Part shown: piece after piece, positions 1-64,000 of the stretch | How positions within the stretch are numbered: position 1 is the first letter of the stretch | How the letters are laid out: each line of letters starts with the position of its first letter | Origin: Hyphomicrobium sp. | Lineage (GTDB): Bacteria > Pseudomonadota > Alphaproteobacteria > Rhizobiales > Hyphomicrobiaceae | Direction of reading: 5' to 3' | Assembly (NCBI RefSeq): GCF_003987855.1 | Contig: NZ_RXIZ01000008.1 | Span: 25,095-89,094, forward strand | DNA length: 64,000 nucleotides | Program-made: the position numbers and the translations under genes | Notes under the pieces: model-generated | The model's database searches: none | Seen by the model: only the letters and a program-made list of their open reading frames with translations | What the model was told of the DNA's origin: nothing

Positions 1-64
1 GTGCCTGACGTGCTTCAGGCGATACTTCGGCGCAAAGAATAGCGAAGCACAGCCGTCGTCCGCG

Positions 65-1177
65 TCATTTGTCTATTACAACGTCGCTGAGCGGCTTACT
101 GCAGCAGATCAGGACCATGCCTGCGTCGATCTCGCGCTGCCTGATCCCACCGCCATGGTTCATGACCACCTGCCCGGAGATCTTCTTGCTCTTGCAAGTA
201 CCGCAGACGCCCTTGCTGCACGAGAACGGAAGGCGCATACCGGCCGCCTTCGCCGCATCCAGGATGAATTGATCCGGCCGACAAGGAATGGAGCGGCCCG
301 ATTTCGTAAATTCAATCGTATACCCCGTGTTGGGAGCTTCAGCCTGCAGGTTTTGAACTTCCGCCTTCTCTTCAGCGCTGAGATTCTCGAAAGAAAAACT
401 CTCTTCGTGGTAGTGCGCCCGATCGAAGCCCACTTCGGCCAACATGGCTCGCACATTCTTCATGTAAGCGTCCGGACCGCAGCAGAAGATTTCACGCTCG
501 GCCAGATCGGGAACGATGGATTTCAACAACGGCAATGTTAGATATCCGGTCGGCGCGCTCCAGTCCCGATGCTCGCCCATCTGCTCGCAGACGAAGCCCG
601 TGCGAAACTTCGTCATGCCGTGGGTCATCATGGTGAGTTCATTACGGAAGATGATGTCGCGCGGGGTGCGGGCGCTGTGCACGAAAACAACATCGGGGTC
701 TTCGCCCAACTCGTAAAAAGTGCGCGACATCGACATCAGCGGCGTCACGCCGGAGCCGCCAGACAGAAAAAGATATTTGGGCGCCGGATGGAAGGTGCAG
801 CTGAACTCACCGGCCGGGCCAAGAGCCTTTATTGCCATCCCTGGCTTTAGATTAGCGTGGAGCCAATTGGATACCTTGCCTCCCGGCGCGCGCTTCACTG
901 TGATCGACAGCGTGTCAGGGCGCGTGGGGGGCGATGAAATCGTGTAGCAGCGGTTGACCGCCTCCCCATCTATCTCCACTTCGATGGTTATGAATTGCCC
1001 GGGACGGAAGCGAAACAGACGAGGCGCTGGAGTTCGGAACAAGAAGCTTTTGACATCGTGTGTCTCCGGACGGACATGCGTACACACCAGCACGTCGTCC
1101 TGGTCCGAGTTCCACTTGGCTGGCACCGCATCCCAAAGGGCGGGGCCAAGCCTTTCGCGCGCTTCCTCTTCGCTCAT
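65..1177 (-). CDS. gbcB: Glycine betaine demethylase, reductase subunit
   Basis: This is the flavin and iron-sulfur reductase that passes electrons from NAD(P)H to the GbcA oxygenase in the first demethylation of glycine betaine. The 370-residue protein has a ferredoxin-reductase fold, with the flavin-binding motif RCYTISSP near residue 76. A C-terminal plant-type 2Fe-2S domain carries Cys320, Cys325, Cys328 and Cys358/359 (Cx4Cx2Cx29C). It starts 3 bp after the gbcA stop, so the two are translated together. It is the last gene of the operon in this window. The same architecture occurs in carnitine and stachydrine demethylase reductases. The choice of glycine betaine rests on the dgc and sox neighbours. 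Confidence 0.9.
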   Translation of the reverse strand: MSEEEARERLGPALWDAVPAKWNSDQDDVLVCTHVRPETHDVKSFLFRTPAPRLFRFRPGQFITIEVEIDGEAVNRCYTISSPPTRPDTLSITVKRAPGGKVSNWLHANLKPGMAIKALGPAGEFSCTFHPAPKYLFLSGGSGVTPLMSMSRTFYELGEDPDVVFVHSARTPRDIIFRNELTMMTHGMTKFRTGFVCEQMGEHRDWSAPTGYLTLPLLKSIVPDLAEREIFCCGPDAYMKNVRAMLAEVGFDRAHYHEESFSFENLSAEEKAEVQNLQAEAPNTGYTIEFTKSGRSIPCRPDQFILDAAKAAGMRLPFSCSKGVCGTCKSKKISGQVVMNHGGGIRQREIDAGMVLICCSKPLSDVVIDK

Positions 1178-1180
1178 TGA

Positions 1181-2461
1181 TCAGGCGCTCGCGGCGAGCG
1201 GGCTTATCGTCGCCGACTCCTGTCCGGTCTCGGAACGAAGCCGCTTGAAATACCAGGACATAAATTTTTCGACCAACTCTTCGGTGTAGGGCGAATAGGG
1301 CCCGGGCTGATACGCGGCGTTGTACGACCCGATTTGGGTTCGTTCGACGAGCGATCCATCCTGAAGGTTCGTTGCGTGCCAGACCGCGCTCAACTCCTTT
1401 GGATCGTAATCTTGTCCCTCGACGGCATCTTTATGCACGAGCCACTTGGTGCGAAGCAGAGTCCGGTCCGGGCTTATGGGTAACACGCTGAACGTCACGA
1501 TGTGATCACTCATGAAGTGATGCCAGGAATTGGGCTGGGTCCAGAATGAAAGTCCGCCAAGATTCCGTTGCGTCAGATCGCCAAGAAGCTTCTTGCACGC
1601 AACCTTGCTGTCGAGCGTCTGCGACTCGCCGGCCTTATCCAACGGCAAACGCTCAGTGCGATAGGCGGTAACGCGACTATCCAGAAACTCTCGTTCCACG
1701 GAGGGAAGTCCGCAGGATTCCCATCGCGCATGCTCCCGCTTGATCAGATCCTGAAACGCGTGAACCTCAGCGGCATTCTCCGGAGACGGTTGATATCCAA
1801 ATCCGAATTCATAAAGGGAAATGGTCAACTCAGGGTGATTGCTTTTGCAATGGTAGCACTCACGATTGTTCTCCATCGTCAGCTTCCAATTGCCGTTCTC
1901 GATCAGGTCCTCTTCGTAAGCGACTTTACACTCTGAAATCTTATGCGGAAGGATGTAGGGTTCCATCTCCCGCCGCATCTGATCGAAATCCTTGGGCGGC
2001 TCCTCAGCAAGGCAAATGAAGATCAGGCCGGCGATATTCCCGACGTGCACCATCTTCAATCCAAACTTGCTGCGATCGAACTCGTCACCCATATGCTCGG
2101 TGTGGATGAGATTTCCTCGCAGATCATAGGTCCACTGATGATAGGGACAAACGACGTTGCCAACGCTTCCCTTGTCTCCGTCACAGAGGCGTGCTCCGCG
2201 ATGACGGCAAACATTATGGAATGCAGTGATAGACATATCATCGTCGCGCGCTACGACGATCGAGGTCTTTCCCATCGGCACGGTGAAGTAGTCACCAGGC
2301 TCCGGGATATCGGGTTCCGATCCGACGTAGATCCACGTTCTGCCGAAGATGACATCCATGTCGAGATCGAAAATTTCGGTGCTCTGATAGAATGGAGCCT
2401 CAAGGCTATAGCGTGGCCGCCTGCGTGCAATCATGGACCGCAGTTCATTTGATAATTGCAT
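1181..2461 (-). CDS. gbcA: Glycine betaine demethylase, Rieske oxygenase subunit
   Basis: This Rieske non-heme iron monooxygenase removes one methyl group of glycine betaine as formaldehyde, giving dimethylglycine. In the 426-residue protein the Rieske centre is visible as Cys85-x-His87 and Cys105-x2-His108. The mononuclear iron site follows at about residues 198-210 in the pattern NNRECYHCKSNH, with His204 and His209 as likely ligands. A strong GGGAGG ribosome binding site lies 5 bases before the ATG. The gene lies 25 bp downstream of etfB and 3 bp upstream of gbcB. Other Rieske N-demethylases (stachydrine, carnitine) look similar. The complete downstream pathway in the same operon makes glycine betaine the likely substrate. 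Confidence 0.9.
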   Translation of the reverse strand: MQLSNELRSMIARRRPRYSLEAPFYQSTEIFDLDMDVIFGRTWIYVGSEPDIPEPGDYFTVPMGKTSIVVARDDDMSITAFHNVCRHRGARLCDGDKGSVGNVVCPYHQWTYDLRGNLIHTEHMGDEFDRSKFGLKMVHVGNIAGLIFICLAEEPPKDFDQMRREMEPYILPHKISECKVAYEEDLIENGNWKLTMENNRECYHCKSNHPELTISLYEFGFGYQPSPENAAEVHAFQDLIKREHARWESCGLPSVEREFLDSRVTAYRTERLPLDKAGESQTLDSKVACKKLLGDLTQRNLGGLSFWTQPNSWHHFMSDHIVTFSVLPISPDRTLLRTKWLVHKDAVEGQDYDPKELSAVWHATNLQDGSLVERTQIGSYNAAYQPGPYSPYTEELVEKFMSWYFKRLRSETGQESATISPLAASA

Positions 2462-2486
2462 GGGGTCCTCCCTTTTGAGGGGCTCG

Positions 2487-3266
2487 CTAAAAATCGACGA
2501 GGCGATGTTCTCTCAGATAATTCAGCACCACTTGTGCTTTATCGACAGTTGTCCCCTCAAAAGCGACAACGCCGCCCTTCGCCTCAGACACTATCGCTGA
2601 CAGCAAACGAGCATGTCCGGCCTGCTTTTCTGCTGCTTTCAGGCGAACAGGCCGCCGCGGCGCGGCTTCTACGGCCCAGCTTGGCTGACGCGCCGGCGCA
2701 GCACTTACGGATCCGATAACGTTGATTGTTCCCGAGACACGGCGCGAATGAGCGTACTTCAAAGTTGCAGCCGCAAAAGGATGGACTGCGATCACAAGCG
2801 GTGTCGCAGATGCGATCGAACGGCGTTGCCCCTTCGGGAGGAATTGGCTGATTACGACATTCGTTCCGGTATCAGATTGGTCAACTCTGATGTCGAGCGC
2901 ATTCGTGACGACCGGGCACGCCATCGCATGAGCCAACATATAAGGAAACATGCCGCTGCCGGCGGCCACCTCGGCCCTAGTGCCGGTCAGAACAATATCG
3001 AAGTTTTTCACAACATCGGCGACAGCGTTGATATCAACGTCGCCCTTATTCGCCGGTATGACCTCAACTTTGTCGGCTCCATACGCCAGATAATCTCGCA
3101 AAGACGGCTCGTCGACGCTGCCAATATGGAAAAGGGCGAACTTCTCACCCGCAAGTGCACGTCCGAGAGCCATTGCGACGGCATCACCACGACATGCGCG
3201 CGGCACGCCCGTTAACGGGTGGCGGCCGGCCGAAACGAGCGCCGCTACGGACGGGACGTCACCCAT
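2487..3266 (-). CDS. etfB: Electron transfer flavoprotein, beta subunit
   Basis: This is the small subunit of an ETF heterodimer that takes electrons from the dimethylglycine dehydrogenase DgcA/DgcB and passes them towards the quinone pool. The sequence has the ETF beta pattern, including the VDEPSLRDYLAYGADKVEVI region and the adenine-nucleotide-binding stretch around TGTRAEVAAGSGMFPYMLA. I chose the ATG at 3266 because an AAGGGCG motif sits just upstream and it gives an 8-bp overlap with the etfA stop. A GTG at 3296 would add ten residues and has no clear ribosome binding site. The C-terminal third is less conserved than in housekeeping ETFs, as expected for the dgc-linked version. Confidence 0.85.
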   Translation of the reverse strand: MGDVPSVAALVSAGRHPLTGVPRACRGDAVAMALGRALAGEKFALFHIGSVDEPSLRDYLAYGADKVEVIPANKGDVDINAVADVVKNFDIVLTGTRAEVAAGSGMFPYMLAHAMACPVVTNALDIRVDQSDTGTNVVISQFLPKGQRRSIASATPLVIAVHPFAAATLKYAHSRRVSGTINVIGSVSAAPARQPSWAVEAAPRRPVRLKAAEKQAGHARLLSAIVSEAKGGVVAFEGTTVDKAQVVLNYLREHRLVDF

Positions 3267-4386
3267 TGCTGTCGCCCTTAAGTTCAGACTGTTCACGGGC
3301 CTGAGCCACTCGTGTTATTAGCGCCTGCATGAATTCTTCGGCATCAGCAATGACGGTCAGATCGGCACGCTTCACAATCGGCGCGCCGGGATCGCGGTTG
3401 ACCGCGATGACATGGCGGCATGACTTGATGCCTTGAAGATGCTGCACGGCGCCGGAAATGCCGACCGCAAAATATGTTGTGGCGCTGACTGTCTTGCCCG
3501 AGGCTCCGATCTGCTTGCTTCTCGGTAACTTCCCATCATCGACAGCTACGCGGCTCGCCCCGACTGCCGCGTCGAGGGAACGCGCCAGTTCTTCGAGCGT
3601 CGCGATGCTATGCACACCGTTTCCGGCCGACACTATAAAGTCCGCCTCCTCCAGGGCAATTTCCGATGGCTTGGACGGAGCCAAGCCGAGGTCAACGCAC
3701 CGTTCGGATGCCAACCCTGTTGACGGAACAGCAATTTTCTCACCCGCACCGACAAACGGCAAATTTGCGTCGACTGCGCCAGGATCGAGCAGCACGATTC
3801 GAGGTAATGGTGCGCATGCGAGTCTGTTGCCGCTAGACCAAACAATCGCGATGTGCTTGCGGTCGATTTCTATAACGTGTGTCGCCCCTGAGCTCTGCTG
3901 CTTGGCGAGCAGCCGGCGTCCAAGATCTCCATCGCCCAGAGAATTGTCCGGCAGGAAAATGTGCTCAGGGCAATAGTCTTGGAGGAAAGCGTCGACCAAA
4001 GCCTCTTCGCGGACGGGCTCATATCGCGACCAGTCCAGATCATCAACGATAGCAATCCTATCTGCGCCGAGCGGCGATGGGTCCTCTTGAAAGGTTCCCA
4101 GCACGACAACAAGGACGCCTGTGTCGGGCTCCGCCAATATGGCGGCGCAAGCGATCGCTTCGCGCGCATGGTCATCCAGCCGACCGCGATAACTATGAGC
4201 CACAACCATATGCCATTTCGTCGGTTGAATCGTGGTGCGTAGCGGCTTGGCCTTCGGACGCCGCGAAGCTTCGACAGTTGCTGAAGTCGTACCATTCACA
4301 GAAATCTCGCCAAGAACGATCCTTCGGAGACCTTGTGGACCGACGCGATAAGCGCGCCGTGGGTCGATTCTTTTCGGAGGATTCAT
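3259..4386 (-). CDS. etfA: Electron transfer flavoprotein, alpha subunit
   Basis: This is the FAD-binding alpha subunit of the ETF partnered with the adjacent etfB. The C-terminal domain shows the family signature: SGKTV near the FAD, then YFAVGISGAVQHLQGIK, and NRDPGAPIVKRADLTVIAD. The start at 4386 gives an ATGA overlap with the dgcB stop. A longer reading from 4485 would run deep into dgcB and adds an arginine-rich, non-family N-terminus, so I reject it. The first 70 residues are basic and not typical of housekeeping ETF alpha. Its position between dgcB and etfB indicates a dedicated acceptor for dimethylglycine oxidation. Confidence 0.88.
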   Translation of the reverse strand: MNPPKRIDPRRAYRVGPQGLRRIVLGEISVNGTTSATVEASRRPKAKPLRTTIQPTKWHMVVAHSYRGRLDDHAREAIACAAILAEPDTGVLVVVLGTFQEDPSPLGADRIAIVDDLDWSRYEPVREEALVDAFLQDYCPEHIFLPDNSLGDGDLGRRLLAKQQSSGATHVIEIDRKHIAIVWSSGNRLACAPLPRIVLLDPGAVDANLPFVGAGEKIAVPSTGLASERCVDLGLAPSKPSEIALEEADFIVSAGNGVHSIATLEELARSLDAAVGASRVAVDDGKLPRSKQIGASGKTVSATTYFAVGISGAVQHLQGIKSCRHVIAVNRDPGAPIVKRADLTVIADAEEFMQALITRVAQAREQSELKGDSNG

Positions 4387-6263
4387 GCAGGCACCTCCAG
4401 CGCCGAGGCGACGAGTTCGGCGATATCCAAAACCTCCGCGTGAGAACCGGCAACCCCCTCGAGCATCGCCGTACACTGAGGACACGCGACCGCTACGATC
4501 TCAGCGCCCGCTTCACGAACATCGGCCATGCGCATGTCGGGAATTCTCTGAATTCCCGCGATGTCCGTTAGCGGCGCGCCGCCTCCCCCACCGCAACACC
4601 GGGCGCGAGGACCCGATCTTTCCATTTCACGGAGGGTAGCGCCGAGCTTTCGGAGGACGGCACGCGGCGCCTCGAATTCGCCGTTGTACCGACCGAGATA
4701 GCAAGGGTCATGGTATGTCAGCGGCTTTCCATTCGTCAGCGTCGCAGTGCTCAATCGCCCTTGTTCCATCAGTTCAGCGATCAAGGCGGTGTGATGGACG
4801 ACGACATAGTGTCCGCCGAGTGCAGGATATTCGTTGCGGAGGCTATGCAGCACGTGGGGATCCGCCGTCACGATGCGAGAAAACTTCAGCGTTGCGAAAG
4901 TGGAGATGTTTTCTTTGGCTAGGCGTTGAAACGTTGCTTCATCGCCTAGGCGCCTTGCCGTGTCACCCGTATCGCGCTCCTCGCCCCCAAGGACGGCGAA
5001 GTCGACCTTCGCTGCCTTCAGAATTCTCACGAGCGCCCGAAGTGTTCGCTGATAGCGCATGTCGAATGCGCCTTCTCCCGCATAGAGGAGAACGTCAAAT
5101 GGCTTCCCGGGTACCGCCTGGGGGACATCGAGATCGATCGACCAGTTGTATCTCGCAGGTTTGGGGTACCCGCCTTGCGTATCCGTCTCTCGTAAATTCG
5201 CCAGGATCTCAGGAGCGGTGCCTGGAATTTCCCCGCGCGTAAGATTTAAGCTTCGGCGCATCCCGACGATCGCATCGACATGTTCGATCAGCATCGGGCA
5301 TTCCTCGACGCATGCGCGGCAGGTGGTGCATGACCAAAGGGTTGCTGGCTCGATGAGCTGCGGAACGATTGGATTGTCCAGCGCTCCGCTGTGCGCGCCA
5401 ATCGCAATCCCCGGATAAGGGCGACCGGCGTAATTTGCATCGCTAGTTCCAGATAAGCCGCAAACCAAATCCTGAATGAGTTTTTTCGGATTGAGCGGCT
5501 GCCCGGCTGCGAAGGCCGGGCACGATTGCTCGCATTTCCCGCATTGGACGCAGGCATCAAAACTCAGAAGTTGGTTCCAGCGAAAATCAGCCGGCGCGTC
5601 GACGCCAAGTTCCATCTTCTCCAATTCGAGCGGCTTGAGCGCGGTGGAGCGAACGCCGGAAAATCGTTCCGGGCGCGGATGGAACGCCAAATGCAGGAGG
5701 CCCGCCACGGCGTGCTTCATCGGCGCGCCGAAACCAATGCCTAGAACAAGCTCAGCAGAGCCCGCCAGCAGGAAAAAAAGCGCGACGGAAGCGATTGCCG
5801 CCGATAGATACTGCGCGGGCGTCGCGATTACTACGAGCAGACCGACGGCGAAGAGAGCCAGGGTATAGGGCAGCCGATCCCACGCTCCGCGCGACAGACG
5901 CTTAGGTGGATGTCTCCGCCGCTGCCAAACGAAAAAAACGCCCGCGACCATCACGAGCGCCGCGAGCACAATCGCTACATCGAGGATCGGAGAATAGATC
6001 GCCAAACCATAGTTTAGCGCTACCAGTAAAATCGCTGCTACCGCGCCGCCTGCGACCGCAACATGGGTGTTTGCGATATAAGGCTCCCGAGCTACAACGT
6101 GGTGCAGGTCAACAAAGTAGCGCTTGGGAACGGCGAGCAAACCAGCCCATTCAACGGGCGCTCGCTGACCTGCACGCCAAAGCCTCGCGCGCCGCGCTAA
6201 GCCAATCATCAACGTTGCCGTTGACAGCCAGAACAGAACAGTAATGGCAGGCGCGACTGCCAT
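4383..6263 (-). CDS. dgcB: Dimethylglycine demethylation protein DgcB, membrane Fe-S subunit
   Basis: This is the iron-sulfur partner of DgcA. The 626-residue protein has about five membrane segments in its first 180 residues (near 5-22, 67-90, 92-113, 133-147 and 155-178). A dicluster ferredoxin domain follows: Cys238, 241, 244 and 248 are the first ligands, and a second set lies in CTTCRACVEECP. Two heterodisulfide-reductase-type cysteine-rich regions come last (HDPCYLGRYNGE with RCCGGGGG, and ACPQC). Family knowledge says it links flavin oxidation of dimethylglycine to ETF and the membrane. It starts 2 bp after dgcA and overlaps etfA by four bases. Confidence 0.87.
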   Translation of the reverse strand: MAVAPAITVLFWLSTATLMIGLARRARLWRAGQRAPVEWAGLLAVPKRYFVDLHHVVAREPYIANTHVAVAGGAVAAILLVALNYGLAIYSPILDVAIVLAALVMVAGVFFVWQRRRHPPKRLSRGAWDRLPYTLALFAVGLLVVIATPAQYLSAAIASVALFFLLAGSAELVLGIGFGAPMKHAVAGLLHLAFHPRPERFSGVRSTALKPLELEKMELGVDAPADFRWNQLLSFDACVQCGKCEQSCPAFAAGQPLNPKKLIQDLVCGLSGTSDANYAGRPYPGIAIGAHSGALDNPIVPQLIEPATLWSCTTCRACVEECPMLIEHVDAIVGMRRSLNLTRGEIPGTAPEILANLRETDTQGGYPKPARYNWSIDLDVPQAVPGKPFDVLLYAGEGAFDMRYQRTLRALVRILKAAKVDFAVLGGEERDTGDTARRLGDEATFQRLAKENISTFATLKFSRIVTADPHVLHSLRNEYPALGGHYVVVHHTALIAELMEQGRLSTATLTNGKPLTYHDPCYLGRYNGEFEAPRAVLRKLGATLREMERSGPRARCCGGGGGAPLTDIAGIQRIPDMRMADVREAGAEIVAVACPQCTAMLEGVAGSHAEVLDIAELVASALEVPA

Positions 6264-6265
6264 CC

Positions 6266-8332
6266 TCAGAAGTCCTTGCAGAGACGTAGCGAGTCATAGA
6301 TGGCCGCGTGGATGTTGTGCATCGACACACAATCACCCACCCGAAAAAGCACAAAGCGATTACCATCTGTTTGTTCGTTCAACACCGGCTGGGCTTCGTT
6401 CGAATAAAGCGCGTTTATGTCGATCTGTCCGCGATTGATCGACATTTCCTTCAGCGACCAATAGAGTTCGGTGTTGGGAGTGATCCCGTTTTCGATCACC
6501 ACCTGGTCGACAGCGCGCTCTTCGAGTTCGTCGGTATACTCGTTGCGCAGAACTGCAATCTTCTTATTTCCTTCTGCGTAAACTCGATCGAGCCAGAAAT
6601 TGGGGGTCGGAATTATGCCCTGCGCGTACATCCGACGATAAAAAATGGGGAACGTGGTTCCCCCGACGTCATCACCGACTTTAACGTCCGGCGTAACGAT
6701 CTCCACCGTGGAGCCGCGGCTCGCGAGAAAATCTGCAGTGCCAAAGCCCGCGTGGGTGCTGATCCCATCGTAGACGAGCACGTTCTCGGCAGGTTGTACC
6801 TTCTCAGCAAGAATATCCCAGGAGCTGACCGAGAGTCCCTCGGATGCTCCCCACGCTTCGACTTGATGAACATGGCTCCGGCCGCCTGTCGCGAGAACGA
6901 CGATATCAGGCTTTTCCGCCAGGATCATTTCTGCGTTCGCTTCGGTGCCGAGACGCCGATCGATGCCCAAGCGCTTGGTTTCGAGATCGAACCAGCGAAC
7001 GATGCCCGCCATCTGCTCCCGCTGCGGAGCCTTTGCAGCCAGGTTGATCTGGCCCCCGACCGTCTCGTTCCGTTCGAACAACACGACATCGTGCCCACGC
7101 GAGCGGGATACGCGCGCGGCCTCCAGCCCTGCCGGCCCACCACCCACCACAACAATGCGGCGCATCGGTCCGTTCGTCGGAGAGATCACGTGAGGCATCG
7201 TCGCTTCACGGGAGGTCGCCGCGTTTTGTACGCATAGGGTATCAGAACCAGAATACATTCGATCGATGCAATAGTTGGCACCCACGCACTGCCGGATTTG
7301 ATCCTCGCGCCCCTCCCTCACTTTGTTCATGATGTGAGGATCTGCAATATGCGCACGGGTCATGCCGACGAGATCGACAAGGCCATTCGCCAAGATGCGC
7401 TCTGCCTGAGACACATCGCGAATGCCTTGGGCGTGCAGCACCGGCACCTTGACGACGGATTTTATCCCCGCGGCGAGATGCACGAATGGCTCAGGTGGAA
7501 GCGCCATCGGCGGCATGCAATTGGCAAGCGAATTATGCGTATCTGCTCCTGACCCGATTACACTGATGAAATCGATGAGCCCCGTCTCCGACATCGCCTG
7601 TGCAATGTCTTTCAGCGTCTCATGATCCAAACCGTCGTCATGGAATTCATCGGCACACATTCGAATGCCGACGCAAAAATCCCGGCCCACCGCTGCCCTA
7701 ACGGCCTGCAACACTTCCAATCCAAAGCGCATGCGGTTTTCGAGGCTGCCGCCCCATTCGTCGGATCGCATATTCGTGCGGGGCGACCAGAACTGATCGA
7801 TGAGTTGCTGGTGGGCTGCGGAGATCTCTATTCCATCGAATCCGGATGTCTGCACGCGCTTTGCTGCCTTCGCGAAGTCACCGATAATCCGCTTGATCTC
7901 TTCGATCTCAATCTCTTTCGCGTTACCGCGATGAACGGGCTCGCGCACGCCCGAGGGCGACACCAGGTGCGGCCAGGGATCGCCGGCGTAGGCGGAACGC
8001 CGGCCCATATGCGTCGCCTGAATCATGATCTTCATGCCGTGGCGGTGCACTGTGTCGGCCAAGCGCGCCATAGGCTCGATCACCCGGTCGGTCGTGAGAT
8101 TCACGGGCTTCCACGAGCCCTGCGGGACATCTATTGAGACGGGGCTTGAGCCGCCGCAAATCGCCATGCCTAATCCGCCTTTGGCCTTCTCTTCGTAGTA
8201 GCGGATGTAGCGATCCCCCGGCATTCCGCCGGCATCGGCGTAAACCTCGGCGTGTGCAGTCGAATAGATGCGGTTCGGTAGCGTCAGCTGATTGAGCTTG
8301 ATCGGAGTGAAGATATTCGGATAAGCCGCCAT
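6266..8332 (-). CDS. dgcA: Dimethylglycine dehydrogenase DgcA (trimethylamine dehydrogenase family)
   Basis: This FMN/4Fe-4S enzyme oxidatively demethylates dimethylglycine to sarcosine. The 688-residue protein has the family order: an old-yellow-enzyme TIM barrel (about 1-370), a short cysteine segment (CVGANYCIDRMYSGSDTLC, about 350-370) for the cluster, then an FAD/NAD fold beginning at VVVGGGPAGLEAARV. The barrel HFDxDG-like region reads GFDGIEISAAHQQLIDQFWSP. Trimethylamine and dimethylamine dehydrogenases share the architecture. The direct link to dgcB, etfAB, gbcAB and sox genes favours dimethylglycine. It lies 22 bp after sdaA. Confidence 0.88.
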   Translation of the reverse strand: MAAYPNIFTPIKLNQLTLPNRIYSTAHAEVYADAGGMPGDRYIRYYEEKAKGGLGMAICGGSSPVSIDVPQGSWKPVNLTTDRVIEPMARLADTVHRHGMKIMIQATHMGRRSAYAGDPWPHLVSPSGVREPVHRGNAKEIEIEEIKRIIGDFAKAAKRVQTSGFDGIEISAAHQQLIDQFWSPRTNMRSDEWGGSLENRMRFGLEVLQAVRAAVGRDFCVGIRMCADEFHDDGLDHETLKDIAQAMSETGLIDFISVIGSGADTHNSLANCMPPMALPPEPFVHLAAGIKSVVKVPVLHAQGIRDVSQAERILANGLVDLVGMTRAHIADPHIMNKVREGREDQIRQCVGANYCIDRMYSGSDTLCVQNAATSREATMPHVISPTNGPMRRIVVVGGGPAGLEAARVSRSRGHDVVLFERNETVGGQINLAAKAPQREQMAGIVRWFDLETKRLGIDRRLGTEANAEMILAEKPDIVVLATGGRSHVHQVEAWGASEGLSVSSWDILAEKVQPAENVLVYDGISTHAGFGTADFLASRGSTVEIVTPDVKVGDDVGGTTFPIFYRRMYAQGIIPTPNFWLDRVYAEGNKKIAVLRNEYTDELEERAVDQVVIENGITPNTELYWSLKEMSINRGQIDINALYSNEAQPVLNEQTDGNRFVLFRVGDCVSMHNIHAAIYDSLRLCKDF

Positions 8333-8354
8333 CGCCTGATCCTCTCATCCGATC

Positions 8355-9752
8355 TCAGCAGTAGACGACCGTGGCGGCTAAGCCGCCGAGCGACGTTTCT
8401 TTGTATTTCGATTGAAGATCGTGCCCGGTCTGCCGCATCGTTTCGATGACGGCATCGAGCGAAACGAGGTGCCCCCCGTCATCCATCATTGCAAGACGCG
8501 CAGCATTGATCGCTTTCATTGCCCCCATGCTGTTGCGCTCGATGCAGGGAACCTGCACCAATCCACCGATCGGGTCGCACGTCATGCCGAGATTGTGCTC
8601 CATACCGATTTCGGCGGCATTCTCCACTTGCTGTGCCGTAGCACCCATGACTGCAGCAAGTCCGGCCGCTGCCATCGAGCACGAAACGCCGATCTCGCCT
8701 TGACAACCCATTTCGGCTGCAGAGATCGATGCATTCTTTTTGTAGAGCATGCCGATCCCTGCCGCCGTCAGCAGAAACGTGATGATGTGGTCGTCACGGA
8801 TATCGGAATCGGATGCCGCGTCACAGAAGCGAATATAATAAGCAAGTACTGCAGGAATGACGCCCGCCGAGCCGTTCGTCGGTGCAGTAACGACCCTGCC
8901 TCCCGCAGCGTTCTCTTCATTGACTGCGATCGCGAACGCGCTGACCATATCCATGGCTCGAAAGTCCGGCGTCAGCTTGCCTGCCACATCACAGGCTTGC
9001 CTATAGAGCGCAGGCGCTCGGCGTTTTACCCTGAGCCCACCCGGTAGAATACCTTCAGTGGTCAAGCCGCGCTGCAGGCAGGTATTCATGACGTCCCAGA
9101 CTTTGAGCAATCTGGACCGCGTCGCCGCTTCATCTTGATAGGCGAACTCGTTGCGCCAAACGATGTCTGCGATCGACAGGTTGTAGCGCTGGCAAAGTGC
9201 AAGAAGTTCGCCCGCTGTGCTGAACCCATAACGAACAGGGCGATGTGGAACTTCGTCCGTCCTGCGACTCGCGATAAGAGCGGTCTTATCGAGAACAGCG
9301 CCGCCGCCAATCGAGAAGTATGTATTTCTATAGAGCGATGCGCCGAGCTCATCGAATGCTTCAACAGTCATCCCATTGGGATGCTCGCTCAACATCCGGT
9401 CGCGGAGAAACAAAAGGTCAGTCTCGGGTGAAAATGCGATCTCTCGAAACCCACCAAACAGAAGGCGCTTTGTGCGACGAACTTCGCCTACACGCTCAGC
9501 CAGAATTTGCGGATCGGCATCTTCCGGTGTCGCGCCGAGAAGTCCGCTAATCACAGCGAAATCCGTCGCGTGCCCTACTCCCGTGAGCGCCAGCGAACCG
9601 TATAGCTCCACGACGACCCTCTCGACGTGATGCTCGAGTTTACGATTGCGAAGCTCGGCAATGAAGCTGCCCATGGCACTCATCGGCCCAACCGTGTGCG
9701 AACTTGAAGGGCCTATGCCGATACGGAAAACTTCAAAGACGCTGTAGTTCAT
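8355..9752 (-). CDS. sdaA: L-serine ammonia-lyase, single-chain iron-sulfur type
   Basis: This enzyme converts L-serine to pyruvate and ammonia using a 4Fe-4S cluster. The 465-residue protein is full length for the fused alpha/beta type: it opens with [20 protein letters not shown], and the cysteine ligands occur in [13 protein letters not shown] and [17 protein letters not shown]. Placing it inside the betaine operon completes the route: glycine from sarcosine is turned into serine by glycine hydroxymethyltransferase (not in this window), then to pyruvate. The start codon directly abuts the soxG stop, so it is co-translated with the sarcosine oxidase genes. Confidence 0.93.
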
Positions 9753-10382
9753 TCATGCCACTACCAGCGCAGCGTGGCCCGTCGTCTCTACGACGGCGAT
9801 TCCTAATCCATATGGCGCCGCAGCGCGGACAAGATAGCGCCAGATATAGTCGGCGAAACTGCGACGCATTACGAGGCAAAAACCCTCCCCAGACCTATGC
9901 GCGTAAACGGAAGATTTTCCGAAGGTCGTGCCGACCACTCGCCCAGGCTCAAGCGCCGCAAAGTCATAAACCGTGGTGTGCTGAAGAACATCCAACGCGT
10001 TCCGGCCTCGGAGAAGAACTTGCGTATAGCCGCCGGAGTTATCCGCGACTTGGCTTCTAACGCCTTGGAGGGCCGCCTTTAGGTCGGCCGCCAATGATCC
10101 AATCCTGTCCCGCTGGCTGACGATCAGCCACTCGTCAGGAGAAATCCAAAGGACCTTGGCGCCGTCGGTGCCTGCATAGGTGCATGGGGACGTGGGCAAG
10201 GCAACACCGAGTGAATGCGTTACCTTTTCAACGAACGTCCTGTCCTTAGAATCCCCGCGAAGGCTGACATATCCAAGCGACGGTAGTTCGTTTGCCCAGA
10301 CCCCGCGCGTATCGTTGATGGCGGTTGCCTGCAAAGGGAGTCCAAACGCATGAAGAGGCGATCGAGACACGTGTTCAAGCAT
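9753..10382 (-). CDS. soxG: Sarcosine oxidase, gamma subunit
   Basis: This is the gamma subunit of the four-part sarcosine oxidase, which converts sarcosine to glycine and 5,10-methylene-tetrahydrofolate plus peroxide. The 209-residue protein has the gamma pattern, with WISPDEWLIV near the middle and DLSHG-like NSGGYTQVLLRGRNALDVLQ after it. I start at the ATG at 10382, which overlaps the soxA stop by 8 bp. A reading from 10547 would extend far into soxA in another frame. The last subunit gene of the sox group is followed with no gap by sdaA. Confidence 0.85.
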   Translation of the reverse strand: MLEHVSRSPLHAFGLPLQATAINDTRGVWANELPSLGYVSLRGDSKDRTFVEKVTHSLGVALPTSPCTYAGTDGAKVLWISPDEWLIVSQRDRIGSLAADLKAALQGVRSQVADNSGGYTQVLLRGRNALDVLQHTTVYDFAALEPGRVVGTTFGKSSVYAHRSGEGFCLVMRRSFADYIWRYLVRAAAPYGLGIAVVETTGHAALVVA

Positions 10383-13300
10383 TCTGTCGCTCCCCCTTCG
10401 GGTCGACGAATACCGGTGAGACGACTTGCACCCGATGCGTTTGTCCACCAAAATAAGCAAAGAGCCGATCCCGGCCCGCATTCTGGCCTTCCGGGGAGCG
10501 CCGCTTGATGCCATCCCGCACAACCGCCAGGGCGATAGAGCGCCCAAGTTCAGGGCTGAAATAGCTGGAAGTTACATGCCCGAGCATTGCTACTGGCGGG
10601 TTCACCTCGGGCGCTTCAATAATCTGGGCACCTTCTGCCAATACGATGGACGGATCTTCTGTCAGCAATCCGACGAGCTGCTTTCTATTGGGACCGGCGG
10701 TATCGCTTCGTGCAAAGGAACGCTTACCGATAAAGCTGAAGGGCTTTTTCATCGATACAGCCCAAGCCATGTCAAGGTCGAATGGCGTCATCGAACCATC
10801 GGTGTCCTGCCCCACGATGATGAAGCCTTTTTCCGCTCGCAGTAGATGCATCGCGTCAGTGCCGTATGGCGTAATGTCGAACTCGGCACCGGCAGCCAGC
10901 AGTGCTTCCCACAGATGGTATCCGTAATTCGCGTCAACGTTCACCTCGAACGCGAGCTCCCCAGAAAAGCTGATACGGAAAACCCGTGCTGCGACGCCCG
11001 CGACCGTGCCCTCGCGCCAATCCATGAACTTGAAGGACGATGGCGATAAATCGATGTCGGAGCACACCTTCGCCAGAACCTCGCGGCTCTTTGGTCCTAC
11101 CACTGCCGCGGTCGCCCAATGGTCGGTGACGGAGGTCATGTAGACGTCAAGATCCGGCCACTCCGTCTGGTGCCAGTTCTCCAGCCAGGACAAAACGCGC
11201 GCAGCCCCGCCCGTCGTCGTCGTCATGGCGAAATGCTCGTCTGAGATGCAGGCGGTGACGCCATCGTCCATCACCATTCCGTTCTCGTCCAACATCAAGC
11301 CGTAGCGGCACTTGCCCGGAGCCAGTTGCGTCCACGAGTTGGCATAGACGCGATTGAGGAACTCACGTGCATCCTTGCCCTGCAAGTCGATCTTGCCAAG
11401 TGTCGACGCATCCATAATGCCGACGCCGCGGCGGGCAGCGATGCATTCCCGCCTGATGGCCGCGTCCTGATCTTCGCCGGCCTTGAGAAAATATTGCGGC
11501 CTGAGCCATTGCCCCACGTTCTCGAAAACTGCTCCCCTTGCCACGTGCGACGCGTGCATCGGCGTGTAGCGTTTGGGTTCGAAGGTGTCCCCCTCATGAG
11601 GGCCAGCAAGGGTGCCGAAGGTCACCGGGGAATATGCCGGACGGTAGGTCGTTGTTCCAACGTCCGGAATGCTTTTGCCGAGCGCTTCAGCCGCGATGGC
11701 AAACCCGTTGACGTTTGAAAGCTTGCCCTGGTCGGTGCCAAAACCTAGAGCGGTATAGCGCTTGATGTGCTCGATGGAGCGATAGTTCTCGCGCACCGCC
11801 AGGTGAATATCGGCGGCAGTTACGTCATTCTGAAAATCGACGAACGCTTTCTTCCCGTGACCCTCAACTTTGCCGTCCGGAACGCGGAAGATTCGTCGTG
11901 CAGGGATGGCATTCGGTTCATCCGTTTCGATGCTACGGCGCTCACCGACCGACGCCTTACCCGTCGCAGCAAGCACGGCGTCCGATACCTCGTGAGCTTG
12001 CATCAAGGCGGGCTGCAAACCAAATGTGCCGGTGATGCCGCCGACGCAGTAAATACCGGTTGCAGCACGCCCCATTGCGGGAGCAACGAATGCCAGCTTC
12101 TCTTCATCCCAATGGGGACGACCACCGTCGTGGCAGTAGAGATGCACCGTTGGCGACAAGCCCCCTGAACTGCCGAGCGCGTCGCATTCGATGGTAGGTC
12201 CATCGCCCGAGATAGAATTCTGGTCTGCGCTGATCTTGACGAGCTTTGCCGCCTTCACGGCCCGAGACCCTAATGCTCCGGATATGGCGTATCCCGGGCG
12301 AACATCGACACCCGCGGCGTGAGCGCGTTGCTCCCAAACGGTATTGGGTCGCGTTCGCGTGTCTGCCAACACTACGGAGCAGCCCGCGCGTGCGAGATCG
12401 CAAGCACCCTGGTAGGCGAAATCATTGCTTGTTTGCATCACCACGCGCCGGCCGACCGCAACGCCGTAGCGGTTAAGGTACGTTGTTAGAGCCGATGCGG
12501 TCAAAATTCCTGGAAGATCATTATTCCCGAATACCAAGGGGCGCTCGATCGCTCCCGTCGCCAGAACGATGTGCGACGCCCTGATACGGTGAAGCCGCTG
12601 CCGGGGCGACGTCTCCGAACGCTCGGCTAGGGGAAGGTGGTCCTGCAGCTGCTCGACAGCTTGGATCAAGTTCAGATCGTGCAGAGCGAAGGCGCTGGTC
12701 CGCGTAAAGATCTGCACGCGAGGCAAAGATCGAAGTTCCGCAATGATGTTTTTTAGCCAATCATAGCCCGGCTGGCCGTCAATGATCGCATGTGGATAGG
12801 ACAGCAGCCATCCGCCCAGCTCCCTTTGCTCATCAAGGAGGGTTACATTCAATCCAGCTCGACCCAGGTTGAGCGCCGTTAGCAGCCCGCACGGACCTCC
12901 ACCCACGACCACGACCTCAGCGTGCCGATGACTGTGATCATAGCTGTCAAGATCGGCTTCCTCAGGTGCAGAGCCATAGCCCGCCGCTTGTCGAATGACG
13001 TGCTCGAATTTGGGCCAAAGAGCCCTGCTCTGAAACGTCTTGTAGTAGAAGCCTGCCGGCATGAAACGGGAAAAGCGCCCCGAAACACTCTTGAGATCGA
13101 AATCGAGCGCCGGCCATCCCGTCGTTCGGCGGGCCGTCAAACCATCATAGAGCTCAACTTGCGTGGCCTTCAGATTTGGGATCGTCGCGGCGCCAGTCTC
13201 TACCTGCGTAAGGGCATTCGGCTCTTCAGCTCCCGCGCCAACGATCCCGCGAGGCCGTCCATATTTGAAACTTCGCCCCAGCATTCGAACGCCGTTGGCC

Positions 13301-13422
13301 AACAACGCCGATGCAAGAGTGTCGCCGGCATATCCCGTGTACGATTTTCCGTCGAAGTGGAAACTGATAGGGCGCCCGAAATCGACGCGGGCCTTTTCAT
13401 GCCGAATGCGGTGGCTTGTCAT
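10375..13422 (-). CDS. soxA: Sarcosine oxidase, alpha subunit
   Basis: This is the large subunit that holds NAD and the folate-binding domain of heterotetrameric sarcosine oxidase. The 1015-residue length is typical. The order is a 2Fe-2S-like N-terminal segment (GRSFKYGRPRGIVGAG, near residue 50), a dinucleotide-binding fold (VVVVGGGPCGLLTALNLGRAG, about 171-191), and a C-terminal GcvT-like aminomethyltransferase domain from about residue 610 (RRGVGIMDASTLGKIDLQG) that transfers the one-carbon unit to tetrahydrofolate. It overlaps soxD at its 5' end and soxG at its 3' end, which suggests coupled translation. Confidence 0.95.
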   Translation of the reverse strand: MTSHRIRHEKARVDFGRPISFHFDGKSYTGYAGDTLASALLANGVRMLGRSFKYGRPRGIVGAGAEEPNALTQVETGAATIPNLKATQVELYDGLTARRTTGWPALDFDLKSVSGRFSRFMPAGFYYKTFQSRALWPKFEHVIRQAAGYGSAPEEADLDSYDHSHRHAEVVVVGGGPCGLLTALNLGRAGLNVTLLDEQRELGGWLLSYPHAIIDGQPGYDWLKNIIAELRSLPRVQIFTRTSAFALHDLNLIQAVEQLQDHLPLAERSETSPRQRLHRIRASHIVLATGAIERPLVFGNNDLPGILTASALTTYLNRYGVAVGRRVVMQTSNDFAYQGACDLARAGCSVVLADTRTRPNTVWEQRAHAAGVDVRPGYAISGALGSRAVKAAKLVKISADQNSISGDGPTIECDALGSSGGLSPTVHLYCHDGGRPHWDEEKLAFVAPAMGRAATGIYCVGGITGTFGLQPALMQAHEVSDAVLAATGKASVGERRSIETDEPNAIPARRIFRVPDGKVEGHGKKAFVDFQNDVTAADIHLAVRENYRSIEHIKRYTALGFGTDQGKLSNVNGFAIAAEALGKSIPDVGTTTYRPAYSPVTFGTLAGPHEGDTFEPKRYTPMHASHVARGAVFENVGQWLRPQYFLKAGEDQDAAIRRECIAARRGVGIMDASTLGKIDLQGKDAREFLNRVYANSWTQLAPGKCRYGLMLDENGMVMDDGVTACISDEHFAMTTTTGGAARVLSWLENWHQTEWPDLDVYMTSVTDHWATAAVVGPKSREVLAKVCSDIDLSPSSFKFMDWREGTVAGVAARVFRISFSGELAFEVNVDANYGYHLWEALLAAGAEFDITPYGTDAMHLLRAEKGFIIVGQDTDGSMTPFDLDMAWAVSMKKPFSFIGKRSFARSDTAGPNRKQLVGLLTEDPSIVLAEGAQIIEAPEVNPPVAMLGHVTSSYFSPELGRSIALAVVRDGIKRRSPEGQNAGRDRLFAYFGGQTHRVQVVSPVFVDPKGERQNA

Positions 13423-13718
13423 TGCGAGCCACCTTCCGCGTCATACACTTTGCGCCCGTCGGATAACGTCCACGAACCCGCGATCGAGTTGGTGGCGGTA
13501 TTACGCTTCACCACGAAAAATTTCCGGCATCCCGTGGCGTGGGACCATAACTCCCAATTCCAGCCCTTGGGATTGGTGCGCATGAACAGATAGTCAGCCC
13601 ATGTATCGTCGTCCGCGGTATCGGGTGACGCCGGACGGATGCGGAAAGCCTCCCCTCCGTAGCCAAATTCCTCTTCCTCGCGCTTCTCTTGGCAGTGCGG
13701 ACAAAACAGTACGAGCAT
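13419..13718 (-). CDS. soxD: Sarcosine oxidase, delta subunit
   Basis: This is the small zinc subunit of sarcosine oxidase. All four zinc ligands of the family are visible in the 99-residue chain: Cys6 and Cys9 (LFCPHC), and His60 and Cys64 (WSHATGC). It lies between soxB and soxA in the canonical B-D-A-G order, 15 bp after soxB, and overlaps the soxA start by four bases. Confidence 0.93.
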   Translation of the reverse strand: MLVLFCPHCQEKREEEEFGYGGEAFRIRPASPDTADDDTWADYLFMRTNPKGWNWELWSHATGCRKFFVVKRNTATNSIAGSWTLSDGRKVYDAEGGSQ

Positions 13719-13733
13719 CGAAGCGTCCTGGAT

Positions 13734-14987
13734 CTAGTGAGCGACGGCGGCGGCGCCGTGCTCATCTATGAGATGTCCCGTAGAAAACCGATCGAGACTG
13801 AAGGCTTTGTTGAGCGGATGTGGCTCGTCATTCGCGATCGTGTGCGCAAAAACATTTCCCGATCCGGGCGTAGCCTTGAAACCGCCGGTGCCCCATCCGC
13901 AATTGAAGTAGAGGCCTTTGACCTTCGTCTTGCTGATGATCGGGCACGCATCCGGTGTTGTGTCGACGATACCGCCCCACTGACGATTCATGCGCACGCG
14001 GGAGAATATCGGAAACAGCTCAATGATAGCTGCAGCAGTATGCTCGATAATGTGCGGGCTGCCGCGTTGGGTATAGCTTGTATAGTGGTCGATACCCGCA
14101 CCGATAACGAGTTCACCCTTGTCGGACTGGCTCGCGTAGCCATGCACTGCGTTCGACATCACCACGGTATCCAGCACAGGCTTCATGGACTCGGAGACGA
14201 ATGCTTGAAGGGGATGGCTCTCGATCGGGAGACGAATGCCGGCCATCTTCGCTAGAACGGAGGAATGCCCCGAGGCCACGCAGCCGACGCGATCCGCCCG
14301 TACAGAGCCGCGCGACGTTTGCAGGCCCTGGAGCCTGCCGTTCACGATATCCATGCCCGTGACTTCGCAATTCTCGACGATGTCTACGCCGTACTTGCTG
14401 GCCGCACGGGCAAACCCCCACGCCACGGCGTCATGACGCGCAACGCCGGCGCGTGGCTGATAGCTCGCACCAAGAACAGGATAACGGGCATTTCTGGAGG
14501 TATTGAGGATCGGGATCCTTCGCTTGACTTCGGCCGCATCCAGAACCTGAGCGTCAACACCGTTCAACACGTTGGCATTCACGCGGCGTTCGATATCGCG
14601 CATATCCTGTAAGGTGTGGCCAAGATTGAAAACGCCACGCTGGCTGAACATCACATTGAAATTGAGCTCTTCAGTGAGGTGCTCCCAAAGTTTCAGCGCG
14701 TGCTCGTAGAGCATCGTCGCCTCGTCCCAAAGATAGTTCGAGCGCACGATGGTCGTATTGCGAGCCGTATTCCCGCCTCCGAGATAGCCTTTCTCGATAA
14801 CAGCGATGTCACGGACGCCGTGCTCTTTCGCGAGGTAATAAGCTGTTGCGAGCCCGTGGCCGCCAGCGCCGACGATCACTACATTATAGGAAGGCTTAAG
14901 CTCCGCACTCCGCCACGCCGGATCCCAGCCCTCATTATAATTGAGGCCTTTCGTGAAAAGCGACCAGATGGAGTAGTCTTTCTTCAT
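13734..14987 (-). CDS. soxB: Sarcosine oxidase, beta subunit
   Basis: This is the FAD and FMN subunit that oxidises the methyl C-N bond of sarcosine. The FAD fold is at the N-terminus ([21 protein letters not shown]), followed by [16 protein letters not shown]. The FMN-attachment region follows at about residues 165-180. I start at the ATG at 14987, giving 417 residues, because GAGGA lies about seven bases upstream; the upstream GTG-type start at 15038 lacks this. It is the first gene of the eleven-gene glycine betaine unit, so its upstream region should carry the promoter. Confidence 0.93.
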
Positions 14988-15095
14988 CGAAGTCCTCGGC
15001 GAATAGGTCTGCGACCGCAGCGCACCCCAAACACGCATGTAATTTGTGTCTTGTCAGTTAGCGAATGCACTTATTTTGCGTCCGGCCAAGGGAGA

Positions 15096-15115
15096 CGCAA
15101 ATTTTGCTATTTGCG
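15096..15115. promoter_or_regulatory. Inverted repeat, possible operator for the betaine operon
   Basis: CGCAAAT and ATTTGCG form a perfect 7-bp inverted repeat with a 6-base spacer. It lies about 110 bp upstream of soxB and about 60 bp downstream of the 15178 gene. A palindrome in the only sizeable gap before an eleven-gene catabolic unit is a reasonable regulator site. The regulator is not encoded in the window, and no motif of a known betaine regulator was matched. It could also be part of an intrinsic stem for the upstream gene. Confidence 0.35.
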
Positions 15116-15177
15116 ACACGCGGGAGCTGGTCCTAGCGAACCCTGAAGGCACCGGGCACGCTTTTGGGAGTTGAGCT

Positions 15178-15672
15178 TTAAGCCTTTCGGGCCGAAGCGA
15201 TAAGCGCGCGCGTCGGCTCGATCGACACATCGGCTCGGCCCTGGAGTTCGAGGTCGCAAAAGACCTTCGTCACCACTTCGTGCTCGGTAAGAAACCGCAA
15301 AGTCGCGGCATCCTCTGGAGCGCACTCCCTCTCTAATTGAGCGTAGCGCGCGATCACGGGCTCCAGCTCACGGCTGTAAAGTGCCATAAAGTCTTGCCAA
15401 GCGAGGCTAGAATATTTGGCGACGTTGTCGACGCCCTTCTGGCGGAACACTTCGCTCTCACGCGTGTCCCCGCCGAGCTTTTCGACAAGCGCTCGCATCT
15501 GAGACTTCGTTACGGCCTCAAGTTCTGCGAGAAGACGCCATTTGTCGGAGCGAGAGCGGTCCGTTATGGCTTCCGCCAAACCGTTGTATAGGGCCTCGCC
15601 GTAAATCTCTCCCTGGTAGGCGCGTTCAACCCTCGACAGAAAGTCAGTTCGTTGGTGCGCAGACAATTTCAA
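15178..15672 (-). CDS. Uncharacterised helical protein upstream of the betaine operon
   Basis: The 164-residue protein is predicted to be almost entirely helical, with Glu- and Tyr-rich stretches such as YQGEIYGEALYNGLAE, ELEAVTKSQMRALVEKLGG and EHEVVTKVFCDLE. The spacing recalls a ferritin-like four-helix bundle, but the canonical ExxH iron ligands are not clearly present, so this is only a resemblance. It has the same direction as the sox-dgc-gbc unit and lies about 190 bp upstream of soxB, so it could be co-regulated. There is no signal peptide. I do not recognise a function. Confidence 0.65.
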   Translation of the reverse strand: MKLSAHQRTDFLSRVERAYQGEIYGEALYNGLAEAITDRSRSDKWRLLAELEAVTKSQMRALVEKLGGDTRESEVFRQKGVDNVAKYSSLAWQDFMALYSRELEPVIARYAQLERECAPEDAATLRFLTEHEVVTKVFCDLELQGRADVSIEPTRALIASARKA

Positions 15673-15822
15673 GCCGCCCTTGCAGGGAGTGGTCTAGCCT
15701 AGGCCACTAGTCGTAAAGCTTATCCGATTTCAGCTCAAGATCATTGCTGAAGTCAGCTCTTCCGCGATCGCCGCCGCAGAAAGCGAGCAAGTCCGTGCGG
15801 TTGCAGCGACCTAAGAGAAGGT

Positions 15823-16365
15823 TTATGCGAGCCTTCTTTCGATCGATAGCGCCGTATGGTCGTCAGCCCGCCGGCGAAGCCAAGTGCCACCCTGCTTGTC
15901 CGCTTCGCTGGCGCAATCATCGACCCAGGCAATCAGATTGGATGACTGCCTCCGAAGATCCTCGAGTTTGATCGTCCGCTTCGCTTCCATCATCCGCCCT
16001 GGCTGGTGCGGAAAAACCGGCCGTCCGCTTCGGTCGCGATGCCACTGGCAGACGATATGAAGGTCGCCGTCGCCGGCCGCGCCCTCCTTGATAACCTCAG
16101 AAACAATATCATCGACTGGAAGGATTTCTGCACTCCCGCCGCCGAAGCCCACGAACAGGAGAATCTGAGCCAGATTTTGGGGACGGCGCAACGCGTTGCG
16201 CAGGATTACATGACGATGCATCGCGCGAAGAGCATTCTTGAACTCCAAGCTCAAGATCTGCAGTAACGCCGTGCCCCGGTCACGATCAATATCGCGCCAG
16301 ATCGTTTGTTCAGGATCGAATTCGAGTTCGAGGGTTTCGACTTTAAGATCGCGATGGATCGACAT
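15823..16365 (-). CDS. Hypothetical protein
   Basis: The 180-residue product is not recognised. The reading frame shows the GC-rich third positions and start-context (GGAG seven bases before ATG) expected of a real gene, better than the opposite-strand alternative at 16006-16266. The N-terminus is acidic (VETLELEFDPEQTIW), the middle has a glycine patch (VGFGGGSAEILP), and the C-terminus is basic. It has no signal peptide or membrane segment. It is oriented towards the 15178 gene with a 150-bp gap. Confidence 0.5.
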   Translation of the reverse strand: MSIHRDLKVETLELEFDPEQTIWRDIDRDRGTALLQILSLEFKNALRAMHRHVILRNALRRPQNLAQILLFVGFGGGSAEILPVDDIVSEVIKEGAAGDGDLHIVCQWHRDRSGRPVFPHQPGRMMEAKRTIKLEDLRRQSSNLIAWVDDCASEADKQGGTWLRRRADDHTALSIERRLA

Positions 16366-16934
16366 AGCGGGCTCCGAATAGTCGGACAGGCGCGGCGCTT
16401 ACGCACCGACGCACATTTTCGAAATCCCGCAAGACCAGCTAATGCAAATACTGGGTCAAAAGAATGGCCAATTGGAGCATTTATCGCGGTTCAAAAAACT
16501 AATTTGCGCGAACTCTGCTGGCGATGGCCCGGGGAACACTCCCCACACCCTCCGTTGCAATTTGAAAAGGAGTTCTGAATTGGCAAAACAGATCGACAGT
16601 CGCAATTCTCGCCGTACTTGGCGCGCGGGCCTGTGGACTGCGTTGTGGGAGTGGTTTTGATTTTGCAGTCGCCGTCGATCGATTTTGTTGTATGGGCCAC
16701 GAGGACGCCCCATCCTTCGGCAGCGCAATAAGCGCCGCGGGACAGGAGTGCTTGGCAGGCCTTCGGCAACCATCATGACATTGTCTTGAATGAGTCGGAG
16801 GACCGTCTATCCACAGCCAACCCACAACTTTCGTGTCCCTCGATCATAACGTGAATTGGAAGTCCTCTCGGGACAGTTAGGATCGCATCTCGGAAATGGT
16901 CGCGAGCTAAGCCGGAGAGGCTGCGGGGGCGGGC
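16366..16934. other. Intergenic stretch without a convincing gene
   Basis: Several overlapping short frames occur on both strands, but none has a consistent start context and codon use. The only notable item is a 26-codon frame at 16580-16660 on the plus strand, with AAGGAG seven bases before a TTG start and a Trp-rich end (LWTALWEWF). No repeats, tRNA or clear terminator were seen. Confidence 0.4.
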
Positions 16935-17321
16935 GTGACGGAGGGGTTCAAAGCAATCGTTATTCCGGCGACAGCGAGTTCGTCTCGCGCAAACCGCCCG
17001 CACGTATTTAATACGTTTTCTTCCGCCCTCGCTTTCATGAGAGGCACGCGCGCTTCCACCGTAATAATCGAATTCAGCGTCGAGGTCGAAACGCTCGATT
17101 TTTACGATGCTGTGAAAGCGATTAGCGTTCCAGTTATTTTTTCCGCCAACCGACTCGACGCCTCGCAATTTTCTCAACTTGGAATTCGCGCGGCGGATGT
17201 GGTCTGCCAGAACGACGAGCGCGGCGTCGAAAGTTTTGCGGGCTACCGGCCGCGACCGGGGCTAAAGGGATCCCGCTCCCACGTCCGCCTTATGACCTCC
17301 AGCGCGCTTCTTGAAGCTTGA
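16935..17321 (+). CDS. Hypothetical protein
   Basis: This 128-residue frame starts at GTG after a G-rich stretch. It reads like a small alpha/beta protein: a run of strand-helix units (STVIIEFSVEVETLDFYDAV, KAISVPVIFSANRLD, GIRAADVVCQND), loosely like a receiver-type fold but without recognisable phosphorylation residues. The antisense frame at 16773-17177 is arginine-rich and less protein-like. I do not assign a function. It may be a degenerate regulatory domain. Confidence 0.4.
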   Translation: MTEGFKAIVIPATASSSRANRPHVFNTFSSALAFMRGTRASTVIIEFSVEVETLDFYDAVKAISVPVIFSANRLDASQFSQLGIRAADVVCQNDERGVESFAGYRPRPGLKGSRSHVRLMTSSALLEA

Positions 17322-17648
17322 AGATGCCGCTGGGTACGCGCTGAACTTTCGCGCATCCTTTCAGCGAAAGACAACACCTGCTTATCTCGGATATCTTTCG
17401 ATAAACGAAAATCGACCCAGATAACGTTGTCCCATTTCATGACACGCTGAACCCAATGAACTTCCGATAATCGAACTTGCAATCAGCATGCCGCGTTCCT
17501 CCGGCAGGAAAGAGGCAGCAAATCTCATTTATTTGAGCGCTCCTTTGTGACGTAGACGGAACTTTTGTGCCGATCCTGCGTTGACGCCCGCCGGTCTGGT
17601 AGCCTGAGATTTCGCGTGCCAGTAGCAACCGTCCAGAACAAGGTCGAG

Positions 17649-18152
17649 ATGGCTCGGATGTTCGCCGTGCACAAGCATGGGTCACGCCGGCGGAGCTTGG
17701 ATGGCGCCCAAACAATCGCTCATCTGGAGAACGTCGTCGCAATCCTAAAGGATCACGGACACGATGCGCAGGATCTTCTGGCGTCTGCCTATCTGCACGA
17801 CTGTCTCGAGGATACCGATACGACGCTTCAGCATCTTATTGTAAGGTTTGGGAATCCGATCGCTGAACTCGTGTTCTGGCTGACAGATACCTACGACGGG
17901 AACCGGATGTCGAACGCGCTAAAATCGGCTTGGCGATTATCTCGCGCACCCTGGGATGCGAAGCTTATCCAGATGGCTGACATCGTCGACAACTGCCGAA
18001 GTATCCGTCTGTACGATCAGGCGTTTGCAGCGTCCTATCTGGACGAGAAGCGACAGGTGCTTCGCCTGATGGCGGAGCGAGAAGGTCCCGCTCTCATGCA
18101 GCTTTCGCTATTTCAGCGCGCGGTCGCCGTAACGGATTTGGCAGAACGGTAG
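17649..18152 (+). CDS. HD-domain phosphohydrolase, small RelA/SpoT-like
   Basis: This 167-residue protein resembles the stand-alone hydrolase domain of SpoT/MESH1-type enzymes, which act on nucleotide pyrophosphates. His25 (IAHLENV) and the His50-Asp51 pair (AYLHDCLEDTD) provide metal ligands, followed by DIVDNCRS near residue 116 as the distal Asp region. The synthetase domain of RelA/SpoT is absent. The ATG at 17649 is chosen because AAGG lies five bases upstream; an upstream start at 17565 has no such site. The substrate is not provable from sequence; (p)ppGpp or NADPH are possibilities known in the family. Confidence 0.75.
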   Translation: MARMFAVHKHGSRRRSLDGAQTIAHLENVVAILKDHGHDAQDLLASAYLHDCLEDTDTTLQHLIVRFGNPIAELVFWLTDTYDGNRMSNALKSAWRLSRAPWDAKLIQMADIVDNCRSIRLYDQAFAASYLDEKRQVLRLMAEREGPALMQLSLFQRAVAVTDLAER

Positions 18153-18252
18153 CCGTTTTTCTGGACCTCACAAATCCGTAAGGTTGCGTCTCGAAACTCC
18201 GGAAGCGCGATCAGGGTTGAGAAATCAAACCGCACGGTTTGAAGGAGTACTC

Positions 18253-18630
18253 ATGTTTAGATTCAAACAAGCAACCGCCGCCTTGATCACAACGGGCGCG
18301 CTTGCAGCATTTTCACTTCCGGCCTCAGCGGCCCACTTTGGCGGTGGACACATGGGCGGAGGCGGGTTTCGCGGCGGCCATTTCGGTGGCGGTCATTTTG
18401 GTGGTGGTCATTTTGGTGGACGTCACTTCGGAGGCGGCCATTTCGCTGGCGGCGGTCATTGGCATGGTGGCGGCTGGCGCGGCCACGGATGGCGTGGCCG
18501 CGGTTGGGGCTACGGGTTCTATCCCGGCATCGCATTCTATGGCGGTCCCTACTACGATGACTATTACGATGACGACTACTACGGGTACGACTGCTACTGG
18601 CGTCACGGTCGCCGCTACTGCGGCTACTGA
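18253..18630 (+). CDS. Exported Gly/His-rich repeat protein
   Basis: The 125-residue protein has a cleavable signal peptide (ATAALITTGALAAFSLPASA). About ten tandem copies of a short Gly-Gly-His-Phe motif follow (about residues 33-75). An aromatic-acidic tail (YYDDYYDDDYY) and a final CYWRHGRRYCGY end it, with the two cysteines possibly disulfide-linked. GGAG lies seven bases before the ATG at 18253. Similar proteins are common in alphaproteobacteria and have no established role. The His-rich repeat could bind metals, which is inference. A strong terminator follows. Confidence 0.8.
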   Translation: MFRFKQATAALITTGALAAFSLPASAAHFGGGHMGGGGFRGGHFGGGHFGGGHFGGRHFGGGHFAGGGHWHGGGWRGHGWRGRGWGYGFYPGIAFYGGPYYDDYYDDDYYGYDCYWRHGRRYCGY

Positions 18631-18649
18631 TGACACGACCTGAAAGCGG

Positions 18650-18679
18650 GCCCCAGCTTCTCGGAAGCTGGGGCTTTTC
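18650..18679 (+). terminator. Rho-independent terminator
   Basis: GCCCCAGCTTC (18650-18660) pairs perfectly with GAAGCTGGGGC (18664-18674) around a 3-base loop, followed by a T-run (TTTTCG). It ends the transcript of the Gly/His-rich protein gene 20 bases downstream of its stop. Confidence 0.9.
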
Positions 18680-19213
18680 GTTCGCAATCGTTTGCCCGGT
18701 ACCATTCCGCCGGGGCGTGTCGGGAGCACGTAAGATAGTAGCTGCCAACAAAAGTCTTCACTCGATGACTCGTGACGGTCTGCTTGGGCCAGCGCCTGCG
18801 CTCGCTAACTAAGGCTGTCCTGGTTCCCGACGAGAAAACCCGGAGGTGGCGTCGATGTGCACCCATGAACATGCTCTCATCGACGAGTAGTGCTCCACCA
18901 AGCCAACGCTGGTTTGGTGGTTATCTGACAGCTTGGGCGGTTGAGTATGCAAAAAAGCGGGAGACGCGCATTTCTTACGCCGTTGGTCTTGCTGGATAAA
19001 TAGAGTGAGATCACGTTGGGCCGAATGTGGCGTCCATTCAGAAATGCTCCCCGTCACCATCAGCGCAGAATGCAATCGCTCGCTTGCTCTCAACGAGCCG
19101 TAGCGCTTTCGGCAATGTAATCGTATTCTCCCGCGAGAGCCCGGAACGCTGTTGCTTCCAAAGCATTTTGAAATAGGGCGCCATACTCAACCACAATTCT
19201 ATGGAGGCGATCT
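18680..19213. other. Intergenic stretch with one long hairpin
   Basis: No convincing gene is seen. A hairpin at 18895-18920 has an 11-base-pair stem (one G-U) formed by CCACCAAGCCA and TGGTTTGGTGG with a 4-base loop. It is followed only by TTATCT, so it is a weak terminator at best. The start of the downstream radical SAM gene has a strong ribosome binding site, so the final part of this stretch is probably its leader. Confidence 0.4.
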
Positions 19214-20845
19214 TTGGCTGACATTGTGATCGTCAACCCCCGGTTCGGCACATCGTTCTGGGGCATGGAGCATTGCATGCGCATGCTCGGTAAGAAGGCC
19301 AACCTCCCTGTCGCCTGTCTCCCTTTGCTGGCTGCGCTCGTGCCACCTGGGCACAACGTGACGATTATCGACGAGAACGTTGAAGATCTGGACTTCGATC
19401 GGCTCGCTCGAGCGAACATGGTCTGCGTCACTGGCATGTCCGTACAGGGCGGGCGCGTTCTTGAAATTCTCACGGAGTTGAAGGCCCGAGGCGTTTTCAC
19501 CGTCATTGGTGGGCCCATGGCGACGGTCGAGCCGGAAGCCGTCGAGCATCTCGCCGACGTTGTCTTCGTTGGCGAAGCGGACGTGACGTGGCCTCAATTC
19601 ATCAAAGAATGGGAGGTAGGTCGGCATGCTCGGCGTTACGAACAACTCGAAAAGACCGACATGGCCACACTTCCCCGGCCGCGCCTCGATCTATTGAAGT
19701 CCAGCCGCTACATGTTCGGAAGCATGCAAATCTCACGCGGCTGCCCGTTCACGTGTGAGTTTTGCGACATCATCGTCACGTTCGGGCGCAAGCCGCGACT
19801 GAAATCGCGGGAACAGGTGCTTGCGGAGCTAGATTCCTATTATCGCGAAGGCATCGACATCGTCTTCGTCGTCGATGACAATCTCATCGGAAACAAGAAG
19901 GCGATCAAGCCGCTGCTGCGTGATATTGCCAAATGGCAAGAAGAGCACGCGTATGCGCTCACGCTGTTTACGGAAGCCTCGCTCGATCTAGCTGAAGATG
20001 ACGAGCTCATGCAGCTGATGGGGCAGGCAGGATTTCAAAGCGTGTTCATCGGCATTGAGAGCCCCGACGAAGCGTCGCTTAAGGAAACCAAGAAGTACCA
20101 GAACGTTCGCGAGAGGGCCGGCACGATCGTTGAACGCGTACAGCGCATCCAGGAAAATGGGCTGGACGTCTGGTGTGGAATGATCGTGGGCTTTGACAAT
20201 GACAAACCACAGGCTTTCGACGTTCTTCCCGGTTTCCTATCTCGCGCTCGCATCGCGAATGCCTTGATTGGATTGCTCCACGCGATCCCGACGACTCCGC
20301 TCTATGACCGGCTCAAGGCAGAAGGTCGGCTGAACACTGGCGAAGGTAATGACACGTATGGAACGAATGTAATTCCGCTTGGGATGTCGCCTGCGATGCT
20401 TCGCGACGGCCTCATCGGGGTTACAGAGCAATGCTATTCGACCGACGCATACTTTCAGCGGCTCGACGCGCTGTTTATCGAAGGGAAGTTCAAGTTCGCT
20501 GTTCATCAATTGCCTTATTGGCGGACCCACAGGATCGCGTGGGCCAAAAGATGCGCTGCGAATTACATCAAGTTCGCTGTGCTGACCCGCCGTCTCTCAC
20601 GGCAAGTGGCAGACCGAGAGTTGGCGAAGCGCTATCTTACTCAACTGCGGGGCGCCTTTGCCAAGCGACCGCTTGAGCCACAATTGCTTTTCACCTACGC
20701 GATCAAGACCGCGATGCACCACCATTACGCTACGATAACTCAGGAGCTTTCCGCGTCGCGCGGCGGGACCATTCCGGAGTCTGTTCGCTCCTTCTCGCGG
20801 CGCTCTGCGACAGCAAGAGGTTCCGCCTCGACGAAGGCGGCATAG
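19214..20845 (+). CDS. B12-binding-domain radical SAM protein
   Basis: The 543-residue protein has an N-terminal cobalamin-binding Rossmann fold (about 1-140; VTGMSVQGGRVLEI, FTVIGGPMATVEPEA) and a radical SAM core with the cluster motif Cys177-x3-Cys181-x2-Cys184. A DUF4070-like C-terminal region follows. The opening NPRFGTSFWGMEHCM resembles the family of lipid- and hopanoid-modifying enzymes. It starts at TTG with GGAGG seven bases upstream. It probably methylates or rearranges an unactivated carbon, but the substrate is unknown. A basic, Ser-rich tail of about 20 residues is extra. No pathway partner is adjacent. Confidence 0.85.
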   Translation: MADIVIVNPRFGTSFWGMEHCMRMLGKKANLPVACLPLLAALVPPGHNVTIIDENVEDLDFDRLARANMVCVTGMSVQGGRVLEILTELKARGVFTVIGGPMATVEPEAVEHLADVVFVGEADVTWPQFIKEWEVGRHARRYEQLEKTDMATLPRPRLDLLKSSRYMFGSMQISRGCPFTCEFCDIIVTFGRKPRLKSREQVLAELDSYYREGIDIVFVVDDNLIGNKKAIKPLLRDIAKWQEEHAYALTLFTEASLDLAEDDELMQLMGQAGFQSVFIGIESPDEASLKETKKYQNVRERAGTIVERVQRIQENGLDVWCGMIVGFDNDKPQAFDVLPGFLSRARIANALIGLLHAIPTTPLYDRLKAEGRLNTGEGNDTYGTNVIPLGMSPAMLRDGLIGVTEQCYSTDAYFQRLDALFIEGKFKFAVHQLPYWRTHRIAWAKRCAANYIKFAVLTRRLSRQVADRELAKRYLTQLRGAFAKRPLEPQLLFTYAIKTAMHHHYATITQELSASRGGTIPESVRSFSRRSATARGSASTKAA

Positions 20846-20916
20846 TCGAGACGGCGCCAGGACAAGTGCCCGGCAGAAATGTCTCACTGGCAGGCGTTCT
20901 CGGTCGGAGTGCAAGC

Positions 20917-20935
20917 GCTGCGCTGTTAGCGCAGC
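20917..20935 (+). terminator. Hairpin after the radical SAM gene, possible terminator
   Basis: GCTGCGC and GCGCAGC form a perfect 7-bp stem with a 5-base loop, 71 bases after the stop codon. The following bases (CCTTCCTACTTC) are pyrimidine-rich but lack a T-run, so termination efficiency is uncertain. Confidence 0.4.
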
Positions 20936-21169
20936 CCTTCCTACTTCATCGACACGCAACCGCGGGCACCCCCAAAACCAGCGTGATGGGCGGCATCTAT
21001 AGAACCGCGATGGCATAAGCCCTCCTGTTGAATAGAAGAGGGTTCTCAACCCCAGCATAATTTTGCATCGCAACGCGGGCATCTCTCACGGCCCATCCCT
21101 TTGCGCTTAAGGTTGCTGTGCCTTTAATCGCGGGGCGACCCCTAATCGCAAGCCAACGCACCTGCGAGA

Positions 21170-21195
21170 CTGCGGGGGTGCTCCGCAGCTTTTTT
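21170..21195 (+). terminator. Rho-independent terminator with no gene directly upstream
   Basis: CTGCGG (21170-21175) pairs with CCGCAG (21183-21188), followed by CTTTTTT. It lies 325 bases after the radical SAM stop and just before the next gene. The only plausible transcript it could end is a read-through from the radical SAM gene or a small RNA in 20936-21195. Confidence 0.75.
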
Positions 21196-21236
21196 CCATC
21201 TACGATAGCATCTTTGAGTAACTGGAGATGCGTTTG

Positions 21237-21434
21237 ATGTTGAAAGCACTGTCGATCAGCGTGGTCAGCGCTGCTGCAATCATACTCCTGACTGTCTCCC
21301 CCACGATGGCGAAGAAAAAGCAAAAAGCGGCGGAAAAACCGGCGACATCACAGATCATTTCGCAGCCTAAATGCACGGGTATGAAGACCATGCATTGGGA
21401 CGACGCGACGCAAACATGTCAGAAAAATAAGTAA
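21237..21434 (+). CDS. Small exported protein
   Basis: The 65-residue product has a signal peptide (ISVVSAAAIILLTVSPTMA). A Lys-rich linker and a short C-terminal unit with two cysteines (KCTGMKTMHWDDATQTCQ) follow, likely a disulfide. I start at 21237 because GGAG lies nine bases upstream; the ATG at 21228 abuts the GGAG directly. Function is unknown. Proteins with a signal peptide plus a Cys-x15-Cys tail are frequent in Hyphomicrobiales periplasm. Confidence 0.7.
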   Translation: MLKALSISVVSAAAIILLTVSPTMAKKKQKAAEKPATSQIISQPKCTGMKTMHWDDATQTCQKNK

Positions 21435-21472
21435 AGGGATCGCATCCGCTCCTCAAAGAGCGGCCTCGCGGT

Positions 21473-23326
21473 TTGTCGTACGGCGCACAGATGCCATCCC
21501 GGCAGCCCTTCATCTCGCGTGTTTCGATCTTTAAGGATCTTCCTGAGGATGCGCTTCAAGCGCTCGAGAGCCGTTTACAGCCCGTTCGGATCAGTCGCGG
21601 CGATCTCGTGGTTCGAGAGGGCGAGGAAGCCGATGCCCTCTTTATTATCGTTTCCGGTCGCTTCACGGTTGAGGTGAATGGCCACGCGGGCATTATCACG
21701 GAAATCGTGCGCGGCTCCACGATCGGTGAGATTGCATTCTTTGCGGGCGGCAAAAGAACGGCCACTGTGCGGGCAATCCGTGATGGCATAGTAGTACGGC
21801 TCACGCGCGCCGATTTTGACGAGATCTCTAAACACTCTCCTGAAGCATGGTCAGCCATCACCAGCGTGCTTGCGGAGCGCTTGGCGGAAGAAACGCGGCG
21901 AAATACCCATAACAGAATGGCCGCCGTCGTAGCTCGCGCGCGGCCGCGCCCCCGTACAATTGCGATTGTAGGAGCGACCTCAGGCCAAATCGATAGATCG
22001 TTTCTCAGCGCATTCACTGAAGCAGCCTCGCGTCGCTCGGGTACGTTGGTCCTTTCCAGCGCTACCGTGACTGAGGTCCTTGGCGCGCCATTCCAAGACA
22101 ACCTGGACGTCACCGAAGCATTAAATGGCCTTGAAAGCCGCTTCGACACAGTTGTGTTCATCGCGGATGAAGGAAGGACGCCGTGGAGCGAGAAGTGCAT
22201 CCGTCAAGCAGATGAATTGCTCCTCATCGCATCTGCGCCAAACGATCCCATCGTTTCAACCGTAGCCTTAGGTGACCTGGAAAGGTTCGCCCAATGCGTT
22301 CACCCGCCAGGTACGCGTCGCCTCGTCTTGGTTCATGCGCGGCAAGGCTCACCCGAGGGCACACGCTATTGGCTAGCCCTTCGTCAGCCCGCCATGCATC
22401 ATCACGTACTCGGCGGTTGTGAGGCGGACATCGCGCGGCTGTGGCGCTTTATTGCGGGCGAAGCCCTCGGCTTCGTGGCGTGTGGCGGTGGTGCATACTG
22501 CTCCGCGCACATTGGTGTTTACAGCGCTTTTCGCGAAACAGGCATCGACTTCGATATCTACGGTGGAACGTCGGGCGGGGCGGCAATGGCTGCCGCGTTC
22601 GTGCAGGATCTGGACCCGCATGCTATCGCTTCCGGTGTTCATCGCATGTTTGTCGAAGGCCGCGCATTGTCGCGGTATACACTTCCGAAATACAGTCTTC
22701 TCGATCATGCGCATTTTGACGATCATCTCAAACGCGAATACGGGGCCGTTCGTATAGAGGATCTATGGAAGCCGTACTTCGCCGTTTCCACCGATCTTTC
22801 CAACTACGAGATGGAGATTCATCGCCAAGGACCTCTCTGGGAAGCCATCCGCGCCAGCGCGGCGATACCTGGTCTGCTCCCGCCCTACTACACCGCTGAT
22901 GGCCGAATGCTGGTCGATGGATCAGTGATCTCGAATGTGCCCATAGAGGCGATGCACGCCTTGAAGCGAGGACCTAATGTCGTCGTGAGTTTTCAATCCG
23001 GCGGAACTGAGAAATTCTCGGTTGATTACACTTCGCTTCCCAGACGCAACGAACTCATTTGGCGCTCTCTCAATCCATTTTCGAGCTCGACTTTGCCTGT
23101 CGCGCCGTCCGCGGCCACCGTTCTAATTCGAAGCTTGATGGCCAACCGTGGTCACTTCGAGCGCTATCTGGAAGCCGAAGATTGGCTGCTGGTACCGCCT
23201 ACCCCTCCAGGAATGGGAGCACTGGACTGGCGGCGGCATAGCGAGGTCATGAACGCTGCTTACGATTACACCCGCCGGCAGATAGCCCAGAACGATGGTA
23301 TCAACCTAGCTCGGTTCGAAACATAA
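21473..23326 (+). CDS. Cyclic-nucleotide-binding patatin-like phospholipase
   Basis: The 617-residue protein is built like eukaryotic neuropathy target esterase. A cNMP-binding domain comes first (about 15-130; GSTIGEIAFFAGGKRTATVRA). A central domain with an AIVGATSGQIDRSF start follows (about 160-310), and then a patatin lipase domain (about 335-530). The oxyanion glycines (ACGGGAYCSAHIGVY), nucleophile Ser367 in GGTSGG and catalytic Asp482 in VDGS are intact. It should hydrolyse lysophospholipids or fatty acyl esters near membranes. The start is TTG; an ATG at 21491 is an alternative. Confidence 0.88.
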   Translation: MSYGAQMPSRQPFISRVSIFKDLPEDALQALESRLQPVRISRGDLVVREGEEADALFIIVSGRFTVEVNGHAGIITEIVRGSTIGEIAFFAGGKRTATVRAIRDGIVVRLTRADFDEISKHSPEAWSAITSVLAERLAEETRRNTHNRMAAVVARARPRPRTIAIVGATSGQIDRSFLSAFTEAASRRSGTLVLSSATVTEVLGAPFQDNLDVTEALNGLESRFDTVVFIADEGRTPWSEKCIRQADELLLIASAPNDPIVSTVALGDLERFAQCVHPPGTRRLVLVHARQGSPEGTRYWLALRQPAMHHHVLGGCEADIARLWRFIAGEALGFVACGGGAYCSAHIGVYSAFRETGIDFDIYGGTSGGAAMAAAFVQDLDPHAIASGVHRMFVEGRALSRYTLPKYSLLDHAHFDDHLKREYGAVRIEDLWKPYFAVSTDLSNYEMEIHRQGPLWEAIRASAAIPGLLPPYYTADGRMLVDGSVISNVPIEAMHALKRGPNVVVSFQSGGTEKFSVDYTSLPRRNELIWRSLNPFSSSTLPVAPSAATVLIRSLMANRGHFERYLEAEDWLLVPPTPPGMGALDWRRHSEVMNAAYDYTRRQIAQNDGINLARFET

Positions 23327-23414
23327 TCTCGTGCTCAAACATACCGGACATCAAATTCAGTTCCGGGAACAATCGTCGCTCAATGTCGGTTTTGCCGATC
23401 AACAAAGGAGCTCG

Positions 23415-23729
23415 ATGATGGCAAGATTCGATCCAGATACTGGTGAGCGCGTTGTGCCGGCGAGAAGCAGGCGGCCCTCGGTTCTCATGGTCATCTTATT
23501 CATCGTGGTGCTTGGTGCGATCGTCTGGGCTTTGGTCCCAAAGGACCATGCGTTTGTTACCTTTAGCCCAGCGCCTGGATCACAAAATGTCGAACTTCCG
23601 AAAGCCCCAGCCGGGTCAGTCTCTGGCGTCGGAAGCGTGCCCCCGTCGGACCCGGCGCCATCAACGGCACAGCATCCCGTAACATCGCCTCAAGATCCCA
23701 ACGCGCCGCCACCAAATCCAGGACCATAG
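23415..23729 (+). CDS. Small membrane-anchored proline-rich protein
   Basis: The 104-residue product has one transmembrane helix (VLMVILFIVVLGAIVWAL, about residues 22-40). A C-terminal periplasmic region rich in Pro, Ser and Ala ends PPPNPGP. AGGAG lies four bases before the ATG at 23415; an earlier start at 23331 lacks a site. No domain is recognised. Confidence 0.65.
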   Translation: MMARFDPDTGERVVPARSRRPSVLMVILFIVVLGAIVWALVPKDHAFVTFSPAPGSQNVELPKAPAGSVSGVGSVPPSDPAPSTAQHPVTSPQDPNAPPPNPGP

Positions 23730-23798
23730 CCTAAGAAGATTGGCGGAAGAATAATCACCGTTTGCCGCCATGCGCGAGCACTGCGCTAGGCTGCTGAC

Positions 23799-24875
23799 AT
23801 GAGCGCTCCCGGTACCCGCAAGATTATCCATGTCGATATGGACGCCTTTTACGCGTCCGTGGAACAGCGAGACGATCCGCAACTACGCGGAAAGCCAGTC
23901 GCTGTCGGACATGGCGCGAAGCGTGGCGTGGTCGTTGCGGCAAGTTATGAAGCGCGCAAATTCGGTGTCCGCTCTGCGATGCCATCGACGATTGCGATCC
24001 GGCACTGTCCCGATCTCATCTTCGTTCGCCCACGTTTCGATGTTTACCGTTCGGTTTCCCAGCAGGTCCGAAACATCTTCGCGGATTACACTTCATTGAT
24101 CGAGCCGCTCTCCCTTGATGAAGCGTACTTAGACGTCACCGAAAACTTGCGGCAGCTTGCAACCGCCTCCGACACCGCGGCTGAGATCCGGGATAGGATA
24201 CGGCAGGAAACTAACCTGACCGCATCGGCGGGCATCTCCTACAATAAGTTCCTTGCAAAACTTGCCTCCGACATGCGTAAGCCTGACGGGCAGTTCGTGA
24301 TACCGCCGCACAAGGGAGCAGCGTTTGTCGAAAGTCTTCCGGTTGACAAATTCCACGGCGTCGGCCGCGTTACCGCAGAAAAGCTAAACACTCTCGGCAT
24401 CTACACCGGGGCAGATCTCAAGGCGAAGTCGCTCGACTATCTGGAGAAGAATTTTGGCAAGTCCGGTGCATGGTATTACGCAATCGCGCGCGGCGAAGAC
24501 CCTTGTGAAGTCCGGCCGAACCGTGAACGAAAGTCGTGCGGGTCTGAAACGACATTCCCCGAAGACCGGTTCGAACCAAGCCACATCGAGGCGGGCGTCA
24601 TCGAGATGGCCGACGAGGTTTGGCAATGGTGTGAAAACAATCAAAGGTTCGGCGCAACAGTTACAGTGAAGATCAAATACTCAGACTTTCGTATCATAAC
24701 CCGAAGCAAAACCATCGGTGGGCCGATCAACTCGCGTAAGTTGCTTCACGAGCTCAGCATCGGATTGACGAGGTCCATACTCCCACTTTCGAGCAGCATT
24801 CGGCTCGTCGGTGTATCCGTCTCCAGCTTTCAGGCCGACGAACTCCAACAGTTAGCATTGCCACTCAGCGATTGA
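23799..24875 (+). CDS. dinB: DNA polymerase IV
   Basis: This is a Y-family translesion polymerase, used to copy damaged DNA. The catalytic acidic residues are in VDMDAFYASVE (near residue 13) and SLDEAYLDV (near 105). The 358-residue length is normal. The C-terminus ends with QLALPL, matching a sliding-clamp-binding motif, so the polymerase should be functional. No SOS box was identified upstream by eye. Confidence 0.95.
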   Translation: MSAPGTRKIIHVDMDAFYASVEQRDDPQLRGKPVAVGHGAKRGVVVAASYEARKFGVRSAMPSTIAIRHCPDLIFVRPRFDVYRSVSQQVRNIFADYTSLIEPLSLDEAYLDVTENLRQLATASDTAAEIRDRIRQETNLTASAGISYNKFLAKLASDMRKPDGQFVIPPHKGAAFVESLPVDKFHGVGRVTAEKLNTLGIYTGADLKAKSLDYLEKNFGKSGAWYYAIARGEDPCEVRPNRERKSCGSETTFPEDRFEPSHIEAGVIEMADEVWQWCENNQRFGATVTVKIKYSDFRIITRSKTIGGPINSRKLLHELSIGLTRSILPLSSSIRLVGVSVSSFQADELQQLALPLSD

Positions 24876-24896
24876 TGAAGTTACAAACCTTTTCGA

Positions 24897-25277
24897 TCAA
24901 TCGGACTCTCCAAAAAAATGCCCGAGTTGGGACTCAGGCGAGCGGCGGGCCCGCGACGCCAACTTCGATCGCACCTGCAGGAACCATCGTAAATGGAGCC
25001 GCTGCCCGATCTTAAGCTTTCCCGGCGAAGCTCCCACGTGCATTCGGTAAATGATCCCGGGTTCCAGAATGAACTCCAAAGGCTTCAATCGAGCGCGATC
25101 ATAATGCCGATTGGGAAGGCGCGCGATAATTCCTGCAAATGAGTATCGACGTCCCCAACAATCATCCACGCGTTCATGGATGTCTTCGCCGCAAAACGAG
25201 CCGACGACCGGACCTACTCTTTTGGGATGAAGTATAATGAGATAATGTGCATCGTCGCGCACGTGATGGCCAAACAT
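24897..25277 (-). CDS. Hypothetical protein
   Basis: The 126-residue product is not recognised. It has a mixed strand/turn pattern (YRMHVGASPGKLKIGQRLHLRWFLQ) and a basic C-terminal third. The ATG at 25277 has GAGG three bases upstream; a GTG at 25286 is the alternative. Codon use looks like that of its neighbours. It converges with dinB, ending 22 bp from it. Confidence 0.5.
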   Translation of the reverse strand: MFGHHVRDDAHYLIILHPKRVGPVVGSFCGEDIHERVDDCWGRRYSFAGIIARLPNRHYDRARLKPLEFILEPGIIYRMHVGASPGKLKIGQRLHLRWFLQVRSKLASRARRSPESQLGHFFGESD

Positions 25278-25433
25278 GGTCCTCACCTCTTCTGACTGCC
25301 GGGCCGTCCCGGGCTCTGTCTCGAAATGAGGGAGGTCGTGGCCTCACGAAATGCGGCAGCTGTAAATCGGGCCGCCACCACGAACAAGTTTAGCACAATC
25401 GGCGGCTAACGAAAGGTTCTGATCGGCAGCCCG

Positions 25434-28400
25434 TTACGTTTGTGGCTTTGCGATTGATGGATTCGGAGCTTGGATGAGCCGCTCCGGGGTGTTCGTCGAA
25501 GTATTTTGTGTATTGGATATTCCAAGTAATCGGCTGAGCCGGATTAAAGCCTCCGGCAGAACTCCCAGATTCAAGAACGTAGCGGTCGCCAATCCACCGA
25601 GAATGGTGATGGCCATGGGGGCTTCAATTTCGTGACCCGGCCGTCCCAAACCTAGGGCAAGTGGTATCAACCCTAGCGCAGCCATCAACGCCGTCATGAA
25701 GACCGGAGCCAGCCGTTCGGCGGCTGCCAATCGAATCGTCTCGGCGCTCCAACCTTTGCCTTCGTCGTCGGCTAGATGTTCCACGTGCGCGAGCATCATC
25801 ACGGAATTGCGGGCTCCTATGCCGAACACTGTGATCAATCCCACGAGGCTCCCCAGAGTCATCCCGATACCGCTCGCTACGATCGCGGCGATGCTGCCGA
25901 TCAGACAGAACGGGAGGTTTATAAGTACGAGGATGGCGAGGCGCCGACGCCGAAATGCAATCGTCAGCACCGTAACGATCAAGGCAGTGCTGAGTGCCGT
26001 AAGGCCCGCCAGCCGCATCTGGCCTTCACGCTCTGCCTCCGCCTGGCCGGTAAAGGAAACAAAGACATCCTTCGGCAATTCCAGCTTGGCAACGCGCTGA
26101 CGAGCTTCCGCCACGACGTTGCGCAACGAATAACCCTTGGCTCCGTTGAACGTTACCGCGACGCGGCGTTGCGCCCTATCGTGCTGAATATTCGAGCGAC
26201 CCTCCGTCAGCGTGATCGATGCGACGTTCTTCAAAAGCGTTTTCGTGTTGGCATTGGCGATCATCAATGTCGAGAGCGCATCGAGGCGATTGCGATCATC
26301 CGGGGCCATGATAACGACAACATCGACAGTTCGCGTTCCATCATATGTCTGGCCGACTGTTGTCCCCGCGAATGCCGTCTGAATGGTATCGAGCGCATCC
26401 CGTTCGGTCAGGCCGTAGTTCGCGAGCGCAATGGGATCGAGTTTGACGGAAAGGGTGGGAACCGCCGCGGTTCTCGGCATTCTGAGATCCGTGACGCCAG
26501 GGATGTCGGAGACAGCCTTCTGAATGTCGGCGCCGGCTTTCTCCAAGGCATCCAAATCAGTGCCTATCGCACTGATGACGACCTGGGCCGTCTCGCCGCT
26601 TAAACTTTCGCTGATCCGATCGCCCAGAAACGTGAGGGTTTCCGTTCGAACTTCCGGAAAAGCACGCAGGGTGTCACGTATAATGTTCTGGGCTTCCTCC
26701 TCGCTCTCCGAATGAACCGGCCTCAGTTCGATGTGAAATTCACTTCTATCGACACTCCAGGTGTCCTCGCCGGCTTCCGCACGACCTATCTGGTGAGCAA
26801 CCGTTTCGACAAATGGGAGCTTCAGCAAAGCTGCCGTTACGCGTTCTCCTACGGCAACTACATCGTCCGTGGATGTTCCCGGAGAAGCCATAGCCATTTG
26901 CAGAACGAAGTGCCCTTCGCGGAATTGCGGAATGAGTTCGCTATAAAGGAAAGGAACGACCGCGACTGAGGCTGCTACGCCGCCCGCTAGCGCCAGAACG
27001 GTCAGCCACCAGGCGCGGCGTACGGCATCGAGAATTTTAGACTGCGTACTCTTGAGCACCCGCAGGAGCGGCGACTCCTTCGTGTCCTCGGCATTCGTCA
27101 AGAATAGCGCGCAAAGGGCCGGCGTCACTGTCAGGGCAACGACCATCGACGCGAGCACGGCGATGATGAATGTGAGTGCCATTGGACCAATGAAACGGCC
27201 CTGCACCCCGCTGGCGAACAACACTGGAAAAAATGCAAATATTACGGCCAACGTTCCATAGAGCATCGAACCGCGAATTTCGATAGACGCTTCCTCAATG
27301 ACCTTTAGCCGATCGGCGTCGGGGCCTGCGAGCCGCAGACGGCGAGCGATATTCTCGATATCGATGATCGCATCATCGACGAGGACACCCAGCGCAAGCG
27401 CGAAGCCGCCCAGCGTCATCGTATTCAGCGATTGACCGCAAGCGCTGAGAATAGCAACAGCAGCCAACAGAGACAGTGGTATCGCGAGAAACGAAATCAA
27501 AGACGCCCGAACGCTGCGAAGGAAGGCGTAAAGCACGATCAAGATCAGACCGGAGCCTATGACCAGGGCCGTCTCTAGATTTTTCAGCGCTCGAACCACA
27601 AACGATGCGGGTCGGTGCAGCGCAGGGTACAGGGTAATCCCACGCCGCTCCAAAGCCGGTGTCAGTTCCGCGAGAGCCGCTTCAGTCGCATTGGTTGCTT
27701 CTAACGTATTGGCGCCGAACTGTCCGGAGACGGTGATGAGGACGCCAGGCTGCCCCATGATAGTCGCATCGCCAATTTTTGGAGCGGGTCCTATCGTGAC
27801 TTTGGCAAGATCTTCCACGAGCACGGGACGATTATTCTGCACCGTCACGACGGCTTGGGCTATCGTCTGGGGAATTGGTGACGGAGGCGGCGTCTCGATC
27901 GTAATTCGCTGAGCAGACGTTTCGATCACGCCTCCGCCCCGAAGCGCAAGTGCCTCGCTGACGGCATTCATTACGTCGGTGACGGTCAGGCCGATCGCGG
28001 CAATTCGCTTTAAGTCCGGCTGGACTTGTACCTGCCGGACTGCGCCGCCATACACGGTTACGCGCGCAATGCCCGGCACCGCCAGCAGGCGTGGCTTTAT
28101 GGTCCAGTCGGCGATATCGCGAAGAGTGTAAGGATCGACTTGATCCGATAGAATTCCAAGTTTGAGCACGTCCATGGTGCTCGACGTTAACGGCGTAAGC
28201 TTGGGCGGCCCAAAGCCAACGGGGAACTTCCCGTTGAGAGTCGTCAGACGCTCAGAAATCCCTTGTCGCGCCGCGATTGCATCCACATCGCCCTTGAAAG
28301 AGATCAGGACAACAGAAAGCCCATAGATTGACTCTGATCGAACCGTATCGATACCTGGCGCGCCGACGATCGCGGCTTCTATCGGACGGGTGATGATTTG

Positions 28401-28583
28401 TTCGACTTGGTCCGGGGCGAGGCCCGGCGTCTCTGTTTGAATGGTGACCTGTGGCGGCACGAATTCCGGAAACACATCCAGAGGCGCTCTCATAGCGAGA
28501 AAAGTACCGGCTATGAGCCAAACGATCGATAGCAGAGCGACGAAACCCCGATATCGAATGGACCACCTTATCAGCGCGTTCAT
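25434..28583 (-). CDS. RND-family efflux transporter, inner-membrane subunit
   Basis: The 1049-residue protein is a full-length proton-driven RND pump. The opening resembles heavy-metal exporters (RAPLDVFPEFVPPQVTIQTE), and the second half has a long periplasmic loop and a second set of membrane helices. The proton-relay helix reads GVLVDDAIIDIENIARR, with an Asp pair, unlike the single Asp of classic CzcA. Substrate is therefore uncertain between metals and organic compounds. It is cotranscribed after the adaptor gene at 28593 (9 bp gap). No outer-membrane TolC-type gene is present in the window. Confidence 0.87.
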   Translation of the reverse strand: MNALIRWSIRYRGFVALLSIVWLIAGTFLAMRAPLDVFPEFVPPQVTIQTETPGLAPDQVEQIITRPIEAAIVGAPGIDTVRSESIYGLSVVLISFKGDVDAIAARQGISERLTTLNGKFPVGFGPPKLTPLTSSTMDVLKLGILSDQVDPYTLRDIADWTIKPRLLAVPGIARVTVYGGAVRQVQVQPDLKRIAAIGLTVTDVMNAVSEALALRGGGVIETSAQRITIETPPPSPIPQTIAQAVVTVQNNRPVLVEDLAKVTIGPAPKIGDATIMGQPGVLITVSGQFGANTLEATNATEAALAELTPALERRGITLYPALHRPASFVVRALKNLETALVIGSGLILIVLYAFLRSVRASLISFLAIPLSLLAAVAILSACGQSLNTMTLGGFALALGVLVDDAIIDIENIARRLRLAGPDADRLKVIEEASIEIRGSMLYGTLAVIFAFFPVLFASGVQGRFIGPMALTFIIAVLASMVVALTVTPALCALFLTNAEDTKESPLLRVLKSTQSKILDAVRRAWWLTVLALAGGVAASVAVVPFLYSELIPQFREGHFVLQMAMASPGTSTDDVVAVGERVTAALLKLPFVETVAHQIGRAEAGEDTWSVDRSEFHIELRPVHSESEEEAQNIIRDTLRAFPEVRTETLTFLGDRISESLSGETAQVVISAIGTDLDALEKAGADIQKAVSDIPGVTDLRMPRTAAVPTLSVKLDPIALANYGLTERDALDTIQTAFAGTTVGQTYDGTRTVDVVVIMAPDDRNRLDALSTLMIANANTKTLLKNVASITLTEGRSNIQHDRAQRRVAVTFNGAKGYSLRNVVAEARQRVAKLELPKDVFVSFTGQAEAEREGQMRLAGLTALSTALIVTVLTIAFRRRRLAILVLINLPFCLIGSIAAIVASGIGMTLGSLVGLITVFGIGARNSVMMLAHVEHLADDEGKGWSAETIRLAAAERLAPVFMTALMAALGLIPLALGLGRPGHEIEAPMAITILGGLATATFLNLGVLPEALIRLSRLLGISNTQNTSTNTPERLIQAPNPSIAKPQT

Positions 28584-28592
28584 GACGGACGC

Positions 28593-29636
28593 CTAATCTG
28601 GGTCCGCACGTGGCCCAGTGTGATTTTGGGCGACGGGCGATGGCGAGCCTGTCCCTGCTCCGGCGGGTTTCTGCGGCTCTGCCCCGCCCCCATCGTCATC
28701 ATCAAGGCTGCCGGGCGTAGCCTCACGCGCGAGCAAAATCGATGCGCCTTTGATTACCACTCGGGTACCGGCCTCAAATCCGCTTTTGACAAGAAATCCC
28801 TCTTGGACCGGCGCCTCCAGAGATACTTCCTTGCGCTCATATTTTCCTGGACCCATTTTGACATAGCACCAGGACTTGCCTGCGTAGACTACGATGGCGG
28901 CACTCGGAATGACGACGCCGGCGGGGCTTTCGGGATTATCGGCAATGACACGTGCCCGATCTCCGATGCGCAGGCCTGGGCCGGCCTTGATCAAGCCAAG
29001 AAATGATACGCCAGGCATCGCGACGTTACCTGACGGAGCGGCCCACATTTCGTCGACCTTCGTCTCCTGACCTCCTCGCAACGGCACCACGCGGACGTTC
29101 TGGGGAATGCCATTCGCGGTGTCTGAAAAATCCAGGCGAAGAATTGCACGCGACCCATCGGCGATATCGCTCATCAATGCCTGTCTCGACTCCGCATTCA
29201 GGAACGGCGCCTTGTCACCCCATGTCTGCCGAAGTCGTGTGAGTGCCAGCCGCAACGCCGATGCGTCAATGCCTTCTTGCCGTACCGCGTTCTCGACCAT
29301 CTGTTTGGACAGCATCGTTGAAGCTCTAAAGCGTTCGAGCTGTCCTCGGCTGAAGTTCTCGGAAACCGTGGCGGATCGAATGTCCGCATCGAGCTGCAAC
29401 AGGCCGTCTGGATTGAGAACAGTCGCGATGCCCTCAAGCTTCTGGGCATCTGACGCTTTCGCGAGGGGAACGGCGAGTACCGGCGGCGGCGATACGTTGC
29501 TGGGCGCGTCGTCGTCGCGGCCGGCCGCCTCTTCGGAAAACGACGGAATTGCATCGCCGAACCAGAAGCTAGCGATGAGCGCGCAACCAAATATTGAAAT
29601 CGCCGCTTTCACTCGACGTCCGATCCGCCATTTCAA
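28593..29636 (-). CDS. RND pump periplasmic adaptor (atypical)
   Basis: This is the probable membrane-fusion partner of the pump at 25434. The 347-residue protein has an N-terminal anchor or signal (ISIFGCALIASFWFG). A helical region (about 80-150), a beta-barrel region, and a distal domain (GDRARVIADNPESPAGVVIPSAAIVVYAGKSWCYVK) typical of adaptors follow. The lipoyl half-motifs are weak, and the tail is a 40-residue Pro/Gly/Asp-rich extension not usual for the family. Confidence 0.75.
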   Translation of the reverse strand: MKWRIGRRVKAAISIFGCALIASFWFGDAIPSFSEEAAGRDDDAPSNVSPPPVLAVPLAKASDAQKLEGIATVLNPDGLLQLDADIRSATVSENFSRGQLERFRASTMLSKQMVENAVRQEGIDASALRLALTRLRQTWGDKAPFLNAESRQALMSDIADGSRAILRLDFSDTANGIPQNVRVVPLRGGQETKVDEMWAAPSGNVAMPGVSFLGLIKAGPGLRIGDRARVIADNPESPAGVVIPSAAIVVYAGKSWCYVKMGPGKYERKEVSLEAPVQEGFLVKSGFEAGTRVVIKGASILLAREATPGSLDDDDGGGAEPQKPAGAGTGSPSPVAQNHTGPRADPD

Positions 29637-29897
29637 TCACTTAGATCGGGAAATTTTCTCCCGTAAGGCGGGAAGAATGCTCCATGAAGGCAAGATCCGC
29701 TAGCACTTTTTTAGGCAAAAGCGGGGTTAGAAGGCATGGGTCCGGGGTAAATGGCCCATAAGCGATCGCGGTCGCCAGCTGCTGCTTTGCATGCCCGCTA
29801 GCTGACCTGGAGTTTTCCCTCCAGCCTCAACCTCCGCTCTGTCGTTAACCGAACAGAATTGGCCGACTGAATGAAGCCTTGAACCCTCCATCCGGCT

Positions 29898-30815
29898 CTA
29901 AGGGACTTGTCCCTCACGGATCTGCTTGAGGAGAGTTCGTGCCGGGGCATAAGTGGTCGTCGCGGAGTTAAGTTCTCTTGCGCTCTCCAGAACATACTCA
30001 CCGTGCCCGCGGTCGAGAAGGTCCGTTGCCCGCAAGAATGGCCCAAGCTTGCCGAGCTGCGTGACATCCGCAAGCTCGCCCTTCCATGTGACGGGCTGTT
30101 TTATCACTTGCTTCTTCCATATTGCGCCGTCGGAGCTTTCCAAACTCAATTCGAGTTCGTCGGGAGCACCGGCCAGTGAAAAAATCGCCTCGCGGTTGCA
30201 TTCCTTTCCGCTGTCGGCGGGACACACGATGACTCTTGCAACCTGCTTACCATTGGAGGTGGCGGTCAACGTGAATGGAGGCTTGCCGCCGGACCATCCA
30301 AGCCACAGCGGCGCCGCGCTATCACGAGAGATGATGAGCGGACGCCGCACGTGGGGAAGCACCGTAAGCGGATCGTCACCGCCGCGAGAGACGGCGTTCT
30401 CAAATTTTACGTTGTCCTCGGATGACGATGCGACCCAACGGTAGGCCGCAACGAGACGTGGCCAGAGGGCCTGTAACATTGGCCAATTTTGATTAGGTAA
30501 CTCTTGGTGCTCTGGATCGAGCTTGATGACATTGTCGCCACTGACCAAGACGTCGATGAACGTCGATTTTCGATCGGCTTTGCTGTCGAAAGCAATGGTA
30601 TCGCCTTCGTAGATTATCTCGCTCTCCCGGACAGCAAGGGAACGCCCATCGCGCTCGATCGTGAACGGGAAGCTACCCTCAACCTTACCGCGCGGCGCGA
30701 AATCGACGATTATGCCGACGACTGTTTTGGGCGCTCCGGCCCCCATAATAAGCGAGAGAAAAAACGGTGCCACGCACATCGCGATAGCGCCCACCACTTG
30801 CTTCGCTCGATGCAT
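29898..30815 (-). CDS. Periplasmic FecR-like protein
   Basis: The 305-residue product begins with a signal peptide (AIAMCVAPFFLSLIMGAGA). A FecR-type beta domain follows (about 24-100), seen as FAPRGKVEGSFPFTIERDG, then IYEGDTI and VIKLDPEHQELP. The remaining 200 residues contain two beta-rich segments and a C-terminal helical part (EYVLESARELNSA). It starts one base after the CHASE2 stop, so the two are expressed together. Its role is probably signal or surface sensing together with the CHASE2 protein; this is inference. Confidence 0.65.
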   Translation of the reverse strand: MHRAKQVVGAIAMCVAPFFLSLIMGAGAPKTVVGIIVDFAPRGKVEGSFPFTIERDGRSLAVRESEIIYEGDTIAFDSKADRKSTFIDVLVSGDNVIKLDPEHQELPNQNWPMLQALWPRLVAAYRWVASSSEDNVKFENAVSRGGDDPLTVLPHVRRPLIISRDSAAPLWLGWSGGKPPFTLTATSNGKQVARVIVCPADSGKECNREAIFSLAGAPDELELSLESSDGAIWKKQVIKQPVTWKGELADVTQLGKLGPFLRATDLLDRGHGEYVLESARELNSATTTYAPARTLLKQIREGQVP

Positions 30816-30816
30816 G

Positions 30817-32253
30817 TCACGCTTCCCCGGGTTCGTGCCTTGTTCGCATGAGGGCGCGAATGCCCTTTCCCTTGTACCAATCGATGGCAATTTCGAGGAG
30901 AGACTCGATCGCCAAGAATACGGCAAGCAGCCCGAGTGACTTGCTCAATACATTCACCGCATCCGCAGCGCTAAGGTAGATGTAGGGCGATACGAGAAAC
31001 CAACCGTAGCTGAAAGCGAAGATAATTATGGCGGCCGGAAGCGCGCGAAAGGTTTTAGCAACCGATATATAAATGATGCCGAGAAGGAGAGCGAGGATCG
31101 CCCTTGAAATGTGGCGCGGAGGGACGTCCAGAACGACAGGCGCGACGGCGACCGAATTCGCGATTACCGCAACGCCAGGCAATACTCCCAGCGGCGTTTC
31201 AAACTTGTCCGGCCCGTAGCTTGCGCCCACTAGAACGACTCGGTCCGCGAACGCGCTCGGAGCGACCTGTTCGTCGTGCACTTCGTCAAGAACGCTCGTA
31301 GCGCGTACGCGCTGATAGCGAAGCTCGTTGGCGGAAAGCCAATCCGATATCCGAGTTTGCGATGGTCCGCCGATTATGAAGGGAACGAGTTCGGCATAAG
31401 CGGACTCATTGACGGGCCAGGACTTCTTGCATTCACCAGTAGCAGGAAGATCAGTCTTGCCGTGGCGACCGAGAAACGCTGAAAGGCACGCCATTCCCGC
31501 AGCGTCCTTATCCGCTAGCGCGGTTGCGACTAGAGCCGGCGAAGGCAGCAACAACGGCTCCCCATTCCGACAGACGCCCTCCCAAAGTCGCGCACTGCGA
31601 ACGACGCCATCGCCGTCTGGCGAAAAGACGCTTGCGACCCAGATGATGTTTGCTTTGCCGGCCGAACTCTCAAATATCGTACGGGGCTTCTCGGCGGCCG
31701 GCTTACCCTCTGGCAGCTTGCCAGCTGGCGGGGTGGCCTCTGGCGGAGGACACTTCTTGTAGCTCTCGCACTCGCCGTCCCGGCACGGGATCGGCTCGAG
31801 TGAACGTGTAAGGAGCAACGGCGGCGCATCTTGCGGGTAAGCCGCCAGAACCTTTTTTAGTTGCTCGTCTCCGGCGTCCGAAGCATCTCCCGAAAGATCG
31901 AAGTCGATAAAGATCAACTTTGGCTTTTTTGTTCTGAGTTTTTCGATGAGCGCGGCGATCTGATCGCGGGGGGTGGTCCGCGTGACCGAACTCCATTTCT
32001 GGATGGCCGCGTCATCAACGTCGACGAGGGTGACCGCCAGCCCCTTCGTCGACTTTGCGCGGCTGTCAGCGGTCGCCCGAAGCTGGTTATCATATCCTAT
32101 GTTGACGTCGAACAATTCGGGAATCTTGCTGAGTGTCTCGCGATCGAAGTGGAAAGCGGCAAATATAGCCAGTGCACCGGCAACGGCCGTTGCGAGCCCA
32201 ATGGGCAGGTTGGATACAAGCATCTCCAAGGAAAAACGCCCCTCTTCCGACAT
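30817..32253 (-). CDS. CHASE2-domain membrane protein
   Basis: The 478-residue protein has an N-terminal transmembrane helix (about 12-35) and a large periplasmic CHASE2 sensor domain (about 70-370; VTLVDVDDAAIQKW, PKLIFIDFDLSG, ADRVVLVGASY). Three or four C-terminal membrane helices follow, with only about 20 residues after them. The usual cytoplasmic kinase or cyclase output domain is missing, so it must act through another protein. The ATG at 32253 has GGGAGG upstream. It is transcribed with the FecR-like gene and divergently from the caspase. Confidence 0.85.
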   Translation of the reverse strand: MSEEGRFSLEMLVSNLPIGLATAVAGALAIFAAFHFDRETLSKIPELFDVNIGYDNQLRATADSRAKSTKGLAVTLVDVDDAAIQKWSSVTRTTPRDQIAALIEKLRTKKPKLIFIDFDLSGDASDAGDEQLKKVLAAYPQDAPPLLLTRSLEPIPCRDGECESYKKCPPPEATPPAGKLPEGKPAAEKPRTIFESSAGKANIIWVASVFSPDGDGVVRSARLWEGVCRNGEPLLLPSPALVATALADKDAAGMACLSAFLGRHGKTDLPATGECKKSWPVNESAYAELVPFIIGGPSQTRISDWLSANELRYQRVRATSVLDEVHDEQVAPSAFADRVVLVGASYGPDKFETPLGVLPGVAVIANSVAVAPVVLDVPPRHISRAILALLLGIIYISVAKTFRALPAAIIIFAFSYGWFLVSPYIYLSAADAVNVLSKSLGLLAVFLAIESLLEIAIDWYKGKGIRALMRTRHEPGEA

Positions 32254-32367
32254 GCCCCCTCCCTTTGATGCCGCCAGCCGCGAAAACCTGCGTCTGCTGA
32301 GCGTCGTGGTCGTTGAGTTCAATAATGGCTCTCTTTATCATTTGTTAGTGTCGACGGGGAACAGCGC
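32254..32367. promoter_or_regulatory. Divergent promoter region
   Basis: This 114-bp gap separates the starts of the CHASE2 gene (minus) and the caspase gene (plus). Both promoters must lie here or inside the 5' ends of the genes. AT-rich stretches such as AATAATGGCTC and TTATCATTTGTTAG are visible, but I cannot define -35/-10 boxes with confidence. Confidence 0.5.
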
Positions 32368-35300
32368 ATGCGCATTCAGCCTCATTTAATTGGCGCAGCC
32401 TTTCGGAGCGCCCTTTTTTTCTTGGTCTCGATCAACATTGCCGAGGTCTGCTCGGCCGAGACGCCCCACGCCTCTTCGATCCTCAGAGGACTGATTGCAT
32501 CTGGCTGCCTCGCTCCGTCTCAAACCGACCCCACGACGGCTGAACTCGGTTCCGCGATTTCAAACTGTCCGCCAATCGATCCGGTGTTCAGAATTGAAAG
32601 TTTGACGAACACAGCCAAGATCAATCGAGTTTCCGCCGACGACAAATGCTCTATCATCGCGACCGCAAGCGAGGATAAAACGGCTCGCGTTTATCGCGGC
32701 GACGGCACGCTACTCAGCATTCTTCGACCGCCGATCGGGCCTGGAAACGGCGGAAAGCTGCGCGCGGTAGCTGTCTCACCCGATGGGAGGTTGGTGGCGA
32801 CCGGGGGTTGGGACGTGGCCGTAGGAAGCACACAGGCCCAACAAATTTCGGGCGCGACAATGAACAATGGGGTCTACATTTTCGACGCTCAAAGCGGCAG
32901 CTTGGTGAAGCGCATCGAGAATTTTCCTTACGACATCAAAAATCTCGTGTTTTCATCCGACGGCAAACGCCTAGCTGTTACCATGGGGGGTAATGTCTAT
33001 GTCTTGGACACCGAAGGTTTCAAACCGATCTTCCACGACGGCAGCCTCGAGGATATGCCATACGGCGTTGCGTTTGGCCCTGACTACACGCTCTACGTTG
33101 CGAGTTTGGACGGCTCGATCCGCAAGTACAATCCGAAGGGCCGTCTGGTCCTTGCCCGTCGCTTCAACAGACTGGGTCGGGTATACGGCCTCGTGGCCGA
33201 TCCATCCGGCCGATACTTGCTGACGTCGTCGATCGATGTCGCAGGTGCGATCTATTTCGATGCAGCCACGCTGAAAATCATCGGTCAGCTTAATCCAACG
33301 GGGTTGACCACCACGCCATTGGGTATTCTTGCCGGCACTATCGATGGCAATGTCGCCGGCGGGGGCGCTTGGATCGACAGCCGAACAGGCGTCGGCATTC
33401 TGCGCATTTGGCACCCTTCACAGACCTATACCGACTTCGAACTGCACAATGACAGTGTTGCAGCCATCACCGGGTGCGGGTCGGGTTTTGTGTTCGCAAC
33501 GTACAGTCAGACCCTGACGCGTATCGATGCGGAAGGCAAAATCCAATGGAAGCTTCAGTCGGCGAACTACAGCGCATACGAAAAGAAGGGCAAAGCGTTT
33601 CTTGTTTCTAAGGATGGTCGCCGAGTGTGGTTCGGCCTTGGGCGCGGCGCCGAGGATCCCGTCGAATTCGACCTCGCCAATGAGCGGCTTTTCAAAAGCC
33701 CCGTCGCGGGAGACGGCTTGTTTCCTGCTGTCGACAACGTGCTGCCCGTGACCGGCTGGGATGCATCAGGCGATCCAAGGCTAGGCTCGCTGCAGCTTTA
33801 TCACGAGACGGATGAAACGTTCCGCTCTATGGCGCAACTACCGAACGGAGGCGGCTTTGTACTTGGCTCCGAATTTCAACTGTGGGCATACGATCAAACT
33901 GGCAAGGTTGTCTGGCGGGTCAAGCCGCCTGCACCGGTGCACGGCGCCAACATTACGCGCGACGGCCGGCTGCTTGTCGCTGCTTACAATGATGGCACGA
34001 TAAGATGGCATCGCCTGACGGATGGCGCGGAGCTTTTGGCGCTCTATCTCGATCGCAAGACGCTAGCGTGGATCGCATGGACACCCACGGGTTATTTCAT
34101 GTCATCACCCGGAGGCGACAATCTCGGCGGCTGGCAAATCAATCGCGGATTTCATCAATCAGCCGATTTCTTCCCCATGTCGCGTTTTAGAGACCGCTTC
34201 TATCGCCCGGATATCGTCAAGCTGGTATTGGCGAAACTGGACGAGAGAGCCGCCATTGAAGCTGCGAACGCCGCTTCCGACCGCAAGCCGGCGCCGCTCA
34301 ATCCCGACGTGTCCGAGCAGCTGCCGCCGGTGATCGCGATAACATCGCCGATAGACGGATCCCTTGCGCAGCCAGGGACCGTTTCTGCCAACTACGAACT
34401 TCGGTCACCATCCGGCGATCCTGTGAATTCAATAGAAGTGCTGATCGATGGCCGGCCCATCGACGTAAAGCAAACGCCCCCGCAAGCAACAAGTTCTGGT
34501 GCCACCGTCCTCGGTAAAATCGATATCCCCCTTCCTCAAACTGCTTACGGCAAGATCGAAATTGGCCTGATCGCACAGACGCCAAATCGAAGAAGCGCAG
34601 TCGCAAAAATCGCTCTTCAAGTGAATGCGCCGCAATCAGACGATCTGAAGCCCTCGTTGTTCGCTCTCGTCGTCGGTATCAGCAATTATCAGGCGTCCGG
34701 TATTCAACCGCTTCAGTACGCTGCCAAGGATGCGCAGGATTTTCGAGATCTTTTGCAACGCCAGGCAAACGGGCTCTATGGGGCAGTTGAAGTCAAGATG
34801 CTCACTGATCAGGGCGCCAAAACAGGAATGATCAAGGAGGGTCTTCAATGGCTCGCTGATCAGGTCACGCGGCACGACGTCGGTGTCGTTTTTCTCGCCG
34901 GGCACGGCGAGACGGATTCCCGCAATCGCTTCTGGTTTCTGACCGCCGACACCGATAAGGCGCACCTCGCTGCAACCGCGTTATCGAAAGAGGATATCGA
35001 CGTTACGCTGCAATCCTTGCGCGGGCGCGTGGTTGTATTCCTCGACGCCTGCCATGCGGGTAACGCTGCATCCGATCAAGGAGAAGGTTCGGTCGATACG
35101 AACGCACTTCTCGGAGAGTTGTCGGCAACGGGCCAAGACATGGTGATCTTCTCCTCCTCGAGCGGCCGGGAGGTCTCCTACGAAAGCCCGGACTGGAAGA
35201 ATGGCGTCTTCACCAAGTCGGTGATCGAGGCTATCGCCGATGGGAAGGCCGACCTCTTCAAAACCGGCCGCATAACGTCGTCTCTGCTTGACGCCTACGC

Positions 35301-35397
35301 TGCGAAGCGCGTCGGCGATCTCACGGGCGGACGTCAGCATCCTTTGATGTTCCGCCCTCGCGATTCCGCCGACTTCGATATCGCTGTGGTGCGATGA
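32368..35397 (+). CDS. Exported caspase-like protease with WD40-like repeats
   Basis: The 1009-residue protein starts with a signal peptide (SALFFLVSINIAEVCSA), so the enzyme is predicted to act in the periplasm or outside. Residues about 80-600 form WD40-type beta-propeller repeats (VAVSPDGRLVATGGWD, YDIKNLVFSSDGKRLAVTMG). A short Ig-like region follows (about 650-740). A peptidase C14 caspase domain comes last (about 765-1000) with an intact His846 (FLAGHGETD) and Cys895 (VVFLDACHAGN). GGGGA lies seven bases before the ATG. The propeller probably binds a partner or surface ligand. Confidence 0.87.
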   Translation: MRIQPHLIGAAFRSALFFLVSINIAEVCSAETPHASSILRGLIASGCLAPSQTDPTTAELGSAISNCPPIDPVFRIESLTNTAKINRVSADDKCSIIATASEDKTARVYRGDGTLLSILRPPIGPGNGGKLRAVAVSPDGRLVATGGWDVAVGSTQAQQISGATMNNGVYIFDAQSGSLVKRIENFPYDIKNLVFSSDGKRLAVTMGGNVYVLDTEGFKPIFHDGSLEDMPYGVAFGPDYTLYVASLDGSIRKYNPKGRLVLARRFNRLGRVYGLVADPSGRYLLTSSIDVAGAIYFDAATLKIIGQLNPTGLTTTPLGILAGTIDGNVAGGGAWIDSRTGVGILRIWHPSQTYTDFELHNDSVAAITGCGSGFVFATYSQTLTRIDAEGKIQWKLQSANYSAYEKKGKAFLVSKDGRRVWFGLGRGAEDPVEFDLANERLFKSPVAGDGLFPAVDNVLPVTGWDASGDPRLGSLQLYHETDETFRSMAQLPNGGGFVLGSEFQLWAYDQTGKVVWRVKPPAPVHGANITRDGRLLVAAYNDGTIRWHRLTDGAELLALYLDRKTLAWIAWTPTGYFMSSPGGDNLGGWQINRGFHQSADFFPMSRFRDRFYRPDIVKLVLAKLDERAAIEAANAASDRKPAPLNPDVSEQLPPVIAITSPIDGSLAQPGTVSANYELRSPSGDPVNSIEVLIDGRPIDVKQTPPQATSSGATVLGKIDIPLPQTAYGKIEIGLIAQTPNRRSAVAKIALQVNAPQSDDLKPSLFALVVGISNYQASGIQPLQYAAKDAQDFRDLLQRQANGLYGAVEVKMLTDQGAKTGMIKEGLQWLADQVTRHDVGVVFLAGHGETDSRNRFWFLTADTDKAHLAATALSKEDIDVTLQSLRGRVVVFLDACHAGNAASDQGEGSVDTNALLGELSATGQDMVIFSSSSGREVSYESPDWKNGVFTKSVIEAIADGKADLFKTGRITSSLLDAYAAKRVGDLTGGRQHPLMFRPRDSADFDIAVVR

Positions 35398-35475
35398 ACT
35401 CCAGGATTTAGGAACGAAATGCAATGCCGCAGTGGCCGAGGTGAATGTGGCGATCCATTCTGATCATCGCCGACT

Positions 35476-36372
35476 TTAGCGCTTTCGGCCGGACTTTCGC
35501 GAAGCACCGAGCAGCTCGCCGACAAGTGGGTTGGGAAACTTCCTATCTCGGGTGATCGCGTAAAATCGCTCTTGCAGTCCGGGAATTCGGCAGCGCTCGA
35601 CGAGAACCCTCGATTTGAGTTCGCCCCTCACCACGACGGGAGGAACGACAGTCAAAGCCGGGCGTGCAATCGCGAGGAGTCGCAGCATCGACATATCATC
35701 AACTTCGGCAACGATAACGGGCTCAATCTTATGCTGTGCCATGAGTTGATCGAAGGCGACGCGGATGTTCGAGTTTGCGGACGGAAGGATGACGGGAAAC
35801 TCCGTCAGTGCATCCGGAAATTTGAGGGGAGCGCGACCTTCGGACGTACGACCGATCAGACTTACATTTTCGCTGTGCAACAGCGTACTGTGCCAACCGG
35901 TTTCGGCGTCGTGAGGCGCGGGCAGGTTGGACAGCACGATGTCCAGAGTATGGTCTCTGAGTTGGGTCAGCAATTCTGACAACCCCCCGGACTTCAACTC
36001 TATCTCGACCTCCATCCGTTCATAAAGCGGGCGCAAAAATTCGATCTGGAAGTTTCTCGACAACGTCGCAATTGACCCGATTTTCACGGACAGAGCACGT
36101 TTGCCTGTCTTTTTTCCGAGGGCTTGCGAAAGCTCTTCGCCCGTCCGGAAGATGATATCGCAATGATCTAAGACCAGCCGCCCCGTCTCGGTCAGAATAA
36201 GCTTCCGGCTATCCCTTGTGAATAACGGTCCGCCGCACCGGTGCTCAAGTTCTTTCAGTTGGGTCGAGAGCGACGAGGGAGAGACGTTCAATCGAGCCGC
36301 AGCGCCGGTCAGGCTTCCGACCTGAGTGATCATCCAAAAGTAGCGCAAATGATGGAAGTTTAAGGTCAGCAT
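35476..36372 (-). CDS. LysR-type transcriptional regulator
   Basis: The 298-residue protein has the N-terminal helix-turn-helix (FHHLRYFWMITQVGSLTGAAARLNVS) and a substrate-binding domain. The N-terminus resembles the NhaR-like branch of LysR proteins. It is divergent from cysD, with a 144-bp gap that contains AT-rich promoter-like sequence. By position it should regulate the cysD to ccr genes and possibly dabBA; the effector is unknown. Confidence 0.9.
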   Translation of the reverse strand: MLTLNFHHLRYFWMITQVGSLTGAAARLNVSPSSLSTQLKELEHRCGGPLFTRDSRKLILTETGRLVLDHCDIIFRTGEELSQALGKKTGKRALSVKIGSIATLSRNFQIEFLRPLYERMEVEIELKSGGLSELLTQLRDHTLDIVLSNLPAPHDAETGWHSTLLHSENVSLIGRTSEGRAPLKFPDALTEFPVILPSANSNIRVAFDQLMAQHKIEPVIVAEVDDMSMLRLLAIARPALTVVPPVVVRGELKSRVLVERCRIPGLQERFYAITRDRKFPNPLVGELLGASRKSGRKR

Positions 36373-36516
36373 CTCAGTTCTGTTTTTCCGAATGATCCGT
36401 TTTAATAAGTGTATTTTTCCGCTTCCGTCAACTTCGCTAACGTGACGTCCGTCTCGATGGGCCCCGGCTAGGGCGGCGCAACGGGCGACTTTCGAGGCAG
36501 CGGGACGGAGACAGCC

Positions 36517-37422
36517 TTGGCCAAAGCCTTTGACTATCTAAGCGCGCTCGAGGCAGAAGCGATTCACATTCTCCGCGAAGCCGCCGCGCAGTTTAGGAGC
36601 CCCGTACTTCTCTATTCCATGGGGAAGGACTCAACCGTGCTTTTGCATCTGGCGCGGAAAGCGTTCTGGCCAGCACCCTTGCCATTTCCATTGCTGCACG
36701 TCGACACAACGTGGGAGTTTCGGGAGATGATCGATTTCCGAGAGCGGCTGGCTCAACGCGGCGACGTGAAGATCATCACGCACATCAACAGAGAGGCACT
36801 CGCAAAGGGCATCAATCCGTTCGACTACTCGCCTTCGATCTACACGCAGGTGATGAAAACAGAAGCGCTGAAGCAAGCCCTTTCTGCGCACGGCTTCGAT
36901 GCCGCTCTTGGTGGTGCGAGACGCGACGAGGAGGCCAGTCGCGCGAAGGAGCGGGTCTTCTCGTTTCGCTCAGAGGGCTACCAATGGGACCCCCGCCATC
37001 AACGACCGGAAATGTGGAATTTACTCAACGGCCGACTTGGCCGTGGAGAGACGGTACGCGTATTCCCGCTCTCGAATTGGACGGAAAAGGATGTGTGGTT
37101 CTACATCGGGCGCGAACAGCTCGATGTCGTCCCGCTCTACTTCGCATCAGTACGTCCGACTCTTCTTCGAGATGGTCAAATCCTCGTAGTTGATGGTCCG
37201 GGCATGGTCCTTCGGCCCGATGAGGAAATCCAGCACCGTAGAGTTCGATTCCGCACTCTTGGATGCTGGCCCAATACTGCAGCTGAGATCTCGGACGCGA
37301 CCAACGTGGAAGAATTGTTAGCCGAACTCATACAGTCGAGGTCGTCCGAAAGAAGGGGCCGCCTTATCGATCATGACGAGATCGGCGCCATGGAAGCAAA
37401 AAAACGCGCGGGCTACTTCTGA
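36517..37422 (+). CDS. cysD: Sulfate adenylyltransferase subunit 2 (CysD)
   Basis: CysD makes adenosine phosphosulfate from sulfate and ATP, normally with the GTPase CysN. The 301-residue protein has the PP-loop motif ([14 protein letters not shown], about 33-47) and the CysD signature [15 protein letters not shown] (about 131-145). It ends with KKRAGYF, as in the family. It starts at TTG. No cysN or cysNC follows; the next gene is a DUF6671-type protein that overlaps it by one base. Either cysN is elsewhere, or this copy has a different role. Confidence 0.88.
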
Positions 37423-38327
37423 TGTCCAAAAGAGAGGCACGACATGATGACAACTCCCACTCCTTCTGGTCCGCGCCGTCTCGTTCCCACCCTTATCGCG
37501 ACTGCATTCCGGCACTTGCGACCATGCACAAGAAGGAACGCGCGATTGCACCGCCATTCAAACGCCTTCTCAGCTTGCCCGTCATCACGTGCGATGCGAT
37601 CGATACCGATGCCCTAGGTACATTTACTGGCGAGATTGCGCGCCGGGGGTCGATGAGAGATGTGGCTGGCCAGAAAGCCCGTCTCGCATGCCGCATATCC
37701 GGACGGCGACTGGGAATTGGCAGTGAGGGAAGTTTCGGCCCTCACCCTTATATTCCCTTTGCAGCCGTCGATCATGAACTTATCGCTTTCCACGACCGCG
37801 AGCTCGGCACAACGATTTGCGAGAGCGTTCTGTCGCTTCGAACCAATTTCCTCCACCTCGACTTGAATGAGTCGTCAGATCTCGATGACTTCTTGGAGCG
37901 CATCGGATTTCCGGAGCACGCCGTCGTCGTTGGACGAGCTGATGGCTCGGCGCCGTGGATCAAGGGTGTGCAGACGCGCCGCGACCTTGACATTGCGATC
38001 AGGCGAAGCGCCGAACAGGACGGCGGAAGCACTATTCGCGTTTCGACGGACATGCGCGCGCATGTAAACCCGACCCGTATGTGCATCATCAGAGCTGCGG
38101 CGACGCGGCTGGCACAGCGCATCAAGGTGCTCTGCCCCATCTGCGCCGCACCAGGTTTTGGCATCGTTGATTGGAAGCGTGACGTACCCTGTTCGGAGTG
38201 TGGCGCGCCGACGGAAAGAATTGCTGCGAAGGTTCTTGGATGCGCACGTTGCAGCTATCGCCAAGTGGAACCCGTTCGAAGGGCACCCTTAGCAGATCCC
38301 AAATACTGCTCGGCATGCAACCCCTGA
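37422..38327 (+). CDS. DUF6671-like zinc-ribbon protein
   Basis: The 301-residue protein matches my recollection of DUF6671: a conserved N-terminal half (ERAIAPPFKRLL, GSFGPHPYIPFAAVDHELIAF) and a C-terminal zinc ribbon with four CxxC pairs (CPIC, CSEC, CARC, CSAC). Its stop-start overlap with cysD suggests one functional unit. Function is unknown. The family name is from recognition and should be confirmed by a profile search. Confidence 0.7.
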   Translation: MSKREARHDDNSHSFWSAPSRSHPYRDCIPALATMHKKERAIAPPFKRLLSLPVITCDAIDTDALGTFTGEIARRGSMRDVAGQKARLACRISGRRLGIGSEGSFGPHPYIPFAAVDHELIAFHDRELGTTICESVLSLRTNFLHLDLNESSDLDDFLERIGFPEHAVVVGRADGSAPWIKGVQTRRDLDIAIRRSAEQDGGSTIRVSTDMRAHVNPTRMCIIRAAATRLAQRIKVLCPICAAPGFGIVDWKRDVPCSECGAPTERIAAKVLGCARCSYRQVEPVRRAPLADPKYCSACNP

Positions 38328-38348
38328 CGTCAACTGACGAGACTAACG

Positions 38349-38603
38349 ATGGCGTGTCGTCTCATCGTCGAAACCCCGCCTGCACACGTCAGCGGCGTTC
38401 TGCAGGTGATGCATAGCTTTGGGTGCTCCGCTTTCGACGTCCTCAGCTGCGAGCAAGAAGACGCCTTTGGTTATGGCAGTGCGCGTCTGATCGTGTCGGC
38501 AAATGCACAAACCCACCTCCGGGGGATTCTTGAAAAGGAATTGCGACGCGTACTCGCAGGATCCGGGAGCGTGGCGATCGTGGACACCACAAGTATCCAA
38601 TAA
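38349..38603 (+). CDS. Small PII-like protein
   Basis: The 84-residue product shows a beta-alpha-beta-beta-alpha-beta pattern: CRLIVETPP strand, HVSGVLQVMHSFG helix, SARLIVSANA strand, HLRGILEKELRRVLA helix, VAIVDTTSI strand. This is the layout of PII-like ferredoxin-fold proteins such as SbtB. The T-loop and nucleotide-binding residues of classical PII cannot be confirmed. It lies 21 bp after the DUF6671-like gene and 45 bp before ccr. In other bacteria PII-like proteins accompany bicarbonate transporters, so a role in inorganic-carbon sensing is a working guess. Confidence 0.6.
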   Translation: MACRLIVETPPAHVSGVLQVMHSFGCSAFDVLSCEQEDAFGYGSARLIVSANAQTHLRGILEKELRRVLAGSGSVAIVDTTSIQ

Positions 38604-38648
38604 CTAAAGCCAAGGCTTAGCGATGAGTTTGAAAAGGGGGCAGGGACG

Positions 38649-39968
38649 ATGTCCAATCAGGTAAGGTGTGCACCGAGCGTCTCAGAAAAGACCGCGCCAC
38701 TTCAATCCAACATCGCCTTCCCCAAAAAAGATCTTTACGAGGTGGGCGAGATTCCGCCTTTGGGGCATGTACCCGTGCAAATGTACGCCTGGACAATACG
38801 AAAGGAGCGCCACGGCCCGCCCGACACTGCCATGCAGATCGAAGTCGTGCCGACGTGGGAACTCGATAGCCACGATGTTTTGATACTCGTGATGGCTGCC
38901 GGCGTGAACTACAATGGCATTTGGGCTTGCCTGGGTCAGCCAATCTCTCCACACGATGGTCACAAGCTGCCCTATCACGTGCCCGGATCCGATGCGTCCG
39001 GAATTGTATGGGCCGTGGGATCGAAGGTTAGCCGATGGAAGATCGGCGATGAAGTTGTTGTACATTGCAATCAAGACGACGGCGACGACGAGGATTGCAA
39101 TGGCGGTGATCCGATGCATTCGCCGAGCCAACGAACATGGGGATATGAAACTCCCGATGGCTCATTCGCACAATTCGCGCGGGTACAAGACCGGCAGCTG
39201 CTCCCTCGGCCAAAGCACCTCTCCTGGGAGGCAAGTGCCTGCTACACGCTGACCCTCGCGACGGCCTATCGGATGTTGTTCGGCCATCGGCCCCATGTTC
39301 TCCGCCCGGGGCATAACGTTCTAGTTTGGGGCGCTGCGGGTGGCATAGGGTCGATGGCGGTTCAACTCTGCGCCACTACCGGGGCTAACGCGATCGGCGT
39401 CGTATCCGATAGAGACAAAGAGGATTTCGTTCTTCATCTGGGCGCCAAGGGGGTGCTAAACCGCAATGATTTTGCTTGCTCGGGACAACTGCCGCCTATC
39501 GGTTCGTTGGAATATGGTGCCTGGATGAGCGAGGCTAAGCGGTTCGGTCAAGCAATTTGGAAGCATACCGGGAAAGGTCGCAACGTCGATCTCGTCTTTG
39601 AGCATCCAGGCGAGCAGACCTTTCCGCTTTCCACGTTTGTCGTAAAGCGGGGTGGAATGGTGGTGATTTGCGCGGGTACAACGGGGTTCAACCTGACACT
39701 CGACGCGCGCTATCTTTGGATGCATCAAAAACGCGTACAGGGTTCGCACTTCGCGCATCTTAAGGAGGCGGCGGAGGCCAATAAGCTAGTGCTCGAGCGT
39801 CGCATAGATCCCTGCATGTCGGAGGTCTTCGCATGGCACCAAATTCCGAAGGCCCACATGCGCATGCTTCGAAATCAACACAAACCTGGCAACATGGCCG
39901 TACTCGTCTGTGCACCAACGACCGGCTTAAAAAGCCTTGAAGAGGCTAAGAATGCGCACGGGCGATAG
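38649..39968 (+). CDS. ccr: Crotonyl-CoA carboxylase/reductase
   Basis: This enzyme reductively carboxylates crotonyl-CoA to ethylmalonyl-CoA with NADPH and CO2, the key step of the ethylmalonyl-CoA pathway. In the 439-residue chain the family CO2-pocket residues are present: the Asn in NYNGIW (87-89), Tyr166-Glu167 in WGYETPDG, and His367 in QGSHF. The NADPH loop GAAGGIGS lies at 228-235. It begins with AGGGACG before ATG. A strong terminator lies 45 bases after the stop. The C-terminal extension of about 20 residues has no assigned role. Confidence 0.9.
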   Translation: MSNQVRCAPSVSEKTAPLQSNIAFPKKDLYEVGEIPPLGHVPVQMYAWTIRKERHGPPDTAMQIEVVPTWELDSHDVLILVMAAGVNYNGIWACLGQPISPHDGHKLPYHVPGSDASGIVWAVGSKVSRWKIGDEVVVHCNQDDGDDEDCNGGDPMHSPSQRTWGYETPDGSFAQFARVQDRQLLPRPKHLSWEASACYTLTLATAYRMLFGHRPHVLRPGHNVLVWGAAGGIGSMAVQLCATTGANAIGVVSDRDKEDFVLHLGAKGVLNRNDFACSGQLPPIGSLEYGAWMSEAKRFGQAIWKHTGKGRNVDLVFEHPGEQTFPLSTFVVKRGGMVVICAGTTGFNLTLDARYLWMHQKRVQGSHFAHLKEAAEANKLVLERRIDPCMSEVFAWHQIPKAHMRMLRNQHKPGNMAVLVCAPTTGLKSLEEAKNAHGR

Positions 39969-40012
39969 CTCGCATTGACGCAAGCGCGCCGGATCTCTGG
40001 CAACTCAACGAC

Positions 40013-40052
40013 GCGCAGCATCTTCATCCGAAGTGCTGCGCTTTCTCTTTTT
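40013..40052 (+). terminator. Rho-independent terminator after ccr
   Basis: GCGCAGCA (40013-40020) pairs with TGCTGCGC (40034-40041). The stem continues inwards with CTTC/GAAG, giving 12 base pairs with one bulged T. The tail is TTTCTCTTTTT. It separates the cysD-ccr unit from dabBA, so dabB needs its own promoter. Confidence 0.88.
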
Positions 40053-40088
40053 AGGATTGTGGGCAGGCGATATTTTTAGTTCTATTTT

Positions 40089-40116
40089 TTCGAATATTGA
40101 CGTTCATAAGTTCGAA
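40089..40116. promoter_or_regulatory. AT-rich promoter region of dabB with twin TTCGAA boxes
   Basis: Between the ccr terminator and dabB lies a markedly AT-rich stretch (about 40070-40125). It carries two TTCGAA palindromes (40089-40094, 40111-40116), 22 bp apart centre to centre, about two helical turns. A LysR or other dimeric regulator could bind this pair. The precise promoter boxes are not resolved. Confidence 0.4.
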
Positions 40117-40182
40117 TTTTTTAGCTATCAGGCATTTGATACCGTCAGTGCGCTTCAACATCATATCGGGAGCTGCACTCAC

Positions 40183-41748
40183 ATGATGATGCTTATCGCA
40201 CTCGCCGCGCCCGGCGCACTCGTCGTTGCCACCCTGCTCTCCTTGATCTCTCCTGGTCGACGGCCGAAGTGGCTCTTGCATTACGCGAATGCCGCGTGCG
40301 CGCTTGCGGTCGCGCTTGCCATTGCTTCGGCAGCCTACGTTGCAATCAACGGTCCGGCGACGAGCCAAGTTGTCGGCTATCGAGGCGCTGGAATCTCCGT
40401 CCGCCTCGACAGCGTCAGCTGCACCATGTTTCTCCTTGTCGCCTTTATCGGTTTGTTCGTCATTAAATACTCGGCAAGTTACCTCGATGGCGAAGAACGA
40501 CAGGGCAAATTCGTGGGGGCGATGGCCGGGGTTTTAGCTTCCGTCCAGCTGCTCGTCATTGCGGGCAATCTCGGTCAGTTCGTTGTCGCTTGGATTGCGG
40601 CGAGCATATTCCTGAATCAGCTTCTTCTCTTTTATCCCAACCGGCTCATGGCGCGGCGGGCCGCGCGCAAAAAGGCACTCATGGCCCGCTTGGGAGATGT
40701 CTCGCTGATTGTTGCTGCCGGTATTCTGGCGCTCTCTTTCAATACCTTCGATATCGCGACGATCGCCCAATTGGCGCACGCGAGCGAAGCTTCGTTGCCG
40801 CTTGCCTTCGCCGCAGCCTGCCTTGGTGTTTCAGCAATCCTTAAGTCCGCGCAGTTCCCCACTCACGGCTGGCTCACGGAGGTGATGGAGACGCCGACTC
40901 CGGTTTCCGCTTTGCTTCACGCGGGCGTTGTGAATGGCGGAGGATTTTTGCTGATCCGCTTTGCCGATGTGATGCTCCTCGCGCCCGGAGTATTGGCGGC
41001 ACTTGCAATCGTCGGCGGATTCACAGCGCTATTCGGCGGCATCGTCATGATCACTCAGCCGGCGATCAAGAACGCTCTGGCATGGTCGACGATCGGACAG
41101 ATGGGCTTCATGATCTTGCAGTGCGGACTTGCACTTTTCCCGATCGCCCTACTCCACATCGTCTGTCATTCTCTTTACAAGGCGCACGCCTTCCTAGCTT
41201 CTGGCAGCGCGGTCGACGACGTTGCCGCCCTCAGACGCCCTGGACCTGTCGCCACCCCAAGCGTGCAGGTCATTGCGAAGTCGTTCCTGATTGCGCTCAT
41301 TATCTACGCAGCAATCGGACTGACCCTCGGCTTGTCGCATAAGTCGCCCCAATCCATCGCGCTCGGGATCATCTTGATCCTCGGCGTTGCTTATCTGCTA
41401 GCTCAAGGGCTTGCCGATGCGGCGCCGCGCCAGTTGACCCTGCGAACAACACTCTTCTCCCTCGGCGCGGCTGTTAGCTACTTCGCGCTTCAGGCAGGCG
41501 CAGAGTGGCTCACGTCCGGAACACTGCGCGCCCCGCCCGCCCCAACTGCCCTTGAATGGTCGCTCATGATCCTCGCTGTTTTGAGCTTCGGATCGGTAGC
41601 ACTCGTGCAGACCATGCTCCCACTATGGGGATCTCATCCCGCAGCAGCTGGTCTTCGGGTCCACCTTTCAAACGGTCTTTATGCGAACGCACTGCTCGAT
41701 CGAATGCTCGGCACCTGGTCCGCCGGCAGTTCGACCTCCAAGGCCTAG
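40183..41748 (+). CDS. dabB: Inorganic carbon pump subunit DabB (NuoL-like membrane protein)
   Basis: DabB is the membrane part of the DAB complex that drives CO2 conversion to bicarbonate in the cytoplasm, powered by a cation gradient. The 521-residue product has about 13 transmembrane helices and the NuoL/MrpA proton-channel core, including [34 protein letters not shown] (quoted across positions 40851-40949, key residues Lys-free [12 protein letters not shown]) and [14 protein letters not shown] start at the ATG cluster at 40183, with GGGAG ten bases before. The upstream GTG at 40033 lies inside the ccr terminator. It ends 11 bp before dabA. Confidence 0.9.
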
Positions 41749-41759
41749 GAGAAACGTCC

Positions 41760-44159
41760 ATGATTGAATTACACATGAACCGTATCCAGAACGCCGTTGC
41801 GACTGCCGTGAAGATGATCCCGCCGGCTTGGCCGTTAGCCTCAAGCGTCGCCGTAAATCCCTTCCTCGGACAGACGAACGAGCGTCTGGCGTCGGTTGAG
41901 GAGCGCCTCGGAAAGATCGCCGACGTCACCCTTGCAATGCCTCGCACGTGGTACCTAAATCGCATTGCATCGGGTTTGATCACAGACAAGGATCTTTCAG
42001 CCGCGCTAATGGCTTGCCCTCACAGTGGCAAGCCATACGACCTTAAGTCCCTGAAGGAGGCCGCTCGATCCGTGGCTGAGCGGCGCGAGCCATTGCCGAC
42101 CGTCGCAGATCTCGCCGCGAAAGCTTCCGGACTCGCGTGGCCAGCTCTGCTCGGAGAGCGTATTGGAGCCTGGGCGGGATCCTACTTCGATGAAGGTCAG
42201 GCACTTTGGGCAGCGCCGCGCTGCCGGAGTGCGTGGGCTTCCTGGAAAGCGTACGCGTCGCACGACTTGACTCCGGAGCTGCACGGTCTCGGCGGGTTCG
42301 CAGCGCGGGTTATGGGTGCACCTGATAGCGCTTTAGAAGCCATCGCACGCTCTGCTACGAGGCTTGGTCTCTCTGATGGAGAAATGCCGAGTTATTTTCA
42401 TCAGCTCCTGCTTTCGATTTCAGGCTGGGCCCAGCTAGGGCGTTACAAACTTTGGCAAGCCGAACTGGCGGGCCGGAGCGATACAACGCTCGGAGACCTG
42501 CTCGCGGTCAGGATACTCTGGGAGGAGGCACTTTACGATCTCAGCGCGAAGCAGATCGAGCCTGAGTGGAGGTCAATCAAAAGCGCGCACTGCGCTGCGA
42601 TCGAGCCTTCGAGGACGTCGATCGTCAACGAGATTCTGCAGGAGGCGTGGGAAAGAGCCGAGCATCGCAAGCTCGCCGCTGTCATCGCCTCTCCCTGTAC
42701 GACCTCATGGCGGGAGGGGCCTTTGATGCAGGCGGCTTTTTGTATTGACGTTAGGTCGGAAGTTTTCCGCCGTGCCCTTGAGCAAATCGATGCCCGGATT
42801 GAAACGATTGGCTTCGCAGGCTTCTTCGGAATATTTCTCAAGCACCGTCGGTTTGCATCCGACGTAGAGGAACTGCGCCTTCCCGTGCTTTTGAATCCAT
42901 CCGTCTCGTCCAGAGCGGGAGATGAGAAGTATTCTGTGGAGGAGAGGTCGACGCGCATCCGCTCGCGTGCGGTTCGCGCTTGGGGACGGTTCAAGCAAGC
43001 CGCCGTATCGTCCTTCGCCTTCGTCGAGGCAAGTGGTCCATTGTATGCGGGCAAGCTCGTAAAAGATGGGTTGAGCCTGAGGCGCAAGTACTTGCCTGAT
43101 GAGCCCCCTCCATCGCTCGATCCTCCATTGAGCCTCGACGACCGGGTGAAGGCCGCCGAGACCATTCTGCGAGCCATGTCATTGACTAGCGGCTTTGCTC
43201 GATTGGTTGTTTTGCTCGGACATGGAGCCAATGTCGTCAACAATCCGCACGCGAGCGGTCTCCACTGCGGGGCATGCGGGGGATATTCCGGTGAGGTCAA
43301 TGCACGTTTGCTCGCGGGTTTATTGAACGAACAAGCTGTGCGTGATCGGTTGGCTCAAAATGGTATTGCTATCCCCGCCGACACCCTTTTCGTTGCCGGC
43401 TTGCACGACACGACGACAGATAGCGTGAAGCTCTACGATCGCGATCATCCAGAATCGGCGCACCGGCCGGATCTCGCGAAGGCGCGCGCTTGGTTCGCAG
43501 CCGCAGGGAAACTCTCACGCGCGGAGCGCGCCCTTCGGCTGCCCGGCGCGTCGGGTCCACACAGTGTAACGCGCCGCAGCTATAACTGGGCGGAAGTTCG
43601 CCCGGAGTGGGCTCTTGCACGTTGCAAAGCCTTTATCGCCGCGCCGCGCGCGCGGACCGCTGGAAAGTCTCTGGAGGGCCGCGCCTTCCTTCACACGTAT
43701 GACTGGAAAGAAGACAGCGAGCGCGGCTTTCCTGTGCTTGAGCTTATCATGACGGCACCTGTCGTGGTCGCCAGCTGGATCAGCTTGCAGTACTTTGGCT
43801 CGACCGTGGCGCCCAATCTTTTCGGCTCGGGCAACAAGCTCCTTCACAATGTTGTCGGGGGTGTGGGCGTCATCGAAGGCAACGGGGGGGCAATGCGCGC
43901 AGGCCTATCGTGGCAATCGGTCCACGATGGACAAAACTATGCCCACGATCCGCTCCGGCTCGCTGTGTGCATCGAAGCTCCGCGCGAGGCGATGACCGAT
44001 ATTCTTTCGCGCAACTCAGGTATTCGCCAGCTCTTCGACAATACCTGGCTTCACCTCTACGCCATGGATGGCGAGGGCCGGATTAGTCACCGCTACCGCG
44101 GCGATCTCCAATGGGATGCGATGCTGAGTACGATCGAAACGACAGCCAACGCGGCATGA
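41760..44159 (+). CDS. dabA: Inorganic carbon pump subunit DabA (DUF2309)
   Basis: DabA is the soluble, zinc-binding subunit of the DAB complex, distantly like beta carbonic anhydrases. In this 799-residue protein the proposed zinc and catalytic residues are visible: Cys328 and Asp330 in FCIDVRSE, His488 in [11 protein letters not shown] and Cys503 in HCGACGG. The spacing (C-x-D, and 15 residues from His to Cys) matches the published DabA site. AGGAG lies nine bases before the ATG at 41760; an in-frame start at 41556 would overlap dabB and is rejected. A strong terminator follows. Confidence 0.92.
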
Positions 44160-44305
44160 TCTTATATGACCCGCCAATTGTTTCGGTCACATAGGCCATT
44201 TCCTAAGCGACGCGGGAGTTCGACCGGTGAACCAAGACGCTCAACGCCACGTATCTTCTGAGCCGACCGACGAGGGGATATTCTTCCCTTTCCCCCGCGT
44301 CGCGG

Positions 44306-44341
44306 TGCTTTGCGGTGTTTCTCACCGCAAAGCATTTTTTT
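44306..44341 (+). terminator. Rho-independent terminator after dabA
   Basis: TGCTTTGCGGTG (44306-44317) pairs perfectly with CACCGCAAAGCA (44323-44334), 12 base pairs with a 5-base loop, followed by seven T. It ends the dabBA transcript about 145 bases after the stop codon. Confidence 0.93.
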
Positions 44342-44388
44342 ACTTACAAGTGGAGCGCAGAGACAACCTCTGAGGATCGTCTGACGTC

Positions 44389-45027
44389 TCAAAGAGTTCC
44401 AAGCTCAAACATGACCTCGTTTCTTCGCAGAAATGGCAAAGTCCAGGGAGGATTGTAGAACGCTAAAACCGGGTCCCCGCGCAGATCGAGCTTGTTCTTT
44501 AAAGCGAATTCACGAAGCTCCCCGATTTTGGTCGCGATCAACGCGTCGTTCGCCGTACCCGAAAATCGGATCGCGAGCATACGCCTCTCCTGGACTGGAA
44601 CGAGTTTAACGCGAGCATCCGAAGGCTCAGGCAACGTCTCTGTTGTCCATTCAGCCGGCATGATGAAGCGTACCGTCCAGCGGGTGCCATCCCCCTGCTG
44701 AACGACCGGCGCGGTCATCGCGATTTTTTGAGATTGCTGTTCGACCGGCGCCGTCATCGCAATCTTTGTGTGCGGCTTGTTGGCGCCGAAAATGTAGGCT
44801 GCGATGATACGAAACCCATTTTGAATAGCCGCCGAGCGTTCTCCAGTTACAGCGACTTCGGCGGCAACCTGGGGAGCGTATTTGCGGATCTCGATTGGGC
44901 CCTCTGCGAGCAAAGTTGTGTATTTGGGTTGTTCTACGTTGCTCATGATGGGTCCTGCAGCGGCAATAGCCACCAAAACCAAACCAATAAACGCCAAGAC
45001 CAATGAATAGCGCTTGCGGCGTGACAT
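44389..45027 (-). CDS. SOUL-family heme-binding protein
   Basis: The 212-residue protein has an N-terminal membrane anchor or signal (YSLVLAFIGLVLVAIAAAG) and a SOUL/HBP domain, seen in GPIEIRKYAPQVAAEV and twin TKIAMTAPV/QKIAMTAPV motifs. SOUL proteins bind heme or related tetrapyrroles. The start is placed at the ATG at 45027, which has GAGG upstream; a TTG at 45042 is the alternative. It converges with dabA and appears to be a single-gene unit. Confidence 0.83.
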   Translation of the reverse strand: MSRRKRYSLVLAFIGLVLVAIAAAGPIMSNVEQPKYTTLLAEGPIEIRKYAPQVAAEVAVTGERSAAIQNGFRIIAAYIFGANKPHTKIAMTAPVEQQSQKIAMTAPVVQQGDGTRWTVRFIMPAEWTTETLPEPSDARVKLVPVQERRMLAIRFSGTANDALIATKIGELREFALKNKLDLRGDPVLAFYNPPWTLPFLRRNEVMFELGTL

Positions 45028-45263
45028 CAATATCCTCGCCAAAGAAAGGGCAGCATCTGAGCTCCGATGAAGCGCAATGCGATCAAAAGGTATCAGGATG
45101 CGCCTTCATCATACGTATCCTGAATGCGATCGGATCGCCAATCAGAGATGACGCGGTCGCAGTCGCGCGCGGCGACGTGGAAGCCGACCGTTTAAGCGGC
45201 TGATTTTCTTACCACGGTCGACCCGTTAACTTGGATGCCACTAGCAAACACGCGGACGCGCGC

Positions 45264-46304
45264 TTAGTCATCCACTGCCAAATCAGATTTTATGATCGGA
45301 AGAAGTTCTGAGTAATTGGGTACGATCGCGTAGTCCGCGCAGAGCGACATATCCTCTTCGAATTCATCCCATTGCATAGCGTTTAGATGATCGCGGTGGA
45401 ACGCGTTGAATACCCGAGGCTCGCCCATTTGAACTACTGGATTGCAAGCTCCAGCCGCCAGAGATCCTGCGACGGCGCCTCGTGCGGATGCGATATACTC
45501 GAGAAACGTCTCCCCGGCCCGGTGCAGCTGCGTCGAATTCTTTATGAGCGCGTTTATCTCGACGAATGCGACACCGCCTTTCCCTGAGATCGGACCCCTC
45601 GCCGGTGTAATCGCGCGTACTTCGAGACGACCCGCGAGTCTAGCCGGAGACGCGGTATATACGCCGCCGCTCATGTAAAAATCGATGTCGCCATCGACCA
45701 GAGCTTGGTTCAAGCGATTATGATCGGCGGTTATAATGCGCGCGGATCGAAATATCGATCGCGCGGCACCTGAAAAAGCTTCGATTTCCCGGGCGTCAAG
45801 ATCACGGAAGGGATCGAGCCCGGCCGCAATCGCGACGTGCATGACATTGAAATCCTCATAGGAGAGGATCCCGAAGCGCCTGCAAAAGTCCGGATTCAAA
45901 GCGAGAGCGAGGCCTTCAGTCTTCGCTACCGAGGCTGAGAGGCTTTTCTCGTTGATCACCAGATTGAAGGGGCCGCATCTTTGGGGAATGCCAAGTATTT
46001 CTCCAGCGGCACTTTGCGCAGCAGTTTTGAATCGATCGAATGAACCGCTCAGTCGATTTAGCGCCGCAGCGAACTTTTCCGTCAACGGCGCAATGGTACC
46101 GCGTGGGTGCAAGACGTCGCGCACAAAAGGTGTGTTGATATTGATGACGTCATAGTTATTTGGCTCTGCCAATATTCGCCGGCAGGCGAGATCATCAGAC
46201 AAATGGGTCTCGCCTTCGACGACGAGACCCGTGTCGCGCTGAAGTACGAGGGCGAAATCACCGTCAGCATAGCCCTCCCAACCGAAGTACCTCAGTTTCG
46301 TCAT
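45264..46304 (-). CDS. Binding-protein-like protein without signal peptide
   Basis: The 346-residue product has the fold pattern of spermidine/putrescine-type solute-binding proteins (YFGWEGYADGDFALVL, YDVININTPFVRDVL, GDIDFYMSGGVYTAS). It begins directly with the mature domain and has no signal peptide. It would therefore stay in the cytoplasm unless exported another way. Its start overlaps the creatininase stop by four bases, so it belongs to the same unit. It may be a cytoplasmic sensor or an enzyme-like derivative. Confidence 0.7.
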   Translation of the reverse strand: MTKLRYFGWEGYADGDFALVLQRDTGLVVEGETHLSDDLACRRILAEPNNYDVININTPFVRDVLHPRGTIAPLTEKFAAALNRLSGSFDRFKTAAQSAAGEILGIPQRCGPFNLVINEKSLSASVAKTEGLALALNPDFCRRFGILSYEDFNVMHVAIAAGLDPFRDLDAREIEAFSGAARSIFRSARIITADHNRLNQALVDGDIDFYMSGGVYTASPARLAGRLEVRAITPARGPISGKGGVAFVEINALIKNSTQLHRAGETFLEYIASARGAVAGSLAAGACNPVVQMGEPRVFNAFHRDHLNAMQWDEFEEDMSLCADYAIVPNYSELLPIIKSDLAVDD

Positions 46305-47083
46305 TGAGATTTATCGGATGTTCCCGCGCCCCCTCCAAAGTAGCAAAAATCAAGCGGAGGTTTCTCGGACTTTCCTTTTTCGATGAGGGCCGAAAGATCT
46401 TCGACCATCCAATCAAAAAGCTCTCGACCGTCCTCGACGAGCGCGCGACTCGGGAATCCCGTGACGCCGTTAAGACTGGTTCTATTAACGGGATGCGCGA
46501 AGACGAGTCCCGATGTCCGATCTTGATCATCGGACAGCGGTAGGAGGTCGGTTCGCACGATTGCGGGAGCTTCGGCTAGCATGAGTGCCGTCTCAGCGGC
46601 ATTCGCATGCCAATCTTCCGCGTCCGCAAAATGCGCAGCGCGTACTCGTTCGCTAATGGTAGCGGTGTTGACCACGGCGACCATCATGTCGTCGTGCTCG
46701 GCTCGGAGCATCTCGAGCGAACACCGTAGCGGCGCGGCATTCGTCACATGGCTGTTGACGATAAAGAGCCGGCGAACGCCACTGTGATAGGCCCAATCGC
46801 CGATTTCCTTCACGATAGTGATCAAAGTAATCGGTTGAAGGGCGATCGTGCCGGGCCACCGCCGGCTATGTCCTAACGAACATCCATAAGGGAGTGTCGG
46901 GAGCATGGGCGCGCCCGTCCTCTTGGAAACCTTCTCGCAGAGCTTCTCCGCTAGAATGAAATCCATTCCGGTACCAAGATGTGGCCCATGCTGCTCCGTA
47001 GCCCCCACGGGGAGGATAGCTGCGCAATCGGCTTCTCGTAGGTCGCGCGGCAATTCACACCAGGTTCTATCCGCCCATTTCAT
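46301..47083 (-). CDS. Creatininase-family amidohydrolase
   Basis: This 260-residue protein belongs to the creatininase family of metal-dependent amide hydrolases. Metal ligands are visible in ILPVGATEQHGPHLGTGMD (about 24-42), NSHVTNAAPL and an Asp/Glu-rich WHANAAETALML region. The family includes creatinine hydrolase and several amide or lactam openers, so the exact substrate is not provable. It lies between the GlnT-like ligase (10 bp) and the leaderless binding protein. Confidence 0.83.
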   Translation of the reverse strand: MKWADRTWCELPRDLREADCAAILPVGATEQHGPHLGTGMDFILAEKLCEKVSKRTGAPMLPTLPYGCSLGHSRRWPGTIALQPITLITIVKEIGDWAYHSGVRRLFIVNSHVTNAAPLRCSLEMLRAEHDDMMVAVVNTATISERVRAAHFADAEDWHANAAETALMLAEAPAIVRTDLLPLSDDQDRTSGLVFAHPVNRTSLNGVTGFPSRALVEDGRELFDWMVEDLSALIEKGKSEKPPLDFCYFGGGAGTSDKSQ

Positions 47084-47093
47084 AGCCGCACCA

Positions 47094-48464
47094 TCAATAG
47101 AACTTCAGATAGCGAGCACGCTCCCAGTCAGAGACGTGGTTGATGTAACTCAGCCATTCGTCCCGCTTGAAGTCCACCCAGGCCTTCTTCATGGCAGGAC
47201 CGAACGTTGCCTCACTCAACGGGTCGGCATCGAATGCGTCTACTGCTTCTTCGAGAGTTCGCGGCAAATGGAAAACGCCTAGTTCTTTGAGCTCTGCTTC
47301 GCTCTTGAGATACATGTTCTCGGTATGGGGATCGCCCGGATCGAGCTCTTGAGAGATGCCCTCGAGACCAGCAGCAAGAACCAGAGCCGCACCCAAATAA
47401 GGGTTGCATGAACTATCGGTCGCGCGCAGCTCTACGCGTCCACCTCCGAGTGGTATGCGCAGCGTGTTGGTGCGATTGTTGTTGCCGTAGCAGGCCCAGA
47501 CCGGCGCCCACGTAAATCCTGACATGGAACCCTTGAGAACCAGTCTCTTGTAGCTGTTGACGGTGGGTGCCACGACCGCGCAGATCGCTGGGAGATGCTT
47601 TAGGATGCCCGCGAGAAATTGATAGCCCAACTTCGAGAGACCGCATCCTCGCGCATCGGACGCATCAGCGAATAGGTTCTTGCTGCTCTTCTTGTCGAAC
47701 AGAGACATGTTGAAGTGCGCGCCACTACCGGCACGATCGCCGTAAGGCTTCGGCATGAAGGTGGCAAAGCCGCCGTGCTTGCGCGCGATCTCATGCGCCA
47801 TCATCCGGAAAAATACAAACTTGTCGGCCATGGACAGTGCATCGAAATAGCGAAAATCGATTTCGAACTGTCCGATACCGTCTTCGTGATCGAAGCTATA
47901 AACATCCCAGCCAAGGCTGTTCATCGAGTCGATCAGCTCACCAATCCAACCTAGATTGTCGAGCGTTCTCGCGACGTCATAAGCGGGCTTTTCGAGGTTT
48001 TTTCGATCTGAAAGCGGCTTAAAGCCGAGAACCGGATCGTCCTGCAGCACAAAGAATTCAGCTTCCATGCCGAGGTTGAGGCCATAGCCCAAAGCCTCCG
48101 CTTTCGCGAGGGCTCGTTTGAGAATGTTTCGGCTGCAAGCCTCGAATGGCTTGCCTTGACACCACAGATCGCTCGCGAACCACGCGACATCCTTGTTCCA
48201 TGGGAGAACAGCGCAGGAAGCTGGGTCGGGGTGCGCGGCCACTTCTTCGTCGCTGACATCTTGCGGAATACCGTCGAGGGCCGCGCCTGTGCAAAGTTCG
48301 GAACCGGCCATCATGCGATCCAAGTGCGCGATCGGCACTGACTTGCCTTTTGAGACGCCGTGCATATCGACGTAGCTTGCAAGCAGGTATTTCACACCTT
48401 CACCAACGAGCTTGTTTTCGAGCTCTGTAGGCCCGTTTTTCACGATGGCATCCATTGTCGTCAT
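47094..48464 (-). CDS. Glutamine synthetase-like ligase (GlnT / gamma-glutamylmethylamide synthetase type)
   Basis: The 456-residue protein has the glutamine synthetase fold. The N-terminal domain opens with VKYLLASYVDMHGVSKGKSVPI and the ATP/glutamate site is seen in GMEAEFFVL, GSGAHFNMSL and RVELRATDSSCNPYLGAAL. This clade includes gamma-glutamylmethylamide synthetase and GlnT enzymes, which couple glutamate to ammonia or amines. Its position next to an importer and an amidohydrolase suggests that an imported amine is activated as a gamma-glutamyl amide. ATG at 48464; 48455 is possible. Confidence 0.82.
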   Translation of the reverse strand: MTTMDAIVKNGPTELENKLVGEGVKYLLASYVDMHGVSKGKSVPIAHLDRMMAGSELCTGAALDGIPQDVSDEEVAAHPDPASCAVLPWNKDVAWFASDLWCQGKPFEACSRNILKRALAKAEALGYGLNLGMEAEFFVLQDDPVLGFKPLSDRKNLEKPAYDVARTLDNLGWIGELIDSMNSLGWDVYSFDHEDGIGQFEIDFRYFDALSMADKFVFFRMMAHEIARKHGGFATFMPKPYGDRAGSGAHFNMSLFDKKSSKNLFADASDARGCGLSKLGYQFLAGILKHLPAICAVVAPTVNSYKRLVLKGSMSGFTWAPVWACYGNNNRTNTLRIPLGGGRVELRATDSSCNPYLGAALVLAAGLEGISQELDPGDPHTENMYLKSEAELKELGVFHLPRTLEEAVDAFDADPLSEATFGPAMKKAWVDFKRDEWLSYINHVSDWERARYLKFY

Positions 48465-48546
48465 TACTCCGCTATTGTTTTAGCCTGTCCAAGGCGCGTG
48501 CCGATAAGCGAAGCGGGTGGCCGCTTCGCTGCTCTTGTCGTGATGT

Positions 48547-49560
48547 TTATTTCGAGGCGACGATCGAACTGACGAATTTTGCGTCGAACGTATCTTCGAT
48601 CTTTGGAGTTGCCTTGATTTGCCCGCGCTTCACCAAGACTTCGGCAATCAACTTACCGGATGTGAAGAGAGACTTTGCGTCATCATGCGGCGTGAAATAT
48701 CCAGCCATCTCCGAAACCGGAATATTGTAGGCGCCCTTTGCCTGCTCCTTAACGTCATCGACGGTCGTCGAGAAATACTTCGCGACGATCGCATAAGCCT
48801 CCTCCGGGTTGGACTTCATAAAGGCCATCCCGTCGATATAGCCCTTTATGACGCCGTCGATCGCCTTCGGATTCTTGCTGATGTAGTCGGTCGAAAAATA
48901 AAGGATGTCGGTGATGAGACCTGGTGCCGACGCTGACGTGTAGATCGCGTGGTAACCCCCATTGACGTCCAGCTTCAGAATCTTACTCACGTTCGGTTCG
49001 TACGTCGCGCCGGCAACGGCACCGCCAACCAGGGCGGCGGCGACGTTCTCAGGCGTCGTGTCCAGACCTTCGACATCGGCCTCTGTTAGTCCCGACTTCT
49101 GCAATCCATATGCGACGAGGAGATTGTCACACGTTGCGAAGGGATAGGCGACCTTCTTTCCCTTGAGGTCCGCCATCGACTTGATGGATTTCAGTGCTAC
49201 GACAGCATCGGCACCGTTCGAGTAATCGATCGGCATGACGACTTTAAACGCGTTACCGTTCGCGACAAGATTGATGACCTGGTCGTAAGTATACATGGCA
49301 CCTTGGATGCCGCCGCTTTGCAATGCTGCCGGGATGAGCGCCGGGTCCGCAAAGTCCTTTAGGGCGACTTTGACGCCATATTTCTCAAACAAATTCTTTT
49401 CGACGGCGACATAGAAAGGCGCGTATCCTATCCACGCGACGGTTGCGAGCGTGACCTGTTCCTCGGCCCGCGCGGCGCTCGGATGAAAGGCAGCCGAACT
49501 GGCGACCGTGATCATACATGCCAGTCCGATATTCCGGAGTTTAGTCCAAAGCTGTCGCAT
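48547..49560 (-). CDS. ABC transporter substrate-binding protein, NMT1/TauA type
   Basis: This 337-residue periplasmic protein has a signal peptide (IGLACMITVASSAAFHPSAARA) and a TauA/SsuA-like fold (VAWIGYAPFYVAVEKNLFEKYG, ALVGGAVAGATYEPNVSKI). I start at 49560, since GGAG of the upstream codons lies eight bases before it. An earlier ATG at 49578 overlaps the ATPase stop. It delivers the substrate to the permease at 50427. Substrates in this family range from sulfonates to nitrogen compounds. Confidence 0.88.
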   Translation of the reverse strand: MRQLWTKLRNIGLACMITVASSAAFHPSAARAEEQVTLATVAWIGYAPFYVAVEKNLFEKYGVKVALKDFADPALIPAALQSGGIQGAMYTYDQVINLVANGNAFKVVMPIDYSNGADAVVALKSIKSMADLKGKKVAYPFATCDNLLVAYGLQKSGLTEADVEGLDTTPENVAAALVGGAVAGATYEPNVSKILKLDVNGGYHAIYTSASAPGLITDILYFSTDYISKNPKAIDGVIKGYIDGMAFMKSNPEEAYAIVAKYFSTTVDDVKEQAKGAYNIPVSEMAGYFTPHDDAKSLFTSGKLIAEVLVKRGQIKATPKIEDTFDAKFVSSIVASK

Positions 49561-49574
49561 TCTGGGATACTCCT

Positions 49575-50423
49575 TCATGAATTAGGCCGAGCGGATGCTT
49601 CGGCTCCTGTGCTTCCAAGTGCCGACCTATCAAGCGACAGGCCAACCGTTTCGCGGACGCGCTCCATTACCTGCCGCTTGAGAGTTAGAAATCTTGGATC
49701 GACCCGCATCATGACGTTCCGCGTCTTCGGAAGGGGCACGTCGTAGATTGTGTCGATGCGGCCGGGATGCGGAGACATCAAGACGACGCGAGAGCCGAGA
49801 TAAAGCGCCTCTTCGACGTCGTGCGTGACAAACAAGATTGTCGTCCCCTCTTGCGCTACGACGCTTAGGACGAGATCCTGCATCACTTCCCGCGTTTGCG
49901 CGTCGAGCGCGCCGAACGGTTCATCCATGAGAATGATGGCTGGCTTTGACATCAGCGCCCGAGCAATCGCGATGCGCTGGCGCATTCCGCCGGAGAGCTG
50001 TGAAGGATATGCGTCTTCCGCCGCGCTTAAGCCGACGAGAGAAATGAGCTTTTGAGCGCGTTCTTCCTCGGCACCTCGCTCAAGCGCCAGATTGTCGTGG
50101 GTATTGGCAGCGAGCCGGCGGCTGAACAGAACATTTTGCTTTGCGGTCAACCATGGAAAAAGGCTGTAATCCTGAAACACCACTGCGCGGTCAACGCCCG
50201 GACCATTAATGGGCTTGCCGCCGACCAGGATCACGCCACTATCCGCGGCTTCCAGACCAGCGATGATCCGGAGAAGAGTGGATTTTCCGCAACCCGACGC
50301 GCCCACGATTGTCAGGAATTCCCCAGCGGGTATTGCCAGCGACACGTTTTCGAGGACAAGCGTGCTGTGCCGCTTTCCCGCGAAACTTTTGAAGAGACGG
50401 CTTATCTCGATCGATTTCGTCAT
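49575..50423 (-). CDS. ABC transporter ATP-binding protein, SsuB/TauB type
   Basis: The 282-residue ATPase has all motifs: Walker A GASGCGKST (about 38-46), Q-loop VVFQDYSLFPW, signature LSGGMRQR, Walker B IILMDEPFGALD and the switch His in FVTHD. It sits 3 bp after the permease gene. Confidence 0.93.
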   Translation of the reverse strand: MTKSIEISRLFKSFAGKRHSTLVLENVSLAIPAGEFLTIVGASGCGKSTLLRIIAGLEAADSGVILVGGKPINGPGVDRAVVFQDYSLFPWLTAKQNVLFSRRLAANTHDNLALERGAEEERAQKLISLVGLSAAEDAYPSQLSGGMRQRIAIARALMSKPAIILMDEPFGALDAQTREVMQDLVLSVVAQEGTTILFVTHDVEEALYLGSRVVLMSPHPGRIDTIYDVPLPKTRNVMMRVDPRFLTLKRQVMERVRETVGLSLDRSALGSTGAEASARPNS

Positions 50424-50426
50424 CGC

Positions 50427-51296
50427 TTACCGCCCCCTCAGATAGGGAAAGAGCGCATGATGGAGCGCGCGCAAAAGCTGATCCTGGATGAGACCGAGAA
50501 ATCCGATGACGATGAGGCCGGCGAAGATTTTATCAGTCTGCAGAAACCGCTGGGCTTTGAGGACGGCGTATCCAAGCCCGGAATTCGCGGCAACTATTTC
50601 CGCCACGACGAGGTACGTCCATGCCCAGCCGAGGGTGATCCTGCACGTGGTCAGAAGCGACGGAGCCGCTGAAGGAAGGATCACTTTGTAGAGGATTTCC
50701 CGCCGCGTCCCCCCCATCGTCTGCGCGGCTTCGATCTGCTGCATCGGCACTTTGCGGACGTCGTCGGCGAACATCAGGACCATCTGGAAGAAAGTACCGA
50801 TGAAGATAATCGCGATTTTCGAGAGTTCGCCGACGCCGCACCAGAGCATCACGAGCGGAACAAACGCTACGGCGGGCATATAGCGGACGAAGTCCATCGC
50901 CGGCTCCAGAAAAGCTTCGGCAGGCTTAAACGTTCCTGCAAGGAGCCCAAGCGGAAGTGCGATTACCAAGGAAGCCAAAAATCCAACGGTCACTCGCTGG
51001 ACACTGATGGAGAGATCAGCGGCGAAACCCTCGTTTAGCACCCAGGATCCGAAGCGCTTGGCGACGTCCACAGGCCCCGGCAGGAAGATCTTTGGAACGA
51101 TTGCCGCTTCATTGAAGAATGCCCACAGGAGAATCGGAATGAGCACGCCAGCTACAGCGTACGTCGTGAATTGCCGACGAGTGAGTTGCCCACGTATGGA
51201 CCAGTGCTTCCGTGATGCTGACTTCTCCAGTGCTTCCACCGGAGCGGGCTTGACGGAGATTTCTGCAGTCGAAGCGTTCATTGCAACTGTCCGCAT
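50427..51296 (-). CDS. ABC transporter permease, SsuC/TauC type
   Basis: The 289-residue protein has six predicted membrane helices and the cytoplasmic EAA-like loop (AAQTMGGTRREILYKVILPSAAPSLLT) that contacts the ATPase. The first ~45 residues form a cytoplasmic extension. It is the first gene of the six-gene unit and faces the TetR gene across a gap that carries a palindrome. Confidence 0.92.
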   Translation of the reverse strand: MRTVAMNASTAEISVKPAPVEALEKSASRKHWSIRGQLTRRQFTTYAVAGVLIPILLWAFFNEAAIVPKIFLPGPVDVAKRFGSWVLNEGFAADLSISVQRVTVGFLASLVIALPLGLLAGTFKPAEAFLEPAMDFVRYMPAVAFVPLVMLWCGVGELSKIAIIFIGTFFQMVLMFADDVRKVPMQQIEAAQTMGGTRREILYKVILPSAAPSLLTTCRITLGWAWTYLVVAEIVAANSGLGYAVLKAQRFLQTDKIFAGLIVIGFLGLIQDQLLRALHHALFPYLRGR

Positions 51297-51347
51297 CCAG
51301 AAACTACTCGTCGCCTTGGCCGAGACACTGCAGCCCTTGCCGCGCAG

Positions 51348-51365
51348 TAATTAAACGCTTAATTA
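51348..51365. promoter_or_regulatory. Palindromic operator between TetR gene and ABC unit
   Basis: TAATTAAACGCTTAATTA is a perfect 7-bp inverted repeat with a 4-base spacer. It sits 52 bp upstream of the permease start and 154 bp before the TetR start. It is strikingly AT-rich in a GC-rich region. The geometry suits a TetR dimer that controls both directions. Confidence 0.6.
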
Positions 51366-51518
51366 ATTATGGATGGCAAGCGAATGCTCCCCGAAAAATG
51401 CGGAATTTTTGAACAATCTTTCCACCATACCGCACAAATTCGAGGCGCAGGAAGTGTAGGCAGTCTTGCTGGATTTGCTATCAATGCCGCGCGACGTCGA
51501 GATTCGGGAGATCGAAGA

Positions 51519-52202
51519 GTGGGAAATCACAGTAAGCCGTCGATTGCTGTTCGCCCTCTGAAGCGTCAGGGAGTGAAGCCGGCGAGCGGGCGGCGCGGCA
51601 CCCGCGTTGGAAGGCCCAAGCTCGACGTCGACAGCCCTGGTGCTGAAACCCGAATTCGCGAGGTTGCTCTCGATCTCTTTGCCGAACGCGGATTTTCCGC
51701 CGTTACAACGAAGGATATAGCTGACGCGACAGGCTTCAATCCGGCCCTGATCTACTATTATTTCGGCAGCAAAGAAGAGCTGTTCCGAAAAGCAGTTACA
51801 CTCGCGGTGGAACGTGCGTTCCACCAATTTCGCGTCGCTCGGCAGGGGCTAAAGGACCCGCGATCCATCATCAATGGATGGCTCGATAACCACATCAAAG
51901 AGTATGAGACAATCGCCAAGCTCATCAACATATCTATCGATTATGCGAAGACATCGAAGCGTAACGTGCGGATCGATGGTGCAATTAGGCGCTTCTATGA
52001 AGACGAGCGCGAAGTGCTACGCGCTGCATTGGCCGATGGGATGAAGAGCGGAGAGTTTCGCAAGGTGAACGTCGATGAGACAGCGAGCTTCATCTCGACA
52101 TATCTCGACGGCGTGTTTGCGCGTGCGATGATCCTCAAGGACTTCAAACCCGTTCAATCGATTCGCGAGCTTCGAGCTTTTCTCGAGGCTTATCTGAAGT
52201 AA
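51519..52202 (+). CDS. TetR-family transcriptional regulator
   Basis: The 227-residue protein has the TetR helix-turn-helix (ALDLFAERGFSAVTTKDIADATGFNPALIYYYFGSKEELF, key residues at 51670-51780) and an all-helical ligand domain. I start at GTG 51519 because GGGAG lies eight bases upstream. An ATG at 51369 would add 50 residues with no family counterpart and place the coding start next to the operator. Divergent from the ABC unit, it probably represses or activates that unit in response to its substrate. Confidence 0.87.
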   Translation: MGNHSKPSIAVRPLKRQGVKPASGRRGTRVGRPKLDVDSPGAETRIREVALDLFAERGFSAVTTKDIADATGFNPALIYYYFGSKEELFRKAVTLAVERAFHQFRVARQGLKDPRSIINGWLDNHIKEYETIAKLINISIDYAKTSKRNVRIDGAIRRFYEDEREVLRAALADGMKSGEFRKVNVDETASFISTYLDGVFARAMILKDFKPVQSIRELRAFLEAYLK

Positions 52203-52375
52203 CCGGTCGGCAGAAGTTTGGTAGGTTCGAGGACAGACACTCAAGATCCATGGGGGACCGATGAATAATGATTGCCCGACGCCCTGTGGGTAATGATCGA
52301 GAACTGGGCAGCCGCACGCAAGGCCGGGTTAATAGCACCCGAATCGCGGTTCAAAGCGCTGAGTTACGGATTCTT

Positions 52376-52451
<76 letters not shown>

Positions 52452-52637
52452 GTACCAACGCCATCCGCTGTACATTTCGGGCCAAGCCCAAGGACGGCGA
52501 AAGGGCCCGAATGGGCCCTGAGAATGGAGCGCATAGCATCGCTAGCGGGGTCTGTCCACCCCCCTCTTTCCGGTCGCCAGACAATTGAGGAAACTGAGTT
52601 ATTTCCGACTGCGAAACGCTAGCCTTTTGCAGCAATG

Positions 52638-53765
52638 TTAGCTGTTGCGACCGTGGACGTAGGCCGACATGGCGATGCCGAGGCCGAGCATGAGGGTCGT
52701 CATCGAGGTTCCACCATAGGACAGCAACGGTAATGGGATTCCGACAACCGGAACCAAGCCGGTCACCATCGCCAGATTGATGAAGACGTAGATGAAAAAC
52801 GTCATCGCTGAGCCAGCGATGACGAGGCGGGCGAACCGGTTCTCGCACCGTTGAGCCATCACCATCATCAACAATATAAGCAGCGTGTAGATGGCGAGCA
52901 GCAGCACCATTCCAATAAATCCCCACTCCTCGCCGACCACACTGGCTATGAAGTCCGTGTGCTTCTCCGGCACAAAATCGAGTTGGCTTTGCGTGCCAAG
53001 CATAAAGCCTTTGCCGGCGACGCCGCCGGCACCGAGCGCGATCTTTGACTGCGTGATGTGATAGCCGGCGCCGAGCGGGTCCATGCCGGGATTTAGAAAG
53101 ACATCTATGCGGCGCCTTTGATAATCGTGCATGCCCGACCAGATCGCGGGCAGAGCTGCTGTCACTGCAATGGCGCCGAGCGCAAAATAGCGAACGGGCA
53201 CGCCGGCAAGAAACATAAGCGAAAGTCCGAGCGCAACGAACAACGCAGCAGATCCAAGGTCTGGCTGTTGCAACGTCAGCAGCACCGGTACGGCTATCAT
53301 TCCCAGCGGAACAAGCACATTAGCGGCCTTGCGGACCTCGCCCGGCGGCAGTCGAAGATAGTAGCGGGCGAGCGCTGCGACCAAAGCAAGCTTCATGAGT
53401 TCGGACGGCTGGAAGGATATCGCTCCTACGCCAATCCATCGTTTGGCGCCCAAAGCGTCGACGCCGATGAAGGGAACAAGCGCCAGCATCAAAAGCGCTA
53501 CAGCGTAGGCGGGGTATGCAAGCGCGATCCATTTCTCGAGCGGAATCGTCGCCATGATGACAACGACGACGAGCAGGACCAGGAACCGCAGCGTGTGGCG
53601 CTCTCCCCAAGGGATGAAAGAGCCGCCGGAAACGGAATAAAGGGTCACGGCACCGATGCCCGCGAGAATGCAAGTCGTGGCCAGTACCGGCCAGGGAACA
53701 CGCCAAAGCTTCTCCGCCAGCCGCATCGGCCGCCGCGCGATCCACTCGGAATAAACGCTGCGCAT
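52638..53765 (-). CDS. rodA: Peptidoglycan glycosyltransferase RodA
   Basis: RodA is the SEDS polymerase of the elongation machinery. The 375-residue membrane protein has about ten helices and the conserved catalytic Asp region HTDFIASVVGEEWGF (near residue 260), plus GIPLPLLSYGGTSM. It overlaps the mrdA stop by one base. RodA looks intact, in contrast to its PBP2 partner. Confidence 0.95.
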   Translation of the reverse strand: MRSVYSEWIARRPMRLAEKLWRVPWPVLATTCILAGIGAVTLYSVSGGSFIPWGERHTLRFLVLLVVVVIMATIPLEKWIALAYPAYAVALLMLALVPFIGVDALGAKRWIGVGAISFQPSELMKLALVAALARYYLRLPPGEVRKAANVLVPLGMIAVPVLLTLQQPDLGSAALFVALGLSLMFLAGVPVRYFALGAIAVTAALPAIWSGMHDYQRRRIDVFLNPGMDPLGAGYHITQSKIALGAGGVAGKGFMLGTQSQLDFVPEKHTDFIASVVGEEWGFIGMVLLLAIYTLLILLMMVMAQRCENRFARLVIAGSAMTFFIYVFINLAMVTGLVPVVGIPLPLLSYGGTSMTTLMLGLGIAMSAYVHGRNS

Positions 53766-55627
53766 CAGCCCTCCCTGCCGGCAGCCCGGGAGACACCGGG
53801 CAGATCGTTGCCTGCCCGAGATTTGACGTCGGCAGCATCACGCTCCAGCACGAAGTTTATAACGTCGCGACCGAGTCTTGCCGCAGCATTCCCATCGGCG
53901 CTGCGCTCGGTAACGGTTGCGATCGCATAGCGCGGCTTATCGGCGGGTTCGTAGCCGACAAAGAGAGTCGTTCTGCGCTGCACTTCGTTTGTTCCCTCCG
54001 CGCTCTGACGCGCGCCAGTTTCACTCGAAACAGTGCCCGCCACGAGCGGCTTTCCGTCGCCAAGTTTGGCCTCTCCGCCGACGCCGAGTGAATCGTTTGC
54101 AGCTGCTGTCAGCGCTTTGCGAACCAGATCGCAGTTAGCGAACTTGAAGGACAGAGGCACGAAGTTGGTATCGGCCTCTCCTCTTTTGGCTTCATCTGAA
54201 ATGGAAAGGCTCGGCGCGACCAGGCAACCGCTGGCAATTCTCGCCATCATGACAGCCAGCTGTAACGGGGTCGCCACGAGATATCCGCGGCCGGTTGCGG
54301 TGAGCAGCGTTTCGCCGCCATGCCATCCGCTATCGAGATTGCCTCGCTTCCAATCGGGGTCTGGAACGGTGCCAGGCTTTTCCTCCGCCAGACCGATGCC
54401 GCTCGCAACGCCCAACCCTAAAGCTCGCGCCGCAGCCGCGATGGGTGAAATTCCCAAGCGTGAGGAGATCTCATAAAAAAACACGTCGCAAGACGACCTG
54501 ATCGCATCGTGTACGTCGACGCTTCCATGGCCTTCCGGCTTCGAGCAGCGAAACTGCTGGCCGCCATATTCGTATTTGCCGTTGCACACGATATGCTCTT
54601 CGGGGGACACGACGCCCGCTTCGAGCGCGCCAAGCGCAGTTACGGAAAGGAATGTCGCTCCCGGAGGGTAGCAACCCGCAACGGCACGATTGAGCAAGGG
54701 TTTGGATTCGGAGCTTGATAGCTTTCCCCATTCGCTGTCGGAGATGCCTCCGGCAATGTCGCGCGCGTCATAGCCGGGAACGGAGGCCAGCACCTGGACA
54801 TGTCCTGTTGCGACATCGAGTACCACAGCAGCGGCACAGATGTCTGCCTGCATGCGCTCCACTGCACGACGCTGAAGTTCCGCATCGATGGTGATACGAA
54901 TGTCGCGTCCCGGAGTCGGATCGATTGTTTCCAGATTGCGTACGATGCGGCCGCGAGCGTCGACCTCCAATTTCTGCGTTCCGCCGATTCCTCGCAGCTC
55001 TGAGTCGAAAGCCAACTCGGCGCCATTCTTGCCAACGCGCATGTCTGGAAGGCGCATCACCGCGTCATCGTCGATGGCGAAACGATTAACGCTGCCGACG
55101 ACGCCGACCACATGGCTGAGCGCAGCGCCATCATGATATCGGCGCCGCCAAGAAAATTCGGTCTTTATACCCGGCAGACTCGGAGCGAGAAGATTGAGCT
55201 TTGCCACCTGCTCGAACGTCAATGCAGAGGCGATCGTCGTTGCAGCATATTTCCCCTGCTTGCGGGCACGCAAAACAATCTGCGCGATATCGTCGTTCGC
55301 GAGTGGCACGATCTCGCTAACGCGATGGAGCGTATCGGATACGTTCCTCGTCAAAGCAGGCGTGATGGTGACGCGGAACAGCTCGTCATTATCGGCGAGC
55401 AAGCGGCCGTACGCATCGAGGATTCGCCCTCGTTTCGGAGCGAGCGCCTGAAAATCGATGCGATTTTGATCGGCGAGAGGCGCATAGCGGGGAGCGCCAA
55501 GCACCTGAAGGTCGAAAAGCCGCCATCCGAGCAACCCGAAGGCAGCAGCCTGAAAACTACCGAGCAGCACGGCGCGGCGCGTGAACGGATCTTCGTGCGT
55601 CGGGTCGTCGTTTTCGTTATCCGCCAT
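53765..55627 (-). CDS. mrdA: PBP2 homologue lacking the transpeptidase catalytic residues
   Basis: PBP2 normally cross-links peptidoglycan during elongation and activates RodA. The 620-residue protein has the usual membrane anchor (about 20-40), pedestal and C-terminal transpeptidase fold, and lies in the normal mreBCD-mrdA-rodA order. The SxxK motif reads PPGATFL: the nucleophile is Ala324 and the Lys is Leu327. The KTG motif reads ETG at 536-538. The middle motif S379-C-D381 is kept. There is no frameshift. It should be unable to cross-link, and may serve only as an activator or scaffold of RodA. The start at 55627 overlaps the mreD stop by one base; the longer frame to 55984 is rejected. 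Confidence 0.9.
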   Translation of the reverse strand: MADNENDDPTHEDPFTRRAVLLGSFQAAAFGLLGWRLFDLQVLGAPRYAPLADQNRIDFQALAPKRGRILDAYGRLLADNDELFRVTITPALTRNVSDTLHRVSEIVPLANDDIAQIVLRARKQGKYAATTIASALTFEQVAKLNLLAPSLPGIKTEFSWRRRYHDGAALSHVVGVVGSVNRFAIDDDAVMRLPDMRVGKNGAELAFDSELRGIGGTQKLEVDARGRIVRNLETIDPTPGRDIRITIDAELQRRAVERMQADICAAAVVLDVATGHVQVLASVPGYDARDIAGGISDSEWGKLSSSESKPLLNRAVAGCYPPGATFLSVTALGALEAGVVSPEEHIVCNGKYEYGGQQFRCSKPEGHGSVDVHDAIRSSCDVFFYEISSRLGISPIAAAARALGLGVASGIGLAEEKPGTVPDPDWKRGNLDSGWHGGETLLTATGRGYLVATPLQLAVMMARIASGCLVAPSLSISDEAKRGEADTNFVPLSFKFANCDLVRKALTAAANDSLGVGGEAKLGDGKPLVAGTVSSETGARQSAEGTNEVQRRTTLFVGYEPADKPRYAIATVTERSADGNAAARLGRDVINFVLERDAADVKSRAGNDLPGVSRAAGREG

Positions 55628-56136
55628 CAGTCGCCTCGGGTCAGATGCAGCGACGTGGCGGACTTGGATGGCTTGGCGATTACGAGAGCGAGTTGCACGA
55701 GTGCGGCAAGAATGAGCGCGAAAAAAGCGCCGCGCGCGTACGGCTTCCAATCGAGAAGCTCGAGGAAGTACGCCGATGCGGCAAGCCAAGCGAAAAACGT
55801 CACTGAGATGATCGCAGTCGTAAAGAGCGCAACCTTTCCGCGCGGGCTTTCGATAGCAGAGCGCGAGGCGTAGACAGCCGCGATATAGGCCACGAGATAA
55901 ACGAGCGCCCAGTACCCGAGTGGACCCTGGGTGAGAACATCGAGCAGAAGACCGCAAAGAAAAAGCACCCATTCGGGCAGCCAAGCGGCGTCATCGCGAG
56001 TCCAATAGTAAATTGCCACGACCGGCAGAAGCGGGAGGACGAAGCGGTAATCCGACGGAAGGCCCCACGGAAGGATTGCAGCAAACGTCAGAGCCAGGAC
56101 GGATAGCGCGGGCAGCACGGTCACGCGCCACGTCAT
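55627..56136 (-). CDS. mreD: Rod shape-determining protein MreD
   Basis: The 169-residue product is a small membrane protein with five or six helices (LPALSVLALTFAAILPWGL, YWALVYLVAYIAAVYAS) and the conserved PLGYW segment. It bridges MreC and the cell-wall synthases. It overlaps mreC by four bases and mrdA by one base. Confidence 0.88.
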   Translation of the reverse strand: MTWRVTVLPALSVLALTFAAILPWGLPSDYRFVLPLLPVVAIYYWTRDDAAWLPEWVLFLCGLLLDVLTQGPLGYWALVYLVAYIAAVYASRSAIESPRGKVALFTTAIISVTFFAWLAASAYFLELLDWKPYARGAFFALILAALVQLALVIAKPSKSATSLHLTRGD

Positions 56137-57086
56137 TGGCCGCTCCCCGAATGGAGAGACGTGCCGGAATTGGTTCCGGCATCACTGTGGGCAGCGTCTG
56201 CGGTTGATTTCTGGTTTGCCGGCTCATCGGTCAGATTCGATGATGGATCGTCGTAGAAAAGCACGCTGACGTAGTCGAGGTGATCCAAGTTGGCTCGTAT
56301 GCGAACGCGGGGCTCAGTGTCCTTGCCGCCGTGGACAACGCCAATTCGAAGCCCGGCAGGAAAGAGCCCGCCGGTGCCTGAGGTCGCGACGTCGTCTCCT
56401 TGTGAAACCTTCGCTCCGTCGGGAAGATAGATGAGGCGCGGCTCACTCGTATTGTCGCCTGCAAGGATGGCGCGGGCAGCGGTTGGTCCGACGACCACGG
56501 GGATTCGACTATTTATGTCGGTCGCAAGCAGCACGCGAGCGGAGGTCGGTCCAATATCGACAATGCGACCCAGCAGACCGTCGGCATTCACTACCGGATA
56601 CCCAACTTTGAGTTTGTTGTTGCTGCCGGCATCTATGGTGACGTTGCGCACGAAAGCGCCGCCGCTCGAATCTGCGATGACGCGACCGGTGATGAAATCG
56701 AGTTTCTGTGCCGGCACGGTTCGGGCGATCGCTTCCAAATCAGCGAGCTTGGATTCCAGCTGCCGCGCCCGCCATTCCCAACTGGCGAGCCGCTGGTTTT
56801 CCTGCTTCAGCCGATCGACCTCATCCTGAAGTCCTGCCTGCGTTCCGAGCGTTCTCCCAACATCGCGCAGTGGATCGAGCGGCACCATGGCCGATTGAAA
56901 TAGGGGCGACATTGATGATGCGACCTGCCAACGAAGGTCGCTGAGCATGCTGTGGTCCATCCGGCTTAGCAACATTAGCGCGGACGAGATGAAGAGCAGG
57001 AGAAGGATCAACGGGCGCAGCCGCCGTCCCCGCGTCGGTGCTCGACCGCGCGCAAAAATGAATTGAGCATCCTTGAGGCGAGTCAT
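56133..57086 (-). CDS. mreC: Rod shape-determining protein MreC
   Basis: The 317-residue protein has an N-terminal transmembrane helix (about 24-40), a coiled coil (about 80-120, LQDEVDRLKQENQRLASWEWRARQLE at 56760-56840), and the beta domains typical of MreC (ITGRVIADSSGGAFVRNVTIDAGSNNKLKVG, GLLGRIVDIGPTSARVLLATD, in 56510-56700). The C-terminal 35 residues are disordered and Ser/Asn-rich. It follows mreB by 42 bp. Confidence 0.92.
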   Translation of the reverse strand: MTRLKDAQFIFARGRAPTRGRRLRPLILLLLFISSALMLLSRMDHSMLSDLRWQVASSMSPLFQSAMVPLDPLRDVGRTLGTQAGLQDEVDRLKQENQRLASWEWRARQLESKLADLEAIARTVPAQKLDFITGRVIADSSGGAFVRNVTIDAGSNNKLKVGYPVVNADGLLGRIVDIGPTSARVLLATDINSRIPVVVGPTAARAILAGDNTSEPRLIYLPDGAKVSQGDDVATSGTGGLFPAGLRIGVVHGGKDTEPRVRIRANLDHLDYVSVLFYDDPSSNLTDEPANQKSTADAAHSDAGTNSGTSLHSGSGQ

Positions 57087-57128
57087 TGCAGTTGCCTGCT
57101 GCTCAAAAATGGAAATTGCTCAGGTGCC

Positions 57129-58169
57129 TTACGGCCGGATCAAGAGGTGCTCGCGCTCTTTGAGAGTGTCGAGTATGGCGGCCGATCCGGCGATGACACA
57201 CCGTTCCGGCTGTTCAGGTAAATGAATTTTTATGCCGATACGCCTTTCGAGCTCCTGATCAAGCTTGGCCAGCTTCGAGCCCCCGCCCGAAAGATGGATG
57301 CCGCGCTCGCAAATGTCGCTTGAAATCTCGGGAGGCAGATCTTCGATCGTGTGTTGGATAAACTCCGCGATCTTTTCGATAGGTACTTCGAGCGCCTCGG
57401 CGATGTCATGCGGAACAAGTACGGCCGTCTTAGGTTTGCCTTCCCGGATTTCACGCCCGCGGATGAAGATCTCGGCCGCTTCCCCGTTCGCTTCTCGCGA
57501 TGCCGAACCCGCTTCGATCTTGATGCGCTCGGCGTTGGCTTCTCCGATCAGCAGCTGGTGGCGACGGCGGACATAGCGAATGATAGCTTCGTCCATCGCA
57601 TTGCCGCCGCAGCGGATCGAGCTTGCCTGAACGACGCCGCCGAGCGATAGGACGGCGATGTCGGTCGTGCCCCCGCCGATATCGACGACCATCGAGCCCT
57701 TCGGCTCATCAATCGGCAAGCCGGCGCCGATGGCGGCGGCAACGGGCTCCTCGACAAGGTAGACCTTCCTGGCGCCGGCCATCATAGCCGTCTCGTAGAC
57801 GGCGCGACGCTCGACGGGCGTAGCGCCCGCTGGAACGCAAATCAGAATTCGGGGGCGCACGAAATCGACGACGGACTTCGTGCGGCTGATGAATTGGCGC
57901 AGCATTTCTTCGGTGGCGACGAAGTCGGCTATGACGCCGTCACGCAGCGGCCGGATCGTCTCGATGCTTTCAGGCGTGCGCCCAAGCATCTGCTTCGCCT
58001 TCTCACCGACCGCCAGGACTTCCCGAACACCGCCCTTCGAGCGGATGGCGACGACGGAGGGTTCATTGAGGATCACGCCGCGGCCCGCGACATAGACAAG
58101 AGTGTTGGCTGTTCCCAAGTCGATGGCGATGTCGTCGGAGAGGACACTTTTGACTTTGAACCCAAACAT
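57129..58169 (-). CDS. mreB: Rod shape-determining protein MreB (actin-like)
   Basis: MreB forms membrane-bound filaments that organise side-wall growth. The 346-residue protein has the actin-fold phosphate loops DLGTANTLVYV (near residue 15) and DIGGGTTDIAVLSLGG (about 162-177), and the adenosine motif HLSGGGSKLAKLD. I start at ATG 58169 to match the family's N-terminus MFGF; a reading from 58319 would add 50 residues absent from the family. It is the first gene of the elongasome unit. Confidence 0.95.
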   Translation of the reverse strand: MFGFKVKSVLSDDIAIDLGTANTLVYVAGRGVILNEPSVVAIRSKGGVREVLAVGEKAKQMLGRTPESIETIRPLRDGVIADFVATEEMLRQFISRTKSVVDFVRPRILICVPAGATPVERRAVYETAMMAGARKVYLVEEPVAAAIGAGLPIDEPKGSMVVDIGGGTTDIAVLSLGGVVQASSIRCGGNAMDEAIIRYVRRRHQLLIGEANAERIKIEAGSASREANGEAAEIFIRGREIREGKPKTAVLVPHDIAEALEVPIEKIAEFIQHTIEDLPPEISSDICERGIHLSGGGSKLAKLDQELERRIGIKIHLPEQPERCVIAGSAAILDTLKEREHLLIRP

Positions 58170-58370
58170 ACTGTGAATTCCGGCCCACTCTTCGACGTCC
58201 AGGTTAGGGGACGCACAATGTTTCTCAAGGTCGCTGCGCTCATCGGGCGAAGCGAGCATCCGGTCTCGGAACCGGCCACGGGCATGTTCATACACAGGCA
58301 ATGGGTCGTCGGGTAGCATGCAGAGATTGTGGCATGCTGCCCCGACGAAAGTGCGGCTCCAGCTTGGCGT

Positions 58371-59951
58371 CTAAAAGGCTTGCTGAGCCTGCGCCGTCTT
58401 TTGCCGTTTGACGACGAGTTTGTTGAGGGCGGAAACGTATGCCCGAGCGGAGGCCACCAGAGTGTCCGGATCAGCGGCACGGCCCGTTACAGCCCGGCCA
58501 TCCTCCTCAAGACGCACCGAAACCTCGGCTTGCGCGTCCGTCCCCTCTGTCACGGCGTGGACCTGATAGAGTTCCAGGCGCGCGTTGTGCGGCAACAATT
58601 GCTTGATGGCATTGAAGGTGGCATCGACCGGACCGTTGCCGACGCTTTGCACGGTTTTTGACTGCCCATCGATATCGAGCGTCAGAGTGGCAGTCTGCGG
58701 TCCCATCGTCCCAGCAATGACGGTCAAAGCGGTTACCTTCACGCTGTCGTTCATATGCGCGACACCGTCGTCGACGAGAGCCTCGATATCCTCGTCGTAA
58801 ATGTGCTTTTTGCGGTCGGCGAGGGCCTTGAAGCGATTGAAGGCATCTTCCATGGCATTGTCGCCCAAGCTGTAGCCCAGTTCCTTCAACTTGGATTTGA
58901 AGGCCGCACGTCCCGAGTGCTTGCCCATGACAAGCGATGACTTGCTGACGCCTACGGATTCGGGCGTCATGATTTCATAGGTTTCGGTATTCTTGAGTAC
59001 GCCGTCCTGATGAATGCCGCTCTCGTGAGCGAACGCGTTGCGGCCGACGATCGCCTTATTGTACTGAACCGGGAAGTTCGTCACCGCGGAGACCAGCTTC
59101 GAAGCTCGCGATAGCATCTCGGTCGTGATGTCAGTGCGATACGGCAACAGATCGTGGCGCGTCCGGATTGCCATGACGACTTCTTCGAGTGCGGCATTGC
59201 CCGCGCGTTCGCCGAGGCCATTGATCGTGCATTCGATCTGTCGCGCACCCGCCCGAACGCCAGCCAGCGAATTGGCGACGGCCAGACCGAGGTCATCGTG
59301 ACAATGAGTCGAGATGACGACCTTGTCCATGCCGGGCACGCGTGTCTTCAGCATCGTGATGAGGTCGAAGTATTCTTCGGGCGTGGCGTAACCCACGGTA
59401 TCGGGGATGTTGATGGTCGTAGCGCCCGCCTTGATGGCCGCTTCGATCACGCGGCAGAGGTAGTCGTGCTCGGTACGCGTGGCGTCCATCGCGCTCCACT
59501 CAACGTCGTCGGTGTAGCCGCGCGCCCGGGTCACGGAACTCACCACCCGCTCGTAAACCTGATCCTGCGTCAGCTGCAGTTGATGCTGACGGTGCAGGGG
59601 AGAAGTGCCGATGAACGTGTGGATGCGACCGCGCTTCGCCGGCTTGATTGCCTCACCGGCGCGGTCGATATCCGTGAAGTTGGCGCGGGCAAGACCGCAG
59701 ATCACAGACTGCTTGGCCAGTTTGGCGATCTCGGTCACGGCCTCGAAGTCGCCTTCGGAGGCGATCGGGAAGCCTGCCTCGATGACGTCGACGCCCATCG
59801 TGTCAAGCAGTTCGGCGACCTGAAGCTTCTCCTCAAAGGTCATCGTCGCGCCGGGGCACTGCTCGCCGTCGCGCAGAGTTGTATCAAAAATGATAATCTT
59901 GTCGCTGTCGCGCTTCGGGTTTGCCGGCGCGTCTTGTGTTTGAGATGTCAT
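58371..59951 (-). CDS. leuA: 2-isopropylmalate synthase
   Basis: LeuA catalyses the first committed step of leucine synthesis from 2-oxoisovalerate and acetyl-CoA. The 526-residue protein has the HMGL-like barrel with IIFDTTLRDGEQCPGATM (about 20-37) and the metal ligands HCHDD. The C-terminal leucine-binding regulatory domain starts at about residue 405. A leader peptide with Leu codons lies about 110 bp upstream, so expression should respond to leucyl-tRNA. mreB lies 200 bp downstream. Confidence 0.96.
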   Translation of the reverse strand: MTSQTQDAPANPKRDSDKIIIFDTTLRDGEQCPGATMTFEEKLQVAELLDTMGVDVIEAGFPIASEGDFEAVTEIAKLAKQSVICGLARANFTDIDRAGEAIKPAKRGRIHTFIGTSPLHRQHQLQLTQDQVYERVVSSVTRARGYTDDVEWSAMDATRTEHDYLCRVIEAAIKAGATTINIPDTVGYATPEEYFDLITMLKTRVPGMDKVVISTHCHDDLGLAVANSLAGVRAGARQIECTINGLGERAGNAALEEVVMAIRTRHDLLPYRTDITTEMLSRASKLVSAVTNFPVQYNKAIVGRNAFAHESGIHQDGVLKNTETYEIMTPESVGVSKSSLVMGKHSGRAAFKSKLKELGYSLGDNAMEDAFNRFKALADRKKHIYDEDIEALVDDGVAHMNDSVKVTALTVIAGTMGPQTATLTLDIDGQSKTVQSVGNGPVDATFNAIKQLLPHNARLELYQVHAVTEGTDAQAEVSVRLEEDGRAVTGRAADPDTLVASARAYVSALNKLVVKRQKTAQAQQAF

Positions 59952-60028
59952 CTGCTTCTCATCCTTTGCCGAGGCGTCCTCTGCGGTCCGCCCTCGTCGC
60001 TCTCAAGCTCTAATTCCGGCCATCCTAT

Positions 60029-60081
60029 CCCCTGGGCACAAACCCGGCGGACGGCCGGGCGTCATGCGGCCCAGGGGCCGC
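60029..60081 (-). promoter_or_regulatory. leuA attenuator: competing RNA stems
   Basis: On the minus strand two alternative stems overlap. One is a local palindrome at 60066-60081 (GCGGCCC/GGGCCGC), which covers the leader stop. The other is a long-range 9-bp stem between 60069-60077 and 60029-60037 (CCCCTGGGC/GCCCAGGGG). The latter encloses a hairpin at 60043-60059 (CCCGGC/GCCGGG) followed by TTTGTG. The T-run is short, so the mechanism could be transcriptional or translational. Confidence 0.6.
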
Positions 60082-60178
60082 TAAGGAGAAGCGATAGCAG
60101 AAGCTCGGGGGCGACAGCCGGCTCGCGCACGCTCGACTGAGGCGCAAAAGAAGCGGCAATGTCCGTCGCACAGGCCAT
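60062..60178 (-). CDS. leuA leader peptide
   Basis: This 38-codon frame ends ELLLSLLLSGPWAA: six of seven consecutive codons (60083-60103) are leucine (CTT CTG CTA TCG CTT CTC CTT). It lies about 110 bp upstream of leuA in the same direction, and the stop codon is inside the competing stems described at 60029-60081. Such Leu runs are the hallmark of ribosome-mediated attenuation of leucine operons. The ribosome binding site before the ATG is weak. Confidence 0.8.
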   Translation of the reverse strand: MACATDIAASFAPQSSVREPAVAPELLLSLLLSGPWAA

Positions 60179-60442
60179 AACGGCGTTTTATCCCAAAATC
60201 GGCTGTCAATAAGCGCGATAAGCGGTCAATACCCGATCTTCGCCCCGGAAATCAAGCCGTCCCGCTGTCGCGCTCCGGTCGGAAGACGTCGCGCTCGCTA
60301 GCCAAACAATGCCGCGTTTCGCGAAGGATATCGGATGCTTTCTCGTTCCTTAATGCAAACCATTCGGATTTGAGACCTTTGCAACATTGATCAGCCTCAA
60401 TTCGGCCCCAGCCCTCGGGGCGTTGATCAAGTTGCGAATTTC

Positions 60443-61018
60443 ATGGAGCAAACAAAGGTGACCGTCTCCACAACTCCATCCTCGAGCGCGACGTCCTATA
60501 CTCCCAGCGCCATCACGTTGCATTGGATCATGGCCCTGCTGATCGCGGCCGTTTTCACGGCCATCGAACTCAAGGACTACTATCCTAAAGGGAGCGACAC
60601 ACGCGCCTTCCTGGGTTCACTCCATATGATGCTCGGGATAACCGTGCTGCTGCTGGTCGTCGCGCGAATCGCGATACGCGCTCAAAATCGTCCGCCGGCG
60701 ATCGTCCCTACGCCGCCCGCTTGGCAGACGGGGCTTTCGCATCTCGTCCACTTGGTGCTTTACGCGGCGATGGTCGGAATGCCTTTGCTCGGTTGGGCAA
60801 TGGTCAGCGCCGGCGGCCATTCGGTGCCGTTCTATGGGCTCTCCCTGCCGCCGATCCTGCCCGAAGACAAAGCGCTGTCGCATGAGCTTGAAGAGATCCA
60901 CGAGTTCATCGGCAATGCGCTGTATTACGTGATCGGCTTGCACGCCGCCGCCGCGCTCATCCATCACTATGTGTTCAAGGACAACACTCTCGTGCGGATG
61001 CTGCGGCCGGGTCGCTGA
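60443..61018 (+). CDS. Cytochrome b561
   Basis: The 191-residue protein is a four-helix diheme membrane cytochrome of the bacterial b561 family. Likely heme His residues are in ITLHWIMALL (near 28), LGSLHMMLGI, LHHLVH-like HLVHLVLYAAM, and IGLHAAAALIHHYV. It probably moves electrons between ubiquinol and oxidants, including superoxide; the partner is unknown. It stands alone, converging with the PhzF gene. Confidence 0.9.
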   Translation: MEQTKVTVSTTPSSSATSYTPSAITLHWIMALLIAAVFTAIELKDYYPKGSDTRAFLGSLHMMLGITVLLLVVARIAIRAQNRPPAIVPTPPAWQTGLSHLVHLVLYAAMVGMPLLGWAMVSAGGHSVPFYGLSLPPILPEDKALSHELEEIHEFIGNALYYVIGLHAAAALIHHYVFKDNTLVRMLRPGR

Positions 61019-61034
61019 GGAAGCGATGCGGGGT

Positions 61035-61946
61035 TTAAAACTTTAGTACGCCCTCGGCAACGCGGACGGCATAGCCGCCGATCCGCACGCCGTCGAGCTT
61101 GCCACGCGTGACCGACATCGTAAGGGCAATCGCGCTCGGACGTCCCATCTCGTAGCCCTGCTCGATCGCACGCTTGTGCACGCCATCGGGAAGGGCATCG
61201 AACTCCTGTACGACATAGGCGAAGCTCGCAGCCGCCGAACCCGTCGCGGGATCTTCCGGAACCCCGAGGTCGGGCGCAAACATACGCGCGTGGAATGCCG
61301 ACTGCCCGCGAACGCACTGTCGCGTGTAAAGATACGCGCCCATGATACCTCGGTCAGCGAAGGCCCGCGCCCAATGCTGCGGAGCGACCCTTGCTTTCGC
61401 CATCGCTTCAAGATTGCTGACGGGCAAGAAGGCGAATGAGGGTACGCCCCGGATCATCGTCGCCCTGTGATTTTCGAATCCCAGCTCGGCAGGGATCAGC
61501 CCGACGGAAGCTGCAATCTGCTCGGGTTCGGGCAACGACTCGATCGGGTTCGTCACCTTAGGAGCATCGAACTCGCCAAACGACGCGCCGCCGCTTCGCG
61601 TTCGGACGCCGACGCGAATGCTGCCCACTTCCTCCTCAAGTGCAATGATCGCATCGCCGTGACCGTTGCCAAGCGGTGCGCGCAGCTCCGCCAGCAGCAC
61701 GGCCGCACCGACGGTTGGATGGCCGGCAAAAGGCAGCTCACGGCTCGGCGTAAAAATACGGATGCGCGCCGTGTGACCAGGGCTCGTGGATGGCAGAACG
61801 AAGACCGTTTCCGAGAGGTTGAACTCTCGAGCGATCGTCTGCATGTCGGAAGCACTCAGACGATCCGCGCCGAGAACCACCGCTACCGGATTGCCGCCGA
61901 AGGCGCGCTCCGTAAAAACGTCCAATACGTGATAGGTCAGAGCCAT
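61035..61946 (-). CDS. PhzF-family isomerase/epimerase-like protein
   Basis: The 303-residue protein has the two-domain diaminopimelate-epimerase-like fold. The signature HVLDVFTERAFGGNPVAVVL opens it, the catalytic Glu lies in FNLSETVF (near residue 46), and the C-terminal loop reads EDPATGSAAA. PhzF enzymes isomerise small metabolites. No phenazine genes are nearby, so the substrate is unknown. Confidence 0.9.
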   Translation of the reverse strand: MALTYHVLDVFTERAFGGNPVAVVLGADRLSASDMQTIAREFNLSETVFVLPSTSPGHTARIRIFTPSRELPFAGHPTVGAAVLLAELRAPLGNGHGDAIIALEEEVGSIRVGVRTRSGGASFGEFDAPKVTNPIESLPEPEQIAASVGLIPAELGFENHRATMIRGVPSFAFLPVSNLEAMAKARVAPQHWARAFADRGIMGAYLYTRQCVRGQSAFHARMFAPDLGVPEDPATGSAAASFAYVVQEFDALPDGVHKRAIEQGYEMGRPSAIALTMSVTRGKLDGVRIGGYAVRVAEGVLKF

Positions 61947-62056
61947 TGCGCGTCAGTCTCCCCGCTGGCGGCCGCGCTGCCGAGAGTTCGCGCGAGCGGC
62001 GGCACCATGAGGCAACGGCCCGCTTGCGCCAAGCATTTTTTCGGACCTGCAGGTTG

Positions 62057-62794
62057 TTAGCGCGCGACCAGAACGGCCTCAAGCAACGCGCGGGCGAATG
62101 GCAGAATCTTCAGGTCGTCGAGATCTTCCATTCGGCGGACGGGTACGACGGAGTCGATCTCGGGATCGGGCGTGATCTCGTTGTGGCGTGCGACCATCGC
62201 GATGAACTCGTCTGAGGTAATCGGGAGATGGAACGGAACCGCAAAAGAGAGATGGATGCCTTCGCGAACGACGATGTAGCCCTCATCGCGGCGAAGGGTG
62301 CTCGCCACTTCGCCGATCTCTTCCTCGAGTTCGCGCTCAACGCTTTGGCCGATATCGACGGTCCCGTCCGGCAGAACGTCGTTTTGATCGATGAAGCCTG
62401 ACGGCAGGTAAGCAAAACCGTGATTGACGTTCCCGGCTCGCTGCATGATCAGCATGAACAGTCCGTCGGAGGACCGGATAAGCGCTGAGCCGAAACCGTC
62501 GATCACGCCAGCTTCGGGAAATCCGTGCTTTCGCCAATAGATATAACTTTTGAAATCGCTTCGAACGAGCGTCGCATCGATTACGCTACCGTCGTAGGTC
62601 GCGTTTTGCATGAGATAGACAATGCCGTTGAAGTAATTCGGATTGGTGAGTTTCGCCTGCTCCCAATTGGCTTCGATGGCAGCTGCATTTTTCTCCGCGA
62701 AAGCCCAACTCCCTTCGACGACTTTCAGCGTGCAATCCGCGATGACTTTGACGCCATTTGCGTGAGGAAAGCCGCTCTCGGACATGTCTTTCAT
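62057..62794 (-). CDS. NUDIX hydrolase
   Basis: The 245-residue protein contains a NUDIX box in the pattern G(x5)E(x7)RE(x2)EE, seen as DGTVDIGQSVERELEEEIGEV with its catalytic glutamates. It should hydrolyse a nucleoside diphosphate derivative. About 100 residues before the box are an N-terminal domain specific to this subfamily. I start at 62794, where GAAGG lies upstream; a GTG at 62881 would add 29 residues. The substrate cannot be told. Confidence 0.78.
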   Translation of the reverse strand: MKDMSESGFPHANGVKVIADCTLKVVEGSWAFAEKNAAAIEANWEQAKLTNPNYFNGIVYLMQNATYDGSVIDATLVRSDFKSYIYWRKHGFPEAGVIDGFGSALIRSSDGLFMLIMQRAGNVNHGFAYLPSGFIDQNDVLPDGTVDIGQSVERELEEEIGEVASTLRRDEGYIVVREGIHLSFAVPFHLPITSDEFIAMVARHNEITPDPEIDSVVPVRRMEDLDDLKILPFARALLEAVLVAR

Positions 62795-63085
62795 TGATGC
62801 CTTCGCGATTGAGCGGAGTGCGTTGAAGGCCTCCGCGAGCCACAAATAAGTCTCGGTGTGATTAGAACGGGGAAGCGACACCTTGATGCAAATTCAAATG
62901 CTCAACGCGCCGATATTCGCGGCGAATTTCGGCAAAGCTCAATTCTCAGAATTTCACTTCAGCCTTTTGTTGAGCCAAGTTTCGTCATGACGTGGCCAAG
63001 ATTCGACAGCCATATACCGTTAACGACAGCGTCGCTGGGGGGCGACAGTCAAGATCTCCCAGCACCTCACGATCCGGTTTAGCTC

Positions 63086-63269
63086 CCTGGTGTTGCACCA
63101 GGATCAATGGATCAGAGGTGCACTGATGGGATCATCTGCCGCCCGATGGAAACTCCATCGGGCTCACGTAGCGGTCGCGCTACGTTGGAGCCCCTTCAAA
63201 TCCGAAGATGCCGCGTCAGCGGCAATATTCGGAAACGGGCGGCAGAGGTCCCCGCTCCTCTGCCGCCCG
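63086..63269 (+). ncRNA. Candidate structured RNA with five hairpins
   Basis: Five perfect or near-perfect hairpins follow each other: 63086-63102 (CCTGGTG/CACCAGG), 63141-63163 (10-bp stem, loop AAC), 63166-63185 (8-bp stem), 63202-63232 (about 12 bp with a bulge and a mismatch) and 63236-63269 (13-bp stem). CGGGCGGCAGA at 63236-63246 can instead pair with TCTGCCGCCCG at 63135-63145, enclosing three hairpins. No coding frame fits. Strand is a guess, since the stems work on both strands. It matches no riboswitch class I know. Confidence 0.5.
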
Positions 63270-63490
63270 CGTTAGTCCCGGCCCGCGTCCCGAAAGGACG
63301 AGGGTTGGAAATGACGTGGACCACCCGCGCTGCCGCACGTAAACCCTCCCCAAGAGCGCGGCAGTGCGGGGCGGTTCCCTTCTCTTTGCCCCAAGAATCT
63401 CGCACCCATCGATTCGTCGTTGTCTCGAAGAAGCGCCATGAGGCAGTGATCTCGAGTCGCGACGCGGTAGCGATGGCCGCTCCCATAAAA

Positions 63491-63519
63491 AACGCGGCTG
63501 CCGCTTGGGCCGCCGCGTT
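63491..63519 (-). terminator. Rho-independent terminator after ilvC
   Basis: Read on the minus strand, AACGCGGC (63519-63512) pairs with GCCGCGTT (63498-63491), followed by a T-run. The tail continues TTTT to 63487. It lies 29 bp downstream of the ilvC stop. Confidence 0.88.
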
Positions 63520-63548
63520 CTTGTTCTAAAGACGTAGATCTCTGCGGA

Positions 63549-64000
<452 letters not shown>

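Follow-up and report, generated by a model that had tools for sequence, protein, structure and literature searches.

A PBP2 lacking the SxxK and KTG motifs in the elongasome operon of Hyphomicrobium: a probable pseudo-transpeptidase retained as a RodA activator

Hyphomicrobium is a budding genus. In the window, i.e., the whole 64,000-nucleotide stretch of Hyphomicrobium DNA that was analysed, an mreB-mreC-mreD-mrdA-rodA operon lies on the reverse strand next to leuA (58371..59951, also reverse), a conserved neighbour named from its translation, whose product we take to be 2-isopropylmalate synthase. leuA is present in all 25 genomes searched and served as phylogenetic marker and synteny anchor. 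The longest open reading frame of mreB spans 57129..58319 (PF06723, E 9.8e-130), with a match that begins at residue 62; most congeners match from residue 36–53 on, and the true start is probably about 50 residues inside this frame. It is followed by mreC (56133..57086; PF04085, E 8.5e-32), mreD (55627..56136; TIGR03426, 38.0 bits against a cut-off of 34.85, with no match in the Pfam search), mrdA (53765..55627, encoding 620 amino acid residues) and an intact rodA for the SEDS glycosyltransferase (52638..53765; TIGR02210 rodA_shape, 393.9 bits against a cut-off of 336.7).

The mrdA product is a PBP2/MrdA by descent. It scores 516.5 bits with TIGR03423 (pbp2_mrdA, curated cut-off 455), its gene is placed between mreD and rodA, and it is composed of an N-terminal membrane segment at approximately residues 18–40 (55508..55576), read by eye in the translation and conserved in the congener alignment, a PBP dimerisation (pedestal) domain at residues 63–232 (54932..55441; PF03717, E 1.5e-35) and a transpeptidase-fold (TP) domain at residues 266–590 (53858..54832; PF00905, E 9e-42). 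In profile, synteny, length, domain order, membrane segment and pedestal it resembles the canonical PBP2/MrdA that works with RodA in the elongasome (TIGR03423; solved chains 7kis, 8tj3, 5lp4 and 6pl5) and, judged by its sequence and position, it is a true PBP2 (MrdA) orthologue; the Hyphomicrobium elongasome operon around it is otherwise intact.

The difference from the canonical proteins lies in the active site, where SxxK, whose lysine is indispensable for the enzyme chemistry, and KTG are both missing. At the SxxK position we observed A324-T-F-L327 (54647..54658), encoded by GCG at codon 324 and CTT at codon 327, with the nucleophile and the general base both replaced. The SxD motif is retained as S379-C-D381 (54485..54493), and the remaining 10 species of the clade described below have SCE there. 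The KTG column, placed by alignment with 13 congeners and by a codon-level check, contains T532-V-S534 (54026..54034). A preliminary description of this DNA had reported a full-length, in-frame mrdA within the operon, with A-T-F-L at SxxK and S-C-D still present, and the reading frame, strand, length, gene order and codons all agree with it; it was also right that KTG is lost, but the E536-T-G538 (54014..54022) that it took for the altered motif is an off-register look-alike four residues downstream of the aligned column and not a KTG homologue. Of the motifs of an active acyl-serine (SxxK) transpeptidase, the protein thus keeps SxN/SxD and has neither SxxK nor KTG, so that Ser, Lys and KTG are missing together in the window species.

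Our genus sample comprised 22 Hyphomicrobium genomes, 14 of them with mrdA. The SxxK lysine is absent in 12 of these 14 MrdA proteins, all from separate assemblies, and kept in two; it is replaced by a hydrophobic residue (Leu, Val or Met) in a clade of 11 species and by Glu in the twelfth affected species (G019). Ser324 is kept in 10 of the 12 affected species, Ser379 in all 12 and the lysine of the KTG column in 11, whereas the loop after KTG is also missing in six of them, as seen in the alignment with congeners. In addition, Glu381 and Cys385 are common to 10 of the 11 clade members, at sites where at least 97% of canonical rows have Asp and Tyr. Outside Hyphomicrobium, SxxK is intact in 88 of 88 MrdA rows and in each of the 32 MrdA-bearing genomes of other genera that a draw of 397 genomes from the order contained. 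Whether the losses are clade-wide in Hyphomicrobiales had been raised in the preliminary description, and an order-wide loss is rejected by these 32 genomes: the losses are limited to one lineage of one genus. The lysine loss is neither chance nor a base-calling error, because the residue is absent from 12 of 14 separate assemblies and from none of the 88 rows outside the genus. It may have occurred once or twice within the genus (bootstrap values are 38–45 at the forks uniting G004, G008, G017 and G019).

All 12 affected species have an open mrdA reading frame. Seven pairs chosen by hand from the 11-species clade gave a dN/dS of 0.099–0.173 for the TP domain, 0.043–0.126 for the pedestal and 0.030–0.079 for rodA, while mreB in the clade gave 0.014–0.047; a pseudogene is rejected by the open frames and these ratios, and the whole PBP2 is under purifying selection in the affected clade. 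dN/dS alone fails to show relaxation, because the canonical pair G009–G006 scores higher (TP 0.276, pedestal 0.207 and rodA 0.164, at a saturated dS of 1.3–1.7). The normalised TP/pedestal rate, with intervals from 60 bootstraps, was 1.99 (1.62–2.52) in the clade and 2.49 (1.94–3.64) in G019, against 1.10 (0.79–1.47) in two canonical congeners. RodA and the pedestal show no clear rate excess in affected species. Of 23 pedestal sites with almost no variation across 90 canonical rows, 22 are conserved in 10 or more species of the clade, and of 56 RodA sites that do not vary among 22 canonical taxa, all 12 affected species retain 55. Relaxation is therefore limited to the TP domain, with the pedestal at normal constraint.

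A search of the window genome (99.58% complete) found no second PBP2, active or not, for which the preliminary description had proposed to look, and at most one strong MrdA-profile match per genome was obtained in the 22 genomes of the genus; compensation by an active second PBP2 is rejected, given the single MrdA. The window genome does encode five other PF00905 (PBP-type) proteins, all with SxxK and KTG (GSVFK at SxxK in the FtsI-like protein), as well as 17 YkuD domain matches. Class A PBP matches number four in affected species versus three in each canonical species, a hint at a new class A PBP as PBP2 replacement; we rejected this candidate, since the four proteins of the window genome belong to four orthologous groups, and every group is represented in one or both of the canonical species (among the matches listed, G006 is without the L218 type and G009 without the L220 type). 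The class A orthology covered G006, G009, G019, G008, G010 and two proteins of G001.

We consider it probable that the PBP2 of these species is a pseudo-transpeptidase kept as a non-catalytic activator of RodA, with cross-linking in trans; catalytic death, activation and trans cross-linking are all three what we infer from sequences. One Hyphomicrobium lineage would have lost the acyl-transfer chemistry with the SxxK lysine, now gone in 12 species, and some species would later have lost also the Ser, KTG or the loop after KTG, the protein being retained. The membrane segment and pedestal of PBP2 would bind RodA and turn on its glycan polymerase, PBP2 would relay MreC/MreD input to RodA, and class A PBPs, L,D-transpeptidases or both would cross-link the nascent strands in trans. 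That PBP2 stimulates the RodA polymerase is suggested by the conserved pedestal, a domain described as an allosteric hub for RodA (excerpt of PMC8078798). The preliminary description had already proposed a PBP2 acting only as RodA activator, with other enzymes cross-linking, in a budding organism, and this fits the single PBP2, the intact RodA, the constrained pedestal, the relaxed TP domain, the five PF00905 proteins and the 17 YkuD matches. With slightly less confidence, but still favouring it, we go further and propose a natural, selectively maintained pseudo-transpeptidase, in which RodA-PBP2 would only polymerise glycan, PBP2 would be an obligate allosteric activator and all cross-links would be made in trans, a half-way state between MreB-guided elongation and Rod-less budding growth. 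What began as a penicillin target may have evolved into an activator and nothing else. Counted against the activator reading is the behaviour of E. coli, in which a toxic futile cycle sets in when transpeptidation by PBP2 is blocked and RodA continues to work (excerpt of PMC6207328); the affected species must therefore have solved this coupling problem, and no compensating gene was identified.

The main rival is slow decay of the elongasome, in which budding or polar growth would have replaced lateral growth, PBP2 catalysis would have gone first, and RodA-PBP2 would now do little and eventually be lost. RodA was found in all 14 Hyphomicrobium genomes with MrdA and in none of the eight without it, and the joint absence in 8 of 22 genomes (two of these eight assemblies are incomplete) speaks for decay, as does a TP domain evolving approximately twice as fast as expected. 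In the single-contig genomes G008 and G017, leuA keeps its upstream neighbours, the approximately 6 kb behind it contain no mre, mrdA or rodA, and both genomes fall in one well-supported group with the affected species; this operon loss in relatives suits a decaying machine and was also counted against the activator reading. When lost, the PBP2 of G008 and G017 may have been already inactive or still active. Decay is nevertheless unlikely in our view, given the open frames in 12 of 12 species, the low dN/dS in the clade (TP 0.10–0.17, rodA 0.03–0.08, mreB 0.014–0.047) and the lack of a clear rate excess in RodA or the pedestal. As in a SEDS-class B PBP pair, the cognate RodA is present with its invariant residues, and the impression of an intact RodA given in the preliminary description is borne out by these residues; the constant company of RodA and PBP2 counts in favour of the activator reading.

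Residual chemistry or ligand binding seems to us improbable; in this reading a different base would serve, and the retained Ser, SxD/SxE and KTG/KSG would leave room for acylation at a low rate, for carboxypeptidase activity or for the sensing of substrate. It is not certain that acylation is lost completely, because most affected species keep Ser324 and the KTG-column lysine, and the Ser379 of all 12 and the shared Glu381 and Cys385 point the same way; however, Ser, Lys and KTG are all gone in the window species, the lysine has become hydrophobic in 11 species and Glu in one, and six have lost the loop after KTG. We give hardly any credence to a sequencing, assembly or frame error, named in the preliminary description as a possible refutation, or to a functional PBP2 at another locus of the genome: for the lysine, error is already refuted by the separate assemblies, the frame has no interruption and the nearly complete genome has one MrdA, although the Ser-to-Ala change and the KTG loss are private to one assembly.

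Regarding known systems, catalytically inactive mutants of B. subtilis PBP2B and S. aureus PBP1 still support division, which is interpreted there as the SEDS partner remaining activated (excerpt of PMC8078798); the B. subtilis case counts for the activator reading. L. lactis PBP2b inactivated by Ser414Ala, in contrast, did not restore proper septation (excerpt of PMC5965867), which was counted against that reading, since a dead class B PBP is not always sufficient. All of these are laboratory mutants, the first two in division, while the Hyphomicrobium loss is natural and concerns the elongasome of 12 species. Among the literature matches listed, no PBP2 or other class B PBP that is inactive in nature appears in the titles and abstract beginnings. 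The separability of the SEDS-activating and transpeptidase roles of class B PBPs has so far been studied with mutants and drugs; evolution appears to have split both roles in the elongasome, a split kept by 12 of the 14 gene-bearing Hyphomicrobium genomes, making the affected species a natural system for asking how the RodA-PBP2 coupling problem was solved. Agrobacterium-type Rhizobiales, of the same order, have lost the whole Rod complex, elongate with a class A PBP and encode many L,D-transpeptidases (excerpt of PMC8546619); Hyphomicrobium, in contrast, still encodes MreBCD, RodA and PBP2, and only the catalytic residues of PBP2 are gone. The published statements that Hyphomicrobium is without MreB (excerpt of PMC4460556) and Rhizobiales without the Rod complex (excerpt of PMC8546619) both need qualifying, as mreB is present in 18 and rodA-mrdA in 14 of the 22 genomes examined.

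The mrdA gene (53765-55627, minus strand) encodes a PBP2 of 620 aa in an open frame, with a TIGR03423 pbp2_mrdA score of 516.5 bits (cut-off, 455 bits), and both the PF03717 pedestal and the PF00905 transpeptidase (TP) domain were identified by profile search. The gene order is leuA-mreB-mreC-mreD-mrdA-rodA, where the gene next to mreB is one we take to be leuA; a tRNA-Lys(CTT) (52376-52451) is located downstream of rodA, on the same strand. The top-scoring solved chain for this PBP2 is 7kis, an MrdA, and since window NRAVAGCYPPGATFL aligns with 7kis NRVLRGLYPPGSTVK, the SxxK position corresponds to Ala324-Thr-Phe-Leu327. The replacement of SxxK proposed in the preliminary description is thus confirmed by this alignment and by the alignment and codons of congeners, and SxD is indeed intact (Ser379-Cys-Asp381). 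KTG is also gone, as had been claimed, but its assignment to Glu536-Thr-Gly538 was four residues off register: the congener KTG column corresponds to residues 532-534, Thr-Val-Ser.

MrdA, MreB and RodA were searched in 22 Hyphomicrobium genomes (G000-G021, G000 being that of the window). mrdA is present in 14/22, and both SxxK and KTG are kept in two of these, G006 and G009, hereafter canonical. In 11/14, which form a clade (G000, G001, G003, G007, G011, G013, G014, G015, G016, G018 and G020), the SxxK lysine is replaced by Leu, Val or Met, while Ser324 is kept in 10/11; in G019, the twelfth affected species, Ser is replaced by Gly and Lys by Glu. The KTG column of the clade reads KTG (n=3), KSG (n=5), KAG (n=2) or, in the window, TVS (n=1), and in the alignment the stretch behind KTG is also gone in six species. 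The single mrdA of G019 (L207) is a second case, encoding a PBP2 with more erosion (GGTFE versus GSTFK), in which the place of the PDWKRG...GGET segment, conserved in the others, is rewritten; the RodA motifs of G019 are intact. The window PBP2 has SCD (54485-54493) and Tyr385 as in canonical PBP2, whereas its 10 clade-mates have SCE and Cys385, a distribution that may reflect two reversions or else parallel changes that occurred repeatedly.

Outside the genus, we compiled a census of 105 rows (14 genus, 3 family and 88 further loci, 80 of them among the matches listed and 8 from another search). With the genus rows and three loci duplicating them set aside, 88 rows remain, which include a few same-genome repeats (L065 = G024 = L022) as well as L063 and L064, titled Hyphomicrobium sp. 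yet placed outside the 22-genome genus in the tree. Among the matches listed, SxxK and SxD are kept in 88/88 and KTG departs in 3/88 (KTA in L105, none aligned in L115, KIG in L023 of genome G043), with SxxK intact in all three; these departures may be real, or due to frameshift or misalignment. Of 397 genomes drawn from the order, 37 had MrdA (threshold, E <= 1e-60), 32 of these lying outside Hyphomicrobium. The preliminary description had asked whether the losses are clade-wide; SxxK is retained in 32/32 of these genomes, one having KIG for KTG and one having an MrdA that spans two contigs. Within the sample taken, SxxK loss is, as judged from these sequences, a Hyphomicrobium trait. Searches on Hyphomicrobium and MreB gave no title on PBP2 inactivation, nor, among the matches listed, did those on Hyphomicrobium and RodA, PBPs or polar growth, and within these literature searches, together with others for a naturally inactive PBP2 or class B PBP, such inactivation appears unreported.

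Nei-Gojobori dN/dS, calculated for seven hand-chosen pairs inside the clade, was 0.099-0.173 for TP, 0.043-0.126 for the pedestal, 0.030-0.079 for rodA and 0.014-0.047 for mreB, with dS below 0.8 in every partition for five pairs and up to 0.7-2.2 in the other two, which are less reliable. By these values, mrdA is not in pseudogene decay. Since the canonical pair G009-G006 gave higher values (TP 0.276, pedestal 0.207, rodA 0.164; dS 1.3-1.7), dN/dS by itself is evidence of selection and not of relaxation. On a fixed 34-taxon tree, in which 17 of the non-genus taxa were hand-picked from those having both genes, we compared branch length in the clade with that elsewhere; RodA gave a ratio of 0.065, the pedestal 0.083 and TP 0.177. 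The TP/pedestal rate was 1.99 (1.62-2.52; 60 column bootstraps) in the clade and 2.49 (1.94-3.64) in G019, against 1.10 (0.79-1.47) on the two canonical branches, and the pedestal/RodA rates all overlap (1.29, 1.04-1.72; 1.98, 1.37-3.18; 1.48, 1.09-2.05, respectively); relaxation is therefore restricted to the catalytic domain of PBP2. Among sites with at least 97% identity across 90 canonical rows, 22/23 in the pedestal and 38/47 in TP are kept in at least 10/11 clade species, and Lys327 in 0/11. In RodA, 55/56 sites invariant in 22 canonical taxa are kept across all 12 affected species, and the TDF segment is retained, its Asp271 in the window RodA being presumably the equivalent of catalytic Asp262 of E. 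coli RodA.

We consider it probable, from these sequence comparisons, that PBP2 of the affected species is a pseudo-transpeptidase kept as an activator of RodA, the nascent strands being cross-linked in trans; a slow decay of the elongasome in the lineage seems unlikely. According to passages of PMC8078798, RodA is activated by the pedestal of PBP2, which acts on ECL4 of RodA, and B. subtilis PBP2B without catalysis is functional in division; motif loss together with the constraint pattern would be what this pedestal-activation model predicts if activation alone is still required. Against a simple transfer of the activator model, inactive PBP2b failed to restore septation in L. lactis, as stated in a passage of PMC5965867. 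The activator model would also have to account for the coupling of RodA output to cross-linking: in E. coli, RodA product left uncrosslinked leads to a toxic futile cycle (passage in PMC6207328). Cross-linking of RodA product in trans would be plausible, because Agrobacterium, of the same order, elongates by PBP1a in the absence of a Rod complex, L,D-transpeptidases being numerous in such genomes (passage in PMC8546619).

A second active mrdA, raised in the preliminary description, was not found in G000 (99.58% complete), where MrdA n=1. It has six PF00905 proteins. Besides PBP2 there is a 552-aa protein, assigned to FtsI by its length, motifs and an FtsW-like match nearby on contig 18, and there are four longer ones (777-875 aa), assigned to class A by their length; all five other than PBP2 keep SxxK and KTG, and 17 YkuD-domain matches are present. 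PF00905 matches number six in each affected species, five in each of the eight mrdA-less genomes but four in G005 (71% complete), five in G006 and six in G009, two of the latter being partial stretches. With MrdA and FtsI set aside, three class A matches remain in canonical and four in affected species. An added class A PBP replacing PBP2 was rejected, as no class A group is unique to affected species among those compared (G006, G009, G019, G008, G010 and two proteins of G001), and no replacement gene was seen among the class A groups of these species. Each canonical species (class A PBPs L339-L344 for the two together) is without a different one of four class A groups: G006 has the L219, L220 and L221 types and not L218, and G009 (88% complete) has L218, L219 and L221 and not L220.

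RodA is present in 14/14 genomes with mrdA and in 0/8 without it, where the best RodA-search matches show 29-32% identity, the FtsW level; two of these absences are weak, the contig stopping within mreD in G004 (84% complete) and mreB lying at a contig end in G005, and in G002 and G012, whose contigs stop shortly past leuA, absence of rodA-mrdA rests on genome-wide searches. In the single-contig genomes G008 (L333) and G017 (L334) the neighbours upstream of leuA are conserved, and the mre-mrdA-rodA block was not found in ~6 kb behind leuA. G010 (L211) and G021 (L212) have, behind leuA, an apparent orphan mreB 78-80% identical to that of the window; mreC/mreD were not found in the 6-8 kb behind it, nor mrdA/rodA genome-wide. 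In passages of earlier reports, Hyphomicrobium is named among bacteria without MreB (PMC4460556), MreB is given as absent from H. nitrativorans (PMC10259793), and loss of pbp2, mreB, mreCD and rodA is assigned to one Rhizobiales node (PMC12130487). In our RpoB+RpoC+LeuA species tree, G006 is basal, G002, G005, G010, G012 and G021 form a clade without RodA-PBP2, and canonical G009 is sister of a group (bootstrap 100) made up of G004, G008, G017, G019 and the 11 clade species, the branching order of the first four having bootstraps of 38-45. On this topology, a single genus would have undergone one or two losses of PBP2 chemistry and no fewer than two of rodA-mrdA.
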